From contig LODT01000034.1 of assembly GCA_001606155.1 (NCBI GenBank), positions 97,665 through 161,664 of the forward strand: a DNA stretch of 64,000 bases, given 5' to 3'. The position numbers were made by a program, and so were the translations under genes. This DNA comes from Tieghemostelium lacteum (taxonomy: Eukaryota; Evosea; Eumycetozoa; Dictyosteliales; Raperosteliaceae). This document shows, in pieces, positions 1 to 64,000 of the stretch (position 1 is its first letter; every line of letters begins with the position of its first letter). A model generated the notes under the pieces. The model saw nothing but the letters and a program-made list of their open reading frames with translations, was not told where the DNA came from and did no database searches.

Positions 1-855
1 GGGTATCCTAAAGTTAACCCTAACGACCCTGAAAGTCATTGGAAACATGCATGTCATATAATAGGTAAAGATATCATTAAATTCCATAGTATATACTGGC
101 CTAGCTTTCTTTTAGCTGCTGGATATCCTCTTCCTGAGCAAATACTCTGTCATAGTCATTGGACAGTCAACAGAGAGAAAATGTCAAAATCTAGAGGAAA
201 TGTAGTAGACCCACTTCAAGCCATTGAAAAATTTGGTCTTGATCCTTTAAGATACTTTTTATTGAAAGGTGGTGGTTTGGAGAATGACGGTGACTATACA
301 GAACATGAAGTTAATGTATGTCTGACTTCGGATCTTGCCAATACATTTGGTAATCTAATTTCAAGATCCACATCAAAATCCTTACATTTGACGAACCAGT
401 GGCCTGAGGTATATATACCTTGTGATAAGTCTGAAAGTCTTGATGTAGAGCTTATAGAATCAATGAATGCAATGATAAGTAATACTCAAATACTATTTGA
501 TAAAGGTAATTTCAAAGATGGTATCTATGTCATTATGAAATTCCTTTATAAATCCAATGCATATTTCAATGATGTGAAACCTTGGACTTTAGTTCCAAAA
601 CCACAAAAATCAATTCAAGGTGATGTCAAGAGACTAGATCAGGCCATGTACCTAACAATGGAGTGCATACGTATAACTGCACTCTTACTTGCACCTATTA
701 TACCTCAATCCATGTCTGAGTCACTCAATCATCTAGGTATACCAACTAACATGAGAACAATAGAGCAATTAAAATTTGGATACGATTATCAGAAACATTC
801 TACTCCACTACCAAATGATTCTTTAATTTTATTCAAAAAGATTATTACCAAATAA
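1..855 (+). CDS. mmetS: Mitochondrial methionyl-tRNA synthetase, 3' part
   Basis: Partial gene. The frame is open from base 1, so the 5' end lies outside the window; 284 codons are visible, ending in TAA at 853–855. It charges tRNA(Met) with methionine, most likely in the mitochondrion. Visible residues 19–31 match the class I synthetase stretch HIIGKDIIKFH, and the signature KMSKS loop is at about residues 60–64, followed by the DPLRYFLL stretch typical of MetRS. The rest is the helical anticodon-binding domain, ending without the C-terminal extensions of cytosolic MetRS, which favours the organellar (bacterial-type) enzyme. It converges with the NFU1 gene, with 136 bp between the stops. The family call is secure; the mitochondrial location is inferred from the type. 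Confidence 0.93.
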   Translation, partial: GYPKVNPNDPESHWKHACHIIGKDIIKFHSIYWPSFLLAAGYPLPEQILCHSHWTVNREKMSKSRGNVVDPLQAIEKFGLDPLRYFLLKGGGLENDGDYTEHEVNVCLTSDLANTFGNLISRSTSKSLHLTNQWPEVYIPCDKSESLDVELIESMNAMISNTQILFDKGNFKDGIYVIMKFLYKSNAYFNDVKPWTLVPKPQKSIQGDVKRLDQAMYLTMECIRITALLLAPIIPQSMSESLNHLGIPTNMRTIEQLKFGYDYQKHSTPLPNDSLILFKKIITK

Positions 856-991
856 ACCACGAAATGTAAATGTCTACCAAATCAATACAAATTTTCTTTG
901 ACTTCATAGTTATTTTATGAATTTACCATTTGTTATTAAAAGTGTTACTTTCAAGTAATAAAATATCATTTATTTTAAACTTGTAAAGCTT

Positions 992-1948
992 TTATTCGGA
1001 TTTGGTGTTATTATTATTATTTTCATTGTTGGAATCATTATTTATTTTCTCATCAACAGAGTTGAAATAATCCATATTTATATTCTCTAGGTCATTATCT
1101 GTGACAGCAATTACACCTCTGACATCTGATATCCAATACATTAGCATTCTCTCAATACCGCCTTTAAGAGTAGCCTGTGAGGAAGAACATGAAGAACATG
1201 ACCCCTGTAGTTTAACCATTACAATACCATCTTTGAAACCTACATATTGAATATTACCTCCATCTTCCAAGATATTAGGTCTAACACGGGTTTCAATGAG
1301 TTCTTTAATCATTGCTACTGTTTCGTCATCTTCTGGCAGAATTAAAGTATCACTATTTTCAACCTCAGGTTGATCAGTGAGAACCTCTTTACCAGAGTGA
1401 AAAAAATCAATTATAGTACCAAAAATTTGTGGCTTCAGTATAGACCATTCTACATCTGGTTCCTTATTTACAGAAATGTAGTTTGAACTCAAAAACACTC
1501 TATTTACACCATCCAATTTAAATAATTGATTTGCCAATGGTGATATCTGTGTAGATTTAAAATCTGGGAAATCCATATATTTGCCATCGGGTAACACTTG
1601 GATCCCAGGTAAAAACTTTAAATTATCTGAATTTGGTGTTGTTTCTGTCTGTATAAATATACTTTGATTCTTTTTTGAATCATCTTCTTTGGTATTAAAA
1701 AAATCCTTTATAATATTTCCCTCTGTTCCTGATGTGGAATAGTATCTGTTATTTACTAATCTACATTTATTACTATTATATATATTTAGAATATTATTGG
1801 TGCTACTAATGTTATTCTGTTTAAATGAAATGACACAACTAGAACTAGAAGTAATATATGATCTAGTTGATATCAATAGACTACTTTTAAAACTATTTGT
1901 ACCTCTAAACTTGTTTAAAACAAGTAATGATTTATACAAATGGTTCAT
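992..1948 (-). CDS. nfu1: Mitochondrial NFU1 iron-sulfur cluster scaffold
   Basis: Single-exon gene of 318 residues. NFU1 delivers [4Fe-4S] clusters to mitochondrial apoproteins such as lipoyl synthase and complex II. The N-terminus (MNHLYKSLLVLNKFRG) is basic, hydroxylated and lacks acids, as expected of a mitochondrial targeting peptide. The Nfu N-terminal domain follows at about 110–205, then the NifU C-terminal domain with the cluster-binding CSSC motif near residue 250 (GSCSSCSSS). The frame is open 19 codons further upstream to an in-frame ATG at 2005, but the ATG at 1948 starts the targeting peptide and was chosen. The C-terminus is a low-complexity Asn/Glu tail. It is divergent from the YecM-like gene, 155 bp apart, so the two probably share a promoter. 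Confidence 0.93.
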   Translation of the reverse strand: MNHLYKSLLVLNKFRGTNSFKSSLLISTRSYITSSSSCVISFKQNNISSTNNILNIYNSNKCRLVNNRYYSTSGTEGNIIKDFFNTKEDDSKKNQSIFIQTETTPNSDNLKFLPGIQVLPDGKYMDFPDFKSTQISPLANQLFKLDGVNRVFLSSNYISVNKEPDVEWSILKPQIFGTIIDFFHSGKEVLTDQPEVENSDTLILPEDDETVAMIKELIETRVRPNILEDGGNIQYVGFKDGIVMVKLQGSCSSCSSSQATLKGGIERMLMYWISDVRGVIAVTDNDLENINMDYFNSVDEKINNDSNNENNNNNTKSE

Positions 1949-2103
1949 TTTGTTGTTGAGTTTTAGAAAATTAAAAAAATATAAAAAAAAGATATCTTTT
2001 TCCAATTCAAAGGTGTTTTGTATTGATTCGGTAATTCGTTTGAAAGAATCTCAAAGAATGATTTATTATTTTTTTTTTTCATTGTTGACTAAACTACTTA
2101 AAT

Positions 2104-2679
2104 ATGTCAGATTTAAAATTAATTCTTGGAGACTATGATCAATTCTTTAAAATTATCTTTAAACATTTAGAAAACACGGGTATAAAAGAAATTGACCAAT
2201 ATGAAGTAGATCATTTATGTTACAGAGTAACATCAGAGGCTATGTACCAACAAAAGAAAATAGAACTATCAAAAGTTGGTGATCTACTAACAGAGACAAT
2301 GATTAATGGTAGACCAATTTCTGTATTTAAACTAAATAATCCAATTCAATATCAAAACAGATTGATACCAGCAATTGAATTACCATGTCCAAAACCAATT
2401 TCACATCATGTGCAGGGTTTAGAACATATGGAAATGGTAATCAATTGTGATTTTGATAGTATGAGATCTAAATATTCTCACATTGATTGGGTATTGGCTG
2501 GAATCAATAAATCATTTAATGCTGATTTGGAAATTGAATTTACACTCTCTCAACAAGATAAACTTGACTTACAATATCCTCCATCAACCTACAATGAAAA
2601 AAGAACTATCTCTGTAAAATTCCATCATCTACCTCTCGAAAAAGTTGTTGAAATTGAAAAGCAACAAGGCACTAAATAA
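2104..2679 (+). CDS. YecM-like VOC (glyoxalase-fold) protein
   Basis: Single-exon gene of 191 residues. It resembles the bacterial YecM family, a vicinal-oxygen-chelate fold protein of unknown biochemical role. Supporting landmarks are the opening DQYEVDHLCYRV stretch, with the His/Tyr of the presumed metal site, the central IELPCPKP segment, and the paired GLEHMEMV and FHHLPLEKVVE strands, which carry His and Glu at the usual positions. No signal peptide or membrane segment is seen, so it is probably cytosolic. Similar proteins are scattered across bacteria and a few protists, which hints at ancient transfer, but base use here matches the neighbours. The function is not established. Confidence 0.8.
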   Translation: MSDLKLILGDYDQFFKIIFKHLENTGIKEIDQYEVDHLCYRVTSEAMYQQKKIELSKVGDLLTETMINGRPISVFKLNNPIQYQNRLIPAIELPCPKPISHHVQGLEHMEMVINCDFDSMRSKYSHIDWVLAGINKSFNADLEIEFTLSQQDKLDLQYPPSTYNEKRTISVKFHHLPLEKVVEIEKQQGTK

Positions 2680-2806
2680 ACAATTTAAATTTTTAAAATA
2701 AAAGAAAAGCAATAATATCACACAAGAATCAATATAACATATTGTTCTCGAGAGTGGGCGTGTTTTTTTTATATATAAATTTTCTTTATTGTTACTGTAA
2801 CTAAAT

Positions 2807-3510
2807 TTATCTAAGTCTTCTAGCTTCACGTTCAGTTTCCTATAATAGTTTAAAAAAATATTTAGTTAGTTTATGTGAACAAATAACAATTATGAAGATA
2901 AGAATACATACGAGTAAACAGAGAATGTCGTTCTTTTGGACTGGACCTTTAACGTTTCTCAAAAGAGATCTTTCCTTTTCTTTTTCGTTGGTTAAAAATT
3001 CAACACGGACTTGAGTGACAGCACCACGTGAACCAGTACGGCAAAGTACTTCAGTAACTTTAGCTAATTGAACTTTCTCAGTAACGGCGGCTTGAGTTTG
3101 TTCTTTGACTTCTTCAGTAGCTTTTTTGGAATCCTTAGACTATTTGTTTTAACAATATCAAAAAATGTTAGAATTCCATTTAAAAAAGACTGATGATATA
3201 ATATTTCTATATCAATCCACCAATTAAGTTAAAAAAATTATCAATAATAGTTTTGGTTCAATGAATCATCCACATAATTTGCATATTTGAAAGCAATAAT
3301 CATTTTTTCAAATAATCATTTGAATGTGTATGAAACTTTAAAATAACTCGTCGTTTTTTTTAACACAAATCTAATATCCTGTAATTTTTTTATCTATTCC
3401 TGTATGTCTTCATTTTCTAACTCTCTCTTATGCTGTGATTTCATTTTTAAAACTATTGTATTTTTTCTCTTAATGGTAAATGATATATTGTATGAGCATA
3501 TATTTACCAT
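2807..3510 (-). CDS. rps28: 40S ribosomal protein S28 (eS28)
   Basis: Three exons on the minus strand: 3508–3510 (only the ATG), 2912–3139 and 2807–2839, giving 87 residues. The frames join exactly: 3 + 228 + 33 bases. The core reads KLAKVTEVL-type sequence (here [16 protein letters not shown]), then [17 protein letters not shown] and the invariant C-terminus [10 protein letters not shown], all diagnostic of eS28 at the mRNA exit of the small subunit. The N-terminus is about 18 residues longer than the human protein and Lys/Glu-rich. Intron 1 is 368 bp, unusually long here, and begins directly after the start codon, a layout I know from other dictyostelid ribosomal genes. Intron 2 is 72 bp. 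An A23 tract lies about 40 bases before the ATG on the coding strand. Confidence 0.9.
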
Positions 3511-4175
3511 TTTATATATACTGTAACCAACGGGAGAGAGAGGAAAAAAATTTTTTTTTTTTTTTTTTTTTTTGAGCGATAGAATCGAAAAAAAATTGGT
3601 CCAATTTTTACAAAGTTTTTACACAAAAGTCTTCAGAATTTCATTTGAACAAATAAAAGAAATTAAATAAAAATAATCAAACTCTATGAAATTTATATCA
3701 ATGACAATGATTTATTCACAATTAAATTTATACTTCAATTGATTTAAATGATAATTGAATTTTTAAAAATTAAATGAAATTAATTTTAATAATATGTTTT
3801 GAAAGGATTATAGAAAATAATATTTTGTTAAATAAAGTTTACATTTCAACTGATATAATTGTGAAAATAAAACATGTTTTATTTTATCAATTTTTGATCA
3901 AAAAATAAAACTTTTGATAAATTGTTCTAAAAAACTTTTTGACGATCTTTTTTTATTTTATTTTTTCAACTTATCGGATAATATATCCAATGAATCTCTC
4001 AGATTAATAATAATAATTTTATATATATTTAACATCTTTAATTGCATTGTATTTATTTCTACAAACATATATTAATATACATTCATTTGGGCAAAAAAAA
4101 ACCTATAAACTTAACTAAAAAACACCAAAAAAAACATTTTAAAAATTTAACATCATCACACACATAAATACAAAA
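3511..4175. other. Intergenic, divergent promoter region of rps28 and the carrier gene
   Basis: 665 bp without an ORF of note. It is extremely A/T-rich. The main landmark is a run of seven A followed by 23 T at 3544–3573, next to the RPS28 start. A second A-rich stretch (4094–4140) precedes the carrier ATG and is typical of dictyostelid 5' leaders. No RNA gene was recognised. Confidence 0.6.
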
Positions 4176-5550
4176 ATGTCAAATAATAGTAATAATAATA
4201 ATAATAATAATAACAATAACAACAATATAACAACAATTGATGATAAAAAAATAAAATTAAGAAAATTATTTGATCAATTTGATACAGATAAAGATGGATC
4301 TATAAATAAACAAGAATTAAAGAATGGATTTAAACTTCATGGTATAGATATTCACGATGTAAATATGATTAATTAGAGTGTAGGATTATGTGGGAAACTG
4401 TATAAATAGTAATACTAATATCAAAATATGATAATGATGTAATCATGATTAATAATAATAAATATAATAATAATAATAGGAACAAATTGCAAAAATGTTT
4501 GAGATTGCCGATTCGAATAAGAACCACACTATAGAGTGGGACGAATTTTTTGGAATACTTAGAGGATCGGAATCACATGATATTGAAGATATAGCAGAAT
4601 ATTGGTTATCGAAACCTGGAATGACTAGAATTGTATCGACTAATGAAGCACCATCATGGAAATTATTATTGAGTGGTGGTGTTGCAGGAGCTATATCGAG
4701 AACATGTACATCACCATTAGAGAGATTAAAGATACTCAATCAAGTACAACACTTGAAATTAGAGACAAACTCACCTAGTCAGTATAAGGCTGGTAGCGGA
4801 ATTATAAGATCACTGTACACAATGTTCAAAACTGAAGGTTTTGTAGGATTGTTTAAAGGAAATGGTACCAATGTTATCAGAATAGCACCCTATTCAGCAA
4901 TACAGTTCTTCAGTTATGAAAAATACAAAAGGTGGATGATGGAACCTGGAAAGAATAATCTATCGACACAGCAGAATCTTCTAGTAGGTGGTTGTGCTGG
5001 TGTTACCAGTCTCTTTTGTACCTATCCTTTGGATTTGATTCGGTCGAGATTGACTGTTCAAGTACATACTGCAAAATACACGGGTATCTCTGATGCCTAT
5101 TTTAAGATTGTAGCTGAAGAGGGTTATAGAGGTCTCTATAAGGGTTTGGTAACTAGCGCACTAGGTGTTGCACCCTATGTTGCTATAAACTTTACCACTT
5201 ATGAGAATCTAAAAAAATTCCTCATGAAAGACAAAGCTCCTTCCGTCTTTGAGAGTTTGGCTTTTGGTGCCATCTCTGGTGCCACTGCTCAGACTGTTAC
5301 CTATCCGATTGATCTCATTAGACGTCGTCTACAAGTTCAGGGTATAGGTGGTAAAGATCATATTTATTCTGGTCTCTTTGATGCCATGCAAAAAATTGTA
5401 AAAGAAGAAGGTGTCAGAGGTCTCTACAATGGTATGGTTCCATGTTATCTCAAAGTTATCCCTGCCATCAGTATTAGTTTTTGTGTTTATGAAGTAATGA
5501 AAAAGATTTTAAAAATTGAAACAAACAAAATCTCCTACTCAAGTGGTTAA
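4176..5550 (+). CDS. mcfB: EF-hand mitochondrial carrier (SCaMC/ATP-Mg-Pi type)
   Basis: Two exons, 4176–4358 and 4480–5550 (intron 121 bp, GTAAAT...ATAG), giving 417 residues. The N-terminal part has a poly-Asn run, then two EF-hands: [12 protein letters not shown] near residue 36 and [12 protein letters not shown] near residue 71. The C-terminal 300 residues form three Solcar repeats with the signature turns [15 protein letters not shown] and PIDLIRRRL. By family this is a calcium-regulated ATP-Mg/phosphate exchanger of the mitochondrial inner membrane. Animal SCaMCs carry four EF-hands in about 470 residues; only two are evident here. The dictyBase-style symbol is assigned by resemblance to the D. 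discoideum EF-hand carrier. Confidence 0.88.
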
Positions 5551-5897
5551 TAGTATATAACTCAAATTCTTTATAAATTATATTAGTAAGAGAGAAATCA
5601 ACAGAAAATTACAAAAGAGATATAATAATAATAATTTGTGAAATAAAATTAAAAAAAAAAAATCTTCATTATTTGAATTCGAAACCCTCCACTTTTATTC
5701 AATTAGACTGTTATCTTTTTTTAAAAATTTCAAATTTTAAAAAAATTAACGGTTATAAAAAAATTGTGGTAAATAAAAAGATGAATTCTTGTTATTATTC
5801 TTTTTTTTTTAATTTAAATTATATATATCTATCTCTATTATTAACCTTTCTTTTTTATTTATTTATTTAAATACACACACACACAATCAAATCAAAA

Positions 5898-7358
5898 ATG
5901 AACTCCAATTTTGAAACTGCAGAATTAGAACAATTGTTATCACTAAATACCCCATTAGAGAATGTCGAAGCTAGATGGCAAAGAAAAGCTAGAGAAATGA
6001 ATAACCAAGCTAATAGTGCTATGAACTCAAGTGTCAATGGTGGTGGTGACAGATTTATTCCAAATAAGATGAATATTGATATTGGACATTTTAACTTGAC
6101 CAAAGAGAATGCTAATCCAAATCTAGAGTCTTTGGTCTCTGATTACTATAAGGACTCATTGGCTAACTCCATGTTTTCCAGCAGCTTAGACGGACAGAAT
6201 GAACTCCAATCCAAGATTTTGTCATTCCAGACTAAAGCTCCAGTAAATCAAAACCAGGTATCCAGTAACAGTTCATTACGTGTATTGTATAGTCAAAATA
6301 AGGTCTCTGAACAAAATCAATGCTCACAAGCAAAGAAATCTTTCAGACAGATTCCAAAGACTCCCGAGAGAATTTTGGATGCTCCTGATCTTGTTGATGA
6401 CTATTACTTGAATCTCTTGGATTGGTCCAGTCAGAATATCATTGCTATTCCTTTAGCTCAGACTGTGTACCTTTGGAATGCTACAACATCAGAAATTCAA
6501 AGACTTTTTCAAGTTGATGCTCAAGATGACTATATAACCTCACTAAGCTGGTCTAAGGATGGTAACTATCTCGCTGTTGGTACTAATAGCCATGTTGTTC
6601 AGTTATGGGATGTTGAACACCAAAAGAAAGTTCGTGAACTTCGTGGACATGCTGGAAGAGTCGGTGCTCTCGCTTGGAATAACTATATCCTCTCATCTGG
6701 ATCTGCTGATACCAATATCTTCAATCACGATGTACGTATCCAATCACACCATGTATCCACTCTCTCTGGACATCAACAAGAAGTCTGCGGCCTCAAATGG
6801 TCACATGACGGTCAACAACTCGCCTCAGGAGGTAATGACAATATCGTAAACATCTGGGACGTAAATTCTGAAAACTTTGAAACCCCACTCCACACATTTG
6901 AACAACATACCGCAGCTGTACGTGCTCTTGCCTGGTGTCCATTCCAACCTAATCTCTTGGCTTCTGGCGGTGGTGCTGCTGATCGTACCATTCGTTTCTG
7001 GAATACCCAAACTGGTGTATGCCTTAACAGTATTGATACCATGTCACAAGTCTGTTCACTTCAATGGTCTATCCACTACAAGGAAATTGTCTCAAGCCAT
7101 GGTTTCTCTCAAAATCAGTTATGTGTATGGAAATATCCAACTATGGTTAAAGTAGCTGAGTTGACTGGTCACACCTCCAGAGCTCTTCATACTGCTATTT
7201 CTCCAGATGGTGAAACTATTGTCTCTGCATCTGGTGATGAGACATTACGTTTCTGGAGAATTTTTGAAAAGGAAAACAAAATTCCATCAGTTGCCAGAAA
7301 AGTTAAGGAATCTCAAGACTCTTCTATCTTGAAGGGTTCAAATTCCTTAATTCGTTAA
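5898..7358 (+). CDS. cdc20: CDC20, anaphase-promoting complex activator
   Basis: Single-exon gene of 486 residues. It recruits substrates to the APC/C for ubiquitination at the metaphase–anaphase transition and is a target of the spindle checkpoint. The N-terminus has the C-box DRFIPNK (about residue 52) and a KEN box (LTKENANPN, about 70). The FRQIPKTPERILDAPDL stretch leads into seven WD40 blades from about residue 165 to 455, including LASGGNDNIVNIWD and ASGGGAADRTIRFWN. The protein ends in Ile-Arg, the IR tail that docks on the APC/C. The length is normal for the family. Codon use is slightly more C-rich than in neighbouring genes, consistent with good expression. Confidence 0.96.
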   Translation: MNSNFETAELEQLLSLNTPLENVEARWQRKAREMNNQANSAMNSSVNGGGDRFIPNKMNIDIGHFNLTKENANPNLESLVSDYYKDSLANSMFSSSLDGQNELQSKILSFQTKAPVNQNQVSSNSSLRVLYSQNKVSEQNQCSQAKKSFRQIPKTPERILDAPDLVDDYYLNLLDWSSQNIIAIPLAQTVYLWNATTSEIQRLFQVDAQDDYITSLSWSKDGNYLAVGTNSHVVQLWDVEHQKKVRELRGHAGRVGALAWNNYILSSGSADTNIFNHDVRIQSHHVSTLSGHQQEVCGLKWSHDGQQLASGGNDNIVNIWDVNSENFETPLHTFEQHTAAVRALAWCPFQPNLLASGGGAADRTIRFWNTQTGVCLNSIDTMSQVCSLQWSIHYKEIVSSHGFSQNQLCVWKYPTMVKVAELTGHTSRALHTAISPDGETIVSASGDETLRFWRIFEKENKIPSVARKVKESQDSSILKGSNSLIR

Positions 7359-7880
7359 ATCCATACATTTACTCTCAAAATCCTCAGAGACCTAGGTAGC
7401 ACAAATCCCAATGCATGTAAACCCAAAATATTCATTTCGGTATGCCGTAATCACACTCCACATTTGCTGTTTAGCAGATTTAAAAGTTGACATTCTTCAA
7501 CTTTTACTAATCATGAAGAAAGAAAAGATTACTTCTTTTTTTTTTTTAATTGTTTAGACACTTATACAGTATAATTGTGATAACAAAATAATAGTATTTT
7601 AAATACTACAATTCTAATTCAGTTTGATAATAATAATAATAATATTTCAAATAATAAGAGATGATATATATTCAACAATTTATATAATAATGATTAATTA
7701 ATAATCTTATAACAATTTCAACAACTTTTAACATATAATTTAATATTTCTTTTAAATTCTAAATTCAATGAACTAAAAGAAAAAAATGTGTTATTCAACA
7801 CAATTCAAATAACCAAAGAATTATTTATACAAAAAACTATTTATTATACTTTTAATTAGAATACTAATATAATGTTAAAC
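7359..7880. other. Intergenic between cdc20 and a Rac-like gene, with a structured segment
   Basis: 522 bp between two convergent genes. The first 150 bp is less A/T-rich than usual and contains an ACCTAGGT palindrome (about 7389) and two hairpins, TGCT-GTTT-AGCA near 7466 and a 9-bp stem (AAAAGTTGA/TCAACTTTT) at 7482–7505. It could be the cdc20 3' UTR or part of a small RNA. The rest is A/T-rich with a short TAA run near 7628. Confidence 0.4.
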
Positions 7881-8462
7881 TTAATTTATAATACAACCAG
7901 ATTTTTTACCAGATTTGGACTTTGATGATTTACCACCTTTTGGTTTTGCTCCTGATTTTTGGAAAGCACGAACTGCATAATCGAATACTTCACGTAAACC
8001 TTGTTGTGTCATTGAAGAACATTCAACAAAGTGGTTAGCATTGATAGATTTTGATAATTGATTACCTTCTTCAGTAGAAACACTTTCCTTAGCTGTGCCT
8101 TCGTCTCTACGATCCTTTTTGGTACCTACCAATACAAATGGTGCGGTTCTAGGTCCTGGTACTCTTTGAACTTCTCTGTAGTATTTAGATTGTATATCCT
8201 CAAAAGATGATCTATCGATAAGTGAATATACAAGTAAACAAACATCAGCATCTTGATAGTATTCATCAAATTGGTATTCTGGTGCATCATGGATATCTAA
8301 TTGGTAATCAGTTCCATCTGCATTGATTGTTCTTGATTGGAAATTTGGACATGATGGTACTTCATAGTCAGTTGGAAATGCAAAATCTTTATAGGTATGC
8401 AACAATGATGATTTTCCAATTTTACCACCACCAATAACTATACATTTTAATTTGACAACCAT
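7881..8462 (-). CDS. Atypical Rac/Rho-family small GTPase
   Basis: Single-exon gene of 193 residues. The P-loop GGGKIGKSS fits GxxxxGKS, the G4 box is GTKKD (the Rho-type TKxD), the G5 box is ECSSM, and the protein ends in a Lys/Ser-rich tail with a CIIN prenylation box. These place it in the Ras superfamily next to Rac. The G3 box is abnormal: where Rac has DTAGQ, this protein has DAPEY, so the invariant glycine that senses the gamma-phosphate and the catalytic glutamine are both missing. Switch I is also altered (PSCPNF in place of PTVFDN). It may bind nucleotide without normal hydrolysis. Dictyostelids have many divergent Rac paralogs, and I cannot say which this matches. Confidence 0.85.
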   Translation of the reverse strand: MVVKLKCIVIGGGKIGKSSLLHTYKDFAFPTDYEVPSCPNFQSRTINADGTDYQLDIHDAPEYQFDEYYQDADVCLLVYSLIDRSSFEDIQSKYYREVQRVPGPRTAPFVLVGTKKDRRDEGTAKESVSTEEGNQLSKSINANHFVECSSMTQQGLREVFDYAVRAFQKSGAKPKGGKSSKSKSGKKSGCIIN

Positions 8463-8826
8463 TTTTATTTATTATCTGATTTCTTAAAACTAATTGCAAT
8501 AAATTTAAATGAAAAAAAAATCTTTAACTGAAAAAAAAATTTTTATAAATAATTCAGACTTTCTCAAAGTTATCATAACACCCAACTGTGGAAATAGGAT
8601 AATTTGAAAAGGAGCAAAAACGTGATTTCTTTTACACAAAAAAACAAAACTTTCGAAAAAATACTATATTTATATAACAATGATAATCATATGATCATAA
8701 ATAATATCAAGTATTTTGAATTGAAATTTAAAAAAAATAAAATTGATTCAACCGCCTTTTTTTTAAAATTTTTTGAATTTACAAATTAATTTGATAGATT
8801 GGTGTTCAATAGAGTAAAGAATAAAA
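8463..8826. other. Intergenic, divergent promoter of Rac-like and spc25 genes
   Basis: 364 bp, A/T-rich, between divergently transcribed genes. A short open frame here starts at a non-ATG codon and has no coding character. No motif stands out beyond A and T runs. Confidence 0.5.
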
Positions 8827-9579
8827 ATGGATAGTGAAATTGATATATATTCAATGAATGTTGTTGAAAGTGAAATGAAAAGAATGGAAGAGATATTAGA
8901 GAATTGGAAAACTTCACATTTTGAAACTTATCATCATAATAATCAAAATGCTGTTCAAGTGAATCAACATTGTATAGAGGAAATGTCAAGATTGACACAA
9001 GAGAAGTTGTTTTTACATCAGACTGCTGAGGACTCAAAAAAGATTATTGAAAAACAAAAGAAACAGATATTAGATTTACAAACTGAGATTAATAAACTAC
9101 AAATTGAAGGTGAGAAGCTACCTAAACAATTAGAGACCTTTACCATCAGTCATAATGAAGAAGCAAAAGAGTTACAACAATTAAGTGAAACTGTAAAAAT
9201 ACAAGAACAAAAAGTCAATAGATCACTAAATTCCCTATCACATATATTTCAATTATTTAAACAATACCTTTCATTAGAATTTAAAAGATTTGATGGTTGG
9301 TATTCTAAATTGTTAAAAAGAGATAGAATGTATATGACTAATAGTTTAATTTCTTGTAAAGATAAATTTAAATTTATTTTTACAAATATAAATAGGGTTG
9401 ATAATGATAAAGCATATCATATAACTATACAAATTGAAAAACAGAGTGAAATATATAGGTTAATTGAATGTCAACCTGCGATACCTAATATAGAGGATTT
9501 GGTTTTAGAATTAAATCAAACAAATAATTTATCAAGTTTTGTTAAAAAGATTAGAAGTGAATTTGTAAAGATTCAATAA
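8827..9579 (+). CDS. spc25: Kinetochore protein SPC25 (Ndc80 complex)
   Basis: Single-exon gene of 250 residues. SPC25 pairs with SPC24 to anchor the Ndc80 microtubule-binding rod to the inner kinetochore. Residues of about 55–145 form a long coiled coil rich in Glu, Lys and Gln. The C-terminal 75 residues match the SPC25 globular domain: KFKFIFTNIN, where FIFTNI is the same as in the human protein, then IYRLIECQPAIPNIEDLV, and LNQTNNLSSFVKKIRSEF, which parallels the TNNFSAF...VRKAF end of animal SPC25. The middle of the protein is poorly conserved, so automated annotation may miss it. It converges with gid4. Confidence 0.87.
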   Translation: MDSEIDIYSMNVVESEMKRMEEILENWKTSHFETYHHNNQNAVQVNQHCIEEMSRLTQEKLFLHQTAEDSKKIIEKQKKQILDLQTEINKLQIEGEKLPKQLETFTISHNEEAKELQQLSETVKIQEQKVNRSLNSLSHIFQLFKQYLSLEFKRFDGWYSKLLKRDRMYMTNSLISCKDKFKFIFTNINRVDNDKAYHITIQIEKQSEIYRLIECQPAIPNIEDLVLELNQTNNLSSFVKKIRSEFVKIQ

Positions 9580-9767
9580 ACTGTATATATATGTGTTATA
9601 TTAGGGGTTAATTACGACTATTACTATAATGTTTAGTAATTGTTTATTATTTAAAATAATATATATATATATACAAATGTTATCATAAGAGAGAAAGAGA
9701 GAATATAATAATATTACACAAATATCATTTCTGTGTGTGGGGGTTAGGTTAGTGGAAATTGGCATGA

Positions 9768-10492
9768 TTATCTGAATTCAAATACTGGGAATTGAGAATC
9801 TTTTTCATGATAAAGTTCAATCGATTGATACCATTCAGAGGAATAATGATAATAAAATCCATTAATGATTCCAGTTGAACGTTGATAGGATATATAATAG
9901 AATCCCTCGTATGATGCACCTTCGATATTCTTTATCCTGTAATCTGGTACCAAAAAATACTCTTTCCAACGCATAAACAAATAATCACTTGAATTAAAAT
10001 CCACTTTAAAATCGTCCAGATTGAAACGTCCGGAGTACTTTTCAAATGCCTTAAATTTACCCCAATGTTCTTGATCGACTTTCTCATTGGCATCCCATTT
10101 TCTCGTCAAAAATGAATATTTATCACCAATAATTTCACCTTCAAAATAAGTTGTTAACACTGGGTATTTCTGTGAATATTATAATATTTGAAATTCACCA
10201 CATTTCCCACAGATTACTTGATTAGTATTTGTTTTTTTTTTTTTTGTTCCTCATTTTTGTGTACTTGTACATACCTCTGTCAGTCCAGAGATTGTTAGGT
10301 ATCCTGTTAATAGTGAATTTTTAAAATCTACCTGTTTGATATCTACATGAACAGGGTATGATATTCTTTCACTTTTTTGAACACCGACAAATCTACTTCC
10401 TGGATATAAGGCAAATTTTGGAAATGAATTATCATCTTTCTCTTTCTTTATCTGCTCTACTGCCAGTTTTATTTCAATCTTTAATAGAAGTT
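9768..10492 (-). CDS. gid4: GID4/Vid24-type substrate receptor of the CTLH (GID) ubiquitin ligase
   Basis: At least two exons: 10275–about 10492 and 9768–10169 (intron 105 bp, GTATGT...ACAG). The joined frame runs LYPGSRFVGVQKS ... TGYLTISGLTE | KYPVLTTYFEGEIIG ... LTRKWDANEKVDQEHWGKF ... FMRWKEYFLVPD ... GFYYISYQRSTG ... HYSSEWYQSIEL ... FEFR, following human GID4 block by block. GID4 is a beta-barrel that binds N-terminal proline degrons. The last exon starts with a Val codon, not a Met. No ATG could be placed upstream: the frame closes at a stop near 10505, so either a short first exon lies between 10505 and 10740 or the start is lost. The 5' boundary is therefore uncertain; the identity is not. 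Confidence 0.85.
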
Positions 10493-10739
10493 CTATTAAA
10501 GTTTATAGATTATAAAGTATATATTGAATATTCCAAATTTAAAAAAGAACTTCAATATATTTGTTTAATCTTTCAAAAATTTAAAAATTTTTTTTAGCTG
10601 TTGTCAATAATAAAAATTAAAAAAAAAAAAAAAAATATTTAGATAGAAATGAACTCCATGTGGAGTCGCATTTATAATTAAAAAAATTTTCTTTCTAGAA
10701 TTGGGTAGATAAATTAAATATTTACATTGAATAGATTTT

Positions 10740-11609
10740 TTATTCAGTTTCGGTATTTTGATCATCTATTGACTCTTGGTCACTGTAACCTCTAATACCG
10801 TATTCGTTAATGAGAAAAGGATGATAAATTGATTTTGAACTAGGAGATTTATAGAGATGGCAATACCGGTATTTTTCCTTGTAGAATAAAATCATTCTGT
10901 AGGTACATATATGTGCCCAACTCTCACCAAGACTCGGTATCAGAATAGAGTCTTTTGAACCTGAATTTGCATTATTATTCGTAATTTTAGTAGTCACTTG
11001 ATTCATCATTACAACAGCCAAATTAAACTTTTCAGCGATATTTGCAAGATTCTGTGCCATTGGTAACAGTGATCTTGTACGCACAAACATGTCTGGGAAG
11101 TCTCTTCTGAATGGATATGCAATGCTATCCAATAAAATCAATTTTACATCCTTACCATCTCTCTCCAAAAACATGGGTAAAACATTAACCAAAGCAATCA
11201 ATTCCACATAATGATAGACTCTGTAGTAATATATACTGTCTAGAACTTTCTCAACTGTTAAAGGGTCATCTTGCGATGTCATTTTACCAATTGCGTTAAT
11301 TTCCTTCAAATGAGCACACAAATGACCTGCAATCTCTTTGATCCTGTCTAACGAGAAATTTCCCTCCGTGTCAATGTATATAGTTTTACCTTGAACACCA
11401 TCGAATATCTCAGGTATACAAGTGTTAACAGCTAGTTGAAAGCCCAATTGAGTCTTTCCAATACCAGGTACACCACAAAACTCGGTTAATTTATTGAGGG
11501 ATATGCCTCCATTCAACATTTGGTCTATATCTTTACAGAATGTTATAATGTGGTTTTGTTGACCTTCTTTGACCAGCACATCTAATCCTGTTGGTAACAA
11601 TTCAGTCAT
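10740..11609 (-). CDS. rad51c: RAD51C, RecA-family recombination paralog
   Basis: Single-exon gene of 289 residues. RAD51C is an ATPase of the RAD51 paralog complexes that promotes RAD51 loading at double-strand breaks. The Walker A motif is GVPGIGKTQ (about residue 47), followed by LAVNTCIPEIF and YIDTEGNFSLDRI. The Walker B region is LILLDSIAYPFRRDF, and the loop-2 region has MMNQVTTKI followed by PSLGESWAHICTYR, all in RAD51C order. It lacks the N-terminal helix-hairpin-helix domain of RAD51 itself and opens close to the core, so it is shorter than human RAD51C (376). It is divergent from the RNR large subunit gene, with about 470 bp between the starts. Confidence 0.9.
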   Translation of the reverse strand: MTELLPTGLDVLVKEGQQNHIITFCKDIDQMLNGGISLNKLTEFCGVPGIGKTQLGFQLAVNTCIPEIFDGVQGKTIYIDTEGNFSLDRIKEIAGHLCAHLKEINAIGKMTSQDDPLTVEKVLDSIYYYRVYHYVELIALVNVLPMFLERDGKDVKLILLDSIAYPFRRDFPDMFVRTRSLLPMAQNLANIAEKFNLAVVMMNQVTTKITNNNANSGSKDSILIPSLGESWAHICTYRMILFYKEKYRYCHLYKSPSSKSIYHPFLINEYGIRGYSDQESIDDQNTETE

Positions 11610-12077
11610 TTCTCTCTCATTGGGTTATCTGATGTCTAAATTAATTTCACAATTTTTTTATCCAATCTCAAAATCTAAAAAAAAAAATTCATAATTCTCA
11701 TAAAATTAAAAAATTTTTTGAGCGGTTATTTTTTTAATTATAATTATACAAATAAGTTGTGCGCCCTTTTTTTTTATTTTTTAAATTTTAAATAATTAAA
11801 AAGTTTTTTTTTTTTTTTTCGTTTCAACAATCAATCTCATCAATTCTTTATATATCTTCGAGAATTATTACACCATTCTTTATATATTTTGAAATATTTT
11901 TTTTTTTATTATATTTGTAAAGATACATAATTAACATTTCTTGGAAATTTGATTATTTTAAAAAAATAGTAATTTAAGGAAAAAAAAAAACGGTCATATA
12001 TATGTTCTGAAAGAAAGAATTAAGATTTAAAATTAAATAATTAAATGATACAGAGAGAAAAAGATTCAGGTACAAAA
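11610..12077. other. Intergenic, divergent promoter of rad51c and rnrA
   Basis: 468 bp between two DNA-metabolism genes read in opposite directions. Mostly A/T homopolymers (T14 near 11805). Rare G/C-containing islands are GAGCGG near 11720 and TGCGCCC near 11760. The arrangement would allow joint S-phase control, but this is inference. Confidence 0.5.
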
Positions 12078-14736
12078 ATGTACGTCCTGAAAAGGGATGG
12101 TACTAAAGAATATGTATGTTTTTTATTAAATTATTTGAAATAGAATTCTATTTAAATTCAAAGAATCATTATAATTAATTTAAATTTTTTGGCGGGTGGT
12201 GAATAATGAATAGGTTGCATTTGATAAAATTACAAAAAGAATTCAATTTCTTTGTGAATTGGAACCAAAATTAAACACAGATATAGTTGATCCCACTGAA
12301 ATTGCACAAAAGGTGGTCAGTGGTGTATTTCCTGGTGTTAAAACCACTGAATTGGACAACTTAGCAGCAGAGACAGCTGCATACATGTCAACACGTCATC
12401 CAGATTATGGTGTACTAGCTGCACGTATAAGTGTATCAAATCTCCATAAACAGACATTAGACAACTTTGCCCAGACTGTAAAATTACAGTATGAGTATGT
12501 CAACCCAAAATCCAATCTTCCAGGCCCCTTAGTTAGCCAAGAACTCTTTGATATCGTTCAGGCTAATGCCGAGTTGATTGAATCTAAAATACAGTATAAA
12601 CGTGATTTTGACTATGATTTCTTTGGTTTTAAGACTTTGGAAAGATCATATTTGCAACGTATCAATGGTATCATTGTGGAAAGACCTCAACATATGTTGA
12701 TGAGAGTCTCTATTGGTATACATGGAACTGACTTGAACGCTGCTTTTGAGACTTATGAAAAGCTCTCCATGAAGTTGTTTACTCATGCTACTCCTACATT
12801 GTTCAATGCTGGTACACCATTCCCTCAGATGTCATCTTGTTTCTTGGTTCAAATGAAAGAGGATTCCATTGACGGTATCTACGATACTTTGAAACAATGC
12901 GCATTGATTAGTAAATCTGCTGGTGGAATTGGTATTGCAGTTCACAAGATTCGTGCTGCTCAATCCTATATCCGTGGAACTAACGGAACTTCCAATGGTT
13001 TAGTACCAATGTTACGTGTATTTAACGACACTGCTCGTTATGTAGACCAAGGAGGCGGTAAGAGAAAAGGTGCTTTTGCAGTATACTTAGAGCCATGGCA
13101 CGCTGATGTCTTTGAGTTCTTGGATCTAAAGAAAAATCATGGTAAGGAAGAGATTCGTGCTCGTGACTTATTCTATGCCCTTTGGATTTGTGATCTCTTT
13201 ATGGAACGTGTTCCTGGAAATGAAGATTGGTCCCTCTTTTGTCCTAATGAGGCCCCAGGTCTCGCAGAGTGCCATGGAGAGGAATTCAGAAAACTTTATC
13301 TCAAATATGAACAAACTCCAGGATTAGCTAGAAAAGTTGTTAAGGCTCAAGATTTGTGGTTTGCTATTGTGGAATCTCAAATTGAAACTGGTACACCTTA
13401 TATTCTCTACAAAGATGCTTGTAATGAGAAATCAAATCAAAAGAACTTGGGTACCATTTCATCATCCAATTTGTGTACTGAGATTATTCAATACACATCT
13501 CCAGAGGAAGTCGCAGTTTGTAACCTTGCCTCTATTGCATTACCAAAGTTTTTGAGAGAGGTTCCTAACACCAATCCAGAATCTTATTATAAGAAAGCCT
13601 TTGAATTTGATCATCAGGCTTTATATGAAGTTACAAAGATTATAACTAGAAATCTCAACAAGATTATTGATAGAAATTATTATCCAGTCCCAGAAGCTAA
13701 GACTAGCAACCTCCGTCACAGACCAATTGGTATTGGTATTCAAGGTCTTGCTGATGTTTTCTTAGCCCTTCGTCTACCTTTTGAATCCACAGGTGCAGCT
13801 AAATTGAATATTGAGATTTCCGAGACTATCTACTTTGCAGCTTTAAGCGCCTCAGTAGAACTCGCTCATAAGGATGGACCCTATTCATCATTCCAAGGTT
13901 CTCCAGCAAGTCAAGGTATACTCCAATACGATATGTGGGGTGTCACTCCAACCGATCGTTGGAATTGGAAACAACTCAAGGAAGATATCGCCAAACACGG
14001 TCTTAGAAACTCACTTTTAATAGCCCCAATGCCCACAGCCTCCACCAGTCAAATTTTAGGTAACAATGAGGCTTTTGAACCATACACTAGTAACATATAT
14101 TCCAGAAGAGTCTTAGCAGGTGAATTTACAATTATTAATAAGCAATTGCTTTCTGATCTTATGGAGCTTGGACTGTGGTCAATGGACTTGAAAAACAAGA
14201 TTATAGCACACCGTGGTTCTGTTCAAAATATTCCAGAGATTCCAGAGGATTTGAAACAACTTTACAAGACAGTTTGGGAGATTAAACAAAGAGCCTTGAT
14301 TGATATGGCTGCTGACAGAGGTGCTTTTATTGACCAATCACAGAGCTTTAATTTGTTTGTCCCAGAACCAAATTTCAAGATACTTTCCAGTATGCACTTT
14401 TATGCTTGGAAGAAAGGGTTGAAGACTGGTCAATATTATCTCAGAACTAGACCTGCTGCTGATGCCATTCAGTTCACTGTTGATCAATCACTTCTCCAAC
14501 AACAGACTCCTGCAAAGACTTTGAATACTGATGGTACTCCAAAGAAGGATGAGGCTAATAAAACACCTTCTCGTACTCCAAATACTCCAAAGAATAACCC
14601 AACAACTCCAAATCAATACACATCACCAATTCGTTTCCCACCACTTTCTCAACAACAACAAGAAGAAGAAGATCTAAGTAAATATGAAAATATGGTTTGT
14701 CGTCGTGAAGAAGGTTGTCTAATTTGTGGTTCTTAA
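12078..14736 (+). CDS. rnrA: Ribonucleoside-diphosphate reductase large subunit (class I)
   Basis: Two exons, 12078–12113 and 12214–14736 (intron 100 bp), giving 852 residues. It reduces ribonucleoside diphosphates to dNDPs with the small subunit. The ATP-cone begins at the start (MYVLKRDG...FDKIT). The catalytic core carries [40 protein letters not shown] with the radical-site Asn-x-Cys-x-Glu, NLASIALP, and [15 protein letters not shown]. The C-terminal CLICGS holds the shuttle cysteine pair. The second ATG (12078) was preferred over an in-frame ATG at 12045 because family members start at MHVIKRDG. A linker of about 70 residues before the final CxxC is rich in Thr-Pro motifs, unlike the human enzyme. 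Confidence 0.96.
12188..12196 (+). promoter_or_regulatory. E2F-like motif in rnrA intron 1
   Basis: TTTGGCGGG sits in the otherwise A/T-rich first intron of the ribonucleotide reductase gene, about 25 bases before its acceptor site. It fits the E2F half-site form TTTSSCGS. RNR genes are classic E2F targets in animals and plants, and dictyostelids have E2F and Rb orthologs. That it works here is inference. Confidence 0.4.
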
Positions 14737-15020
14737 ATCAAACTTCAAATTTAAATTTATACTCCAACTTGTACTTGAAAAAAACAAAAACACAAAAAAA
14801 AGGATAACATAATTCATTTTATATCCATTTCCCACTTTCTCTTACTCTAATTATATTAAATCTAAATTCTATATTATATTTTATACAAAATAAATTAAAA
14901 ACAAAAAAACAATTAAAAATAATTAAAGAACGATCGTTATTTTTGAAAATTAAAAATATCTTCCCAAGATATTTTATGATACAATAAAAATCAAAATCAA
15001 AATTCTTTATAATTTTCATC

Positions 15021-18000
15021 ATGGCAATGAAGAAAGTCGGGTTTCTAGTCATACTATATGCATTTTTAATAGTATCAGTAAATGCTGGAAGTTTAAATAC
15101 ACAATTATTTAAAACTGTTGATTTAACACATCCATATGAAAATAATGTTTATGGAACTGTTTCAGGTGGTTGTAAATTAACTATAGTTCTATCAATCACT
15201 GATCTTACATCATTAGGTATTGTGGGATATGAAGTTTCTTTTACAGGATTAACTACACAACCTAGTTTTAGTATCAGAGAACTGAATGGAAATATTAATG
15301 TTATAGAATTTTCTTTACCAAATGTACCTGGAGGAGAAAATAATATAACCATCAAAGCTGATACCACAGGTGGACTTGGTCAATACGAAATTTACCAATT
15401 TTCCTACTATTGTGAGATACTTCCACAGTAAATATATATTTAAAATATCAAAAGAAACTAAAATTTACAATAGATCTAACCATATTATATTTAATATAGA
15501 GGACCATTCTTGGTAAATTCAGTAGGTTTTGATTTTGCAGATGGTTATTTATTTCAAACCGGAGCTGGATATGTATCCATTCCATTGAATATAACAAAAA
15601 GATTACCACCAACAAATCAACTTTCATTGCAAGTTAATGATGTAACTTATGCATGTAATGTTAAACTGATTAATAATACATGTTATATTGCATGTTATTT
15701 AAATATAGGACAATTATTAGGTGTCAATCCAAATGTTGTAATTAATGGTTATGTTGCAGGTTCAAATAGATTTTCAGTTATTTTAGAATCTTTTGTTAAA
15801 GTTCAAAATACAGAATCACTATTACCCCAAGTAACTTATTATCCGTCAACTATCTCTGAGTTACCTAGTAAAACTAATTTTTATCAACTTTCAACAGTAA
15901 ACAATTTCTTGGGATACTTTATAGTGATACCTAGTAGTATTACAAATGGATACAGTAGTTACATAGTAGGAGGTTCTCCAGGTAATCTCACTTTATTATC
16001 ATCATCAACAATGAATTCTATTCAAACATTAACTTCTCAACTAGTACTATTTAAAGACTACGCACCAACATCACCAGTTTATGTACAATCAACAAACCAA
16101 TTTAAATGTCTAAGTAAGTATTTTCAAATCTCTGATTTTAATATTTTATGATCTATAATGATAACATTCTTAATATAACTTTAGCAAATTATGTTCAACC
16201 TCAAACTACATTTGTATCTCATAGCATTCAGGATAACTATACACTTTATAATACTGTATCAATTCAAGGAACTGTTAATAGTCCATGGAACGGTTTATTA
16301 GAATTTACTCAAAATGGATTTTCATCCATTTATCCTAATTACTATCCATTTGGATGTGTGAATGGTCTTCCATCTGCACCTACAAAGTCAATGGGTTACC
16401 CTTTCATTATTCCTTCTTCTTATAAAATAGATCTATATTTAGATGGTTCTAGTGTATACTCTAACAATGCAGTTATAAATGGTAGGTTAAATATCAAACT
16501 CTCACTCTCAATGCATATTAATATTAATATTAATATTAATATATATAAACAGATATACAAAATCCAAAATTATTAGATATACAATACAAATATATAAATA
16601 GTAGGGAAATGGTAGTAACAGCAGTAGCATCGGATGATGTATCTGGTATAAAGACAATTTATTTATATTCACAAACTGAAGCACAATATAGATTCTATGA
16701 ATTAAATAGTTGGGATTTAGTTAGTGGTACTTTGAAATCTGGAACTTTCCAAAAATTAATTCAATATAAATTCGATAGGGTTTTAGGTGACTTAATGATC
16801 AGAGTTGAAGATCATTCAGGTAAATACTCCAAGTATGAATATCTCAATGGTAAACCACTACCACAATATTTATATGATTTCACTACTTGTAAGTACTATA
16901 GTACAGCTTACTCTACTATTACTACTACTTTAAATAGTTTCTAATTGTAAATTTAATATAGATAAATATCAAATTAGAAGTGATATTTCTAATATATTCT
17001 TCAAGGACGGAAATGTTATGGATCTTTCGACATCAGCAAAGAACAATACAATGATTATTAGGTTTTTGTCACCAAAGCCTGATGTTTCAGCAGTACTCTA
17101 TTTCACTGATGAAAATTTGATTTATAATAGATATTTTATAGGTGATTGGAATGAAGAACTTCAACAAATGGAAATTGACTTTTATTTACCATCTCGTTTA
17201 TTAACAGGAAGTGTATTTTATTCAATTTCCTATCCAGGATATATTTTTGATTCTCCATACTTGAATCAAAGATATCTAGGTTCCTATCTAAAAGTTATAT
17301 CTGATAGTATGTATATACACATTAAATACTACTTTAATTATTTTATTAACACATGTTTAATTTGTAAAATAGATTGTGATAGAATGCCACCATTGATTAC
17401 TTCAATTATAGAATTTAATAGTGATGGTTACTTTGGATTTGATATTACAATTGAAGATGAAACTGGTTTTGATAGAGGTTTTATTTCTGTAAAGAGTAGT
17501 ATTGATGATTATAGATTTAATTTTACACTTTCAAGTGAGGCTAAAAATCCATTGGTTGATGTTTATAGAATTAGTATACCATTTGTTGTACCGTGTGTAT
17601 TCCAAAGATTCTCATTGGATATTGTAGAGTTATACGATATAAATGAAGCTGTAAGTACTTTTTCTGATGGAAATAGTAATGGAGTATCACCATTTATGAA
17701 GATATTAGGAAATGTAAATACAACTATACCAAGTTGTGGTTTGTTCACTGATAACTTACCACCATCATTTGGGAACATAACTTCTATTACAAGTTCAGTA
17801 GACACTGGTTCTGAAGATAGATTGGTTACAGTTTCATTTATGGTTTATGATGACGTTGCTATTTATTACCCCCATTTGCCATCTTGTTTAGCAACTAGTG
17901 AGGGAATGGTATATTTAACTGTTGTTTCAACTCTAGTTAATTTTACCCAAAATGTTGCCAATTATAGATGTGATTTCAATTTACCTTATGGGTTTGGATA

Positions 18001-19429
18001 TCCTTCTGAATCTGGAAAATTATTAATATCTATATATGGTATTGCAGATACGTCTCTAAAGATTATTGGTACTGATATAACTGATTTTGTAAATATTACC
18101 TTCACAAAACTTCCATTTATAACAAAAACATCAAACATGACAACACTAGGTGGTAGTTTGACTATTTATGGAAGAAATTTTGGTTTAGATCCACTTAAAA
18201 CTACAGTTGAGGTCAGTTATAAGGATTTGAAATTCAATTATACAACGTCAACTCTCTATACAGATTTGGTTGTAATCGATAGTATTTTAGAGAAACAGTC
18301 TAGTTTCAATATCACTTTGATTAATACTGGACAGAGATCTAATATATTCACAGTTTTAGCTGAATATCTTCCACCTACTGGAACACCAAATCCTACAAGT
18401 TCAGGTTCTAAATGTCCAGGTACACCAGAATGTGGTGGATCATCAAATGGAATATGTGTAAATGCTGTTTGTCAATGTAAATCACCTTGGATAGGTTCTG
18501 ATTGTCTCTCACAAGTTATTGTAGTTCCAAACCCCACTATTAACACAACTGATCCTGCTATTGATAATAACTTTAATACCACTTTACCAGATGGTGATAC
18601 TGTTACTCTTAAAACTCTCATTTCTATCATCTCTCTAAATGAAATGAATATCAATAATACATTAATTAAAGAACATCCATTCACAACATGGATTTTCACC
18701 AATCAAACCACCGTTAACCAAACACTATCTCAACAATACCAATACTCAACCAACATCACCAACAATAGATTGACAACCAATATTATAATTACTCTTCAAT
18801 ATTTCACTGAAGAAACAACATTGATATTCGCCAATCAACTTCTAACCATTCTTCCATCATCAATTAAATATAATATTAAACTTACACCATACCAATTCTC
18901 ATCAGAATTGAATTATCTTCAATTGATAATGTCAGCATCAATCGAATCAACATCAACTGATTCATGTACCTATCAAGAAACAGGAACAACCAATGATTCC
19001 AATAACGATTATGTCAAACTTCAAATTGACAATAACTCACTCTATGGAAGATTCATTAAAAGAGGAGTTATCGACAACCGAGTCAGAACCATTGAAAATA
19101 TATTTTTCAATAACAATGAATCAACAAATTCCAATTCCAACTCTAGAATTGGTATCAATATCCCATATTTCAGAAAATCAGTTGAATTAGATCCAGATTT
19201 TTCAGTTCTTCTTGATATCACCAATGCCAATGACAAAGATAATTCAATTTGTCACATTTCTGATAAAGGACTCACTAAATCACAATTGGCAGGAATCATC
19301 ATTGGTGCAGTTGCATTTGTATCTATAGTTGCCATCTCTATTGCCTATGTTATTTGGAAAAAGAAAAAACATCAAAAACTATTGGGAATCATGAATAAAA
19401 AACTTGGTTCTCTAAATACCAATAAATAA
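15021..19429 (+). CDS. ComC-like EGF/TIG membrane protein, array gene A
   Basis: Six exons: 15021–15427, 15500–16113, 16185–16481, 16553–16888, 16962–17306 and 17373–19429, all with matching phase, giving 1,351 residues. It has a signal peptide (about 1–22), a long beta-rich ectodomain of repeated units, a TIG/IPT-like segment (about 915–1000, with LGGSLTIYGRNFG), one EGF-like module with six cysteines (about 1014–1044, CPGTPECGG...CQC...GSDC), and a conserved membrane-proximal domain (about 1048–1300) matching what I know as the ComC 'supersandwich' region. One transmembrane helix follows (about 1305–1328), then a short Lys-rich tail. It is probably a cell-surface adhesion or signalling protein of development. 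The 66-bp intron at 17307–17372 has no stop and a length divisible by three, so ORF callers will read through it. Confidence 0.85.
16516..16541 (+). repeat. ATTAAT microsatellite in intron 3 of gene A
   Basis: About four to five copies of ATTAAT close to the acceptor end of the intron at 16482–16552. It is not seen in the equivalent intron of gene B and is likely to vary in length between strains. Confidence 0.6.
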
Positions 19430-19560
19430 CGATTCTTTATGATTGTCAACAAACAAATCGGATGGCATCCAAATTTTGTTGCGATTTCATCAGATATTTT
19501 TTATTTGAAAAAATTTTTTTATTCTCAATTCCAATCAATTCTAATATCTATTTTAAAACT

Positions 19561-22500
19561 ATGATTTTGTATTATAAAATATTTACTATATCTTTAGTTA
19601 TAATTATAGTTTATGGAGGAGGTTTAAATACCAATTTATATGAAACTCTTGATCTTACACATCCACTAGCAAATAATGTTTATAGTTTAGGTATAACAAC
19701 AGGTTGTAATTTAAAGTTTATTTTTAGGGTAAAAGATCTTCTATCAGTAGGAATACAAAGTTTTGATTCTTCAGTAGCAAATCTTTACTCTATAAATTCA
19801 GAATATGGAAATTATACTATTGTTGAATATTCTTTAAACATTCTTCCAGTTGGTACTAGTGATCTTATTTTTTATCTAATGACTGTAGGTGGAAATCAAT
19901 ATTCATTTTATGAAATTTTACAATATAATTGTGAAATAATACCAACGTAACTATTATTTTATAAAAATGATATTAAATAGTTTTGATTAGCATTCTAACC
20001 CTAGTTTTTTTTTTCTAATTTTTAGAGGCTTTTTATTGAAAAACCCTAATTTTAATATTCCATTTGATGGTGATTATCTATATACTACTGGTATTGGGTA
20101 CAATGTGATACCTTTAAATATCACTAAAAGGATACCTGCAGATATGGTAATTGAAGTGACAGGAGGTGGCTATTCTTGTATTGCTACCATGGTTAATACA
20201 TCAGCATATTTCAATTGTAAAACTGATTCTGTAAATAATATATCTGAAAATATAGAAATTAGAACAATCATAGATGGTACAGACCAATTTGTACTTTCAT
20301 TAGGATCCTATGTGAAACCTGCTGTAGTTGGTCTATCAGCTACCCTTACAACCACTGTCTTTCCTTCTGTTGTAGAGTTACCTACTAAATCAAATTACTA
20401 TATTTGCACATATTACAGTGAATATAGTGGACTTTTTTTTACAGATTCTTCTGGACAAACATCAGAGTCATACAATTACATTGTAGGTGGTAGTCTTGGT
20501 AGTTTCAGTCAAATCTCTACCTACTCTCTAACTGAAATTCAAACTATATCCTCTCAAATAGTAATCATTCGATCATATTATCCAACACCTCCTAACATAT
20601 ATGTAGTACCAACTACATTTTCAGTTTTGAGTAGGTATTAAAACTTTTATTTCAATTTTTAAGAAATACCCTAAATGTAACTAATATGCTTTTATAAACA
20701 GATAATTATGTTAATCCAACACCATCATTTGGCCAAGTTACTGGAAATACACTTACAGTTAGTGCATCTAAAATAATGGAGGCTCAAACTCTAGGTACCA
20801 ATGTATATGCTGCTCCATTACTAATTAATCAAAATGACTTTTATGGTGAATATCCAAACTATTATCCATTTGGATTAAACTCCTATTCTCCATCATCAAC
20901 TTCAATGACAATGGGTTTTAAGAGTTTAGTACCACAATCCTACCAAGTAATTTCAAAAATATTCAATGTTCAATACTATGATAATGCTGTAACAACCCAA
21001 GGTAAGTTCATACACATTATTACCAAATACATAATTTAATCTAATTATCAATATATCTATATTCAGATTTAGAAAATCCAGTACTTGTTGATTTAAAATA
21101 TGATTATATAAGTGGTAGAGAAATGGTAGTAACAGCTGTTGCAACTGATGATGTTTCTGGTATAAAAAGTATATATTTATTTTCTATTGACAAGTCCTAT
21201 TTTAAGTTATATGAACTTAGTAGTTGTGATATTATTAATGGTACTTTGACTTCTGGAGTATTTCAAAAGCTTATTACCTATAACTTTGAAAATATATTGG
21301 GTAATCTTAGAGTTATGGTAGTAGATCATTATGGAAGAACCTCTGAATATTCCTATTTAAATGCAAAACCATTGCCACAATATATATATGATTTTTCAAA
21401 TAGTATGTATTTTCAAATACACAAATTAAAATAGTTATAAATAAGCTGATTTTATAGTTATTAACTTTCGTTATACAGGTATTTATCAAATGAAAAGTGA
21501 TATTGTATCAATATCATTCAAATCTAGTACAATGGATCTTTCAACATCACCAAAAAACAATACAATGTTTATTAAATTTCAATCACCAAAACCTGATATT
21601 TCAGTAGCCTTATATTTCAAAAATGAAATGAACATTTATTATCGATTCTTTATTGGTGATTGGAATGAAGATATTCAACAAATGGAAATTGAATTCTATT
21701 TACCATCTAGACTATTAACTGGAAGTGTATTCTATTCTATTTCATATCCAGGATATCTCCTTGAGTCTCCATACTTAAATCATTTGTACCCAACATCAAA
21801 ACTAAATGTATATTCACAAGGTATGTTTTTTAATATTATTTTATAATTCATATATACTAACATAATCATATTTAGATTGTGATAGAATGCCACCATTAAT
21901 TATTTCAAATGAAACATTCAATAATGGTAGTTACTTTGGATTTGATTTAACAATTAATGATAAAACTGGTTTTGATAAAGGTTTTGTCTCGATAAAGAGT
22001 GATTTGGATGAATTTAGATTTAATTTTACTCTTTCAAGTCAAGGTAAAAATGCATTGAATGATGTCTATAGACTTGAATTACCATCATTTACACCATGTA
22101 TAACTCAAACATTTTCTTTGGATATTGTTGAATTACATGATATAAATGAAGCTGTTAGTTCCTATTCAAATGGAATGAGTGATGGAATATCACCATTTTT
22201 GATGATTATGGACAGTATAAGTGTGTTACCGGTTTCATGCACCCAATTCGCTGATACTGTTGCACCTAATCTAAGTTATCTATATCCATCTAGAAACACT
22301 GTAAACACTGCTTCTGAAGACAGACAAGTTAGTATCACATTCTCCATAACTGACAACAGCGCAATCTATTATAATCACGTACCATATTGTATGGCAAATA
22401 GTGAAGGTTTAGTATTTTATACTACACCTTCTAAACTAGTAAACTACACTACCACCATCGCTTTTTATCAATGTGATTTTGATCTACCATTTGGGTTTGG

Positions 22501-23941
22501 ATATCCTTCAGATTGTGGTAAAATTCTCTTTTTACTATATGGTTTCGCAGATACTCGTTTAAATATCAAAAGTACGGGAAATACTATTCCTGGTTTGATA
22601 TTTGTTACTTTTAATAACAATGGACCTATTATAACAAGAACTTCTAAAATGACATCTCTAGGTGGTAGTTTGACAATCTATGGAAGAAACTTTGGTGTGA
22701 ATCCACAAAATGCTATAGTTGAAGTTAGTTATAGAGATTATACCTTTAATTACACAACATCAATACTCTATTCAGTTTTAACTGTAATTGATAATATTCT
22801 AGAAAAACAGTCTGAATTTAATATCACTCTGATTATCAATGGACAGAGATCCAATATGGTAATTATTCAAACTGTATATGTACAACCATTACCAACTTCA
22901 ACTCCAAATCCTACAAGTTCAGGTTCTAAATGTCCAGGTACACCAGAATGTGGTGGATCTTCAAATGGAATATGTGTAAATGCTGTTTGTCAATGTAAAT
23001 CACCTTGGATAGGTTCTGATTGTCTCTCACAAGTTATTGTAGTTCCAAACCCCACTATTAACACAACTGATCCTGCTATTGATAATAACTTTAATACCAC
23101 TTTACCAGATGGTGATACTGTTACTCTTAAAACTCTCATTTCTATCGTCTTTCTAAATGAAATGAATATCAATAATACATTAATTAAAGAACATCCATTC
23201 ACAACATGGATATTCACCAATCAAACCACCGTTAACCAAACACTATCTCAACAATACCAATACTCAACCAACATCACCAACAATGGATTGACAACCAACA
23301 TTACAATTACTCTTCAATATTTCACTGAAGAAACAACATTGATATTCGCCAATCAACTTCTAACCATTCTTCCATCATCAATTAAATACAATATTAAACT
23401 TACACCATACCAATTCTCATCAGAATTGAATTATCTTCAATTGATAATGTCAGCATCAATCGAATCAACATCAACTGATTCATGTACCTATCAAGAAACA
23501 GGAACAACCAATGATTCCAATAACGATTATGTCAAACTTCAAATTGATAATAACTCACTCTATGGAAGATTCATCAAACGAGGGGTTATCGACAACCGAG
23601 TCAGAACCATTGAAAATATATTTTTCAATAACAATGAATCAACAAATTCCAATTCCAACTCTAGAATTGGTATCAACATCCCATATTTCAGAAAATCAGT
23701 TGAATTAGATCCAGATTTTTCAGTTCTTCTTGATATCACCAATGCCAATGACAAAGATAACTCAATTTGTGAACAAATTTCTGATAAAGGTCTTTCTAAA
23801 TCACAATTGGCAGGAATCATCATTGGTGCAGTTGCTTTTGCATTGATTGCTATCATTTCTTTATCCTATTACTTCTATAAAAAGAGAAAACATCAACAGT
23901 TATTAAACGAAATGGATAAGAAACTTAAAAACTTTAATTAA
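19561..23941 (+). CDS. ComC-like EGF/TIG membrane protein, array gene B
   Basis: Six exons: 19561–19946, 20026–20630, 20702–21001, 21067–21402, 21479–21820 and 21876–23941, giving 1,344 residues. The intron positions and phases are the same as in gene A, and exon 4 has exactly the same length (336). The start at 19561 was chosen because it opens a clean signal peptide (MILYYKIFTISLVIIIVYG); an upstream in-frame ATG at 19462 would add a 33-residue leader. Layout: signal peptide, beta-rich ectodomain, TIG-like segment, EGF module (about 1009–1039), ComC-type domain, transmembrane helix (about 1300–1321), basic tail. The last third is almost identical to gene A at the DNA level, while the first two thirds have diverged clearly. 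Only about 130 bp separates it from gene A. Confidence 0.85.
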
Positions 23942-24207
23942 ACTCTTTTAGGTAACATTATCTAAAGTTTATAATAAAAAGACTCTGCTATATCACAACA
24001 AATATTCTTAAAATATAAATATTACAACATTGTTAATATTTTGTACGAAAATATTAATTATTTTATGATAAAACCTTTTGGTATTAAGGAAGGTAATTTA
24101 CACAAAAATGTGGATATTTTAAATTACATGAATTTGAAAAAAATTTCAGTGATGATCAATCAATCAACATGATGATATTTTTAATTGTGTTTTCTTCTTG
24201 ATAAAGA

Positions 24208-27200
24208 ATGTTTAATTGTAAATTACTTGTATTTTTTCTATTTGTATTAGTTCAACTCTATGGTAAGTTGATTGTATAAAATATATAGATATAAATTGAA
24301 AATTTAACATTTAGTGAAAAAAGATTGTTATAAAATAAAGATATTAAACCCAAATGAGCTTAATTTTTATGCAAGTACTGAGAAATCTGAAACTACTCAA
24401 TGTAAATTACAGTATTTTATTATGATTTCACCTGAACCTGGTGATGTTCCACCTACAGGAACCGAGACATTTACAGCGGATAATAGTCCTATATCTCTTA
24501 TACCTCAAATATCATTGGTTGATGATAGTTTGTATGTTAGATTTAGTGTTTATCAGCCATTTAATAGCAAAGAAGCACGTAATATTACAATGAAATCAAT
24601 AAGTGGTATATTTCTAGATCAGTTTAGTTTGCCTGCTAAATGTATAACTTTACCATACCCATTGGTAAATGTAAATACTGATTATAATGATTGGAAATTT
24701 TCAAGTGAAGAGTTAGGTTACTATTATACCTATCTCCAATTCAATTTGGATAGGTATCTAAATATACCAATGTTTACACTATTAGATACTACTTCACCAT
24801 ATACATGTGAATTTGAACAATATGGTTATACTATTCTAAAATTGAAATGTTATATTGTGTCAGGTGACTATACTGACCCTTTAGGTTTGACTTTTAATGT
24901 TATAATCAAAGATCCAACACCAGGAATCAATAGAAATACTACATATACAATTCAATCATTTATAGATGCAAGTATGTAAATTTTTATATTTCGAATCAAA
25001 ATGTATATTCCAGCGGTGATATCTAATATATAATCTAAATTGTAGATGCAGACATACCAGATGGATATCCATTAAAATATAGAGATGTAACAAAGGTATC
25101 ATACCAAGATTACAATTTATTTGTGTATTTGAATGCAAGTGATGATGTGTATTTTACAACTGCGATTGTCCAACCGCTCAACAGTGTTTATTTGAATAAA
25201 TTGGTTTTTTCAAATTCCACTAGTAGAACACTTTTATTCTTCTATAGACTCATAGAAGATGGTCAAAAAGTTCTCATTCAAAATTCCTATTCAGATGAAA
25301 TGAAAGTTAGATTTGAAACTCAATTTAATTTTCAAACTCCAATAACATTAATAGATTCAGTAGATGTTACATTTAGTCAGAGCCCAAATACTGTAGATAG
25401 CCAATTATTCCTATTTAGTTATGAAATTGATGGTGAATACTATGATTATGATCTCACTTTTAACTATGGTGATAATAGTAGAGTGGTATCATATGACTAT
25501 CCATTTGGAACTACTCTAGTATCTGGAGGATTAATGCAAGCTAATATCATAGCTTACCTTCCAAAATTTGTAAATCTTGTTGGATCTCTGTCTGCTCAAA
25601 ATTTGATGAACCCCAGCATTGATGTTTTCTCTAAAGATCTAGCACTAAATTCACTATGGCCAGCAGATGAAGATGAACCTGGTCTAATATCTATCCAAAT
25701 CATTCCAATTGGCCATCAACAAGTTATAGTTAGAGTAAATGCTTTTGATAATACATCAGGAGTCTATTCAATACAAATCTATGAACTATTTCAATTATAT
25801 TCATGTGATATTGTAAGTGGTACTATAAACAACGGTACTTTTGAAAAGTATTTTGATTATAGATATTCAATTACATCTGTCCCGCCATTCAGCCTTATCA
25901 TTATAACTGATCTTGCTGGTAACAGTAAAACTGAATATCTAGCTAAATTCCCTCAGGTACCTTTGATACCTGACTATTTCTATTATGATAATCTTTTGGG
26001 TATGTTTAATAATAATTCAATTTTAATATCAAAACATTATATTAATTTAAAATATTTCAGCTGAACAATTTAAAAGACCAATTAGTAGAATATACTTTAA
26101 ATCTAATAATGTTGATCTAACTTCTAAAAATGTAAAAAATTCATTATACATCTATATTGAAAATTCACATCCTGAAGATATTATAAGATTGGAGATTAAT
26201 TGTATTAATGTGAATGTATATGGTTATTGGAATTCTAAATTGTCAATGTATCAAGCTGATTTTACATTACCTATGAATATGCATAGTGGTGTAATACCAT
26301 ATAATGTATACTATAGACAATTGAAATATGATAGTATATATCTACCTCCAACTGGACAATTATCAGTGGTGTCAGAATCTACAGATAGACTTCCACCTCT
26401 CATAGTTAATATAACTCAACCTCAAACTGATTATGTAGATGGTGGTATTAGAATTCAATGGACAATTAAAATTGAAGACAGTGTAAATGGGTTCAGTATT
26501 GGTATGGCTCAAGTTAGATGCCTTCAAGATCCTTATAATTCATATACCTATGAATTTGTACAAAATGGGTCCATGTATTTAGAGGAGTATAATATAACCA
26601 TAATAGTACCTAACACCGGAGCTTCTTTAATATACAATTTAGTTTACATGGAATTGTATGATAGAGCAGGTCTAAAAAGTGTTTATAATGATCTATCGTA
26701 TATTCAATCTATTAATAGAAAGAATCCAGTTGTCTTCCAAGATGTCAGTCCATTTTGTAAATGGGATAGCTTTTATTCGAATTTTTTGACTATTCCAATC
26801 AATGGAGTTCCAAAACCTGATTCACAACCTCCTTCAGTCACAGAAGTGTATCAATCATCCCCTAGTATTGATGTAACAGCTGTTGATAGATCATTTTCAT
26901 TAACATTTACGATTGTAGATATCGATAGTAAATTATCACAATTTCATGTACCCAAATGTTTCTTACATGGTATACTATTCCAAACTGTAAATGTCACTGC
27001 TAAACTAATCTATGAAGACATCCCACTAGCTATAGCAAACTACACATGTATATTTGATAACATTCCATATGGATTCGGGTACCCTGGAGCATCACTATAT
27101 TACACCATCTCAGGATACTCAGATATCTATCTAAACATTGGTGGAACTAGCCCATCTTCTAAAATTGGACTACTATTCACACAAAGTATGCCAATCATTG

Positions 27201-28513
27201 AAACTGTATTACCAATTCCTCAACAATCTAATGGGGATTTAACAATAGTCGGAAAGAATTTCTATAGAGCTCAATTCAAAATCAAAGTTGAGTACACAGA
27301 TGAGACTTTTGATTACATTACCAATATAACTAAAAAGTATCAAAGTTATATGGTAATAACAACAAAATACAAAGAGATTAGATTCATCTGGGCATTGTCT
27401 TTAAATGATGATATATTCAGTAGATATATTATACCTGAATATACTATTCCTATAATACCTGTTATAAGATGTCCAGGTACACCTGAGTGTGGTGGAACCC
27501 AAAATGGTGTGTGTCAACCTACTGGATGTCAATGTACACCTCCTTGGACAGGTTTAGAATGTCTCTCACAAATCATCAACACCACACCAAAAATCAATTC
27601 AACCAACCCATCTATTAACACTGATTTTAATACTACTTTACCTGATGGTGAACAAGTATCTCTGAGAACACTGGTATCCTTTATGTCACTAAATGAACTC
27701 AACCAAAATGGACAGGCTATACTCTCTCATGTGTTCACAACATGGATATACACCAATACCACTTCAAAATCATCTTTATCTGATATTCAAGAATACACAT
27801 ACCAAACCACTCTTAAAAATAGTTTAAATACAAATGTAACTGTTACGCTACAATATTTCACTAAAGGTCAAGTTATAGAATTTGCCAATCAGAAATTGGA
27901 AATGTTAGCATCAACTATAAAATATAGAATTGATATGTCACCTTACCCTTTCCAATCCACTGTAAACTCATTAAGATTGATCATGAATACAGCACTGGAA
28001 TCCAATTCTAATATTAAATCATCATGTTCAAGTCAAGAGAGTATTGATACTGATGATAGTCAATATGTTAAACTTCAAGTTGACACCCACAGTCTCTATG
28101 GTAGATTTATTAAAAGAGGTATAATAGATTATAGAGTACAAACTATTAGTAACACTATTGGAGCTGATAGTACTACATCTTCTCAAGAGTCTAATCAAAC
28201 CTCATATTCATCAAGTACCAATGTTGGAATCAACATACCATATTACAAATACTTTGTAACTCTAGACCCTGATTTCTCCATTCTTGTTGACACTAAAGGC
28301 GCTGATACTAAAGAGAACTCCTTATGTAACCAATCATCAAATGATGATAGCAATAATTCCAAATTAACATCTATACAAATTGCTGGAATTGTAATTGCAA
28401 TTGTAGGTGCTCTAGTAGCTCTAGGTGTAGGATATGCATTCTACAGATACAAAGTTAACAAACGTAAAAAAGAACAACAAAGAATAAATAAATTATCGGA
28501 TTATAAATTCTAA
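24208..28513 (+). CDS. ComC-like EGF/TIG membrane protein, array gene C
   Basis: Four exons: 24208–24262, 24315–24971, 25046–25999 and 26061–28513, giving 1,372 residues. Exon 1 encodes only the signal peptide (MFNCKLLVFFLFVLVQLY), and all three introns are phase 1. The ectodomain resembles that of gene D more than A or B. The EGF-like module is at about 1026–1056 (CPGTPECGGTQNGVCQP...), the ComC-type domain follows, the transmembrane helix is about 1326–1350 (IAGIVIAIVGALVALGVGY), and the tail is Lys/Arg-rich. The third exon is one uninterrupted 954-bp piece where gene D has three exons, so introns were lost here or gained in D. The ligand and partners are unknown. Confidence 0.85.
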
Positions 28514-28936
28514 TTTCTTTCAGAAAAAAACACCCCCTAAGTTGATGAAGTTTAAACAGAACACATTTTAAAATATCTTATAAATCCACTCAATTTATTT
28601 TTTTAGTTTAAAAGAAATTGAAGGTTACAAGGTCATATACCCATCAATCAATGGATATTTATTGTATCGGTTATTTGATGACGTCTTGAGAAGTAGCTTC
28701 TTTTTTCCCATATTCCAATCGTTTGACATTAATAGATACTTTAAAATATTTGACCCAATTCCTTCATTGAATAGGGTGACTTTTTAAAAACAAATATATT
28801 AAGGTTATATAAATTTCTAAAAAATCTTTGATATTTTAAAAAATACAAAAAAATTAAAATCAATGAGGTGTAAAACCCATCTTAACCTATTATTTTGAAC
28901 TAAAATTTATTTTATTTTATATATTTTAAAGTTAAA
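28514..28936. other. Intergenic between array genes C and D
   Basis: 423 bp, A/T-rich, with no ORF or RNA signature seen. It is the widest gap inside the four-gene array and separates the members of the C/D pair. Confidence 0.5.
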
Positions 28937-31900
28937 ATGTTTAAAATTATAAATTTATTATATATACTAATATTAATTGATTTTATATGTATGAATTGAT
29001 CTAAATATTTGCAGGTTTTTTTTCCTTATCGAAATTCTAATTTTTGAAAATTTTATTTTTAGATTGTTATAAATTTGAAATTATAAATAGAAATGATCAG
29101 GAGAAATACCCGACCATATTAGATAATGGTCAATGTTCGATTTTATATAAAGGTATTATTTATACCAATGGTGATCTATTTCCTGATACTATAATGGTTA
29201 ATTCTACATTAGGGAGCGCAGTTTCAATCTACTATAAATCTGAAAGACTCATCTATGCTGAGATTAGAGTGACTCCATATTTTAATACCAATGGTACTTT
29301 TGAATTATCTCTTTTTGAAGGTAATGTACAGTTGTATCCATTAGAACCTGTATTACAATACAGTTGTATTACCATGCCATATCCATTGGTTAACTCAAAT
29401 AGTGGTTATGCCAAATGGTCAAATTCAGGTCAAGATGGGTACTATGAAACCTACTTGAATTTAAATCTACAGAAACAAATTGACTTGTTATTAACAGGAC
29501 CTAATGCTTTAGTACAATATCTCCCAAATGACATTTACCAATGTACTTTCGAACAGTTTTCATTTCAAATTCTAAAAATTAGATGTTGGTTATCTTGGAT
29601 CTCATCTAATCAGGTTATTCCATCACTTAAAATTCAAATTAAAGATTCAACCAGTTCGAGAATCTCTCAATTTGAAATTCCAAGTTTTTTAGGAAACGGT
29701 AAATATACCCTACAAATAGTAAATAGATTTTAAAAATCGTCTATTAATATTATCTATAGAAACTAGAGAACCTGTTATAGCATCAGCCGTGTATTTTCCA
29801 CATATATCATCAACTAATCCTTATTCTGATTTTTATGTGTTATATAAGGTTTCCAATTTTAAAAATAGTTTTTGTTCTCTTATGGTATCTAACCCAACAA
29901 CCTATTATGGTAAAATAGTTGAAGGTACTGCCAATGATAAAATGTATTTATTTTATAAAGTATTTTTAGATAGATTCGATAGCTACCAAGTTAGTTTAGC
30001 AACCTCAAAAAACTATACTGTATATTTTCAAACACCAATTCAGACTCAAACTAGTAAGTCTTACCCAAACCCTGTAATATTTGGCAAATTTCTAATTTAA
30101 TATAATTATAAACCAGTTAATATAGTTGATTCTCAATTAGTTGAGAATATACCACCCTATGAAATTCAACAACCATCTTTATATATGAGTAAATTAAATA
30201 TTACTGGTACTCAATTATATACATTCCCAGTAACAATTACCAATAATTTATTTAAAAAGGTTTTGGAATTCCAGTACCCATATGGTTTGATTAGTCAGAT
30301 TAATGGTGATGTTTTAACTTATCTATACCAATATCTTCCACAATGGAAGAGAACTGATTTAAATGCCTATAGAAGTTATTCGTCAACACCATTATTTACA
30401 ACTATTCTAAATGCATCAATTGGTTTGTATAATATTTATAAAATTTAAATTTGATTATTATTATTAACCAATAATCAATAACAGATTCAATTAAACCAGA
30501 ATTTAAAACATTACGCTTTACATCAGTAGGTTTTCAGAAAATTGTCATTCAAATACAGGCAACTGATGCTGAGTGTGGTATTTTCAATATCAAGGTATTT
30601 GATTTCATTGAATTGACAGCTAAAGATTTGGTAAATGGTACCACTACACAAAATGGAACTTGGGAAAAATTTGTAGATTTTCAAATGCAATCTACATTCC
30701 TATATGGTTGGCAGTCTCTTACTGCCTATGATTGTGCTGGAAATGAAGTAAAATATGATGTGTTTAATTTTATACCACCTATTGAAGGTTATTTCCCAAC
30801 TTTTCATGATAAATGTATGTATTACAACACTTTTCTAAATATTTGAAAATTTTGTAATATTAACTTTATTTAATAATCAAGATGAACAATCACTTAGAAC
30901 TATAACTACTGTGTTTTTTACATTAAATAATGTTCCATTAACTGGAATTGGATGTAAAAATTCATTGTTTATTAATTTTACAAATTCACATCAAGAGGAT
31001 ATCATTAGAATGGAGTTTCAGACTTTTGAATTGAATTCATTTGGGTATTGGAATAAAGAATTGGCAATGTTTCAAGTTGATTTTGAACTACCAATGAATT
31101 TGTTCACTGGAGAGATACCTTATAATATCTACTATAGAACATTGAAATATGATAGTATATATTTCCAACCAAGTGGTCACTTATATGTACATTCGGATGT
31201 AGCTGATCAGATGGCACCCTTAATAACTGCAATCTATCCTGGAGACCCACATCCTGAACTTAAATTAACTTGGATATTGACAATTGAAGATAAAGTCAAT
31301 GGATTCAGTCATGGTTTTGTAAATATTACTGGTGAATTAGATCCTAATAATCCATATACTGTTAAATTGGCTGCTGTTGAGCCATTTAAACCAGTTGCCA
31401 ATTATACAGTTTCCATTGAAATCCCCAAACCTTGTAGAACTCAATTCTACAGGTTCACTTATATTGAACTTGTTGATAGAGGTGGTTACAAGAGTGTCTT
31501 TAATGATCTTGAAAAAGTTAGATCTGTGGATCCATTGAATCCTCCAGCTTTCAAATATATATCTCCACTAATGAAACTATTAAGCAATGCTGAATTGTGG
31601 TTTTCACAATTTTATTGTCCATACAATAATACAGATTATCAACCACCACAAGTTACCTGGTGTTCAGCTTGGGATAATCAAGTCAATATTGATACATCAC
31701 ATTTCGAAAGAGATCTTATTATCAATTTCACAATCACTGATGATGCTCATCCAATATCACTTAGACATACTCCATATTGCTATCTCCATGCAATGTTATT
31801 TGATACGGTATCCACTAGAGCAAGGTTCTTGTCAGACGAAACCACTGAACTCAGTGCCAATTTAAGTTGTCATTTCAATGTACCATATGGATTTGGATAC

Positions 31901-33307
31901 CCAAACAGTATTGTATATTTTAGTATCTCAGGTTTCTCAGATATCATGTTAAATGTAGGTTCATCACCAAAAGGAGTAAACAATACTATTGAAGTGAATT
32001 TTCCAAGATGGTATGCAATAATTGATACTGTATACCCCATTCCACCTAGACCTGATGGTTTGCTAACTATTGTTGGAAAGAATCTTCAGGCAACTGAATC
32101 AGTTCAAATTAACTATTTCAATCACACCAAAATTTTACCAGCTGAAGAGAATATCAATAATTTTGATACTATTGTAGTAGTAAAAGTGAATCCATTGATT
32201 TTAATTAAGGATATTGTAATCACATTTCCTAAACTATCCAATAGATATAATGTACCTAATTATTATATACCACCTCCAAAATTTGATTGTCCAGGTGCAC
32301 CTCAATGTGGAGGGCCATCTAATGGAAGATGTACAGTAAAAGGATGTGAATGTGTAAGTCCTTGGACTGGTTTAGACTGTCTTTCGCAAATTATTGTTAT
32401 TCCACCAATTATTGATCCTTCCAATCCTGGTACAGAGAATAACTTTAATACCACTCTACCAAATGGACAGACTATAACATTAAAGACTCTCATTAGTGTA
32501 GTGTCTTTAGTTGAACTGGACAGAAATGGAGCTTCATTAAAAGAGTTTAAGTTAGTTACATGGGTATACAGAAACACTACATCACCAGATACTAAAATCC
32601 AGGAATTTACCTATCAATCACAAATCTCTAATATTATAACTACAAATGTTAAAGTAACTGTTCAATACTACCACGAAGCTACTACTATTTACTTTGCCAA
32701 TGAGAAATTAGATATGTTACCTTCAACAATGAAATATAAAATTGAAGTTTCAAAATTCAATTTTGCATCACCTTTGAATACTCTAAGAGTAGTTATGAAT
32801 GCCACTATCCAAACCAATGATATTAAAGAGTCATGTTCAGTACAAGAATCTGGTGACTCACCTAACAGTGCCCAATCAGAATATGTTAAATTACAAATGG
32901 AGAGTAATAGTCTCTATGGTAGATTTATCAAAAGAGGTTTAATAGATAATAGAGTGCAAGCAGTAAGCAATACAATATCCTCCAATAACGCATCAGTTGG
33001 TGTATCAACTACAACCATTGGTATAAATATCCCACATTATATGTACAGTGCCATTTTAGACCCAGATTTCTCAGTTCTTATCGATACCATTTCAGCACAA
33101 GATAAAGACAATTCCCAATGTTTCTCAAATTCCAACAGTTCAAAACTTACAAAAGTTCAAATTGCAGGTATTGTCATTGGTGCAATCTTAGGTACAATAT
33201 GTATAGTCTTTGCTGCATTTTATCTCTTTTACAAAAAGAGGATGAATAGAATTTCAATAGAGAAATTTAATGAAAAAATTAATAGATTAAGTCTACAGCA
33301 ATCATAA
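28937..33307 (+). CDS. ComC-like EGF/TIG membrane protein, array gene D
   Basis: Six exons: 28937–28988, 29063–29698, 29760–30053, 30117–30422, 30485–30814 and 30882–33307, giving 1,347 residues. All five introns are phase 1. The donor after exon 4 is GTTTGT, weaker than the GTA(A/T)GT used elsewhere. Exon 1 encodes the signal peptide (MFKIINLLYILILIDFI). The EGF-like module is near 1009–1039 (CPGAPQCGGPSNGRC...), followed by the ComC-type domain, a transmembrane helix (about 1298–1322) and a basic tail. A conserved stretch shared by all four array genes, SLYGRFIKRG, lies shortly before the helix. It is probably a surface glycoprotein, as many N-x-S/T sites are present. The exon structure was inferred from frame and comparison with gene C. 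Confidence 0.85.
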
Positions 33308-33890
33308 ACCATATTAATAAAATGAAACAGATCCAATCAAAGTACATTTAATTAATTTTTTTCTTAATTGAAATTTATTGTAAAAAAATAAATAAATAAA
33401 ATTATAAAATATTTATTAATGTTAAATAGAATTAAAATATTTTTAAATTATCTGATAGTCAAACCGGTTAAATATTCTCTTTTTCTAAGACAACAAAATG
33501 CGATATCAACTATTCAAATAATATATTCAGCTTTATAAGTTTTAAAAATCAATGAATTCTAGAGGTGTATTGATAAGTTTCATTGAGAAATACATGTTTC
33601 TATAAGATTCTCTATTTTGAGCTCTAAATTTTAATGGTTGATAGTATGATTTCATACCATTTAAGAGAGTATAAATTGGTTAGAAAATTAAAATTAATGT
33701 AGAGATCTCATTCAACAATGCTTTTCACCTCAGAATTTTGTCACAATATTGGTTTAGAGATTATGTAACACAATTGGTTTAGAACTGAATCTCAAGGTAT
33801 TAGATCAAATTGTACAGCATTTAAACAGAACATCCAACAATAAGAATTCCAATTCATATATATTACCAATTAACTTTATTACCAAATTCA
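33308..33890. other. Intergenic after the ComC-like array
   Basis: 583 bp between convergent genes. No ORF, repeat or RNA gene is supported. It contains A/T runs with a slightly less biased central part (33450–33800). Confidence 0.5.
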
Positions 33891-35630
33891 CTAAATAAAT
33901 TTATTCACATGCTGATCTAGTTTTTTTAAACCGACTAAATGGTTTTGAATTTTTTGAGATTGAGTGTATATATAATGCATATCAAATCCTGTTATGCAAA
34001 GTCTATCAAACAAGAGTGTTTCGGAATTTGGACATTTAGATCTATAGAATTCAATTAGTTTCTTTACGAATAGAAAATGAATATCATCATTTATATTGAA
34101 ATTGTAATAGAGCGATCTGATATTTGGTTTCTTGTAGAGAATTTCAAAGAAACCACTCCATTCATTTTCGATGATTTCAATTTCCTGAGAAATATTTAGA
34201 GACTCTATGGTCTGGTTTTGGCAAATGATATCAAAGAATTCATGTTCAAAAATTTGTTTGGAGTTCAGAGTGAGTCTTTTTAGAGATTGTGGAGAATGTT
34301 TCATGAATTCAAGAAAGGGTTTTTGATACTCTATAGATATATGTTTTATAAATTTCATTTTACTAACTGAATCCAGAAATAGAGTATATTCATCATCTTT
34401 CAATGAACATGACTGAGTAATATATGTTAGTTTGGTAAATGGCACTAAAAAGTTTGTTGAGGAAACGCCTAATAGACTCTTGATATTGGGGTGTAGGGAA
34501 TACAGCTGAGGGTTGTTCTGAGTATTATTAATGTTTTGTAGGGCAGATTGACATTTCCAAAGAGAGTATATATAGTTAGTTAGATCTTTAATGACTCTTA
34601 ATGATTTCAGTGTGTTATTATAGATTTCAAAAGAGTCTAGAGATTCAACTTTAGATACACTGGCATATATAATCAAATGTCGAATTGTAGTGTTACTATT
34701 TAGGTACATGATAATATCTTTCAAAGGAAGTGATTGGTGGTTATTTCCAAGAGAAAGAAAACTTATTGATGGATGGTTTGTTAATATACTTAGTGCATTG
34801 GAATAGTTAATACTAACATTGACCACTAATTTTGTCAATTGAGGGTTTTTAGTAACTAGATCTTTAAAATTATCAATGGTAATTTTAAAGTACCCATTTA
34901 AATCTAAAATATTTAACATAGAGAGATTGGTGGGTATTGAGAATATATCAGTTCTATTTTTGGGATAATAGGTGAGTTTAAGTGATGTTATTTTGTATTG
35001 GTTTAGAATTGATAGTAAATCATTATTAATTGTGTTTTGGAAAAGATCTGTGTAGGCAGTGGAATTATTGGATTTTGGTTTACATAGATATAAATGTAAG
35101 GCTTTTTCTGGAGATTCAAGTGGATCGGGTATTAAGAAATCAAGTACGTCTCTATATTGTTTAATTGTATTGTAAGGATAGATGTTTAAACAAAAGTAGT
35201 TGTCATTTAAACTATCTATCATATTAAAAACAAAATCTTGGTTATCAACCATTTGCTGGACAATTTGATGTTGAATCTCATCAGAAGTCTTGCAATTATG
35301 TCTACCTCTATTAAAAGCTATAATCATATCTATTTGGGATTGTTCTGATATGCCATAGTAATTCATTCGAACTGACCTTATTCTGATACCTTGTTTGTAT
35401 AAGTTCAATAGAAGTACTACATCCTCTTGATTTTGAACTGTACATTTATCGTAGACCAATAGAGGTAATATCTTTTTACAATCTTTAGATATCAATGAAA
35501 AGTATTTGTAGAAGTATTCAAATGAATTCAATGTCCTGGTACTTAAAATATCTCCATTATATTGATTTACGCATTCTTGAAAAATAGTTTTAATTATTGT
35601 TTTTGGCAGGGTAAAATTACTGTTGTTCAT
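33891..35630 (-). CDS. Leucine-rich-repeat-like dictyostelid protein of unknown function
   Basis: Single-exon gene of 579 residues starting at an ATG (35630). The N-terminal 60 residues (LPKTIIKTIFQECVNQY ... FSLISKDCKKIL) look like the degenerate F-box found at the start of many dictyostelid leucine-rich proteins. The rest has irregular leucine-rich repeats, for example ITSLKLTYYP, LSMLNILDLNGYF, NPQLTKLVVNVS and HPSISFLSLGNN, spaced about 25 residues apart. No transmembrane segment or signal peptide is seen. Families of this kind are expanded in dictyostelids and mostly uncharacterised; they may act as substrate adaptors. The function is not recognised. Confidence 0.7.
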   Translation of the reverse strand: MNNSNFTLPKTIIKTIFQECVNQYNGDILSTRTLNSFEYFYKYFSLISKDCKKILPLLVYDKCTVQNQEDVVLLLNLYKQGIRIRSVRMNYYGISEQSQIDMIIAFNRGRHNCKTSDEIQHQIVQQMVDNQDFVFNMIDSLNDNYFCLNIYPYNTIKQYRDVLDFLIPDPLESPEKALHLYLCKPKSNNSTAYTDLFQNTINNDLLSILNQYKITSLKLTYYPKNRTDIFSIPTNLSMLNILDLNGYFKITIDNFKDLVTKNPQLTKLVVNVSINYSNALSILTNHPSISFLSLGNNHQSLPLKDIIMYLNSNTTIRHLIIYASVSKVESLDSFEIYNNTLKSLRVIKDLTNYIYSLWKCQSALQNINNTQNNPQLYSLHPNIKSLLGVSSTNFLVPFTKLTYITQSCSLKDDEYTLFLDSVSKMKFIKHISIEYQKPFLEFMKHSPQSLKRLTLNSKQIFEHEFFDIICQNQTIESLNISQEIEIIENEWSGFFEILYKKPNIRSLYYNFNINDDIHFLFVKKLIEFYRSKCPNSETLLFDRLCITGFDMHYIYTQSQKIQNHLVGLKKLDQHVNKFI

Positions 35631-35858
35631 TATTTTTATTCATTCTGATTTTCTTTAAGAAGTAAGTCCTAATTTTAATATGAAAAATGAAAAAAAGTTG
35701 GGATAATGAAAAGTGTAAAAAAATATTTAAACTTGATCTGGTTAAATGAAATCTATATTCACCAATCCAATCTAAATTTCATTTGTACAAATATTCGTTA
35801 TAATTCAACTGATAAAAAATTCAAAAATTAATCTAAAAAAGTATACAAGATTTATTAT

Positions 35859-36345
35859 TTAATCACTATCACTATTTTTTTCACTTTCATTACTACTATC
35901 ACTTAATTTTGCTTTTGATTTTGATTTTGATTTCTTTTTCTATGGGTAGAATCTACGAGTTTGGATTTTAGAATTTCTGTTGACCCAAATTGATTTTGAA
36001 TTTAATTTCTTTTTCTCTGATTCTGATTCTGATTCTGATTCAGATTCAGATTCACTTTCACTGCTACTACTATTAAAACCGTTACAGGATATTGATTTCT
36101 GTTTCTCTGATTCAGATTCAGATTCAGGTTCAGATTCACTTTCATTTTCACTGCTACTACTATTAAAAAAGTTACAGGATTTTGATTTCTTTTTCTCTGA
36201 TTCTGATTCTGATTCACTTTCACTGCTACTACTATTAAAAACGTTACAGGATTTTGATTTCTTTTTCTCTGGTTCAGATTCAGATTCAGGTTCAGATTCA
36301 CTTTCATTTTCACTGCTACTACTATTTAAAAACGTTACAGGATTT
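35859..36345 (-). repeat. Ser/Glu-rich coding repeats (90/72/91-bp units), disrupted tail of the B-box gene
   Basis: On the minus strand this reads as repeats of (S)4-E-x-ES... acidic segments ending EKKKSKSCN(V/F)F. Boundaries marked by the conserved GTTACAGG on the plus strand lie at 36081, 36171, 36243 and 36334, so the units are 90, 72 and 91 bp. The 91-bp unit nearest the B-box ORF is one base longer than a whole number of codons. The frame has no start of its own. A TAG follows RRFYP near 35940, after which the same frame continues with KKKSKSKSKAKL and a Ser/Asp end (stop at 35859). This is probably the C-terminal tail of the B-box gene, knocked out of frame. Confidence 0.6.
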
Positions 36346-36922
36346 TTGCACTTACAATAGCAGTTTTATTATTACTAAGAGTGATGTTTTTCTTAAATAC
36401 AGATTGGAATGTGCATCCTTCATTAAAATAATCTGCATTTAATAGTTCTTTAGAAATTATATTCTTGGTATTTTCTAAAATTAAGTTATTCAGTTTAACA
36501 TTTAAAGTGTAAAGTTCTGGGGAAAATAATTGTTTATCATTGAATTTGGTTGTATTGGACTTCAACTCTCGGTCTAATTCCTCAATTGATTGGATATTAA
36601 TATTAAAAATATCCTCCATATCATTATAGTTACTATCTAATTCTTTCATTATACTAACTTCTTTGATATGCAATTCATCATGTAATGATACAAAATGATC
36701 TTTAAGTAGTTTTTTCATTGAGGTATAGTCTTTTTTTTTTTCATTAAATCTGTTAATATGAGTATTTTTGAATGAACTCTCTACTTCATCAGTATCAATT
36801 AAATTATGATTTGGATGAGATTTTGTTACACATGAGTTGCAAACTAACTGAGAGCATTTGGTGCAAAATCCAGATGCTTTTTTGATATGATTAAATCTAC
36901 TACATGTATTATTATCTATCAT
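36335..36922 (-). CDS. B-box zinc-finger protein
   Basis: ORF of 195 residues from the ATG at 36922. The N-terminus has a B-box zinc-binding pattern: Cys8, His12, then CTKCSQLVCNSC and HPNHNLID. A coiled-coil-like middle follows (KKDYTSMKKLLKDHFVSLHDELHIKEV). No RING finger precedes it, which is common for dictyostelid B-box proteins, many of which carry FNIP or kelch-like regions; none is seen here. The ORF ends SAKIL, exactly where the Ser/Glu repeats begin. Two single-A expansions in homopolymers (A5 for A4, and A3 for A2) separate it from the repeat frame. The true protein may be about 150 residues longer if these are sequence errors; otherwise it is truncated. Confidence 0.65.
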   Translation of the reverse strand: MIDNNTCSRFNHIKKASGFCTKCSQLVCNSCVTKSHPNHNLIDTDEVESSFKNTHINRFNEKKKDYTSMKKLLKDHFVSLHDELHIKEVSIMKELDSNYNDMEDIFNINIQSIEELDRELKSNTTKFNDKQLFSPELYTLNVKLNNLILENTKNIISKELLNADYFNEGCTFQSVFKKNITLSNNKTAIVSAKIL

Positions 36923-36934
36923 TTTAACAACCAA

Positions 36935-37330
36935 ACAATTATAATAATATTTTGAATAATAAATTTCTTTGACCTATTTTTATTTGATAAAAATTTTTGT
37001 GGTATACCTCATTCATTGTGTTTGTGAAATTAAATTTGTTTTTATTTTAATACAAAGTAATAAACACAACATCAGTTGAATAACACAAAATAACCCCTTA
37101 TTATAAGAAAGTTTTTATTTAAAATATACTTTAAAAACTGAGTTTTAAACCTCCTAATTTTAAAATAGTAACAGCATTATTTGCATAATATAATATAATT
37201 CTACAACAAAATGAGTTGTTGTATTCTTTAGAACATTTGTTCTCATTTCAAATTCACCAATACTTTCTTTGAGAATTTTTAAAGTTCCTTCAACACAATT
37301 TAAAATCAATGAAAATTTATCACTTTAAAT
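36935..37330. other. Intergenic, B-box gene upstream region
   Basis: About 400 bp, A/T-rich. No coding signal is supported. If the NF-YB locus downstream has a first exon it should lie here, but no convincing ATG with a splice donor was found. Confidence 0.4.
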
Positions 37331-37803
37331 GTTGATGAAGATCAACATTCAGCCAATACCTCAGTAGGAACTGCAGGTGAAAGTAGAGAACAAAACAGAC
37401 ATCTACCTATTGCCAATATCATTAAAATAATGAATAAAGCATTACCAAAGGAAGCAAAAGTGGCAAAAGATGCAAAAAGATACATTATCAGATTGTGTTT
37501 CAGAGTTAATTAGTTTTAAAACAATGGAAGCTAGTGAAAAATGCCAATCAGAGAAGATAAAAACGATTAATGGTGAGGATATTATAGAGTCTATGGAGAG
37601 TCTGGGTTTTTATCCTTACATTCAACCACTAAAGTTGTTTTTAGAGAGATATAGAGAATCTGAAATGAATAACTCAATGAAAGGGAAAAAATCTCAGATC
37701 AATCATCTAATGATACTGGCGATGATGATACTATAGATGATCAAGATGATTCTAATTTTGAGGATCAAATGCATCAACATAAAATAAATACAAAGGTTGG
37801 ATA
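37331..37803 (+). pseudogene. NF-YB (CCAAT-binding histone-fold) gene with two frameshifts
   Basis: Three reading frames read in series give a near-complete NF-YB histone fold. The first frame has [19 protein letters not shown] and KVAKDAK. After the A5 run at 37474–37478, a second frame reads [31 protein letters not shown] and [11 protein letters not shown]. After the A6 run at 37686–37691, a third frame gives an acidic Asp/Ser tail, stop at 37803. Canonical NF-YB is collinear with exactly one base removed at the first run. NF-YB pairs with NF-YC and NF-YA to bind CCAAT boxes. No in-frame ATG was found for the first part. It is either a pseudogene or an intact gene spoiled by homopolymer sequencing errors. 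Confidence 0.75.
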
Positions 37804-37814
37804 ATTAAGAATTA

Positions 37815-40800
37815 CTAAATTCCTTTATTTTTGTTTGGAGAAGATACTGGGCTGGAAGGAACTGATTGTGATTTTGCTTTTCTATTGATTAATTTTGGAC
37901 TTGGGCTATTTAGTTTTGAGCTTGCTATTGATTTTCTTCTTTTAAATTTATTACTATTATTATTTTTGGTGCTATTATTGTTATTGTTCCCATTAAATTC
38001 AATATCACTATCACTACTGTCATCAGAAGAAAAGGTTTCGTGAATTTGATAAGTTGGGAATTCTTGATCTTCATCATAATACATTCGATAAAATAACAAT
38101 AATTCTTTGTTTTTGTTAATTTCTAATTCTTGTTGTTCTATAACCTTTTTAATCTAAAATTCATTGATATTAGTATAAAATTATAGAGTATGGATATTGA
38201 GAGACTATTATTCTTACATTTAATACAATAGATTCACCTCTATATAATAAATTAAATTTAGGAAAGAATACTAAAATTAATGATATTATTACAACAGTAC
38301 CTGATGTACTTATATTAATTAGATATGCAGTGTTAGGATCACTATTTAATGCCAATGATAATGGAACATAGATTATAACAATGGCAGCATAATTAAAAAT
38401 TAAAATACCATTCCAAGCGGCTTCATCAAAGGTTCCTGGTGTTTTTCTAAATTTACGAATTTTAATAACTACCACACAAAATAATATTAATGATGCAACC
38501 TAGTATAATTAAAAGTATTAATATTAATATTAAGTGTATAAAATATAAAGAATAATAACTTACTAGATAAACTCCTAATAAGATAACAAATATTATATAG
38601 TATCCTTTTTGATGACATGATTCGATAGCTTTTAGTTCATCAAGGTAAAATTGATATATACTCTTTACTGGTGTGATGGTGACTTCTAAGATGATTATAA
38701 ACACTGGTATAATCATAAATAAGAGTAGATATTTGAATAAGAATTGATTTTCAATTAGACTATCTTTAAATTGATTGTTTTTGAAAAACATGTAGAGCTT
38801 ATATTCCTTTATCAGTACCAGACCTACTAGTAGTGATATACCTATAGCTGGGAATATAATTTTAATGTAACATGATGCTTTGGAAAGATTTATCATTACA
38901 AGATTACTAATTAGTAATAGTACACATGAGAACAGCACTAATAGTAGTGATGGGACATTTGAAAAACTTATAACAATATGGTTTCTATTGATTAGGATGA
39001 TGATGAATACAACTAAACATGCAACTAATAGAACTATACTAACCACTGATCCAATGATTTTTGAAGAATCTTTGATTTGCTCTACGGATAGGCAATAGAC
39101 ACTATTGTTATTGTAGACATCAAATGCTTTTTGGTGGTTTAGACATTCTGTGAATGTTAGCAGTTTGGAGACTTTTTTCATTCCCAAACCCTGTGGTATA
39201 GAATCGTAGATTAGTCTACACGATTGACCTGGCATTAACCCCATTTGAAGTGAGTTTAATGATGTTTGGCCTACATCATGTAAGAATGATGACAAAATAC
39301 CATGAATGGGTATACCTGGACACCCCTTATTGTAAACTTTGATATCAGATCTACCAAGAATTGGATTACCAAATCTATCAACAGCTGTAATGATGACTGG
39401 AAACACCTGGCCAGGTGCCAAAGTTGGCATCTGAGTGATGTTGAGTCTGTAAAAACTAGAATTTACTAATGTACCATTAAGTGCTGTATTGTTTCTATAG
39501 GTACAATCGTCACATGTCCAATTACATTGTACACATCCTTGATAGAAAACCAAAGATCCTGATTTTATAGCTAAATTGTGAAAGAACTTATTTTTTGAAT
39601 ATAAACTACTAAGACAACTGGTATTGGTGGCTTTGGAACAGTTCAGCTCTCTAGAAGCAAACAAGAATATAGTTCCATATGTACCTACATTATAGATAAA
39701 ATCACAAGCTGCCACATGTATTGCACCAGTTTGATCAGAAGATATCAAACCACCTCTATCTGAATAGTTATAAAAGAATCTAGTCTTTAAAATGGTCATT
39801 TGAAATCCATTATTTGCCATAATGAGTTCAGAGTGATTAGCTCTATTGTACTCAAACAAACTGTTTGCCATTACTAATTGAGCACGATTACTTATACTGA
39901 TTAACCCAACACCAGAGTTATTAGCAAAATAGCAATCTGTTATATACATTAAGTCACCACTGAAATCAATCAAAGAATTATCTACATAATTCCCAGTAAA
40001 TCTACTGGATACCAAATATACATTCCCACTGTTGTATATTGACAATACTCTATCATAGAGTGTGTCAAATGTTGTTGTAAAAATTGCCAAAAATCCCATG
40101 AACCCTGTCGATAGAAATGTACCTGAAACATCATAAATATAACAATTTCTAATAACCATTGAACCTTGATTTATCGATACTTGATTCTTTGTAAATCTTA
40201 ATAAATTACAACCAATTAAACTACTCATTTCAAAAAAAGTTGAATATCCAGACCTATTGTCAATCAACGCTGATTTTGGTGAATAATTTAAATGAAAATA
40301 CGAGCCCACAACGATTATATTCTTTCCAGTTGATATAAAGAATACAGCAGCATCCAATTTAGCTTCATTGGAATTAAACTTACAAAACTTGAATATAGAT
40401 AGTGTATCTTGAAGATGAATAGCACCACCAATCAACGCACTATTCGATTCAAAATGGGACTGTCTAATCATCACCCTTTCAGATTTCTGAACTAGTATAG
40501 CACCACCTTTCATTGCATAGTTATAATAAAACCTTCCACCAATAATAGTAACATTTGTAAAAGTACTAAATATAGCACCTCCACTGTCTCTAGCCATATT
40601 GGAAATGAATTGACTGAAATACACCATCAACATACTATCATAGCACCCAACAGCACCTCCAGACTCAATCACTGAGTTATTCACAAATTGACAATTGGTA
40701 AATCTTCCTGTTGTTCGATACGAAAACACAGCTCCACCTTCTCTTGCAATATTATTTTTAAATCTACAATTTTCTATATAAAATCTTGACGAATATAAAT

Positions 40801-41299
40801 ACATTACACTACCAAACCCAAACCAATCTCTAATGATAATATGCATTTGGGGGTCATCTAAAACCTTTTTCTTCACACCTTCAAACCTAAATCTCGGGGA
40901 AAAGTTACTAAATGTCAAATTCTGGAATCTTACTCTACTCTCATAGACAAATATAAATCTACCTCTACTTTCGGATGTAAAATGTGCCTTTTTACTCTCA
41001 CCAATCACAGTCAAGTTCTTGAAAGATTTTATAATAATTGGAGTATTAACTTCCTTATATCTACCATTTCCAATCCATATTGTTATATTCTGTGTTGTTA
41101 CGTCATTTGAAGGAATACGGTTCTTTATAATATAATCCAAAGTCGCACATGAAGTTGGCAATGATTGTCCACAATTACCATTATCCACACCACTCTTTGT
41201 CATGTAAATAACCCTAATTCCTAATATAATTGATGGATAACATATAACCAATAGTGCCATTATTAACACCACTGTTATACAAAATCTATGATTTATCAT
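37815..41299 (-). CDS. Chimeric receptor: beta-helix ectodomain fused to a class C seven-helix GPCR
   Basis: Three exons, 38564–41299, 38218–38499 and 37815–38153, all phase 0, giving 1,118 residues. It has a signal peptide (about 1–27), then some 600 residues of right-handed beta-helix-like repeats in the style F-N-C-x-F-x-N-N-x-A-x-x-G-G-A (for example IENCRFKNNIAREGGAVF), as in pectin-lyase-fold surface proteins. A linker with cysteines (GCVQCNWTCDDC) follows. From about 748 there are seven hydrophobic helices. The Cys before TM3 (SKASCYIK) and in loop 2 (IESCHQKG) fit the conserved disulfide, and KFRKTPGTFDEAAW after TM5 is the class C (GABA-B-like) signature. The cytoplasmic tail is Asn/Ser-rich (about 1007–1118). 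Known dictyostelid Grl receptors carry a Venus-flytrap-type domain instead. Confidence 0.83.
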
Positions 41300-42038
41300 T
41301 TTGTATATCTAACAATCAATCTATTGAATTTAAATTCTATCATTTGTATTGGTAATTACTATTCTATCACTATTATATCAAAATTTAAATTAATTTAATT
41401 TATTAATATTTATTTTGATCAGTGAAATAAAATATAGAAATGGTGAAAGATCATCTTACAATTATTAATAAAAACTAAAATTCCATAAAAGAATAAAATT
41501 AATTATTATATTGATTTTGTTTGGTTATTTACGGTGTTTCCACATTAATAGATAGATGAATAAGAATATTGAGATAACTCGATATTCTATTTCACCTCAT
41601 ATTGTGTTAGAATGTAAATGTGTATGTACATACATTTACATTACACTATAAATATTGATAGATTAGCAACCATTTAATTATTATACGTTTTGTTCACAAA
41701 CACACAACACTAACACACCAATCAGAATATATAAATAACTTTGTTCTCTATCATCAAGATATGTGTGGTAATTGGAGGGGTTTGTGTGTTGTGTGAGTAA
41801 ATAAAAAACAAATATAATTTAAATTTACAATGATGAGAAAAACAACAACAAACTTTAATTTGACAAATGTTTGAGGGTAAAAGCTTCTATTTATATAATC
41901 TCTATCAAGCATCGTGATCATATTTTCACCAGCTACAATTGGATTTATTGAGTGTTAAACGATATAAAGACATTAAATTTTTATAATATTAAATTTTCAA
42001 TATTACTTTACCTACAGTAGAATTTATTTTTATATTTA
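41300..42038. promoter_or_regulatory. Divergent promoter with paired CA/GT boxes
   Basis: 739 bp between the receptor and mannosidase genes. It carries a CA-rich block at 41695–41719 (CACAAACACACAACAC) and, 45 bases on, a GT-rich block at 41762–41796 (GTTTGTGTGTTGTGTG) that is nearly its inverse complement. GT/CA-rich G-boxes bound by GBF drive cAMP-induced developmental genes in Dictyostelium. Whether these boxes act here is inference. The rest is A/T-rich. Confidence 0.4.
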
Positions 42039-45000
42039 ATGAAACTGGTAATATTATTATTACTATTACTATTTGTTCTCTCAATAAATTGTAATGAAAA
42101 AATTAAAGTTCATTTAATATGGTTTGTGTTTTTTGCATTGTCTGAATTAAAATAAAATCTAATAAAAAAAAAAAATTAAAAGTCATTCTCATTGTGATCT
42201 AGGTTGGTTAAAAACAGTTGATGAATATTATAATAATGATGTTAGTAAAATTCTGACCAATGTTGTTGATTCATTAAATAATAATACACAAAGAAAATTT
42301 GTGTGGTCTGAAATGTAAGATCTATATATAGTGATTGTGAATGGAATGCAGAGAACTAATAGTTGAAGGGGGTAAATTAATAGAGGATATTTAGAACAAT
42401 GGTGGAAATTAATTACACAAGATCAAAGAGAATTATTTAAGAAGTTTGTTAAGGAAAAGAGATTAGAGATTGTAAATGGAGGTTGGGTAATGAACGATGA
42501 GGCTTGTGCTTCTGTTGATGATGTTATAAGACAATTGACAGAAGGTCATAGATTTATAGTGGAACAGTTTGGTGAGGATGCTTTACCAAAGAGTGGTTGG
42601 CAAATTGATCCATTTGGACATAGTAATCTGACACCTTATATACAGTCTCAAATGGGTTATAGACATGTGGTATTGGATAGATTGGATTATAGATTAAAAG
42701 ATCAGTTAAAGGATCAAAAGGATTTACAGTTTCTATGGAGAAATGGTATTGGATCTGTAGGTGACACCAATTCAACTGACATGTTTGCACATGTTTTAGA
42801 TGACTTTTATTTCTCACCTCCACATTTATCATTTGAATTGGAGTCTAATCTCGACTATTATGACTTGAAATTCAATATTCTAGACATTAGAAAATACGCA
42901 GAAGAAAAAAGAAAGTTTTTTCAAAGCCCACACATTTTGATACCCATAGGTGGTGATTTTCATTTTAGAAATGCTCAGAAATGGATGGATAGAATTGACC
43001 TTATTGAAAAGGTAATGGAAGAAGAATATCAACAGGGACTTAGTAACATTGTAGCTGTGTACAGTACACTAGCTGATTTCTTTAATGACACTATTACATG
43101 GCATAGAGAGAACTCTGTGCCTTTTAAATACTACCAAGGTGACTTTTTCCCATATGCTGATAAACCTGATGAATACTGGACTGGATATTATACATCAAGA
43201 CCAAAGTTAAAAGGTCAAATTCGAGATGTTTCTTCAAAATTGAGAAGTGCTGAGATTATCTCTTCTCTTTTACTACCTAATGTGTCATTAGACCATGTTC
43301 AGTTACTAAAAGAAGCAAGTCAGAATCTATCGGTATTACAACACCATGATGCTGTTACTGGTACTGCTAGAGAACATGTAGTTCAAGACTATTTCAGTAG
43401 AATTTCAGATGCTACTCACAAGATTTCTAAAGTTTTTTCAGGAGTTTTAAAAAGTGGGGGTAATAATACTGAAGATTTTGATGAATTTGAATTTAATATT
43501 CTAGATGTTAGAAATCATATAAAGATGAGTAAAGGGTCAAAGAAATCAATGGTATTGGTGAACTCTTTGAATTGGTTAAAACAAGATGTAGTCAGTTTGA
43601 AGATTCAATATGACCAATCACTAATTCAGAAAGTTGATGAATGTCCTTTCTCTGTGATTGACAGTGATGATAGTGATATATCCATTGACTGTTCTGTAAA
43701 GAGTGAGTTACAGTTAGAGTCTCCTGATAACAGTCCATTGGAAATTGTTTATTTTCAATTAGACTTTTATATTGAAATTCCAGCATTATCAATCAAGACG
43801 ATACACATTCTACAAAAGCATTCTAAAAGGTCAAGTTTCTGGGTTCCAACTCTGAGTAGATACTCTCCAAAATCTATTGACAATAGATGGTACAGGTTAG
43901 TACTAAAAGACAGTAATTCACTGTTAGAGTCCATACACTTTTTAGATAAACACTCAGAGAGAATGACACTGAATCAAAAGATAATGTATTATAATGATAT
44001 TGGTGGTGCTTATGTATTCAAAAATGACGGTCAAGCTTATGAATTCGACCATTACAATGCCACTGTTTATTACTGGGATGGTAGTTTAGTCAAAGAAATT
44101 CATGTATACTATAGAGATGAATTTCCAGGTCGAACACCACACGATACCACTGAAATTGTAAATAGTCTAATTAAATTAAGAATCTATAACAGTTCTATAG
44201 AAACTGTGGATAAGAGACTATATTTTCAGTATATACTCGACAGTAAAAGTAGCTCTACTCGTATTGTCAGATTCTCAACATCTTTACAAACTGATAGTGT
44301 ATACTCTGATAATGGTATACAACTACTCCAAAGAGACCTCAGTAAAGATCCTTTGGAACCTTATAAATCCTATTACCCTAGTATCTCCATAGCAATGGTG
44401 AGAAACGGTACTGGTAGCAGTCATAAAGATGATACCTGTTTCCTATGTACCTCTGATAGAACTAAAGGAATCGGTAGTTTAAGATCAGGAGAATTTGAAA
44501 TGGCATTACATAGAAACTTGGAAAGAGACGATCAAAAAGGTCTAGAAGAACCAAATCACGATTACACACCTGTACAGGTCCAATCCCAATGTTTCTTTTC
44601 AACTTACCAAGAAGTACAAAATGGTAAAATCAGAAGACATGCTTTGGAACTTGAACATCCTATTAGATTCTATTCCATCAATCCCGATAGTAGTGACAAA
44701 ATAGGAGCTAGAATAGACAGCAGTCTACTATCACCATACTATACGTTACCAGACCATATTCATATCCTGTCTATAGACAAAAGAGACTGTACTGATTCTG
44801 ATGATAGCAGTTTAAATATAAGGTTATGGAATATCAAAGAAATTGATGAGAATCCAACTGTCGTTAATCTTCAACATTTATTTAGTAGCGTTACTATAGA
44901 CTATATAAAAGTAATGACACTTTCAAATCTTCAATTAAACGATAATTTCAAGTCACACCAAGAGTACTTTTCAACAATACCATACCAAAATCAAAGTATA

Positions 45001-45129
45001 CTCAATAAGAACTTCACAGTATCTACAGTGAATCATAATCATCATTCTAATATATTACAAGATACTACCATAATCTCTATACTACCACTGGAAATTAAAA
45101 GTTTATTTATAAAATTTGTATCTAAATAA
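42039..45129 (+). CDS. Lysosomal-type alpha-mannosidase (GH38)
   Basis: Three exons, 42039–42121, 42183–42314 and 42384–45129, giving 986 residues. It hydrolyses alpha-mannose from N-glycans in lysosomes. A signal peptide opens the protein ([18 protein letters not shown]). The zinc-site motif is HSHCDLGW (about 29–36), where the ligand His and Asp are kept although the usual sequence is H-S/T-H-D-D-x-G-W. The nucleophile region SGWQIDPFGHS, then LQHHDAVTGTAREHV, and the C-terminal half (RTKGIGSLRSGEFEMALHR) follow the family order. The first donor is GTTTGT rather than GTATGT, which is weaker; the second is GTAAGA. Dictyostelids carry several GH38 paralogs, so no symbol is given. Confidence 0.92.
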
Positions 45130-45255
45130 TTATGAAATCATTGGTGTTTGGTCACCAATGCATTCTTAATTGTAAATAAATCAATCTTTTTATAGAATCC
45201 TTAAGAAACAATGTAAAAAGTTTAATTTATTGTACAATAAACTTGGGAAAATTGT

Positions 45256-45471
45256 TTAAAACAGGTCATTGTTATCTTCTGGAGTTCTCCTCGAACGAGT
45301 AGATGCCAATTTTAGTGCTACTTGGTAGTGCAGTGGAAAACTTTCTTTCAAATATGCACCAACATCATAACTCTCATTGTTTAGATGTTTTTCCATGTGT
45401 GTTTTGGTTTCGTGTTCGTGGTCTGGTTTAAACTTTTTAATCTCTCGGGAATTTCTTTTGGGTTGCTTCAT
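45256..45471 (-). CDS. Small basic protein of unknown function
   Basis: ORF of 71 residues with its own ATG (45471). The first half is Lys/His/Glu-rich (SREIKKFKPDHEHETKTH) and the second half has an amphipathic stretch (DVGAYLKESFPLHYQVALKLAS). It converges with the mannosidase gene and is followed on the other side by a decayed gene. I do not recognise a family. It could be a relic, as it borders the pseudogene block, or a real small gene. Confidence 0.35.
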   Translation of the reverse strand: MKQPKRNSREIKKFKPDHEHETKTHMEKHLNNESYDVGAYLKESFPLHYQVALKLASTRSRRTPEDNNDLF

Positions 45472-45495
45472 ATTAAATTTTTCTAAATTCTAAAC

Positions 45496-46735
45496 AAAAA
45501 CAACAAAGGAATTTTCAAATCAGGAAGAAAATGCAAAGAATCAACAAAAAATTCAAAAATTACAATCTAGATTGTTAAAAATTCAACAGAAGCAAAACAG
45601 TAACATTGATTCTAGTGCTCAAGAACTGAACAAGTTAGCTTCTTTATCTATTCAAGATGTAGTCATTAATTCTAATTCTCAAGAAAGAACAACAACTACT
45701 ACAACCATTAGTGGTGATTCTCTTAATTCCAGAAAACAATGGAGATCTCTTAAAAAAGAACAAAGAAAACAAGGTGATGATTCGAATTTCTTGAAAAGAA
45801 ATAACTAAGAGAACAAAGAAAACAAGAGAGATTGGAAAGAAAACAACTTAAGGAGGAAAAATTAGACTCTTTAGCTGTTGATTCTAATGATTCTTAACAA
45901 GATCAAGAAAAGGTTGATAGAAATCAATTAAAAGAACAAAGAAAGAAAGAAAGATTCGAGAGAAAACAACTCAAGAAGGATCTTAAATCTAAAGATGCTA
46001 ATGCTCTTTCTGATAACAATGATGAAAAACTCAAACTTAAACTTGAGAAAACAACTCAAAGAACAAAGAAAGTTGGTAAAGTTTGAGAAAAGACAACTAA
46101 AGAAACAGGTTAATAATGATGTTAGTGATATTCAACAGCTACCAACTCTTCAACTTCCTGAATCACTATCCTCCTCAACCTCTCTTTCAGATGAAATCTT
46201 TAATTTCAACTAATGATTTCATTTGTCAACTCAGTCAACAAAAAGTTGAAACTGAATCAACTCAGAGTCAATCTCAACAAGTAGATCAAGTTAAAAAAGA
46301 TTCTGTAGATTTGAGAAAATAAAGAAACTTGAAAGAAAACAACTCAGAGAACAAAAGAAACAAGAGATTGGAAAGAAAAATCAACAACCTCAAATACTGA
46401 TGATTCTAAATTAGAGCAACAACAACAACAAGAAACTTGATAGAAAGCAACTCAGAGTACAAAAAAGACAAGAGAAACTTGATAAAAAGAAGGCTAGTGG
46501 TAATCACTCTGAAAGAAAAGCTAATATAAATGGAATTGTAAATAGCTAGTTCAACAGAATGGACAAGTATCCATTGAAGTATTGAAGTAACACACTCAAT
46601 CACTATTAAACTCTGATTTCCAAGATGACAAATTCCAAAAAGTTATCAATTGTAAGAGATTTACAATCAATGAGGATAATACAATTCAATTCTCAAAACC
46701 ATCAACTTCTAAACATTAGCTCTTCATTTTGGTGT
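45496..46735 (+). pseudogene. Decayed gene for a Lys/Arg/Gln-rich coiled-coil repeat protein
   Basis: At least five open segments in different frames read as one degraded protein: QQKIQKLQSRLLKIQQKQ, then repeated LREQRKQERLERKQLKEE-like units (near 45735, 45810, 45930, 46050, 46330 and 46440), Ser/Thr-rich spacers, and an end reading KVINCKRFTINEDNTIQFS. In-frame TAA stops (for example near 45896) and several single-base shifts break it. The unit R-x-Q-R-K-Q-E-R-L-x-R-K-Q-L suggests a charged helix repeat. No domain was recognised. Its last 100 bp is the left copy of the direct repeat described separately. Confidence 0.55.
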
Positions 46736-46743
46736 GCAATTAT
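46637..46743 (+). repeat. Direct repeat, left copy
   Basis: 107 bp nearly identical to 49116–49220. The two differ by a C/G substitution, a TC deletion and a GT insertion seen by eye. It covers the 3' end of the decayed coiled-coil gene and continues past its stop (CATTAG) through CTCTTCATTTTGGTGTG. Confidence 0.85.
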
Positions 46744-46779
46744 ATATAGAGTAGGTTTTATATTATTTAAAATTTAAAT

Positions 46780-47400
46780 TTACCAAAATGACCACGATTC
46801 TCTTCAATGGCTATAGATATTTTAAAAAGTATAAATATAATTAAAAAGCACATGGTACAGGTAAATCTATTGTATTAGATTTCATTTCAAGACTTGTATT
46901 AGGAGTATCAATTACTCACACGGTTTCAAATCCTTCAATTCTTGACCTGATAATTTTAATAGTGAATTGTCAGGAAAGATTCTTTTAGTTTTAAGAATTT
47001 CCTGCTCCAATACAAGTCAATGGAAAAAGATTGCTGATAAACTTAAAAACTTTATCACTGGTAGTAGATTATTGATTTAAGAAAAAATTATTCAAAATAC
47101 TATCATTATTTCAATCATAGATGTGCTATTAAATTGAAAGTACAGATAGAATAATTGTAGCAACAGATGTATCCAATGTATAAATAATAGAAATAAATCT
47201 TTAGATTAGAAAGATCCCAAAATCTGAATTAAAAATAGATATTGTTTGTTATTCATTGAATACTGATAGTGAAGTAATTAAATTTACCAATGAATGGATA
47301 GCTAGTATTGACGGTATTATATGAAAAGAAAATACAGTCACTGTTGATATATTAAAAAGAATTACTTCTAAAAAAAATAAATAAACTTAATACTATTAAA
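46780..47400 (+). pseudogene. Possible helicase-like relic
   Basis: A Walker A-like AHGTGKSIVLDFISRL is readable near 46852–46900, followed after a stop and frame change by (S)QWKKIADKLKNF, and later by STDRIIVATDVSN near 47145–47180, reminiscent of the IVLATNIAETS motif of DEAH helicases. Multiple stops and shifts show there is no intact gene. The helicase assignment rests on two short motifs and is tentative. Confidence 0.3.
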
Positions 47401-47833
47401 AAAGAATAATTAATTACCCTCTTCTTCTTCTTGATAGATTAACTGGTTTATCATTATCAGGTATTGATTATGCATATTCTATCATTTCTTTTGCTTCATT
47501 TGTATATTTAATTTGTCTATTAGTTTTTGTTAATTTTAATGAATTAAATTTTATTTACAGTACTTCAATGAAAAAATTCAATGTGAACAGTTATAAATAG
47601 AAGAAGTTGGGTAAATAACTGACAATCCAATTATCATAATTGTTTGATAAATAATTGATGGAATCGATATTGATAGTGAATAAATCTGTTTTTAATAATG
47701 TTATTTTGTTTATATATTAACTTTAATTGTCTTAATGACATAATGATAACGTGTATAATCCATGTAATAATGATCTAAATTTGGATAATTGTGAAAATTG
47801 TAGAGGATAGCTAAAGTGAGGGTGCTATATTAG

Positions 47834-48436
47834 TCACTTGGTTTTATTCTGATATATTTTATTCAACTCATCTCTGGTGTATCTCTTGTAATTTATAAAA
47901 TTTTCATAAGTTCCATACTCAAATTTGATTGTAAAGACTGTGTTTTGAGGGTCATTAAAAAATAATACTTCCAATCTACCTTCTCTTGTTTTGTAATACA
48001 TTTCAGCTTCACCTTGGAAAGGAACAATTGATTCTAGATTTTCGATAAATGATATAGTCGTACCATCTTCCAAAGAGAGAGCATCTCTATAGTCCCTTGA
48101 TGAGTTCTTGTTGGTGTAAATGTACCCATCATTGGGAAGTTTGATATTAATAAATTTTCTTGTACTACCATTATAGAAAGATATTTCTTTTGTTATTGTA
48201 GCTCTCCAATTTTTATCTTCATATGGAAAAATAACCGAGGCTTTTGAATAAGAATCAAAATCAAAGCTCAATTGGTTAGATCCTAGAGAAGTTTTAAAAC
48301 TTATAAAGACGTCATGCAATGTTTGGATAGATAATTTGTTGTTAAGAAATTCACCCATAATTTTTCCTATTAATTCCTTATTGTCTAATTCTCTAAGTTC
48401 TCTCCCTTGAAATTGAATAACAATATTTTCTGACAT
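47834..48436 (-). CDS. Hypothetical protein, family not recognised
   Basis: Single-exon ORF of 200 residues with an ATG in good A-rich context (48436). It is predicted soluble with mixed alpha/beta character: an N-terminal helix region (ELIGKIMGEFLNNKLSIQTLHD), then alternating strands (QLSFDFDSYSKASVIFPY; GRLEVLFFNDPQNTVFTIKFEYG), ending in a Lys-rich helix. There is no signal peptide, membrane helix or cysteine cluster. It is intact although it sits between decayed sequences and inside the interval bounded by the direct repeat. It may be a dictyostelid-specific or element-borne gene; no function is proposed. Confidence 0.55.
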   Translation of the reverse strand: MSENIVIQFQGRELRELDNKELIGKIMGEFLNNKLSIQTLHDVFISFKTSLGSNQLSFDFDSYSKASVIFPYEDKNWRATITKEISFYNGSTRKFINIKLPNDGYIYTNKNSSRDYRDALSLEDGTTISFIENLESIVPFQGEAEMYYKTREGRLEVLFFNDPQNTVFTIKFEYGTYENFINYKRYTRDELNKIYQNKTK

Positions 48437-48765
48437 TATATATTCACTAGTAATAGAAAAAAAAAAGGTGGAAAATTAAAATAAAGAAATAAATAAAGTT
48501 TTAGATCAAGCTTCCATGGTTGGAGTGAGATTAGAAAATCTGAGAGATATAAAAGGTAAGGAAAAAAATTTTGGGTTTATTTGATTTTATTTTGTTAAAT
48601 TACCGCTTGGTTATTAAAATAAACCCCAAAGCATGAGTTCATTAAATTCATAGTCGAATTTTTTATTTTTCCAAGTCATCACACCACATTAATTAATATG
48701 TGATAAACAAATACACAAGTCCATTTTTGGGTTTGATTTGATTGAGAGAACGTTTTTTTGTAGCA
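48437..48765. other. Intergenic upstream of the orphan ORF
   Basis: 329 bp, A/T-rich. A run of A precedes the orphan ORF start. No other feature was seen. Confidence 0.4.
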
Positions 48766-49148
48766 TTATAGCAATGAATAAATAGGTGCTTTATACAAAC
48801 CAGCAGTGTTAAAATAGTGATTGGACCTCTTGACTAAGGATTTAATGATTTTATGACGACATTCTATCCCAAAATTGGCAAACCTGGTCAGTGAAAATCC
48901 ATACTTTTCAGTCCAAATAGGAATGTGATCTATTAGGGTGTGAAAATAGCTTGTTAAGTTGTCTTCTTTAAACATTTCCAAATATAAGAACCAAATGACA
49001 GGGAAAGACGCATCCATTTATCTTTTTTGATGACCAGATTATCTTGTTTAATAGCCCACAACATAAAGGTAAATAGATCCCAGAGCTTTCGGAGATTTGA
49101 CAGCTTCTCATTATGAAAAGTTATCAATTGTAAGAGATTTACAATCAA
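48766..49148 (-). pseudogene. Transposase-like or domesticated-element fragment, frameshifted
   Basis: Two overlapping minus-strand frames join into one product: LITFHNEKLSNLRKLWDLF ... AIKQDNLVIKKDK in the first, then MDASFPVIWFLYLEMFKED, YFHTLIDHIPIWTEKYGFSL and FANFGIECRHKIIKSLVKR in the second. The pattern of a short Y-x-H-x-L segment, then a Trp/Tyr-Gly stretch, then a G-x-E-x-x-H-K block resembles the C-terminal part of element-encoded proteins common in dictyostelid and other eukaryote genomes. The frame change lies near 49018. It is neither complete nor functional here, and the family assignment is tentative. Confidence 0.35.
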
Positions 49149-49220
49149 TGAGGATAATAGAATTCAATTCAAAACCATCAACTTCTAAACATTAGCTCTT
49201 CATTTTGGTGTGTGCAATTA
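49116..49220 (+). repeat. Direct repeat, right copy
   Basis: 105 bp matching 46637–46743 in the same orientation, 2.4 kb away. It overlaps the start of the transposase-like fragment on the other strand. No obvious target-site duplication was seen around either copy. Confidence 0.85.
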
Positions 49221-49610
49221 TTATCAATAACCATGGTTTATCTATCAACATTCAATTTCAATTAATTAAATATCAATACAATAAAAAAAATAATATTTTG
49301 GAACCAATATTCATCTTCATTATCAGTTTCTTTTGGAGATTCTATTCTGGTATCTTTACAATATATTGATTAAGTAGAACAGATACTTATATAAATATAA
49401 ATATAACTCTGTGACTTCCATTTTATCTTAAACTCTTCTTGTTCAAGTTAATGAAATTGAGTTGAGAAAATAGAAAGGAATTCAAGAAATAATAATTGTA
49501 GTGACTTAATTGAGTTGAAAATTCAAAAATGAAAATATTTTTTTTTTACACTTATTTTCATTTTTCAGATAGGATATCCTTTTTGGAAAAGAAGAGATTT
49601 TGTAGAAATA
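49221..49610. other. Intergenic upstream of sf3b2
   Basis: 390 bp, A/T-rich. A T-rich tract ending in CATTTTTCAG just before 49570 looks like a 3' splice site, so sf3b2 may have an intron in its 5' UTR. Confidence 0.4.
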
Positions 49611-51492
49611 ATGGAAAGTGATAAAGTAGAGTTAAATAGTAACAGTAATGGTACTAATGTAAATAAAAAGAAACTAAAGTTTCAAAAGAAAAAAGAACAA
49701 AAGAAAAAACAAAAGTTAAAGAAGATACTGGAATCCAAGACGTCGACTAATGGCAATCATATACATAGTAATGGAAATGGAAGTGTGGAGAAAAAGTATG
49801 AGAGTGATGATATAGGTTTTAAACTGGATGAAAATGATCCAACTTTTGATTTTTACTCTAAATTGTTAAATCATTTTGATGGCAACGATCAAGAACAGTC
49901 TCAACAGCAACAACAGTCTACAGATACAATAGATAAATCAGAGAAAGACAATGAGAAATCTAATGAAATTGAAAATACAGATAACAAAACTAGTGAGAAT
50001 GGAGATGACTCAAAACCCACTGAAAAAGATAAAGAAAAAAAACTTTCAAATAAAGAAAGAAAAAGACAACAAAGAGCTAATTTACCAGTTTTAAAACAAT
50101 TAGTAGATAGACCTGATGTAGTAGAGGTAAGATTAAATAGATTTTATAGAATATAGATAAAGAATATAGACATACTAATGAAAATGATTAATTTTATAGC
50201 TACACGATGTAAATTCACCAAATCCAGGGTTATTAATAGGTTTGAAGTCAACTAGAAATACAATATCAGTACCAGCACATTGGTGTCAGAAGAGAAAGTA
50301 TTTGCAGGGTAAAAGAGGTTATGTTAAACCACCTTTTGAATTACCAAGTTTTATAGCAGCAACAGGAATTTCAAAGATTAGAGATGCAATTTTACAAAAG
50401 GAACAAAAGAAATCGTCAAAACAGAAACAGAGGGAGAGATTGCAACCAAAGATGAGATCGATGGATATAGATTACGAGGTTTTGAGAGATGCATTCTTTA
50501 TTCATCAGACTAAACCAAAGTTATCGGTGATTGGTGACTTGTATTATGAAGGTAAAGAATTTGAAGTTTCTATAAAGAACAAGAAACCTGGTCAGTTGAG
50601 TCAGGAGTTGAAGAGGGCTTTGGGTATGCAGGATAACTCTCCTCCTCCTTGGTTGATTTATATGCAGAGCTTTGGACCTCCACCTTCATATCCTAATCTA
50701 AAGGTACCTGGTGTAAATGCACCTATACCTGAAGGTGCACAGTATGGTACACATATAGGAGGATGGGGTAAACCACTTTTAAATGAGTTTGGTAAACCTT
50801 TGTTTGAGGCTTATACAAGTCAGCAGACGAATGTGGTGACAATGAATGACAATGGAGAGGAGATTGTAAGAGAGTATTGGGGTGAGTTGATACCTGAGGA
50901 AGAGGTGGAAGAGGAAGAAGAGGAAGAGGATCAGCAACAAGATGACCAAGAAAATCAACAAGATGGAAACAGTCTAGAGGAAATGGACCAGAGTAATGAT
51001 GGTCAAAGCAGTGTACCTTCAGGTTTGGAGACACCCGATCTTATAGATATACGTAAACATCGTATGAACATGGACCCTAACGGACCTAAACAATTGTACC
51101 AAGTACTAGAACAACAAAATGTGAATAATAACAATAACAGTGGATTCATGGAATCTACACATCGATATCAAATACCACAGGTAATTAGAAATAGCACTAG
51201 TCAATCTAGTGCTAGAGGTGGAGGTGCAACTGGAAATAGAGTGGATATTATAAAATCACATCGAACTGGACCTGTAGATATCAATTTTAATCCATCAGAA
51301 TTAGAGAATCTCAATGAAATCAGTGAGGATCTCATTAAGAAGAAATATGAACAAGCTGTAGCAGCAACTCAAGATAACTATCGTAACAAACAATCAAAAG
51401 ATGACTATTCAGATTTAATAGAAGAACAATCTAAAAAAAGAAAACAACAATTACAAAAAGAGCAAGATAAATTAAAGAAATTTAAATTTTAA
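49611..51492 (+). CDS. sf3b2: Splicing factor 3B subunit 2 (SAP145)
   Basis: Two exons, 49611–50126 and 50200–51492 (intron 73 bp, phase 0), giving 602 residues. SF3B2 is part of the U2 snRNP SF3b complex and contacts pre-mRNA near the branch site. After a Lys/Gln-rich N-terminus, the conserved core runs PAHWCQKRKYLQGKRGYVKP, PFELPSFIAATGI, DLYYEGKEFE, PPPWLIYMQSFGPPPSYPNL and GGWGKPLL, followed by the acidic stretch and SVPSGLETPDLIDIRKHR. The C-terminus YSDLIEEQSKKRKQQ ... KKFKF matches the family end. It is shorter than human SF3B2 (895), mostly because the N-terminal SAP-containing part is missing. The intron sits in the conserved VVE|LHDV junction. Confidence 0.95.
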
Positions 51493-51831
51493 CTTATTCT
51501 ATTTCAAACTCCATTTGCGTTTTTTTTTATTTTAATAGTTTATTGGGTAGTGACTCAAAAAGTCATTTCAAAAGTTTATTTTTGTAATATAACTTAAAAT
51601 GTTATCAAAATAGTTTGTCAAGTTGAATAAAGTTATTTTACCAAAATTGTATTTTTTTTAAAATTTTAAAAAAAAACCCTACCACAAACAGTGGAGTTTT
51701 TTTTTAAACAAATTGTGTGGTGCGTCATCACTTTTTGTGACTCAAAAAACAAACTCAATGAAATAAAAATTTTTTTTTTTTTCATTTAGTCTTCAAAAAC
51801 TCTAACAAATTATATATATATAAAGTTTAAA
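51493..51831. promoter_or_regulatory. Calreticulin promoter region with two TGACTCA sites
   Basis: 339 bp between sf3b2 and crtA, both on the plus strand. TGACTCA occurs at 51551–51557 and 51738–51744, the first inside the inverted repeat TGACT-CAAAA-AGTCA; TGCGTCA lies at 51721. TGACTCA is the bZIP (AP-1/Gcn4-type) core. Two copies in so A/T-rich a stretch are more than expected, but function is inferred. Confidence 0.4.
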
Positions 51832-53242
51832 ATGAAACTTTTAAATTTAACTTTATTAATTGTTGCAATTGTTGGTGTTGCTTCTGCAACTATCCACTTC
51901 CAAGAAAACTTTGACAGTAAGAATCAACCCATCTCCTTACCTTTCAATCTAATAGATATAGATATTGATATTGATCTTACCCATCAATCAACATCTATAA
52001 TCTAAAAATAATATTCACAAAAATAAAATTAACAAATATACTAATATTACCTATTAAATTACTATTATTGTAGATGACTGGGAAAACAGATGGGTTACCT
52101 CAGATTGGAAAGTCAAAGAAGGTCAATCTGGTAAATTTGTACACACAGCAGGTAAATGGTATGGTTCAGAATCAAATAAAGGTATCCAAACCTCACAAGA
52201 TGCTAGATTTTATGCAGTCTCTGCTAAATTCCCAGAGTTCTCAAATGAAGGTAAAGATTTAGTTTTACAATACACTGTCAAACAAGAAAACAAAGTTGAC
52301 TGTGGTGGTTCATATATTAAATTGCTCCCAGCTGGTCTTGACCAAGAGAACTTTGGTGGTGATTCTGAATACTCTATTATGTTTGGTCCAGATCAATGTG
52401 GTACCCAAAAGAGAGTCCATGTCATTCTTAACTACAAAGGAAAGAACCATTTGATCAAGAAGGAAATCAGCAAGGTTGAAACTGATCAATTGACTCACCA
52501 ATACACTTTGATTATCCACCCAGATAACACCTACGCTGTTCTCGTTGATAACAATGAAGTCCAAACTGGTTCACTCTTTGAAGATTGGGATATTTTACCA
52601 GCCAAACAAATCAAGGATCCAAAACAATCTAAACCAGTTGACTGGGTTGATGTCAAGGAAATTGACGATCCAGAAGATATTAAACCAGCTGACTACGATT
52701 CAATCCCAGCTACTGTTGTAGACCCAGAAGCCGTCAAACCAGAAGACTGGAATGATGAAGATGATGGTGAATGGGAAGCCCCAACTATTGCCAACCCAGA
52801 CTTCAAGGGTGAATGGAAAGCCAAGAAGATTGCAAACCCAGCCTACAAAGGTGAATGGGTTCACCCAATGATTGACAATCCAGAATACAAAGAAGACGCC
52901 TCTGTCTACGTATTCCCTAAACTCAGTTATGTTGGTTTTGAATTGTGGCAAGTTAAATCTGGTTCCATTTTTGACCACATTATTGTTACTGACTCTGTTG
53001 AAGAAGCCAAGGAATTCTCTGAAAAGAACTTTGTTGCCAACCAAGAATCTGAAAAGAAAATGTTTGATGAACAAGAAGAAAAAAGAGTAGCCGAAGAAAA
53101 GAAGAAAGCTGAAGAAGCTAAAGCTGCTCAAGCTGAAGAAGCTGGTGATATTGAAGATGATGAAGAATTAGTCCACGAAACCAAAAAAGACTCCAAACCA
53201 TCTAAACCATCAAAGAAAACCGAAGGTCACGATGAACTCTAA
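51832..53242 (+). CDS. crtA: Calreticulin, ER calcium-binding chaperone
   Basis: Two exons, 51832–51916 and 52074–53242 (intron 157 bp, phase 1), giving 417 residues. Calreticulin retains and folds glycoproteins in the ER lumen and stores calcium. It has a signal peptide (MKLLNLTLLIVAIVGVASA), an N-domain with the family stretch DWENRWVTSDWK and DCGGSYIKLLPAGLDQE, and a P-domain of proline-rich repeats (DPKQSKPVDWV, DPEDIKPADYD, DPEAVKPEDW, then two GEW repeats). An acidic/Lys-rich C-domain ends in HDEL, the ER retention signal. The exon 1 junction falls at the conserved QENFD position right after the signal peptide. The length is near that of the D. discoideum protein. Confidence 0.97.
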
Positions 53243-53442
53243 ACATCATTTAGTTCCTCTTTATAATAAAAATAAATAACATTAGTCAAACACATAACAA
53301 AAAAACCTCTTTAGTGTTAATTCATTATTTCTTTTGAGTGGATAAACATTTACCTTTCAAAAATGAATATGGGGTTTGGAAATTGAAATTAAATTTACAA
53401 TATTTATTATTTATATTATAATGTGATAAAGAGGGTTTGAAT

Positions 53443-54401
53443 TTACAATTTTTGTTTATATAGAGCTTCAAGACATGCTTTACCACCAGAGATTTCTAAT
53501 TTTGTTTTTTCTTCATTACTTAAAAAGTCATTGGAAAGTCTATTTGCAAGGATAATAGTAGCAGCAGCAGCTTTAATTGGTGCAACTGATCTTGTTGCTA
53601 AATGATACAATTGAAAAGTTTCCATTTCCAAAGTTTTAATATTTTTGTGAGTTTGAATCAATTGATCAATTAATTTATCATTTTGATCATCAAAATTTGG
53701 ATCAATTCTACCTTGACTACTATAAAATGAATCTGCTGATGCATTAGTACCTGTTACAATTCTTTCTTCACCATATTGTGATACAAATTCACTTCTTAGC
53801 TATATTAAAATAAAATATTGATAAATTAATAAATCTCAGATTTATAAAATAATTATAAATACATCTTAAATTATATACTTAATCATATACTAACATTTTC
53901 AAAAAGTTCAGGATCAGATTCACAAGGTAAAGAAATATCATATGGTGAAATATTTGATGGTTTTGAAGGGTGCCAATAATCAGGATTTCTTCTGATGAGA
54001 ACAGAGTCTTTGGCAATGGCTAATGAGCCTACTGGAACATTGGTTACAGAACCACATGTACCATAACGTATGACTGCCATTGGACCATTGACAACATATC
54101 TACCTTCACGAACAAGGAAATCCATCATTGGAATACCCATACCTATAGAGACAATACTCATAGGTACACCTTTATAGGCACCTGTATAGGTTACAAATCC
54201 TCTGTGTTTTCTAATTTCAATTTTAACATCAGTGTCTAAGAGTTTAGAGAGTTTTTCAGCTCTTTCATAGTCTCCAACAGTTAGAACACGTTGTGCTAAT
54301 TCTTCTTTTTTACAGCCCAAATGATAGACAGTGCCACTGGCATCTACTGGGAAATTAGCATTCTTTATGTTTCCTACTGGTGTTTCTTCTTTTGTATTCA
54401 T
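53443..54401 (-). CDS. Uridine phosphorylase (nucleoside phosphorylase family)
   Basis: Two exons, 53895–54401 and 53443–53799 (intron 99 bp, phase 0, donor GTTAGT), giving 287 residues. It cleaves uridine with phosphate to uracil and ribose-1-phosphate in pyrimidine salvage. Landmarks: VYHLGCKKEELAQRVLTVGDYERA, then GFVTYTGAYKGVPMSIVSIGMGIPMMDF (phosphate site), VIRYGTCGSV and VGSLAIAKDSV. In exon 2, FYSSQGRID and the ribose-binding LEMETFQLYHLA complete the active site. The hexameric uridine rather than purine phosphorylase class is suggested by the RYGTCGSV and LEMET forms; a broader specificity cannot be excluded. Confidence 0.88.
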
Positions 54402-54821
54402 TTTTTTTGATATATCAGATATTAATAATGAAAAATGAAAAATTAAAAAAAAAAATTAAAATTATAATATCTTTTGAATGTGTCTAACTGGTGTTTTTGT
54501 TTGGAAATTTCAAAAAAGATCTTCATTGTCATTCTCAAACCTTCCATTAATACTTTTTTTGTTTCCAAAAACACACCAATGTTGTTTATAATAAAAATTT
54601 TAAACTATTCTGATTAAGTAATTATCATCAACATTCACCCACTTTTCCAAACTTATCGAATTGTTTTTTATTTTTATTTTTTAAAAAAGTCTCTATTTTC
54701 AGTGCGAATGGCAGTCAGAAAATCAAAATATTAACAACTAATTTGAATAATCTATTTGTATTTAGTATATTTAATTTTTTTTTTAAATGGTTAAATAATA
54801 TATATTATATATAATATAAAA
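54402..54821. other. Intergenic, divergent promoter
   Basis: 420 bp between divergent genes (uridine phosphorylase and HPP protein). A/T-rich, with A and T runs and a (TA)n-like stretch just before the HPP start. No other feature was seen. Confidence 0.5.
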
Positions 54822-55529
54822 ATGGAAACAGAAATGAAAACTATAGGAAAGGAGAGTGGATTTTCAGAAGATACTGAAATCCACATACCCCCTAATACCT
54901 CTAATAATAACAATGTAACAGATTTAAACAAAAATAATATTGGTACCAATGGAGCAGATAAACCAATTAAGATAACATTTAAAGATTGGTTCAAAAACTA
55001 TTTGAATAAATTTCGTACTAAAGAACGTTCACCACCAATGACAACGGTTGAGGATATGATATTTTCATTTATTGGTTCCATTTTGGGAATTGGTTTAGTG
55101 GCAGCACTACATTTTCATGTGACTACAGAAAGAGATTTTCAATTTCTCATAGGTTCATTTGCAGCCTCTGCAGTTTTGATATTTGGTGCTGTTAAAAGTC
55201 CATTAGCACAACCAAGAAATCTGGTACTTGGTCACTTTGTATCTGCAATTGTTGGTTGTACAGTACGAGTTGCCTTGTATAATGTAAATATTGCATTTTC
55301 TTGTGCACTTTCAGTATCAATTGCCATTGTAGCAATGCATCTAACAAAATCATTACATCCACCTGGTGGAGCAACTGCAATGATTGCCATTCTCAATAGA
55401 GAAGAGATGTGGCATGGTTACTTTTATATATTTATGCCAGTTCTAACAGGTGCACTAGCCATGTTATTAGTAGCATTAATTGTAAATAATATGGCACCTA
55501 ATAGGAAATATCCTGTATTTTGGATATAA
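54822..55529 (+). CDS. HPP-family integral membrane protein
   Basis: Single-exon gene of 235 residues. The motif SLHPPGGATAMIAIL (about 185–199) names the HPP family, whose plant members transport nitrite across chloroplast membranes. An N-terminal hydrophilic region of about 80 residues precedes four or five hydrophobic helices: FIGSILGIGLVAALHF, LIGSFAASAVLIFGAV, FSCALSVSIAIVAMHL and FMPVLTGALAMLLVALIV. The PLAQPRNLVLGH stretch between helices 2 and 3 is also conserved. The subcellular location and substrate here are unknown. It converges with the TBC gene, with 66 bp between the ends. Confidence 0.88.
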   Translation: METEMKTIGKESGFSEDTEIHIPPNTSNNNNVTDLNKNNIGTNGADKPIKITFKDWFKNYLNKFRTKERSPPMTTVEDMIFSFIGSILGIGLVAALHFHVTTERDFQFLIGSFAASAVLIFGAVKSPLAQPRNLVLGHFVSAIVGCTVRVALYNVNIAFSCALSVSIAIVAMHLTKSLHPPGGATAMIAILNREEMWHGYFYIFMPVLTGALAMLLVALIVNNMAPNRKYPVFWI

Positions 55530-55595
55530 ATAAAATCTTCAATTAGATTAATTATATATTTTGTGTAATGATTTAAAGTAGTACAATCAAGATCT

Positions 55596-57443
55596 TTAAT
55601 CAGATTTACCAATCATTTTATTAAAGTTCTTTTGGTTGATATTAAATGAGGATATGGATTGAAATAGATCATCATCATCAATATCAGGTGGTAAATGAGT
55701 TAAAAGAGTCATACAGACATCGAAATCTGCAGATTCCAATTCTTTACTATACAGTTTTAATATACCCAAAGCAGTTTGAAATATTACAATTTCACCATCC
55801 ATAAAGATATTGTCCCAGACATGTGAGGCTAAATCCAATGGTAAGGCTTTTGAGAATATAGTGAGTACCCAATCAATCATAAATACATCAGGTTGAATGC
55901 CCATGTCTTTTAGATGTCTGTGTACTTTTGGTAGGTGTTGTTGCATTAAACTGTCCATAGCTTTCATGTAGACTTCCATAGCTTGAAGATTCATGGTATA
56001 GAATGACATGTAACATGGGTTATTCAATAGATTAGAAAGACATACAAAACTAGTGAATTCATCTAGAATCAGTAGGAACAGTGCACCTAGATAAGACATA
56101 CCTTGCACATATCCTACGTCAGGTCTATAACATACATAAGCTTCCAATACATTCGCCAATGATTGATGAAGTGGTCCTTCTTGTTGAAATATACTCAACA
56201 TTGGAAAGGTTCTTGGTAGATCTAGATGAATGAGTGAAACTGATCCTTCACGACCCAATGAAGAGCTTTCAGATTTTTGTTTTGCACGTTCAGCTCTGGC
56301 ACCGAATATAGTGAATAGTTCTGGAGTTATATTAAGATCATTGCCAATGAGTAATGGCCAAACTTTTGATCTTACCAGTGATGGTATACCTTGAAATACT
56401 AGATCTCTCACTTTTTTTGAATCTTTTCTCTTGTCCCAATTTGGAATTATATCTTCATTCCAAACCTTTACAGACTCCTCCATTCTCTTTTCACGCTCTT
56501 TTCTCTGTTTTTCCTTTCTCTTTAGTTCTTTATCTTGGTTTTTTCTTTGAGCATTTGGAGTATTACCTCCGCTGCCACTATTGTTTTGTGACCCATTCAT
56601 AAGTGGTGATGTTGAGTAATAGTCATTACTCGACTGTAAACTAGATGCTGATGTTGAACTTGAATTTGATGTTGTAAGATAGCTCTCATCAACTGAAGAT
56701 ACTCTTAAATGTCCATGACTATGATTAGCATGGTGATTACTACTAATACTATTACTGCTATTATAAGAATTGTGTTGATTATGTTGATAACTATGTGACT
56801 TATTAAATATTATATCATCTTGTGAACTTTTTAATAATTGATTTGTACTTGTTGTTATAGTTGGTGTTGGTGTTGGGGTAGATGTTATAGTTAAATTCTC
56901 CAAAACAGGTAAAGATACAGGTGGCATATCTCTACAAACCATTTTAATAGCATCAATTTCATCAGTATTCATTGAAAGATTACTAATAAATGTTCTTAAA
57001 ATTGGAATTGGTAATATTCTACAATTTACAATAAACGACTGCATATGTAATTGTGTGTACAGTGATTTATGTTCAGCTAATGGTTTCCATCTAGAACATA
57101 CCCTTTTAAGTATAAACAATTCAGTATAATCGAAATAGGATAACACTCTTAATATAATTGATTCTTCTAATAACAATGTTAAATCTGTTCCAACTAATTC
57201 TGAAAATGAAAACAACTGTCTAGCTCTTATAGGTTGTTTAAAAATTACACCATTACTACTACTACTATTACTACTATTATTAATAATATTATTATTGTTA
57301 TTGTTATTACTATTGGTACTATTGGTACTATTACTACTGTTATTTAAACTATTACTTGTACTATTATTTTTACTACCAGTACTTTTGATTAGATTCTCTA
57401 TGATTTTAGGTGAATTTTGTAATCTATTTAAAAGTATTGACAT
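55596..57443 (-). CDS. F-box plus TBC (RabGAP) protein
   Basis: Single-exon gene of 615 residues. The N-terminus is Asn/Ser-rich low complexity. An F-box-like segment follows at about 88–135 (LLLEESIILRVLSYFDYTELFILKRVCSRWKPLAEH). After a long Ser/Asn/His linker and a charged helix, the TBC domain spans about 345–600: GIPSLVRSKVWPLLIG, the arginine-finger motif IHLDLPRTFP, the glutamine-finger motif YVQGMSYLG, and WVLTIFSKALPLDLASHVWD. Both catalytic fingers are intact, so it should accelerate GTP hydrolysis by a Rab. The TBC part is closest to the TBC1D12/14 type. An F-box in the same chain would link RabGAP activity to an SCF ubiquitin ligase, which is unusual. Confidence 0.88.
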   Translation of the reverse strand: MSILLNRLQNSPKIIENLIKSTGSKNNSTSNSLNNSSNSTNSTNSNNNNNNNIINNSSNSSSSNGVIFKQPIRARQLFSFSELVGTDLTLLLEESIILRVLSYFDYTELFILKRVCSRWKPLAEHKSLYTQLHMQSFIVNCRILPIPILRTFISNLSMNTDEIDAIKMVCRDMPPVSLPVLENLTITSTPTPTPTITTSTNQLLKSSQDDIIFNKSHSYQHNQHNSYNSSNSISSNHHANHSHGHLRVSSVDESYLTTSNSSSTSASSLQSSNDYYSTSPLMNGSQNNSGSGGNTPNAQRKNQDKELKRKEKQRKEREKRMEESVKVWNEDIIPNWDKRKDSKKVRDLVFQGIPSLVRSKVWPLLIGNDLNITPELFTIFGARAERAKQKSESSSLGREGSVSLIHLDLPRTFPMLSIFQQEGPLHQSLANVLEAYVCYRPDVGYVQGMSYLGALFLLILDEFTSFVCLSNLLNNPCYMSFYTMNLQAMEVYMKAMDSLMQQHLPKVHRHLKDMGIQPDVFMIDWVLTIFSKALPLDLASHVWDNIFMDGEIVIFQTALGILKLYSKELESADFDVCMTLLTHLPPDIDDDDLFQSISSFNINQKNFNKMIGKSD

Positions 57444-57781
57444 GTTTCTTTCGAGGTATGGGTGATAGAAATAAAATTCATACCCCTCTCTATATCAAAG
57501 ATAAAAATAAAACAATAAATAAAAAAAAATAAAAAAAAAATAAAAATTAAATATTAATTTTTTTTGTTTTGATATATTTAACAATCTAGATATATTTGAT
57601 TAGAATGTTTAAAAACTAAGGGATTATTATATGTTGCAAACAAGGAAAAGTTAGTTATAAAAATCAAAATTTTTTTTAGACCAAACTTTACAGTTTTAGT
57701 TTTTTTATTTTTTTTAAAAAATCTAGGTCTTTTCAAAATTGATTATATATTTATGTTTTAGTATAATTAGTATTAGTATAA
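57444..57781. other. Intergenic, divergent promoter of the TBC and pkbA genes
   Basis: 338 bp, very A/T-rich with long A and T runs. No motif or ORF is supported. Confidence 0.5.
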
Positions 57782-59203
57782 ATGGCAGATAAACAAGGGT
57801 TTCTTACTAAAGAAGGTTAGTTTAAAATTATAATTTTAAAAACTTATAAATATTGATTGCAATTGATTAACGTTATGGTATCATTATAATCATAAAAAAC
57901 TGATTTTGATGTGATTGTAGGTGGATCAATTAAAACATGGAGGAAAAGATGGTGTGTTTTAAAAAATGGATCAATATATTACTCAAAGAATCCAAGTAGT
58001 GGAGAATTAGGTATTATACATTTAAAAGAGGTTTCATCAGTCCAACAATCTAGTAGAAAGAAAAAGAATTGTTTTGAGGTAGCAACACCTGATAGAACCT
58101 ATTTCATGAAGGCACCATCACCTGAGGATATGAAATCATGGATTGACATTTTAAATCAGCAATTACAAAAAATGAAAGCACAACAATCAGTAAAATCAAC
58201 AGTTGGTGTCGAGGATTTTGATCTACTCAAAGTCATTGGTAAAGGAAGTTTCGGAAAAGTAATGCAAGTAGTAAAAAAGGATACAGGTAAAATATATGCA
58301 ATGAAAGTCCTCAACAAGAAGAATATCCTCGAGCGAAAGGAAATCGATCACACCAGAGCCGAGAGAAATATTCTAAAGAAACTAGTTCACCCTTTCCTCG
58401 TCAATTTGAATTATAGTTTCCAAACTGAGGATAAACTCTATTTCATCATGGACTATGTCAATGGGGGTGAGTTATTTTACCATCTACAAAAAGACGAGAA
58501 ATTTGATTACGATAGAGTAAAGTTTTACTGTGCTGAAATTGTCTGTGGTCTCGAGTATCTCCATGCATGTGGTGTTTTATATAGAGATTTGAAACCTGAG
58601 AATATCCTTCTTACTGAAGATGGTCACATTTGCATGACTGATTTTGGTATTTCAAAAGAGGGTTTGATTTCAGATAACGACAGAACAGCAACATTTTGTG
58701 GAACACCAGAATACTTGGCCCCAGAAATCCTCAAAGGTGAGGCATATGGTAAAGCAGTAGATTGGTGGAGTTTTGGAACACTTGTCTATGAAATGCTCAC
58801 TGGAATACCACCATTCTACAGTCAAGATGTACGTGTAATGTACAATAAAATCATGAATGACAAACTCCTCTTTACCACTCCACTTCCAACAGAAGCAAAA
58901 GACTTCATTTCAGCCCTACTAGAAAGAGATCCAGAAAAACGTCTAAAAGATCCAAAATTGATAAAATCACACCCATTCTTTAAAAGCATAGATTTTGAAA
59001 AGTGTGTCAGAAAGGAAATTACACCACCATTTATACCACCAGTCAGTGGTAAAACTGATACCTCACAAATTGATACTGGCTTCCTTATTGAAACTGCCAA
59101 ACTATCTTTAGATACCAGTAACCTTTCCACTAGTATGCAAAAGAATTTTGAAGATTTTACCTACATTAATGAATCTGAACACTTAAAAGAAGGTTTAATT
59201 TAA
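57782..59203 (+). CDS. pkbA: Akt/protein kinase B (PH domain AGC kinase)
   Basis: Two exons, 57782–57815 and 57921–59203 (intron 105 bp, phase 1), giving 438 residues. It acts downstream of PI3K in chemotaxis and survival. The PH domain at about 4–97 begins GFLTKEGGSIKTWRKRWCVL, with the basic PIP3-binding residues. The kinase domain spans about 108–365: IGKGSFGKV (ATP loop), AMKVLNK (Lys), YRDLKPEN (catalytic Asp), TDFGISKE, and the activation loop TATFCGTPEYLAPE, with the PDK1-site Thr. The C-terminal hydrophobic motif FEDFTYI holds the TORC2-site Thr. The length and layout match D. discoideum PkbA, the PH-bearing paralog, and exclude PkbR1, which lacks a PH domain. Confidence 0.95.
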
Positions 59204-59619
59204 AAACTGGTATAGTAGTATTATATAGATAGTAAATTTTAAATATTAATAATAGTAACAATAATCATGTAAAAATAACATTTTTCTTCTATTTCTCTTC
59301 CTACACACTCTTTCCATCATCTACATAGAATAATAATAATAATTAATCAAATCAATATCAATAGTAACAACATTGTACTTTTTTTTCCTCCTAAACTATA
59401 TCCAACTCTCAACACCTTTAAATTATTGCACACTAAATAAAAATATTTTGTTTATAATTTTCCAAACTGATTGATATTATTGTGTTATTTGAATTGGTGT
59501 CACAAATCATGATTTTATCGGGTAAATTTATATAAATTATTATAAATCAATATTTCATATAAAATATTATTTTCTTTAATTATATACCAGTATTTATTTT
59601 AAATTCAAAACAAGATAAT
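59204..59619. other. Intergenic between pkbA and rps15
   Basis: 416 bp between convergent genes, A/T-rich with a short TAA repeat near 59330. No RNA gene or ORF is supported. Confidence 0.5.
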
Positions 59620-60226
59620 TTACTTCAATGGAATGAATCTAGAACTGTGAGTAGCACCAATACCTGGACTGTATTATTATAAAAAAAATAAAATAGTTAA
59701 TTATCATTATATTATTTGAACTACTAAATGTGAGTAATTTATATACATACCGTCCGTGCATAACTGGTCTGTAAGATGAAGAAAATTCAGCAAGGTAGTG
59801 ACCAATCATTTCTGGTTTGAGTTCGACAGTGTTGAAAACTTTACCGTTGTAAATACCAACAACAGATCCAATCATTTCTGGAACAATTAAAATGTTACGG
59901 GCGTGGGTTTTAACGATCTTTGGTTTCTCACCGACTTGACCGGCAACGGCAGCTTTGGCGGCTCTACATTTCTTTAAGAAAGTAACGTGTTTAACTGGGG
60001 TTTCTCTCTTTAACTTACGTCTAGCACGACATCTGAAGATTTGAGCCAATTGGTCGGTATTTAAATCCAATAAGGTCTCTAATGGTTTACCATCATATGA
60101 GAATTTCTTGAAAACTCTTTTCTTTTGAACCTGTTATCCACCAAACATAATCATCCATTAATATTCTGTTTAACCTGTCTCTGTTCTATGTGATTAATCA
60201 CAGTGAGATAAACATACCTCTGCCAT
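59620..60226 (-). CDS. rps15: 40S ribosomal protein S15 (uS19)
   Basis: Three exons, 60218–60226 (MAE), 59751–60130 and 59620–59668, giving 145 residues, the same length as human RPS15. uS19 sits in the head of the small subunit near the decoding site. Exon 2 reads VQKKRVFKKFSYDG, then LIVPEMIGSVVGIYNGK, FNTVELKPEMIGHYLAEFSSSYRPVMHGR. Exon 3 gives PGIGATHSSRFIPLK and the stop. The frames add up exactly (9 + 380 + 49). The first exon is only nine bases and its donor is GTATGT. Codon use is biased towards C-ending codons, as in highly expressed genes. Confidence 0.96.
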
Positions 60227-60870
60227 TGTGTAGATAAAAAAAAGGACAGTGAAAATTGATAAAAACTTTGCTTTTGTCGAAACTTTTCAAATTTTATTTT
60301 TTTTGAATTAATTTTGATTTTTTCTTCTTGATCACCTACAACGTTATGTTTTACCCCTGTCTAATTTTATAAATAACTATATCTATTAAATTTCACAAAA
60401 ATTTTGTAATTGAATGGAGATCGTAGTTCAAATTTAAGAAATTTAATAAAATTACTTGCAATAATATTAAATTTAATAATATTATCGAGTTGTTATTATA
60501 CTTTTACATTAGAGGAATTGTACACTCGAGTTGTATTAATAAAAACTTATTGAATACTCCTAATACCAGAATTTAGTTACCCATATCAAGAATTTGCAAT
60601 GAAATGAATATTATAAAACAAATTTTTTTTGAAAACTTACAATGGATGGTTCAAATTATTATAAAAATAGATATTATCAACCACACTTGATGATATTTTT
60701 TTAATTTTTTTTTTAATATTATTTGTTTTTTGATTGTTAGATTTCAGTGAAACATTTAATTTTTTTTTTTTATTTAATATTTATATTTATATTTAATTCA
60801 ATTTTTTTCAATCTTCAATTATCTGTTTAATCTTTAATATCTTTTAGATAATTTTAATTAATTTACAGCA
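60227..60870. other. Intergenic, divergent promoter of rps15 and the formin gene
   Basis: 644 bp, A/T-rich. A TTTACAG directly before the formin ATG could be the acceptor of a 5' UTR intron. No ORF or RNA gene is supported. Confidence 0.5.
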
Positions 60871-63800
60871 ATGTCTGAACTTAATTTTAAATTAAGTTCA
60901 GATTCACTGACATTGAGTGGTGGCAGTAGCAGTCCATTTAGCAGTAGTACAGATGGAAAGATATTTGATTTGGAAAAGGATTTTGAAGAACTTTTAGATA
61001 AGTTAGTTATTGAAGATCCTGTAAAGAGAAAACAAATGCTAGCACTACCAGATGCCTCAAAGAAAGTGCTATTGGAACAACAACACACTTATAGAACTGT
61101 AAAATCAAAGTCTATAAGTCATGGCAGTGGAGCAGGTGCATCATCAACAGGTACATTACAAAACAGTAACTCATTCAATCTCTCACACAGTAATAGTGCG
61201 GGAAGTCAGACTTCTGAATTGGACTCATTTGACGATGTAAAATCAGTCATTTCATCACTACTCAATAGTAAAACTATAACTATTGATTTGGTTAAATCTC
61301 TTCGTGTTCATTTGAACACTGCTGATAGGGATTGGTTAAAGAGCTTTTTGGATTTTCAAGGTGTTAAACCACTTTTGGATATACTCAGTAAAGTATTCCT
61401 CCAGATTAGAAAGAAAAAGAAACGTAAGGATCTTAGTATTCTTCAATTTGAGTGTCTTAGATGTCTTGCATCCCTCATGCACATTAAAATTGGTATGGAG
61501 TACATTGCCTCCTATCCTCAAGCTGCAAGTCTTATTGTCTTAGGTCTAGAATCGCCTCTAGTAAAAGTCAAAACACTGGCACTTGAACTCCTAGCAGCCA
61601 TTGCAATCACAGATAAAGGTCATCCATCAGTCATCACTGCAATGATATTCTACAAAGAGATTAAAAAGGAAGATACTCGTTATTCATCTCTTGTTAAATC
61701 TCTAAAAACTGAAACTACTAAAGAATATCTAGTATGTATTCACATATCATTTATATATTCATTTATTTATTAAAGGAGTTACTAATAAGTTATTTAAATA
61801 GGCATCATGCATGTCATTTATAAATTGTATTATATCATCACCATCTGATTTACATGTTAGAATGGATATTAGAAAGGCATTTGTATCATTAAAGATTTCA
61901 AAATATATACATTTACTTAGATCCACTCATACAGAGTATAAACTACTTACTACTCAATTGGATGTATTCGAAGAGGAGACAGTAACAGATGATCAATTAA
62001 ACATCAAAGAACATGAAAATGATGTAAAAGTTAATGTTCTTGAGTTATTCAGTCAGATTTTTAATAGAGTTACTGGAACTGAATCTGAACCTGACTTAAC
62101 AGCATTAGTTGTACATTTCCAGAGAATGGCTTCTTCTCAATTAGGTAACAGAGTTTGGAAACTATACAATACTCTCTCTAGTCAATTGGAGAGTGAGTTA
62201 TCTTCTAATCCTGATTTTGATGTAGGTCAATGCAATCTACTCTTTGGTCCTCCTCCTTCAGAGAAAAAGAAATCACTATTTTCATTTGGTAATAAATCAA
62301 AATCACCAACATCATCACCATCTTTTGGTAGTACTAAAGTTGGTGGATATATGGATAATGAAAAATTGAGAAAAGATTCAGAAGAGAAACAAAAAACAAT
62401 TGATCATCTCCTCAAGCAACTAAATTCATTTACAGGTGGACAAGATATCAGTAAATGGCAATCAGAAAGAGAGGAAAAGAATAGAATAATTCAAGAATTG
62501 ATGAAAACCCAATCTGTCAAACAAGAGAGCCCCGATGTTGAACAACTCAAAAATGAAATTCAAGCTCTAAAATTGGAAATTGAAAGAATAAAACATAATC
62601 CTCCAAGTCCAACAATTTCACATTCAACTGGCGGTTCTAATACTACTTCAACATCTACAACTACAACATCTACTGCCAATGCAGAATCATCAAATACAGG
62701 TACAGAAGTACCATCAACCACCACTTCAGAACAACCTCAGGATACCGAGAAACCTAAAGAAGAGGATGGAACCGAAAATATCTCAGGTGGGCCACCTCCA
62801 CCTCCCCCACCTCCTCCCCCAGGCGGTGGACCTCCACCACCTCCACCTCCTCCAATGATGGGAGGAGGACCTCCACCACCTCCTCCACCTGGTATGAAAA
62901 AGCCATCAAGACCACCAAAACCAGTACTGAAACCAAGTGTAAAGATGAGAAATTTCAATTGGGTTACTATTCCAGTACCCAAAGTCGAAGGTACATTTTG
63001 GGATAAAGTTGATGAATCTATTATAGTCAATCAATTGGATAAGACAGAGTTAGAGTACCTATTTTCAGCCAAAGCAATGCCTGCCAAATCAGAGATTAAG
63101 GTTACCAATAAAAAGGTTGCCATCACACTAATTGATATGAAAAAGGCTAATAACTGTGCAATCATGTTACAACACTTTAAACTTGGTAATCAAGAACTCA
63201 AGAGAATTCAATCTCAAATGGATGAAACAATTCTAACTTTAGAGAATACTCAATATCTCTTACAATTTGTACCATCAAAAGAAGATATTGAGGCATTGAA
63301 AGAGTATACTGGTGATGTCAGTCTATTGGGTGCTGCTGAACAGTATATGCTACAGATTATGGATATTCCAAAACTTGAAATCAAATTGAAGGCACATATC
63401 TTTAAATTGAAATTCCCAAGTTTGTTAGATGAATTGATACCAGACATTAAAGCAGTTCGTTCAAGTTCCAATGAAGTTAAATCCAGTAGAAAACTCTCTG
63501 AGATTTTGAAATATGTTTTGGGTATTGGTAACTATATTAACGGTTCAACTAATAGAGGTGGTGCATTTGGTTTCAAATTGGAGACTCTTGCAAAGATGCG
63601 TGATGCCAAAGGTAATGATGGTAGAATGTCTATATTACATTTCCTCAGCAAAACCATTCAAGATAAGGCACCTGAATTGTTGACCTACCACTCTGAACTA
63701 TCACATTTGGAGCATGCCTCTGAAGTATCTATAAATAACATCAATTCAGACACTGCCGAAATCAAAAAGGGTCTGGACATGATTGATAAGGAATTTGTAC

Positions 63801-64000
63801 CATTACTTGAGGATCCAAAATACCAAACAGATCAGTTTGTTCGTAATATGGTTGAGTTTGGTAAAAAGGCAAAAGAAGACCAAACTAAACTACAAAAAGA
63901 ATTAGATGAAATGAATAAGCAATATGAATCTGCAACTACATTCTTTGGTGACAGTAAAGTAACACCACCTGACCAATTCTTTTCAGTTTTCAATCAGTTC
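60871..64000 (+). CDS. Diaphanous-type formin (GBD/FH3–FH1–FH2), 3' end beyond the window
   Basis: Two exons seen, 60871–61731 and 61802–64000 (intron 70 bp, phase 0); the frame is still open at the last base, so the gene is partial, with 1,020 codons visible. Formins nucleate and elongate unbranched actin filaments. An N-terminal GTPase-binding/FH3 armadillo-like region spans about 30–450 (DFEELLDKLVIED; FECLRCLASLMHIKIGMEYI). A Lys/Gln coiled coil follows. The FH1 segment (about 615–650) holds several runs of five or six prolines for profilin binding. FH2 starts near 665 (VKMRNFNWVTIPVPK) and includes KLSEILKYVLGIGNYING and the GAFGFKLETLAKM lasso contact. The closest named dictyostelid formin cannot be fixed from memory, and any DAD would lie outside. 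Confidence 0.93.

What the first reader, a model, noticed from the sequence alone, without database searches (positions are those of the whole stretch)
37815..41299. Receptor fusing a beta-helix ectodomain to a class C GPCR core
The sequence directly shows a signal peptide, about 600 residues of NN-x-A-x-x-GGA-style beta-helix repeats, and then seven hydrophobic helices with the class C signature after TM5 (KFRKTPGTFDEAAW) and a Cys pair placed as in class C receptors. GABA-B-like dictyostelid receptors known to me carry a Venus-flytrap-type or short ectodomain. A carbohydrate-fold ectodomain suggests a sensor of polysaccharide or surface ligands. The cytoplasmic tail carries an acidic stretch (SSDDSSDSD) suited to phosphorylation.
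Basis: partly seen in the sequence, partly recalled or inferred. Interest (0 to 1): 0.75.

Follow-up and report, generated by a model that had tools for sequence, protein, structure and literature searches.

The report
Beta-helix class C receptor (GrlP/Q/R type)
This social-amoeba gene encodes a cell-surface receptor that carries a rod-like beta-helix domain in front of a GABA-B-like membrane core; the combination is real, but it is already on record for social-amoeba relatives and gut fungi.

Summary

Prabhu et al. 2007 report Chlamydia-PMP homology in the long N-termini of D. discoideum GrlP, GrlQ and GrlR; PMP repeats are beta-helix coils. Seppala et al. [quoted passage not shown] So this is a diverged Tieghemostelium lacteum member of the GrlP/Q/R type, deposited under a misleading kinase name and without its signal peptide. 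Ligand unknown; polysaccharide or surface-ligand sensing is plausible but untested.

The parts
38564..41299 (-). Exon 1 (residues 1-912): signal peptide, beta-helix, stalk, TM1 into TM5
   Evidence: Splice model; one uninterrupted frame 38462-41308
41216..41299 (-). Probable signal peptide (about residues 1-28), absent from the deposited protein P0001
   Evidence: Hydrophobic segment 1-34; P0001 starts at residue 33; P0081 and P0082 have hydrophobic leader segments upstream of the aligned position. No signal-peptide predictor was run
39530..41203 (-). Right-handed beta-helix ectodomain, residues about 33-590
39086..39514 (-). Cys-containing junction and beta-sandwich-like stalk, residues 596-738
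38257..39076 (-). Class C 7TM core, residues 742-993 (split by intron 1)
38500..38563 (-). Intron 1, 64 nt, GTAAGT...TACTAG
38218..38499 (-). Exon 2 (residues 913-1006): rest of TM5 to TM7, with the PGTFDEA loop
38154..38217 (-). Intron 2, 64 nt, GTAAGA...TTTTAG
37815..38153 (-). Exon 3 (residues 1007-1118 and stop): most of the C-terminal helix (possible coiled coil) and the cytoplasmic tail
   Evidence: helix P0001 970-1000 in the model, in a low-confidence part
38004..38030 (-). Acidic Ser stretch SSDDSSDSD in the tail; similar EFSSDSSDDD in the C29:5 kb paralog

Best explanation
A Tieghemostelium lacteum receptor of the dictyostelid GrlP/Q/R type: a class C (family 3) G-protein-coupled receptor whose ligand-facing part is a right-handed beta-helix rod instead of a Venus flytrap. 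Shown by computation: one gene, one chain, beta-helix + stalk + 7TM + C-terminal helix, with the class C disulfide cysteines and the TM3-TM6 ionic-lock residues (K831, E938) kept. Inferred: it is exported, stands on the cell surface as a glycosylated rod, works as a dimer through its TM core and C-terminal helix, and turns binding of an extended ligand (a polysaccharide, glycoprotein or neighbouring-cell/prey surface) along the rod into a reorientation of the two 7TM cores and G-protein activation, as class C receptors do. The tail is a likely site of phosphorylation-dependent regulation.
Against: No ligand, G-protein coupling, localisation or transcript data. No Venus flytrap domain. The gene is the longest branch of its group (1.88 to 2.1) and has K834 at the secondary-lock position 3.53, where 9 of the 12 aligned cores have R, two (this one and C29:5 kb) K and one L (alignment, read by eye). 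The 7TM part of the model has block means of only 41-83. Pfam does not call Beta_helix in P0082 at E up to 0.01; its beta-helix rests on alignment and motif counts. D. discoideum GrlP/Q/R themselves were not returned by the searches, so they were not compared directly.
Confidence: 0.75

Rival explanations
1. Adhesion or matrix-anchoring receptor: the beta-helix mainly holds the cell to other cells or the sheath, and the 7TM core signals little or only mechanically.
For: Several other beta-helix frames of this genome look like single-TM surface proteins (by eye), and GrlP, GrlQ and GrlR transcripts of D. discoideum are strongest at 12 h (PMC1885808 Table 2).
Against: Lock residues and Cys pair of the class C core are kept, which suggests a working switch. 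No GAIN/GPS-type match in the Pfam scan at E up to 1.
Confidence: 0.2
2. Membrane-tethered polysaccharide-acting enzyme (lyase or epimerase) that also senses its product.
Against: The best match is a phage tailspike receptor-binding domain; a shared fold shows no activity; the higher-ranked PL6 rows (5gkd, 5gkq, 8bwk) have rmsd of about 18. Catalytic residues were not tested.
Confidence: 0.05
3. A decaying paralog that no longer works.
For: Longest branch of its group in the 7TM tree (1.88-2.1).
Against: Intact 1,118-codon frame, canonical introns, conserved signature residues, hydrophobic leader.
Confidence: 0.05
4. Artefactual fusion of a beta-helix gene and a separate 7TM gene.
For: None beyond the lack of transcript data.
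Against: Beta-helix, stalk and TM1 into TM5 lie in one uninterrupted frame; the C19 paralog has everything in one frame.
Confidence: 0.01

Closest known systems
GrlP, GrlQ, GrlR of Dictyostelium discoideum (PMC1885808, section 5 read)
   Same: Class C 7TM core with a long N-terminus bearing Chlamydia-PMP (beta-helix) homology; 1407, 1095 and 1604 aa; one cluster of their own among the 17 Grl receptors.
   Different: Sequences not compared here. That paper's table marks them without signal peptide; this gene has a hydrophobic leader. Whether this gene is the ortholog of Q or R is not settled.
P0081, T. lacteum 'G-protein-coupled receptor family 3 protein 15' (C19), and P0082 of P. violaceum
   Same: Same order of domains, same stalk, same C-terminal helix motif; P0081 is collinear over the whole length.
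   Different: About 28-30% identity; P0081 is a single-frame gene; both have longer tails.
Class C GPCRs of anaerobic gut fungi (PMC5168858, passages read)
   Same: Pectin-lyase-fold / parallel beta-helix ectodomain on a class C core in about 30% of the receptors (51+24+32 listed).
   Different: Fungal; sequences not compared here; a few also carry EGF-like domains, and about half of the set have type II sugar-binding domains instead.
P0060, EukProt 'Opistho-1_new@17705'
   Same: PMP-type repeats (GGA 13 times, shuffled mean 2.26, 0 of 2000 shuffles) and 7tm_3 E 6.2e-57.
   Different: Longer ectodomain; no Beta_helix call in Pfam at E up to 0.01; 7TM placement unresolved; stalk not matched by sequence.
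GABA-B receptors
   Same: 7TM core fold and signature residues.
   Different: Venus flytrap ectodomain there, beta-helix here.

Membership tests
Class C (family 3) GPCR | 7tm_3 profile match over the whole 7TM core | tested here: met
   E 3e-27, 96.3 bits against a cut-off of 33.5, profile 3-251 of 251
Class C (family 3) GPCR | TM3-ECL2 cysteine pair and 3.50/6.35 ionic-lock residues | tested here: met
   C810, C895, K831, E938 conserved in 12 of 12 aligned cores; K831 and E938 align with K and D of GABA-B subunit 2 that PMC9360005 numbers K574 and D688
Class C (family 3) GPCR | Venus flytrap ligand-binding domain (typical, not universal) | tested here: not met
   No ANF, BMP or other periplasmic-binding match in Pfam at E up to 1; beta-helix instead. 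Published family members without it exist (GrlP/Q/R, gut fungi), so this does not exclude it
Class C (family 3) GPCR | Couples to heterotrimeric G proteins | not testable with these tools
   -
GrlP/Q/R type | Large N-terminus with Chlamydia PMP / beta-helix repeats | tested here: met
   PF13229 above cut-off, TIGR01376 POMP repeat 22.2 against cut-off 15; PF02415 itself below cut-off (14.1 against 20.6)
GrlP/Q/R type | 7TM core groups with GrlP-like proteins apart from the other class C genes of the genome | tested here: met
   Four dictyostelid beta-helix cores form one group, 100/99 and 100/100. That P0081 is GrlP rests on its deposited name ('family 3 protein 15' = GrlP is recalled)
GrlP/Q/R type | Direct grouping with D. 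discoideum GrlP, GrlQ, GrlR sequences | not tested
   These sequences did not appear in the three protein searches
Pectin-lyase-fold polysaccharide lyase/epimerase | Right-handed parallel beta-helix fold | tested here: met
Pectin-lyase-fold polysaccharide lyase/epimerase | Catalytic residues / activity | not tested
   -
Adhesion GPCR | GAIN/GPS domain before a 7tm_2 core | tested here: not met
   Only 7tm_3, Beta_helix and a weak Chlam_PMP in the Pfam scan at E up to 1
Serine/threonine kinase (deposited name of P0001) | Protein kinase domain | tested here: not met
   No kinase match at E up to 1

The most novel reading that the evidence does not exclude
Beta-helix class C receptors of dictyostelids, gut fungi and the Opistho-1 protist descend from one ancient receptor that predates the split of Amoebozoa and Opisthokonta: a second, carbohydrate/surface-sensing branch of class C GPCRs that works without any Venus flytrap, with a beta-sandwich stalk in place of the cysteine-rich relay. 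In the 12-core tree the five beta-helix cores fall on one side of a branch (81/83, 76% of 200 bootstrap trees), so a single origin is not ruled out; gut-fungal cores were not in the tree.
Probability: 0.2. Interest if true: 0.6.

Novelty: new member of a known kind. Interest (0 to 1): 0.27.

Why it matters
It confirms with profile, structure and phylogeny that a class C core can sit behind a beta-helix rod, in a gene now filed under a kinase name and without its signal peptide. The D. discoideum GrlP/Q/R genes are tractable in the laboratory, so how a class C receptor is switched without a Venus flytrap, and what ligand a beta-helix receptor reads, can be tested directly. The architecture itself is already in print.

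Full report
WHAT IS THERE. The window is G000:C29:97665-161664 of a 23.3-Mb genome; the encoded protein is deposited for Tieghemostelium lacteum (P0001), a dictyostelid. The minus-strand gene 41299-37815 has three exons and two 64-nt GT-AG introns at codon borders; the join gives 1,118 residues. P0001 is identical to residues 33-1118, so the deposited model agrees with both introns but begins 32 codons downstream. The longer start is the better one: residues 1-34 are hydrophobic, and the relatives P0081 and P0082 extend upstream of the same point with hydrophobic leader segments of their own.

DOMAINS. Pfam gives 7tm_3 (E 3e-27, 742-993) and Beta_helix (E 1.1e-11, 5 stretches) in the same chain; NCBIfam adds the polymorphic outer membrane protein repeat above its cut-off. 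GGA occurs 5 times in residues 33-600 against a shuffled mean of 0.18, and a loose PMP rung pattern 10 times against 0.67; 0 of 2000 shuffles reach either. Residues 1-738 hold 19 N-glycosylation sequons and 22 cysteines, two of them in the leader. Between beta-helix and membrane lies a 143-residue Cys-containing stalk that aligns in the four dictyostelid members.

NOT A CHIMERA, NOT ALONE. Beta-helix, stalk and TM1 into TM5 share one uninterrupted frame. The genome has at least ten class C genes (12 matches, two genes in two pieces each). Three of these ten have beta-helix ectodomains: this one, C29:5 kb and C19:649 kb, where the whole protein is one open frame; the genome-wide Beta_helix search listed no match at the other seven, whose ectodomains were not scanned with profiles one by one. 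This protein matches the C19 one collinearly over residues 3-1078 of P0001 (28%, E 7e-94). P. violaceum encodes a 1,474-aa relative; Pfam does not call its beta-helix at E up to 0.01, but it aligns along the C19 ectodomain and has 5 GGA (0 of 2000 shuffles). In the corrected 7TM tree of 12 rows the four dictyostelid beta-helix cores form one group (100/99; 100/100 without Opistho-1); this gene has the longest branch of that group. Ten class C genes is also the number Hall et al. list for D. lacteum (PMC10445921, passages).

SIGNATURE RESIDUES. C810 and C895 (TM3-ECL2 pair), K831 (3.50) and E938 (6.35) are present in 12 of 12 cores. K831 and E938 align with the K and D of GABA-B subunit 2 described as the class C ionic lock (alignment; PMC9360005, passages). 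At the secondary position 3.53 this gene has K834 where 9 of 12 have R (alignment, by eye). The switch machinery therefore looks largely intact; coupling is inferred.

WHAT IS ALREADY KNOWN. Prabhu et al. 2007 (PMC1885808, passages and section 5 read): 17 Grl receptors in D. discoideum; GrlP (1407 aa), GrlQ (1095) and GrlR (1604) are large because of long N-termini with Chlamydia polymorphic membrane protein homology and form their own cluster; their transcripts are strongest at 12 h. PMP repeats are the coils of a beta-helix (PMC11166332, abstract and passages). Hall et al. 2023 (section 10 and passages read): GrlP is conserved throughout dictyostelids, grlQ/grlR amplifications occurred in groups 3 and 4 only, and ectodomains of clades 8-11 have no recognised domains. 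Seppala et al. 2016 (PMC5168858, passages): about 100 class C GPCRs in gut fungi, around 30% with pectin-lyase fold and sometimes parallel beta-helix repeats, proposed as carbohydrate-binding.

MECHANISM. Shown by computation: one chain, beta-helix rod, stalk, class C core with lock residues, C-terminal helix. Inferred: surface export, dimer, and a ligand read along the rod and passed through the stalk to the 7TM core. A polysaccharide or cell/prey-surface ligand is favoured because the fold is that of tailspikes and polysaccharide-acting enzymes and because gut-fungal receptors of this build were read the same way. A further weak hint: large frames of this genome that match this ectodomain weakly (E 5e-5 to 4e-4 for their segments) carry MACPF domains in 6 of the 7 frames scanned, although Pfam calls no beta-helix in those six apart from a sub-cut-off Chlam_PMP in one. 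None of this tests the ligand. D. discoideum grlQ is listed in a table of a Pseudomonas-response paper (PMC2474670, passages), which is a weak lead.

WIDER ORIGIN. The Opistho-1 protein P0060 has 7tm_3 (E 6.2e-57) and PMP-type repeats, and its ectodomain matches 52 of the 80 other collected proteins at E up to 1, but Pfam calls no Beta_helix in it, its core is a long branch of unresolved place and its stalk is not matched by sequence. One ancient origin is possible (probability about 0.2), not shown.

VERDICT. Real and correctly described; a T. lacteum member of the known GrlP/Q/R type of class C receptors. Interest 0.27.

Noticed in passing
window 37815-41299 (deposited protein P0001): The deposited protein is named 'putative protein serine/threonine kinase' though no kinase domain is found, and its start 32 codons downstream removes the hydrophobic leader.
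   Followed up: yes
L033 (two frames), L035, L036, L037, L038 (own genome C9, C31, C20, C23, C40): Large frames that weakly matched the beta-helix of this receptor carry MACPF domains, two of them also PA14 (6 of 7 frames scanned): possibly a beta-helix plus MACPF family in this amoeba.
   Followed up: partly
L009 (own genome C29:4200-9800): A second beta-helix class C receptor gene about 130 kb away on the same contig, with a similar acidic tail; its first exon and start are unclear.
   Followed up: partly
P0060 (EukProt Opistho-1): PMP-repeat ectodomain on a strong 7tm_3 core outside dictyostelids; contamination of the source transcriptome cannot be excluded.
   Followed up: partly
P0056: Beta-helix ectodomain joined to a protein kinase domain: the same kind of ectodomain on another transducer.
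   Followed up: no
window 16934-33307 (+): Four same-strand frames with DUF7035, DUF7949 and the ComC supersandwich domain, three of them also DUF7034: a local expansion of ComC-like proteins.
   Followed up: no
window 37815-38153, and the tail of P0081: Basic Ser-Pro motifs of the form K/R-S-Q-S-V/L-P occur in both tails and resemble 14-3-3 sites (motif recalled, not tested).
   Followed up: no
window 42376-45129 (+): Neighbouring glycoside hydrolase family 38 alpha-mannosidase.
   Followed up: no
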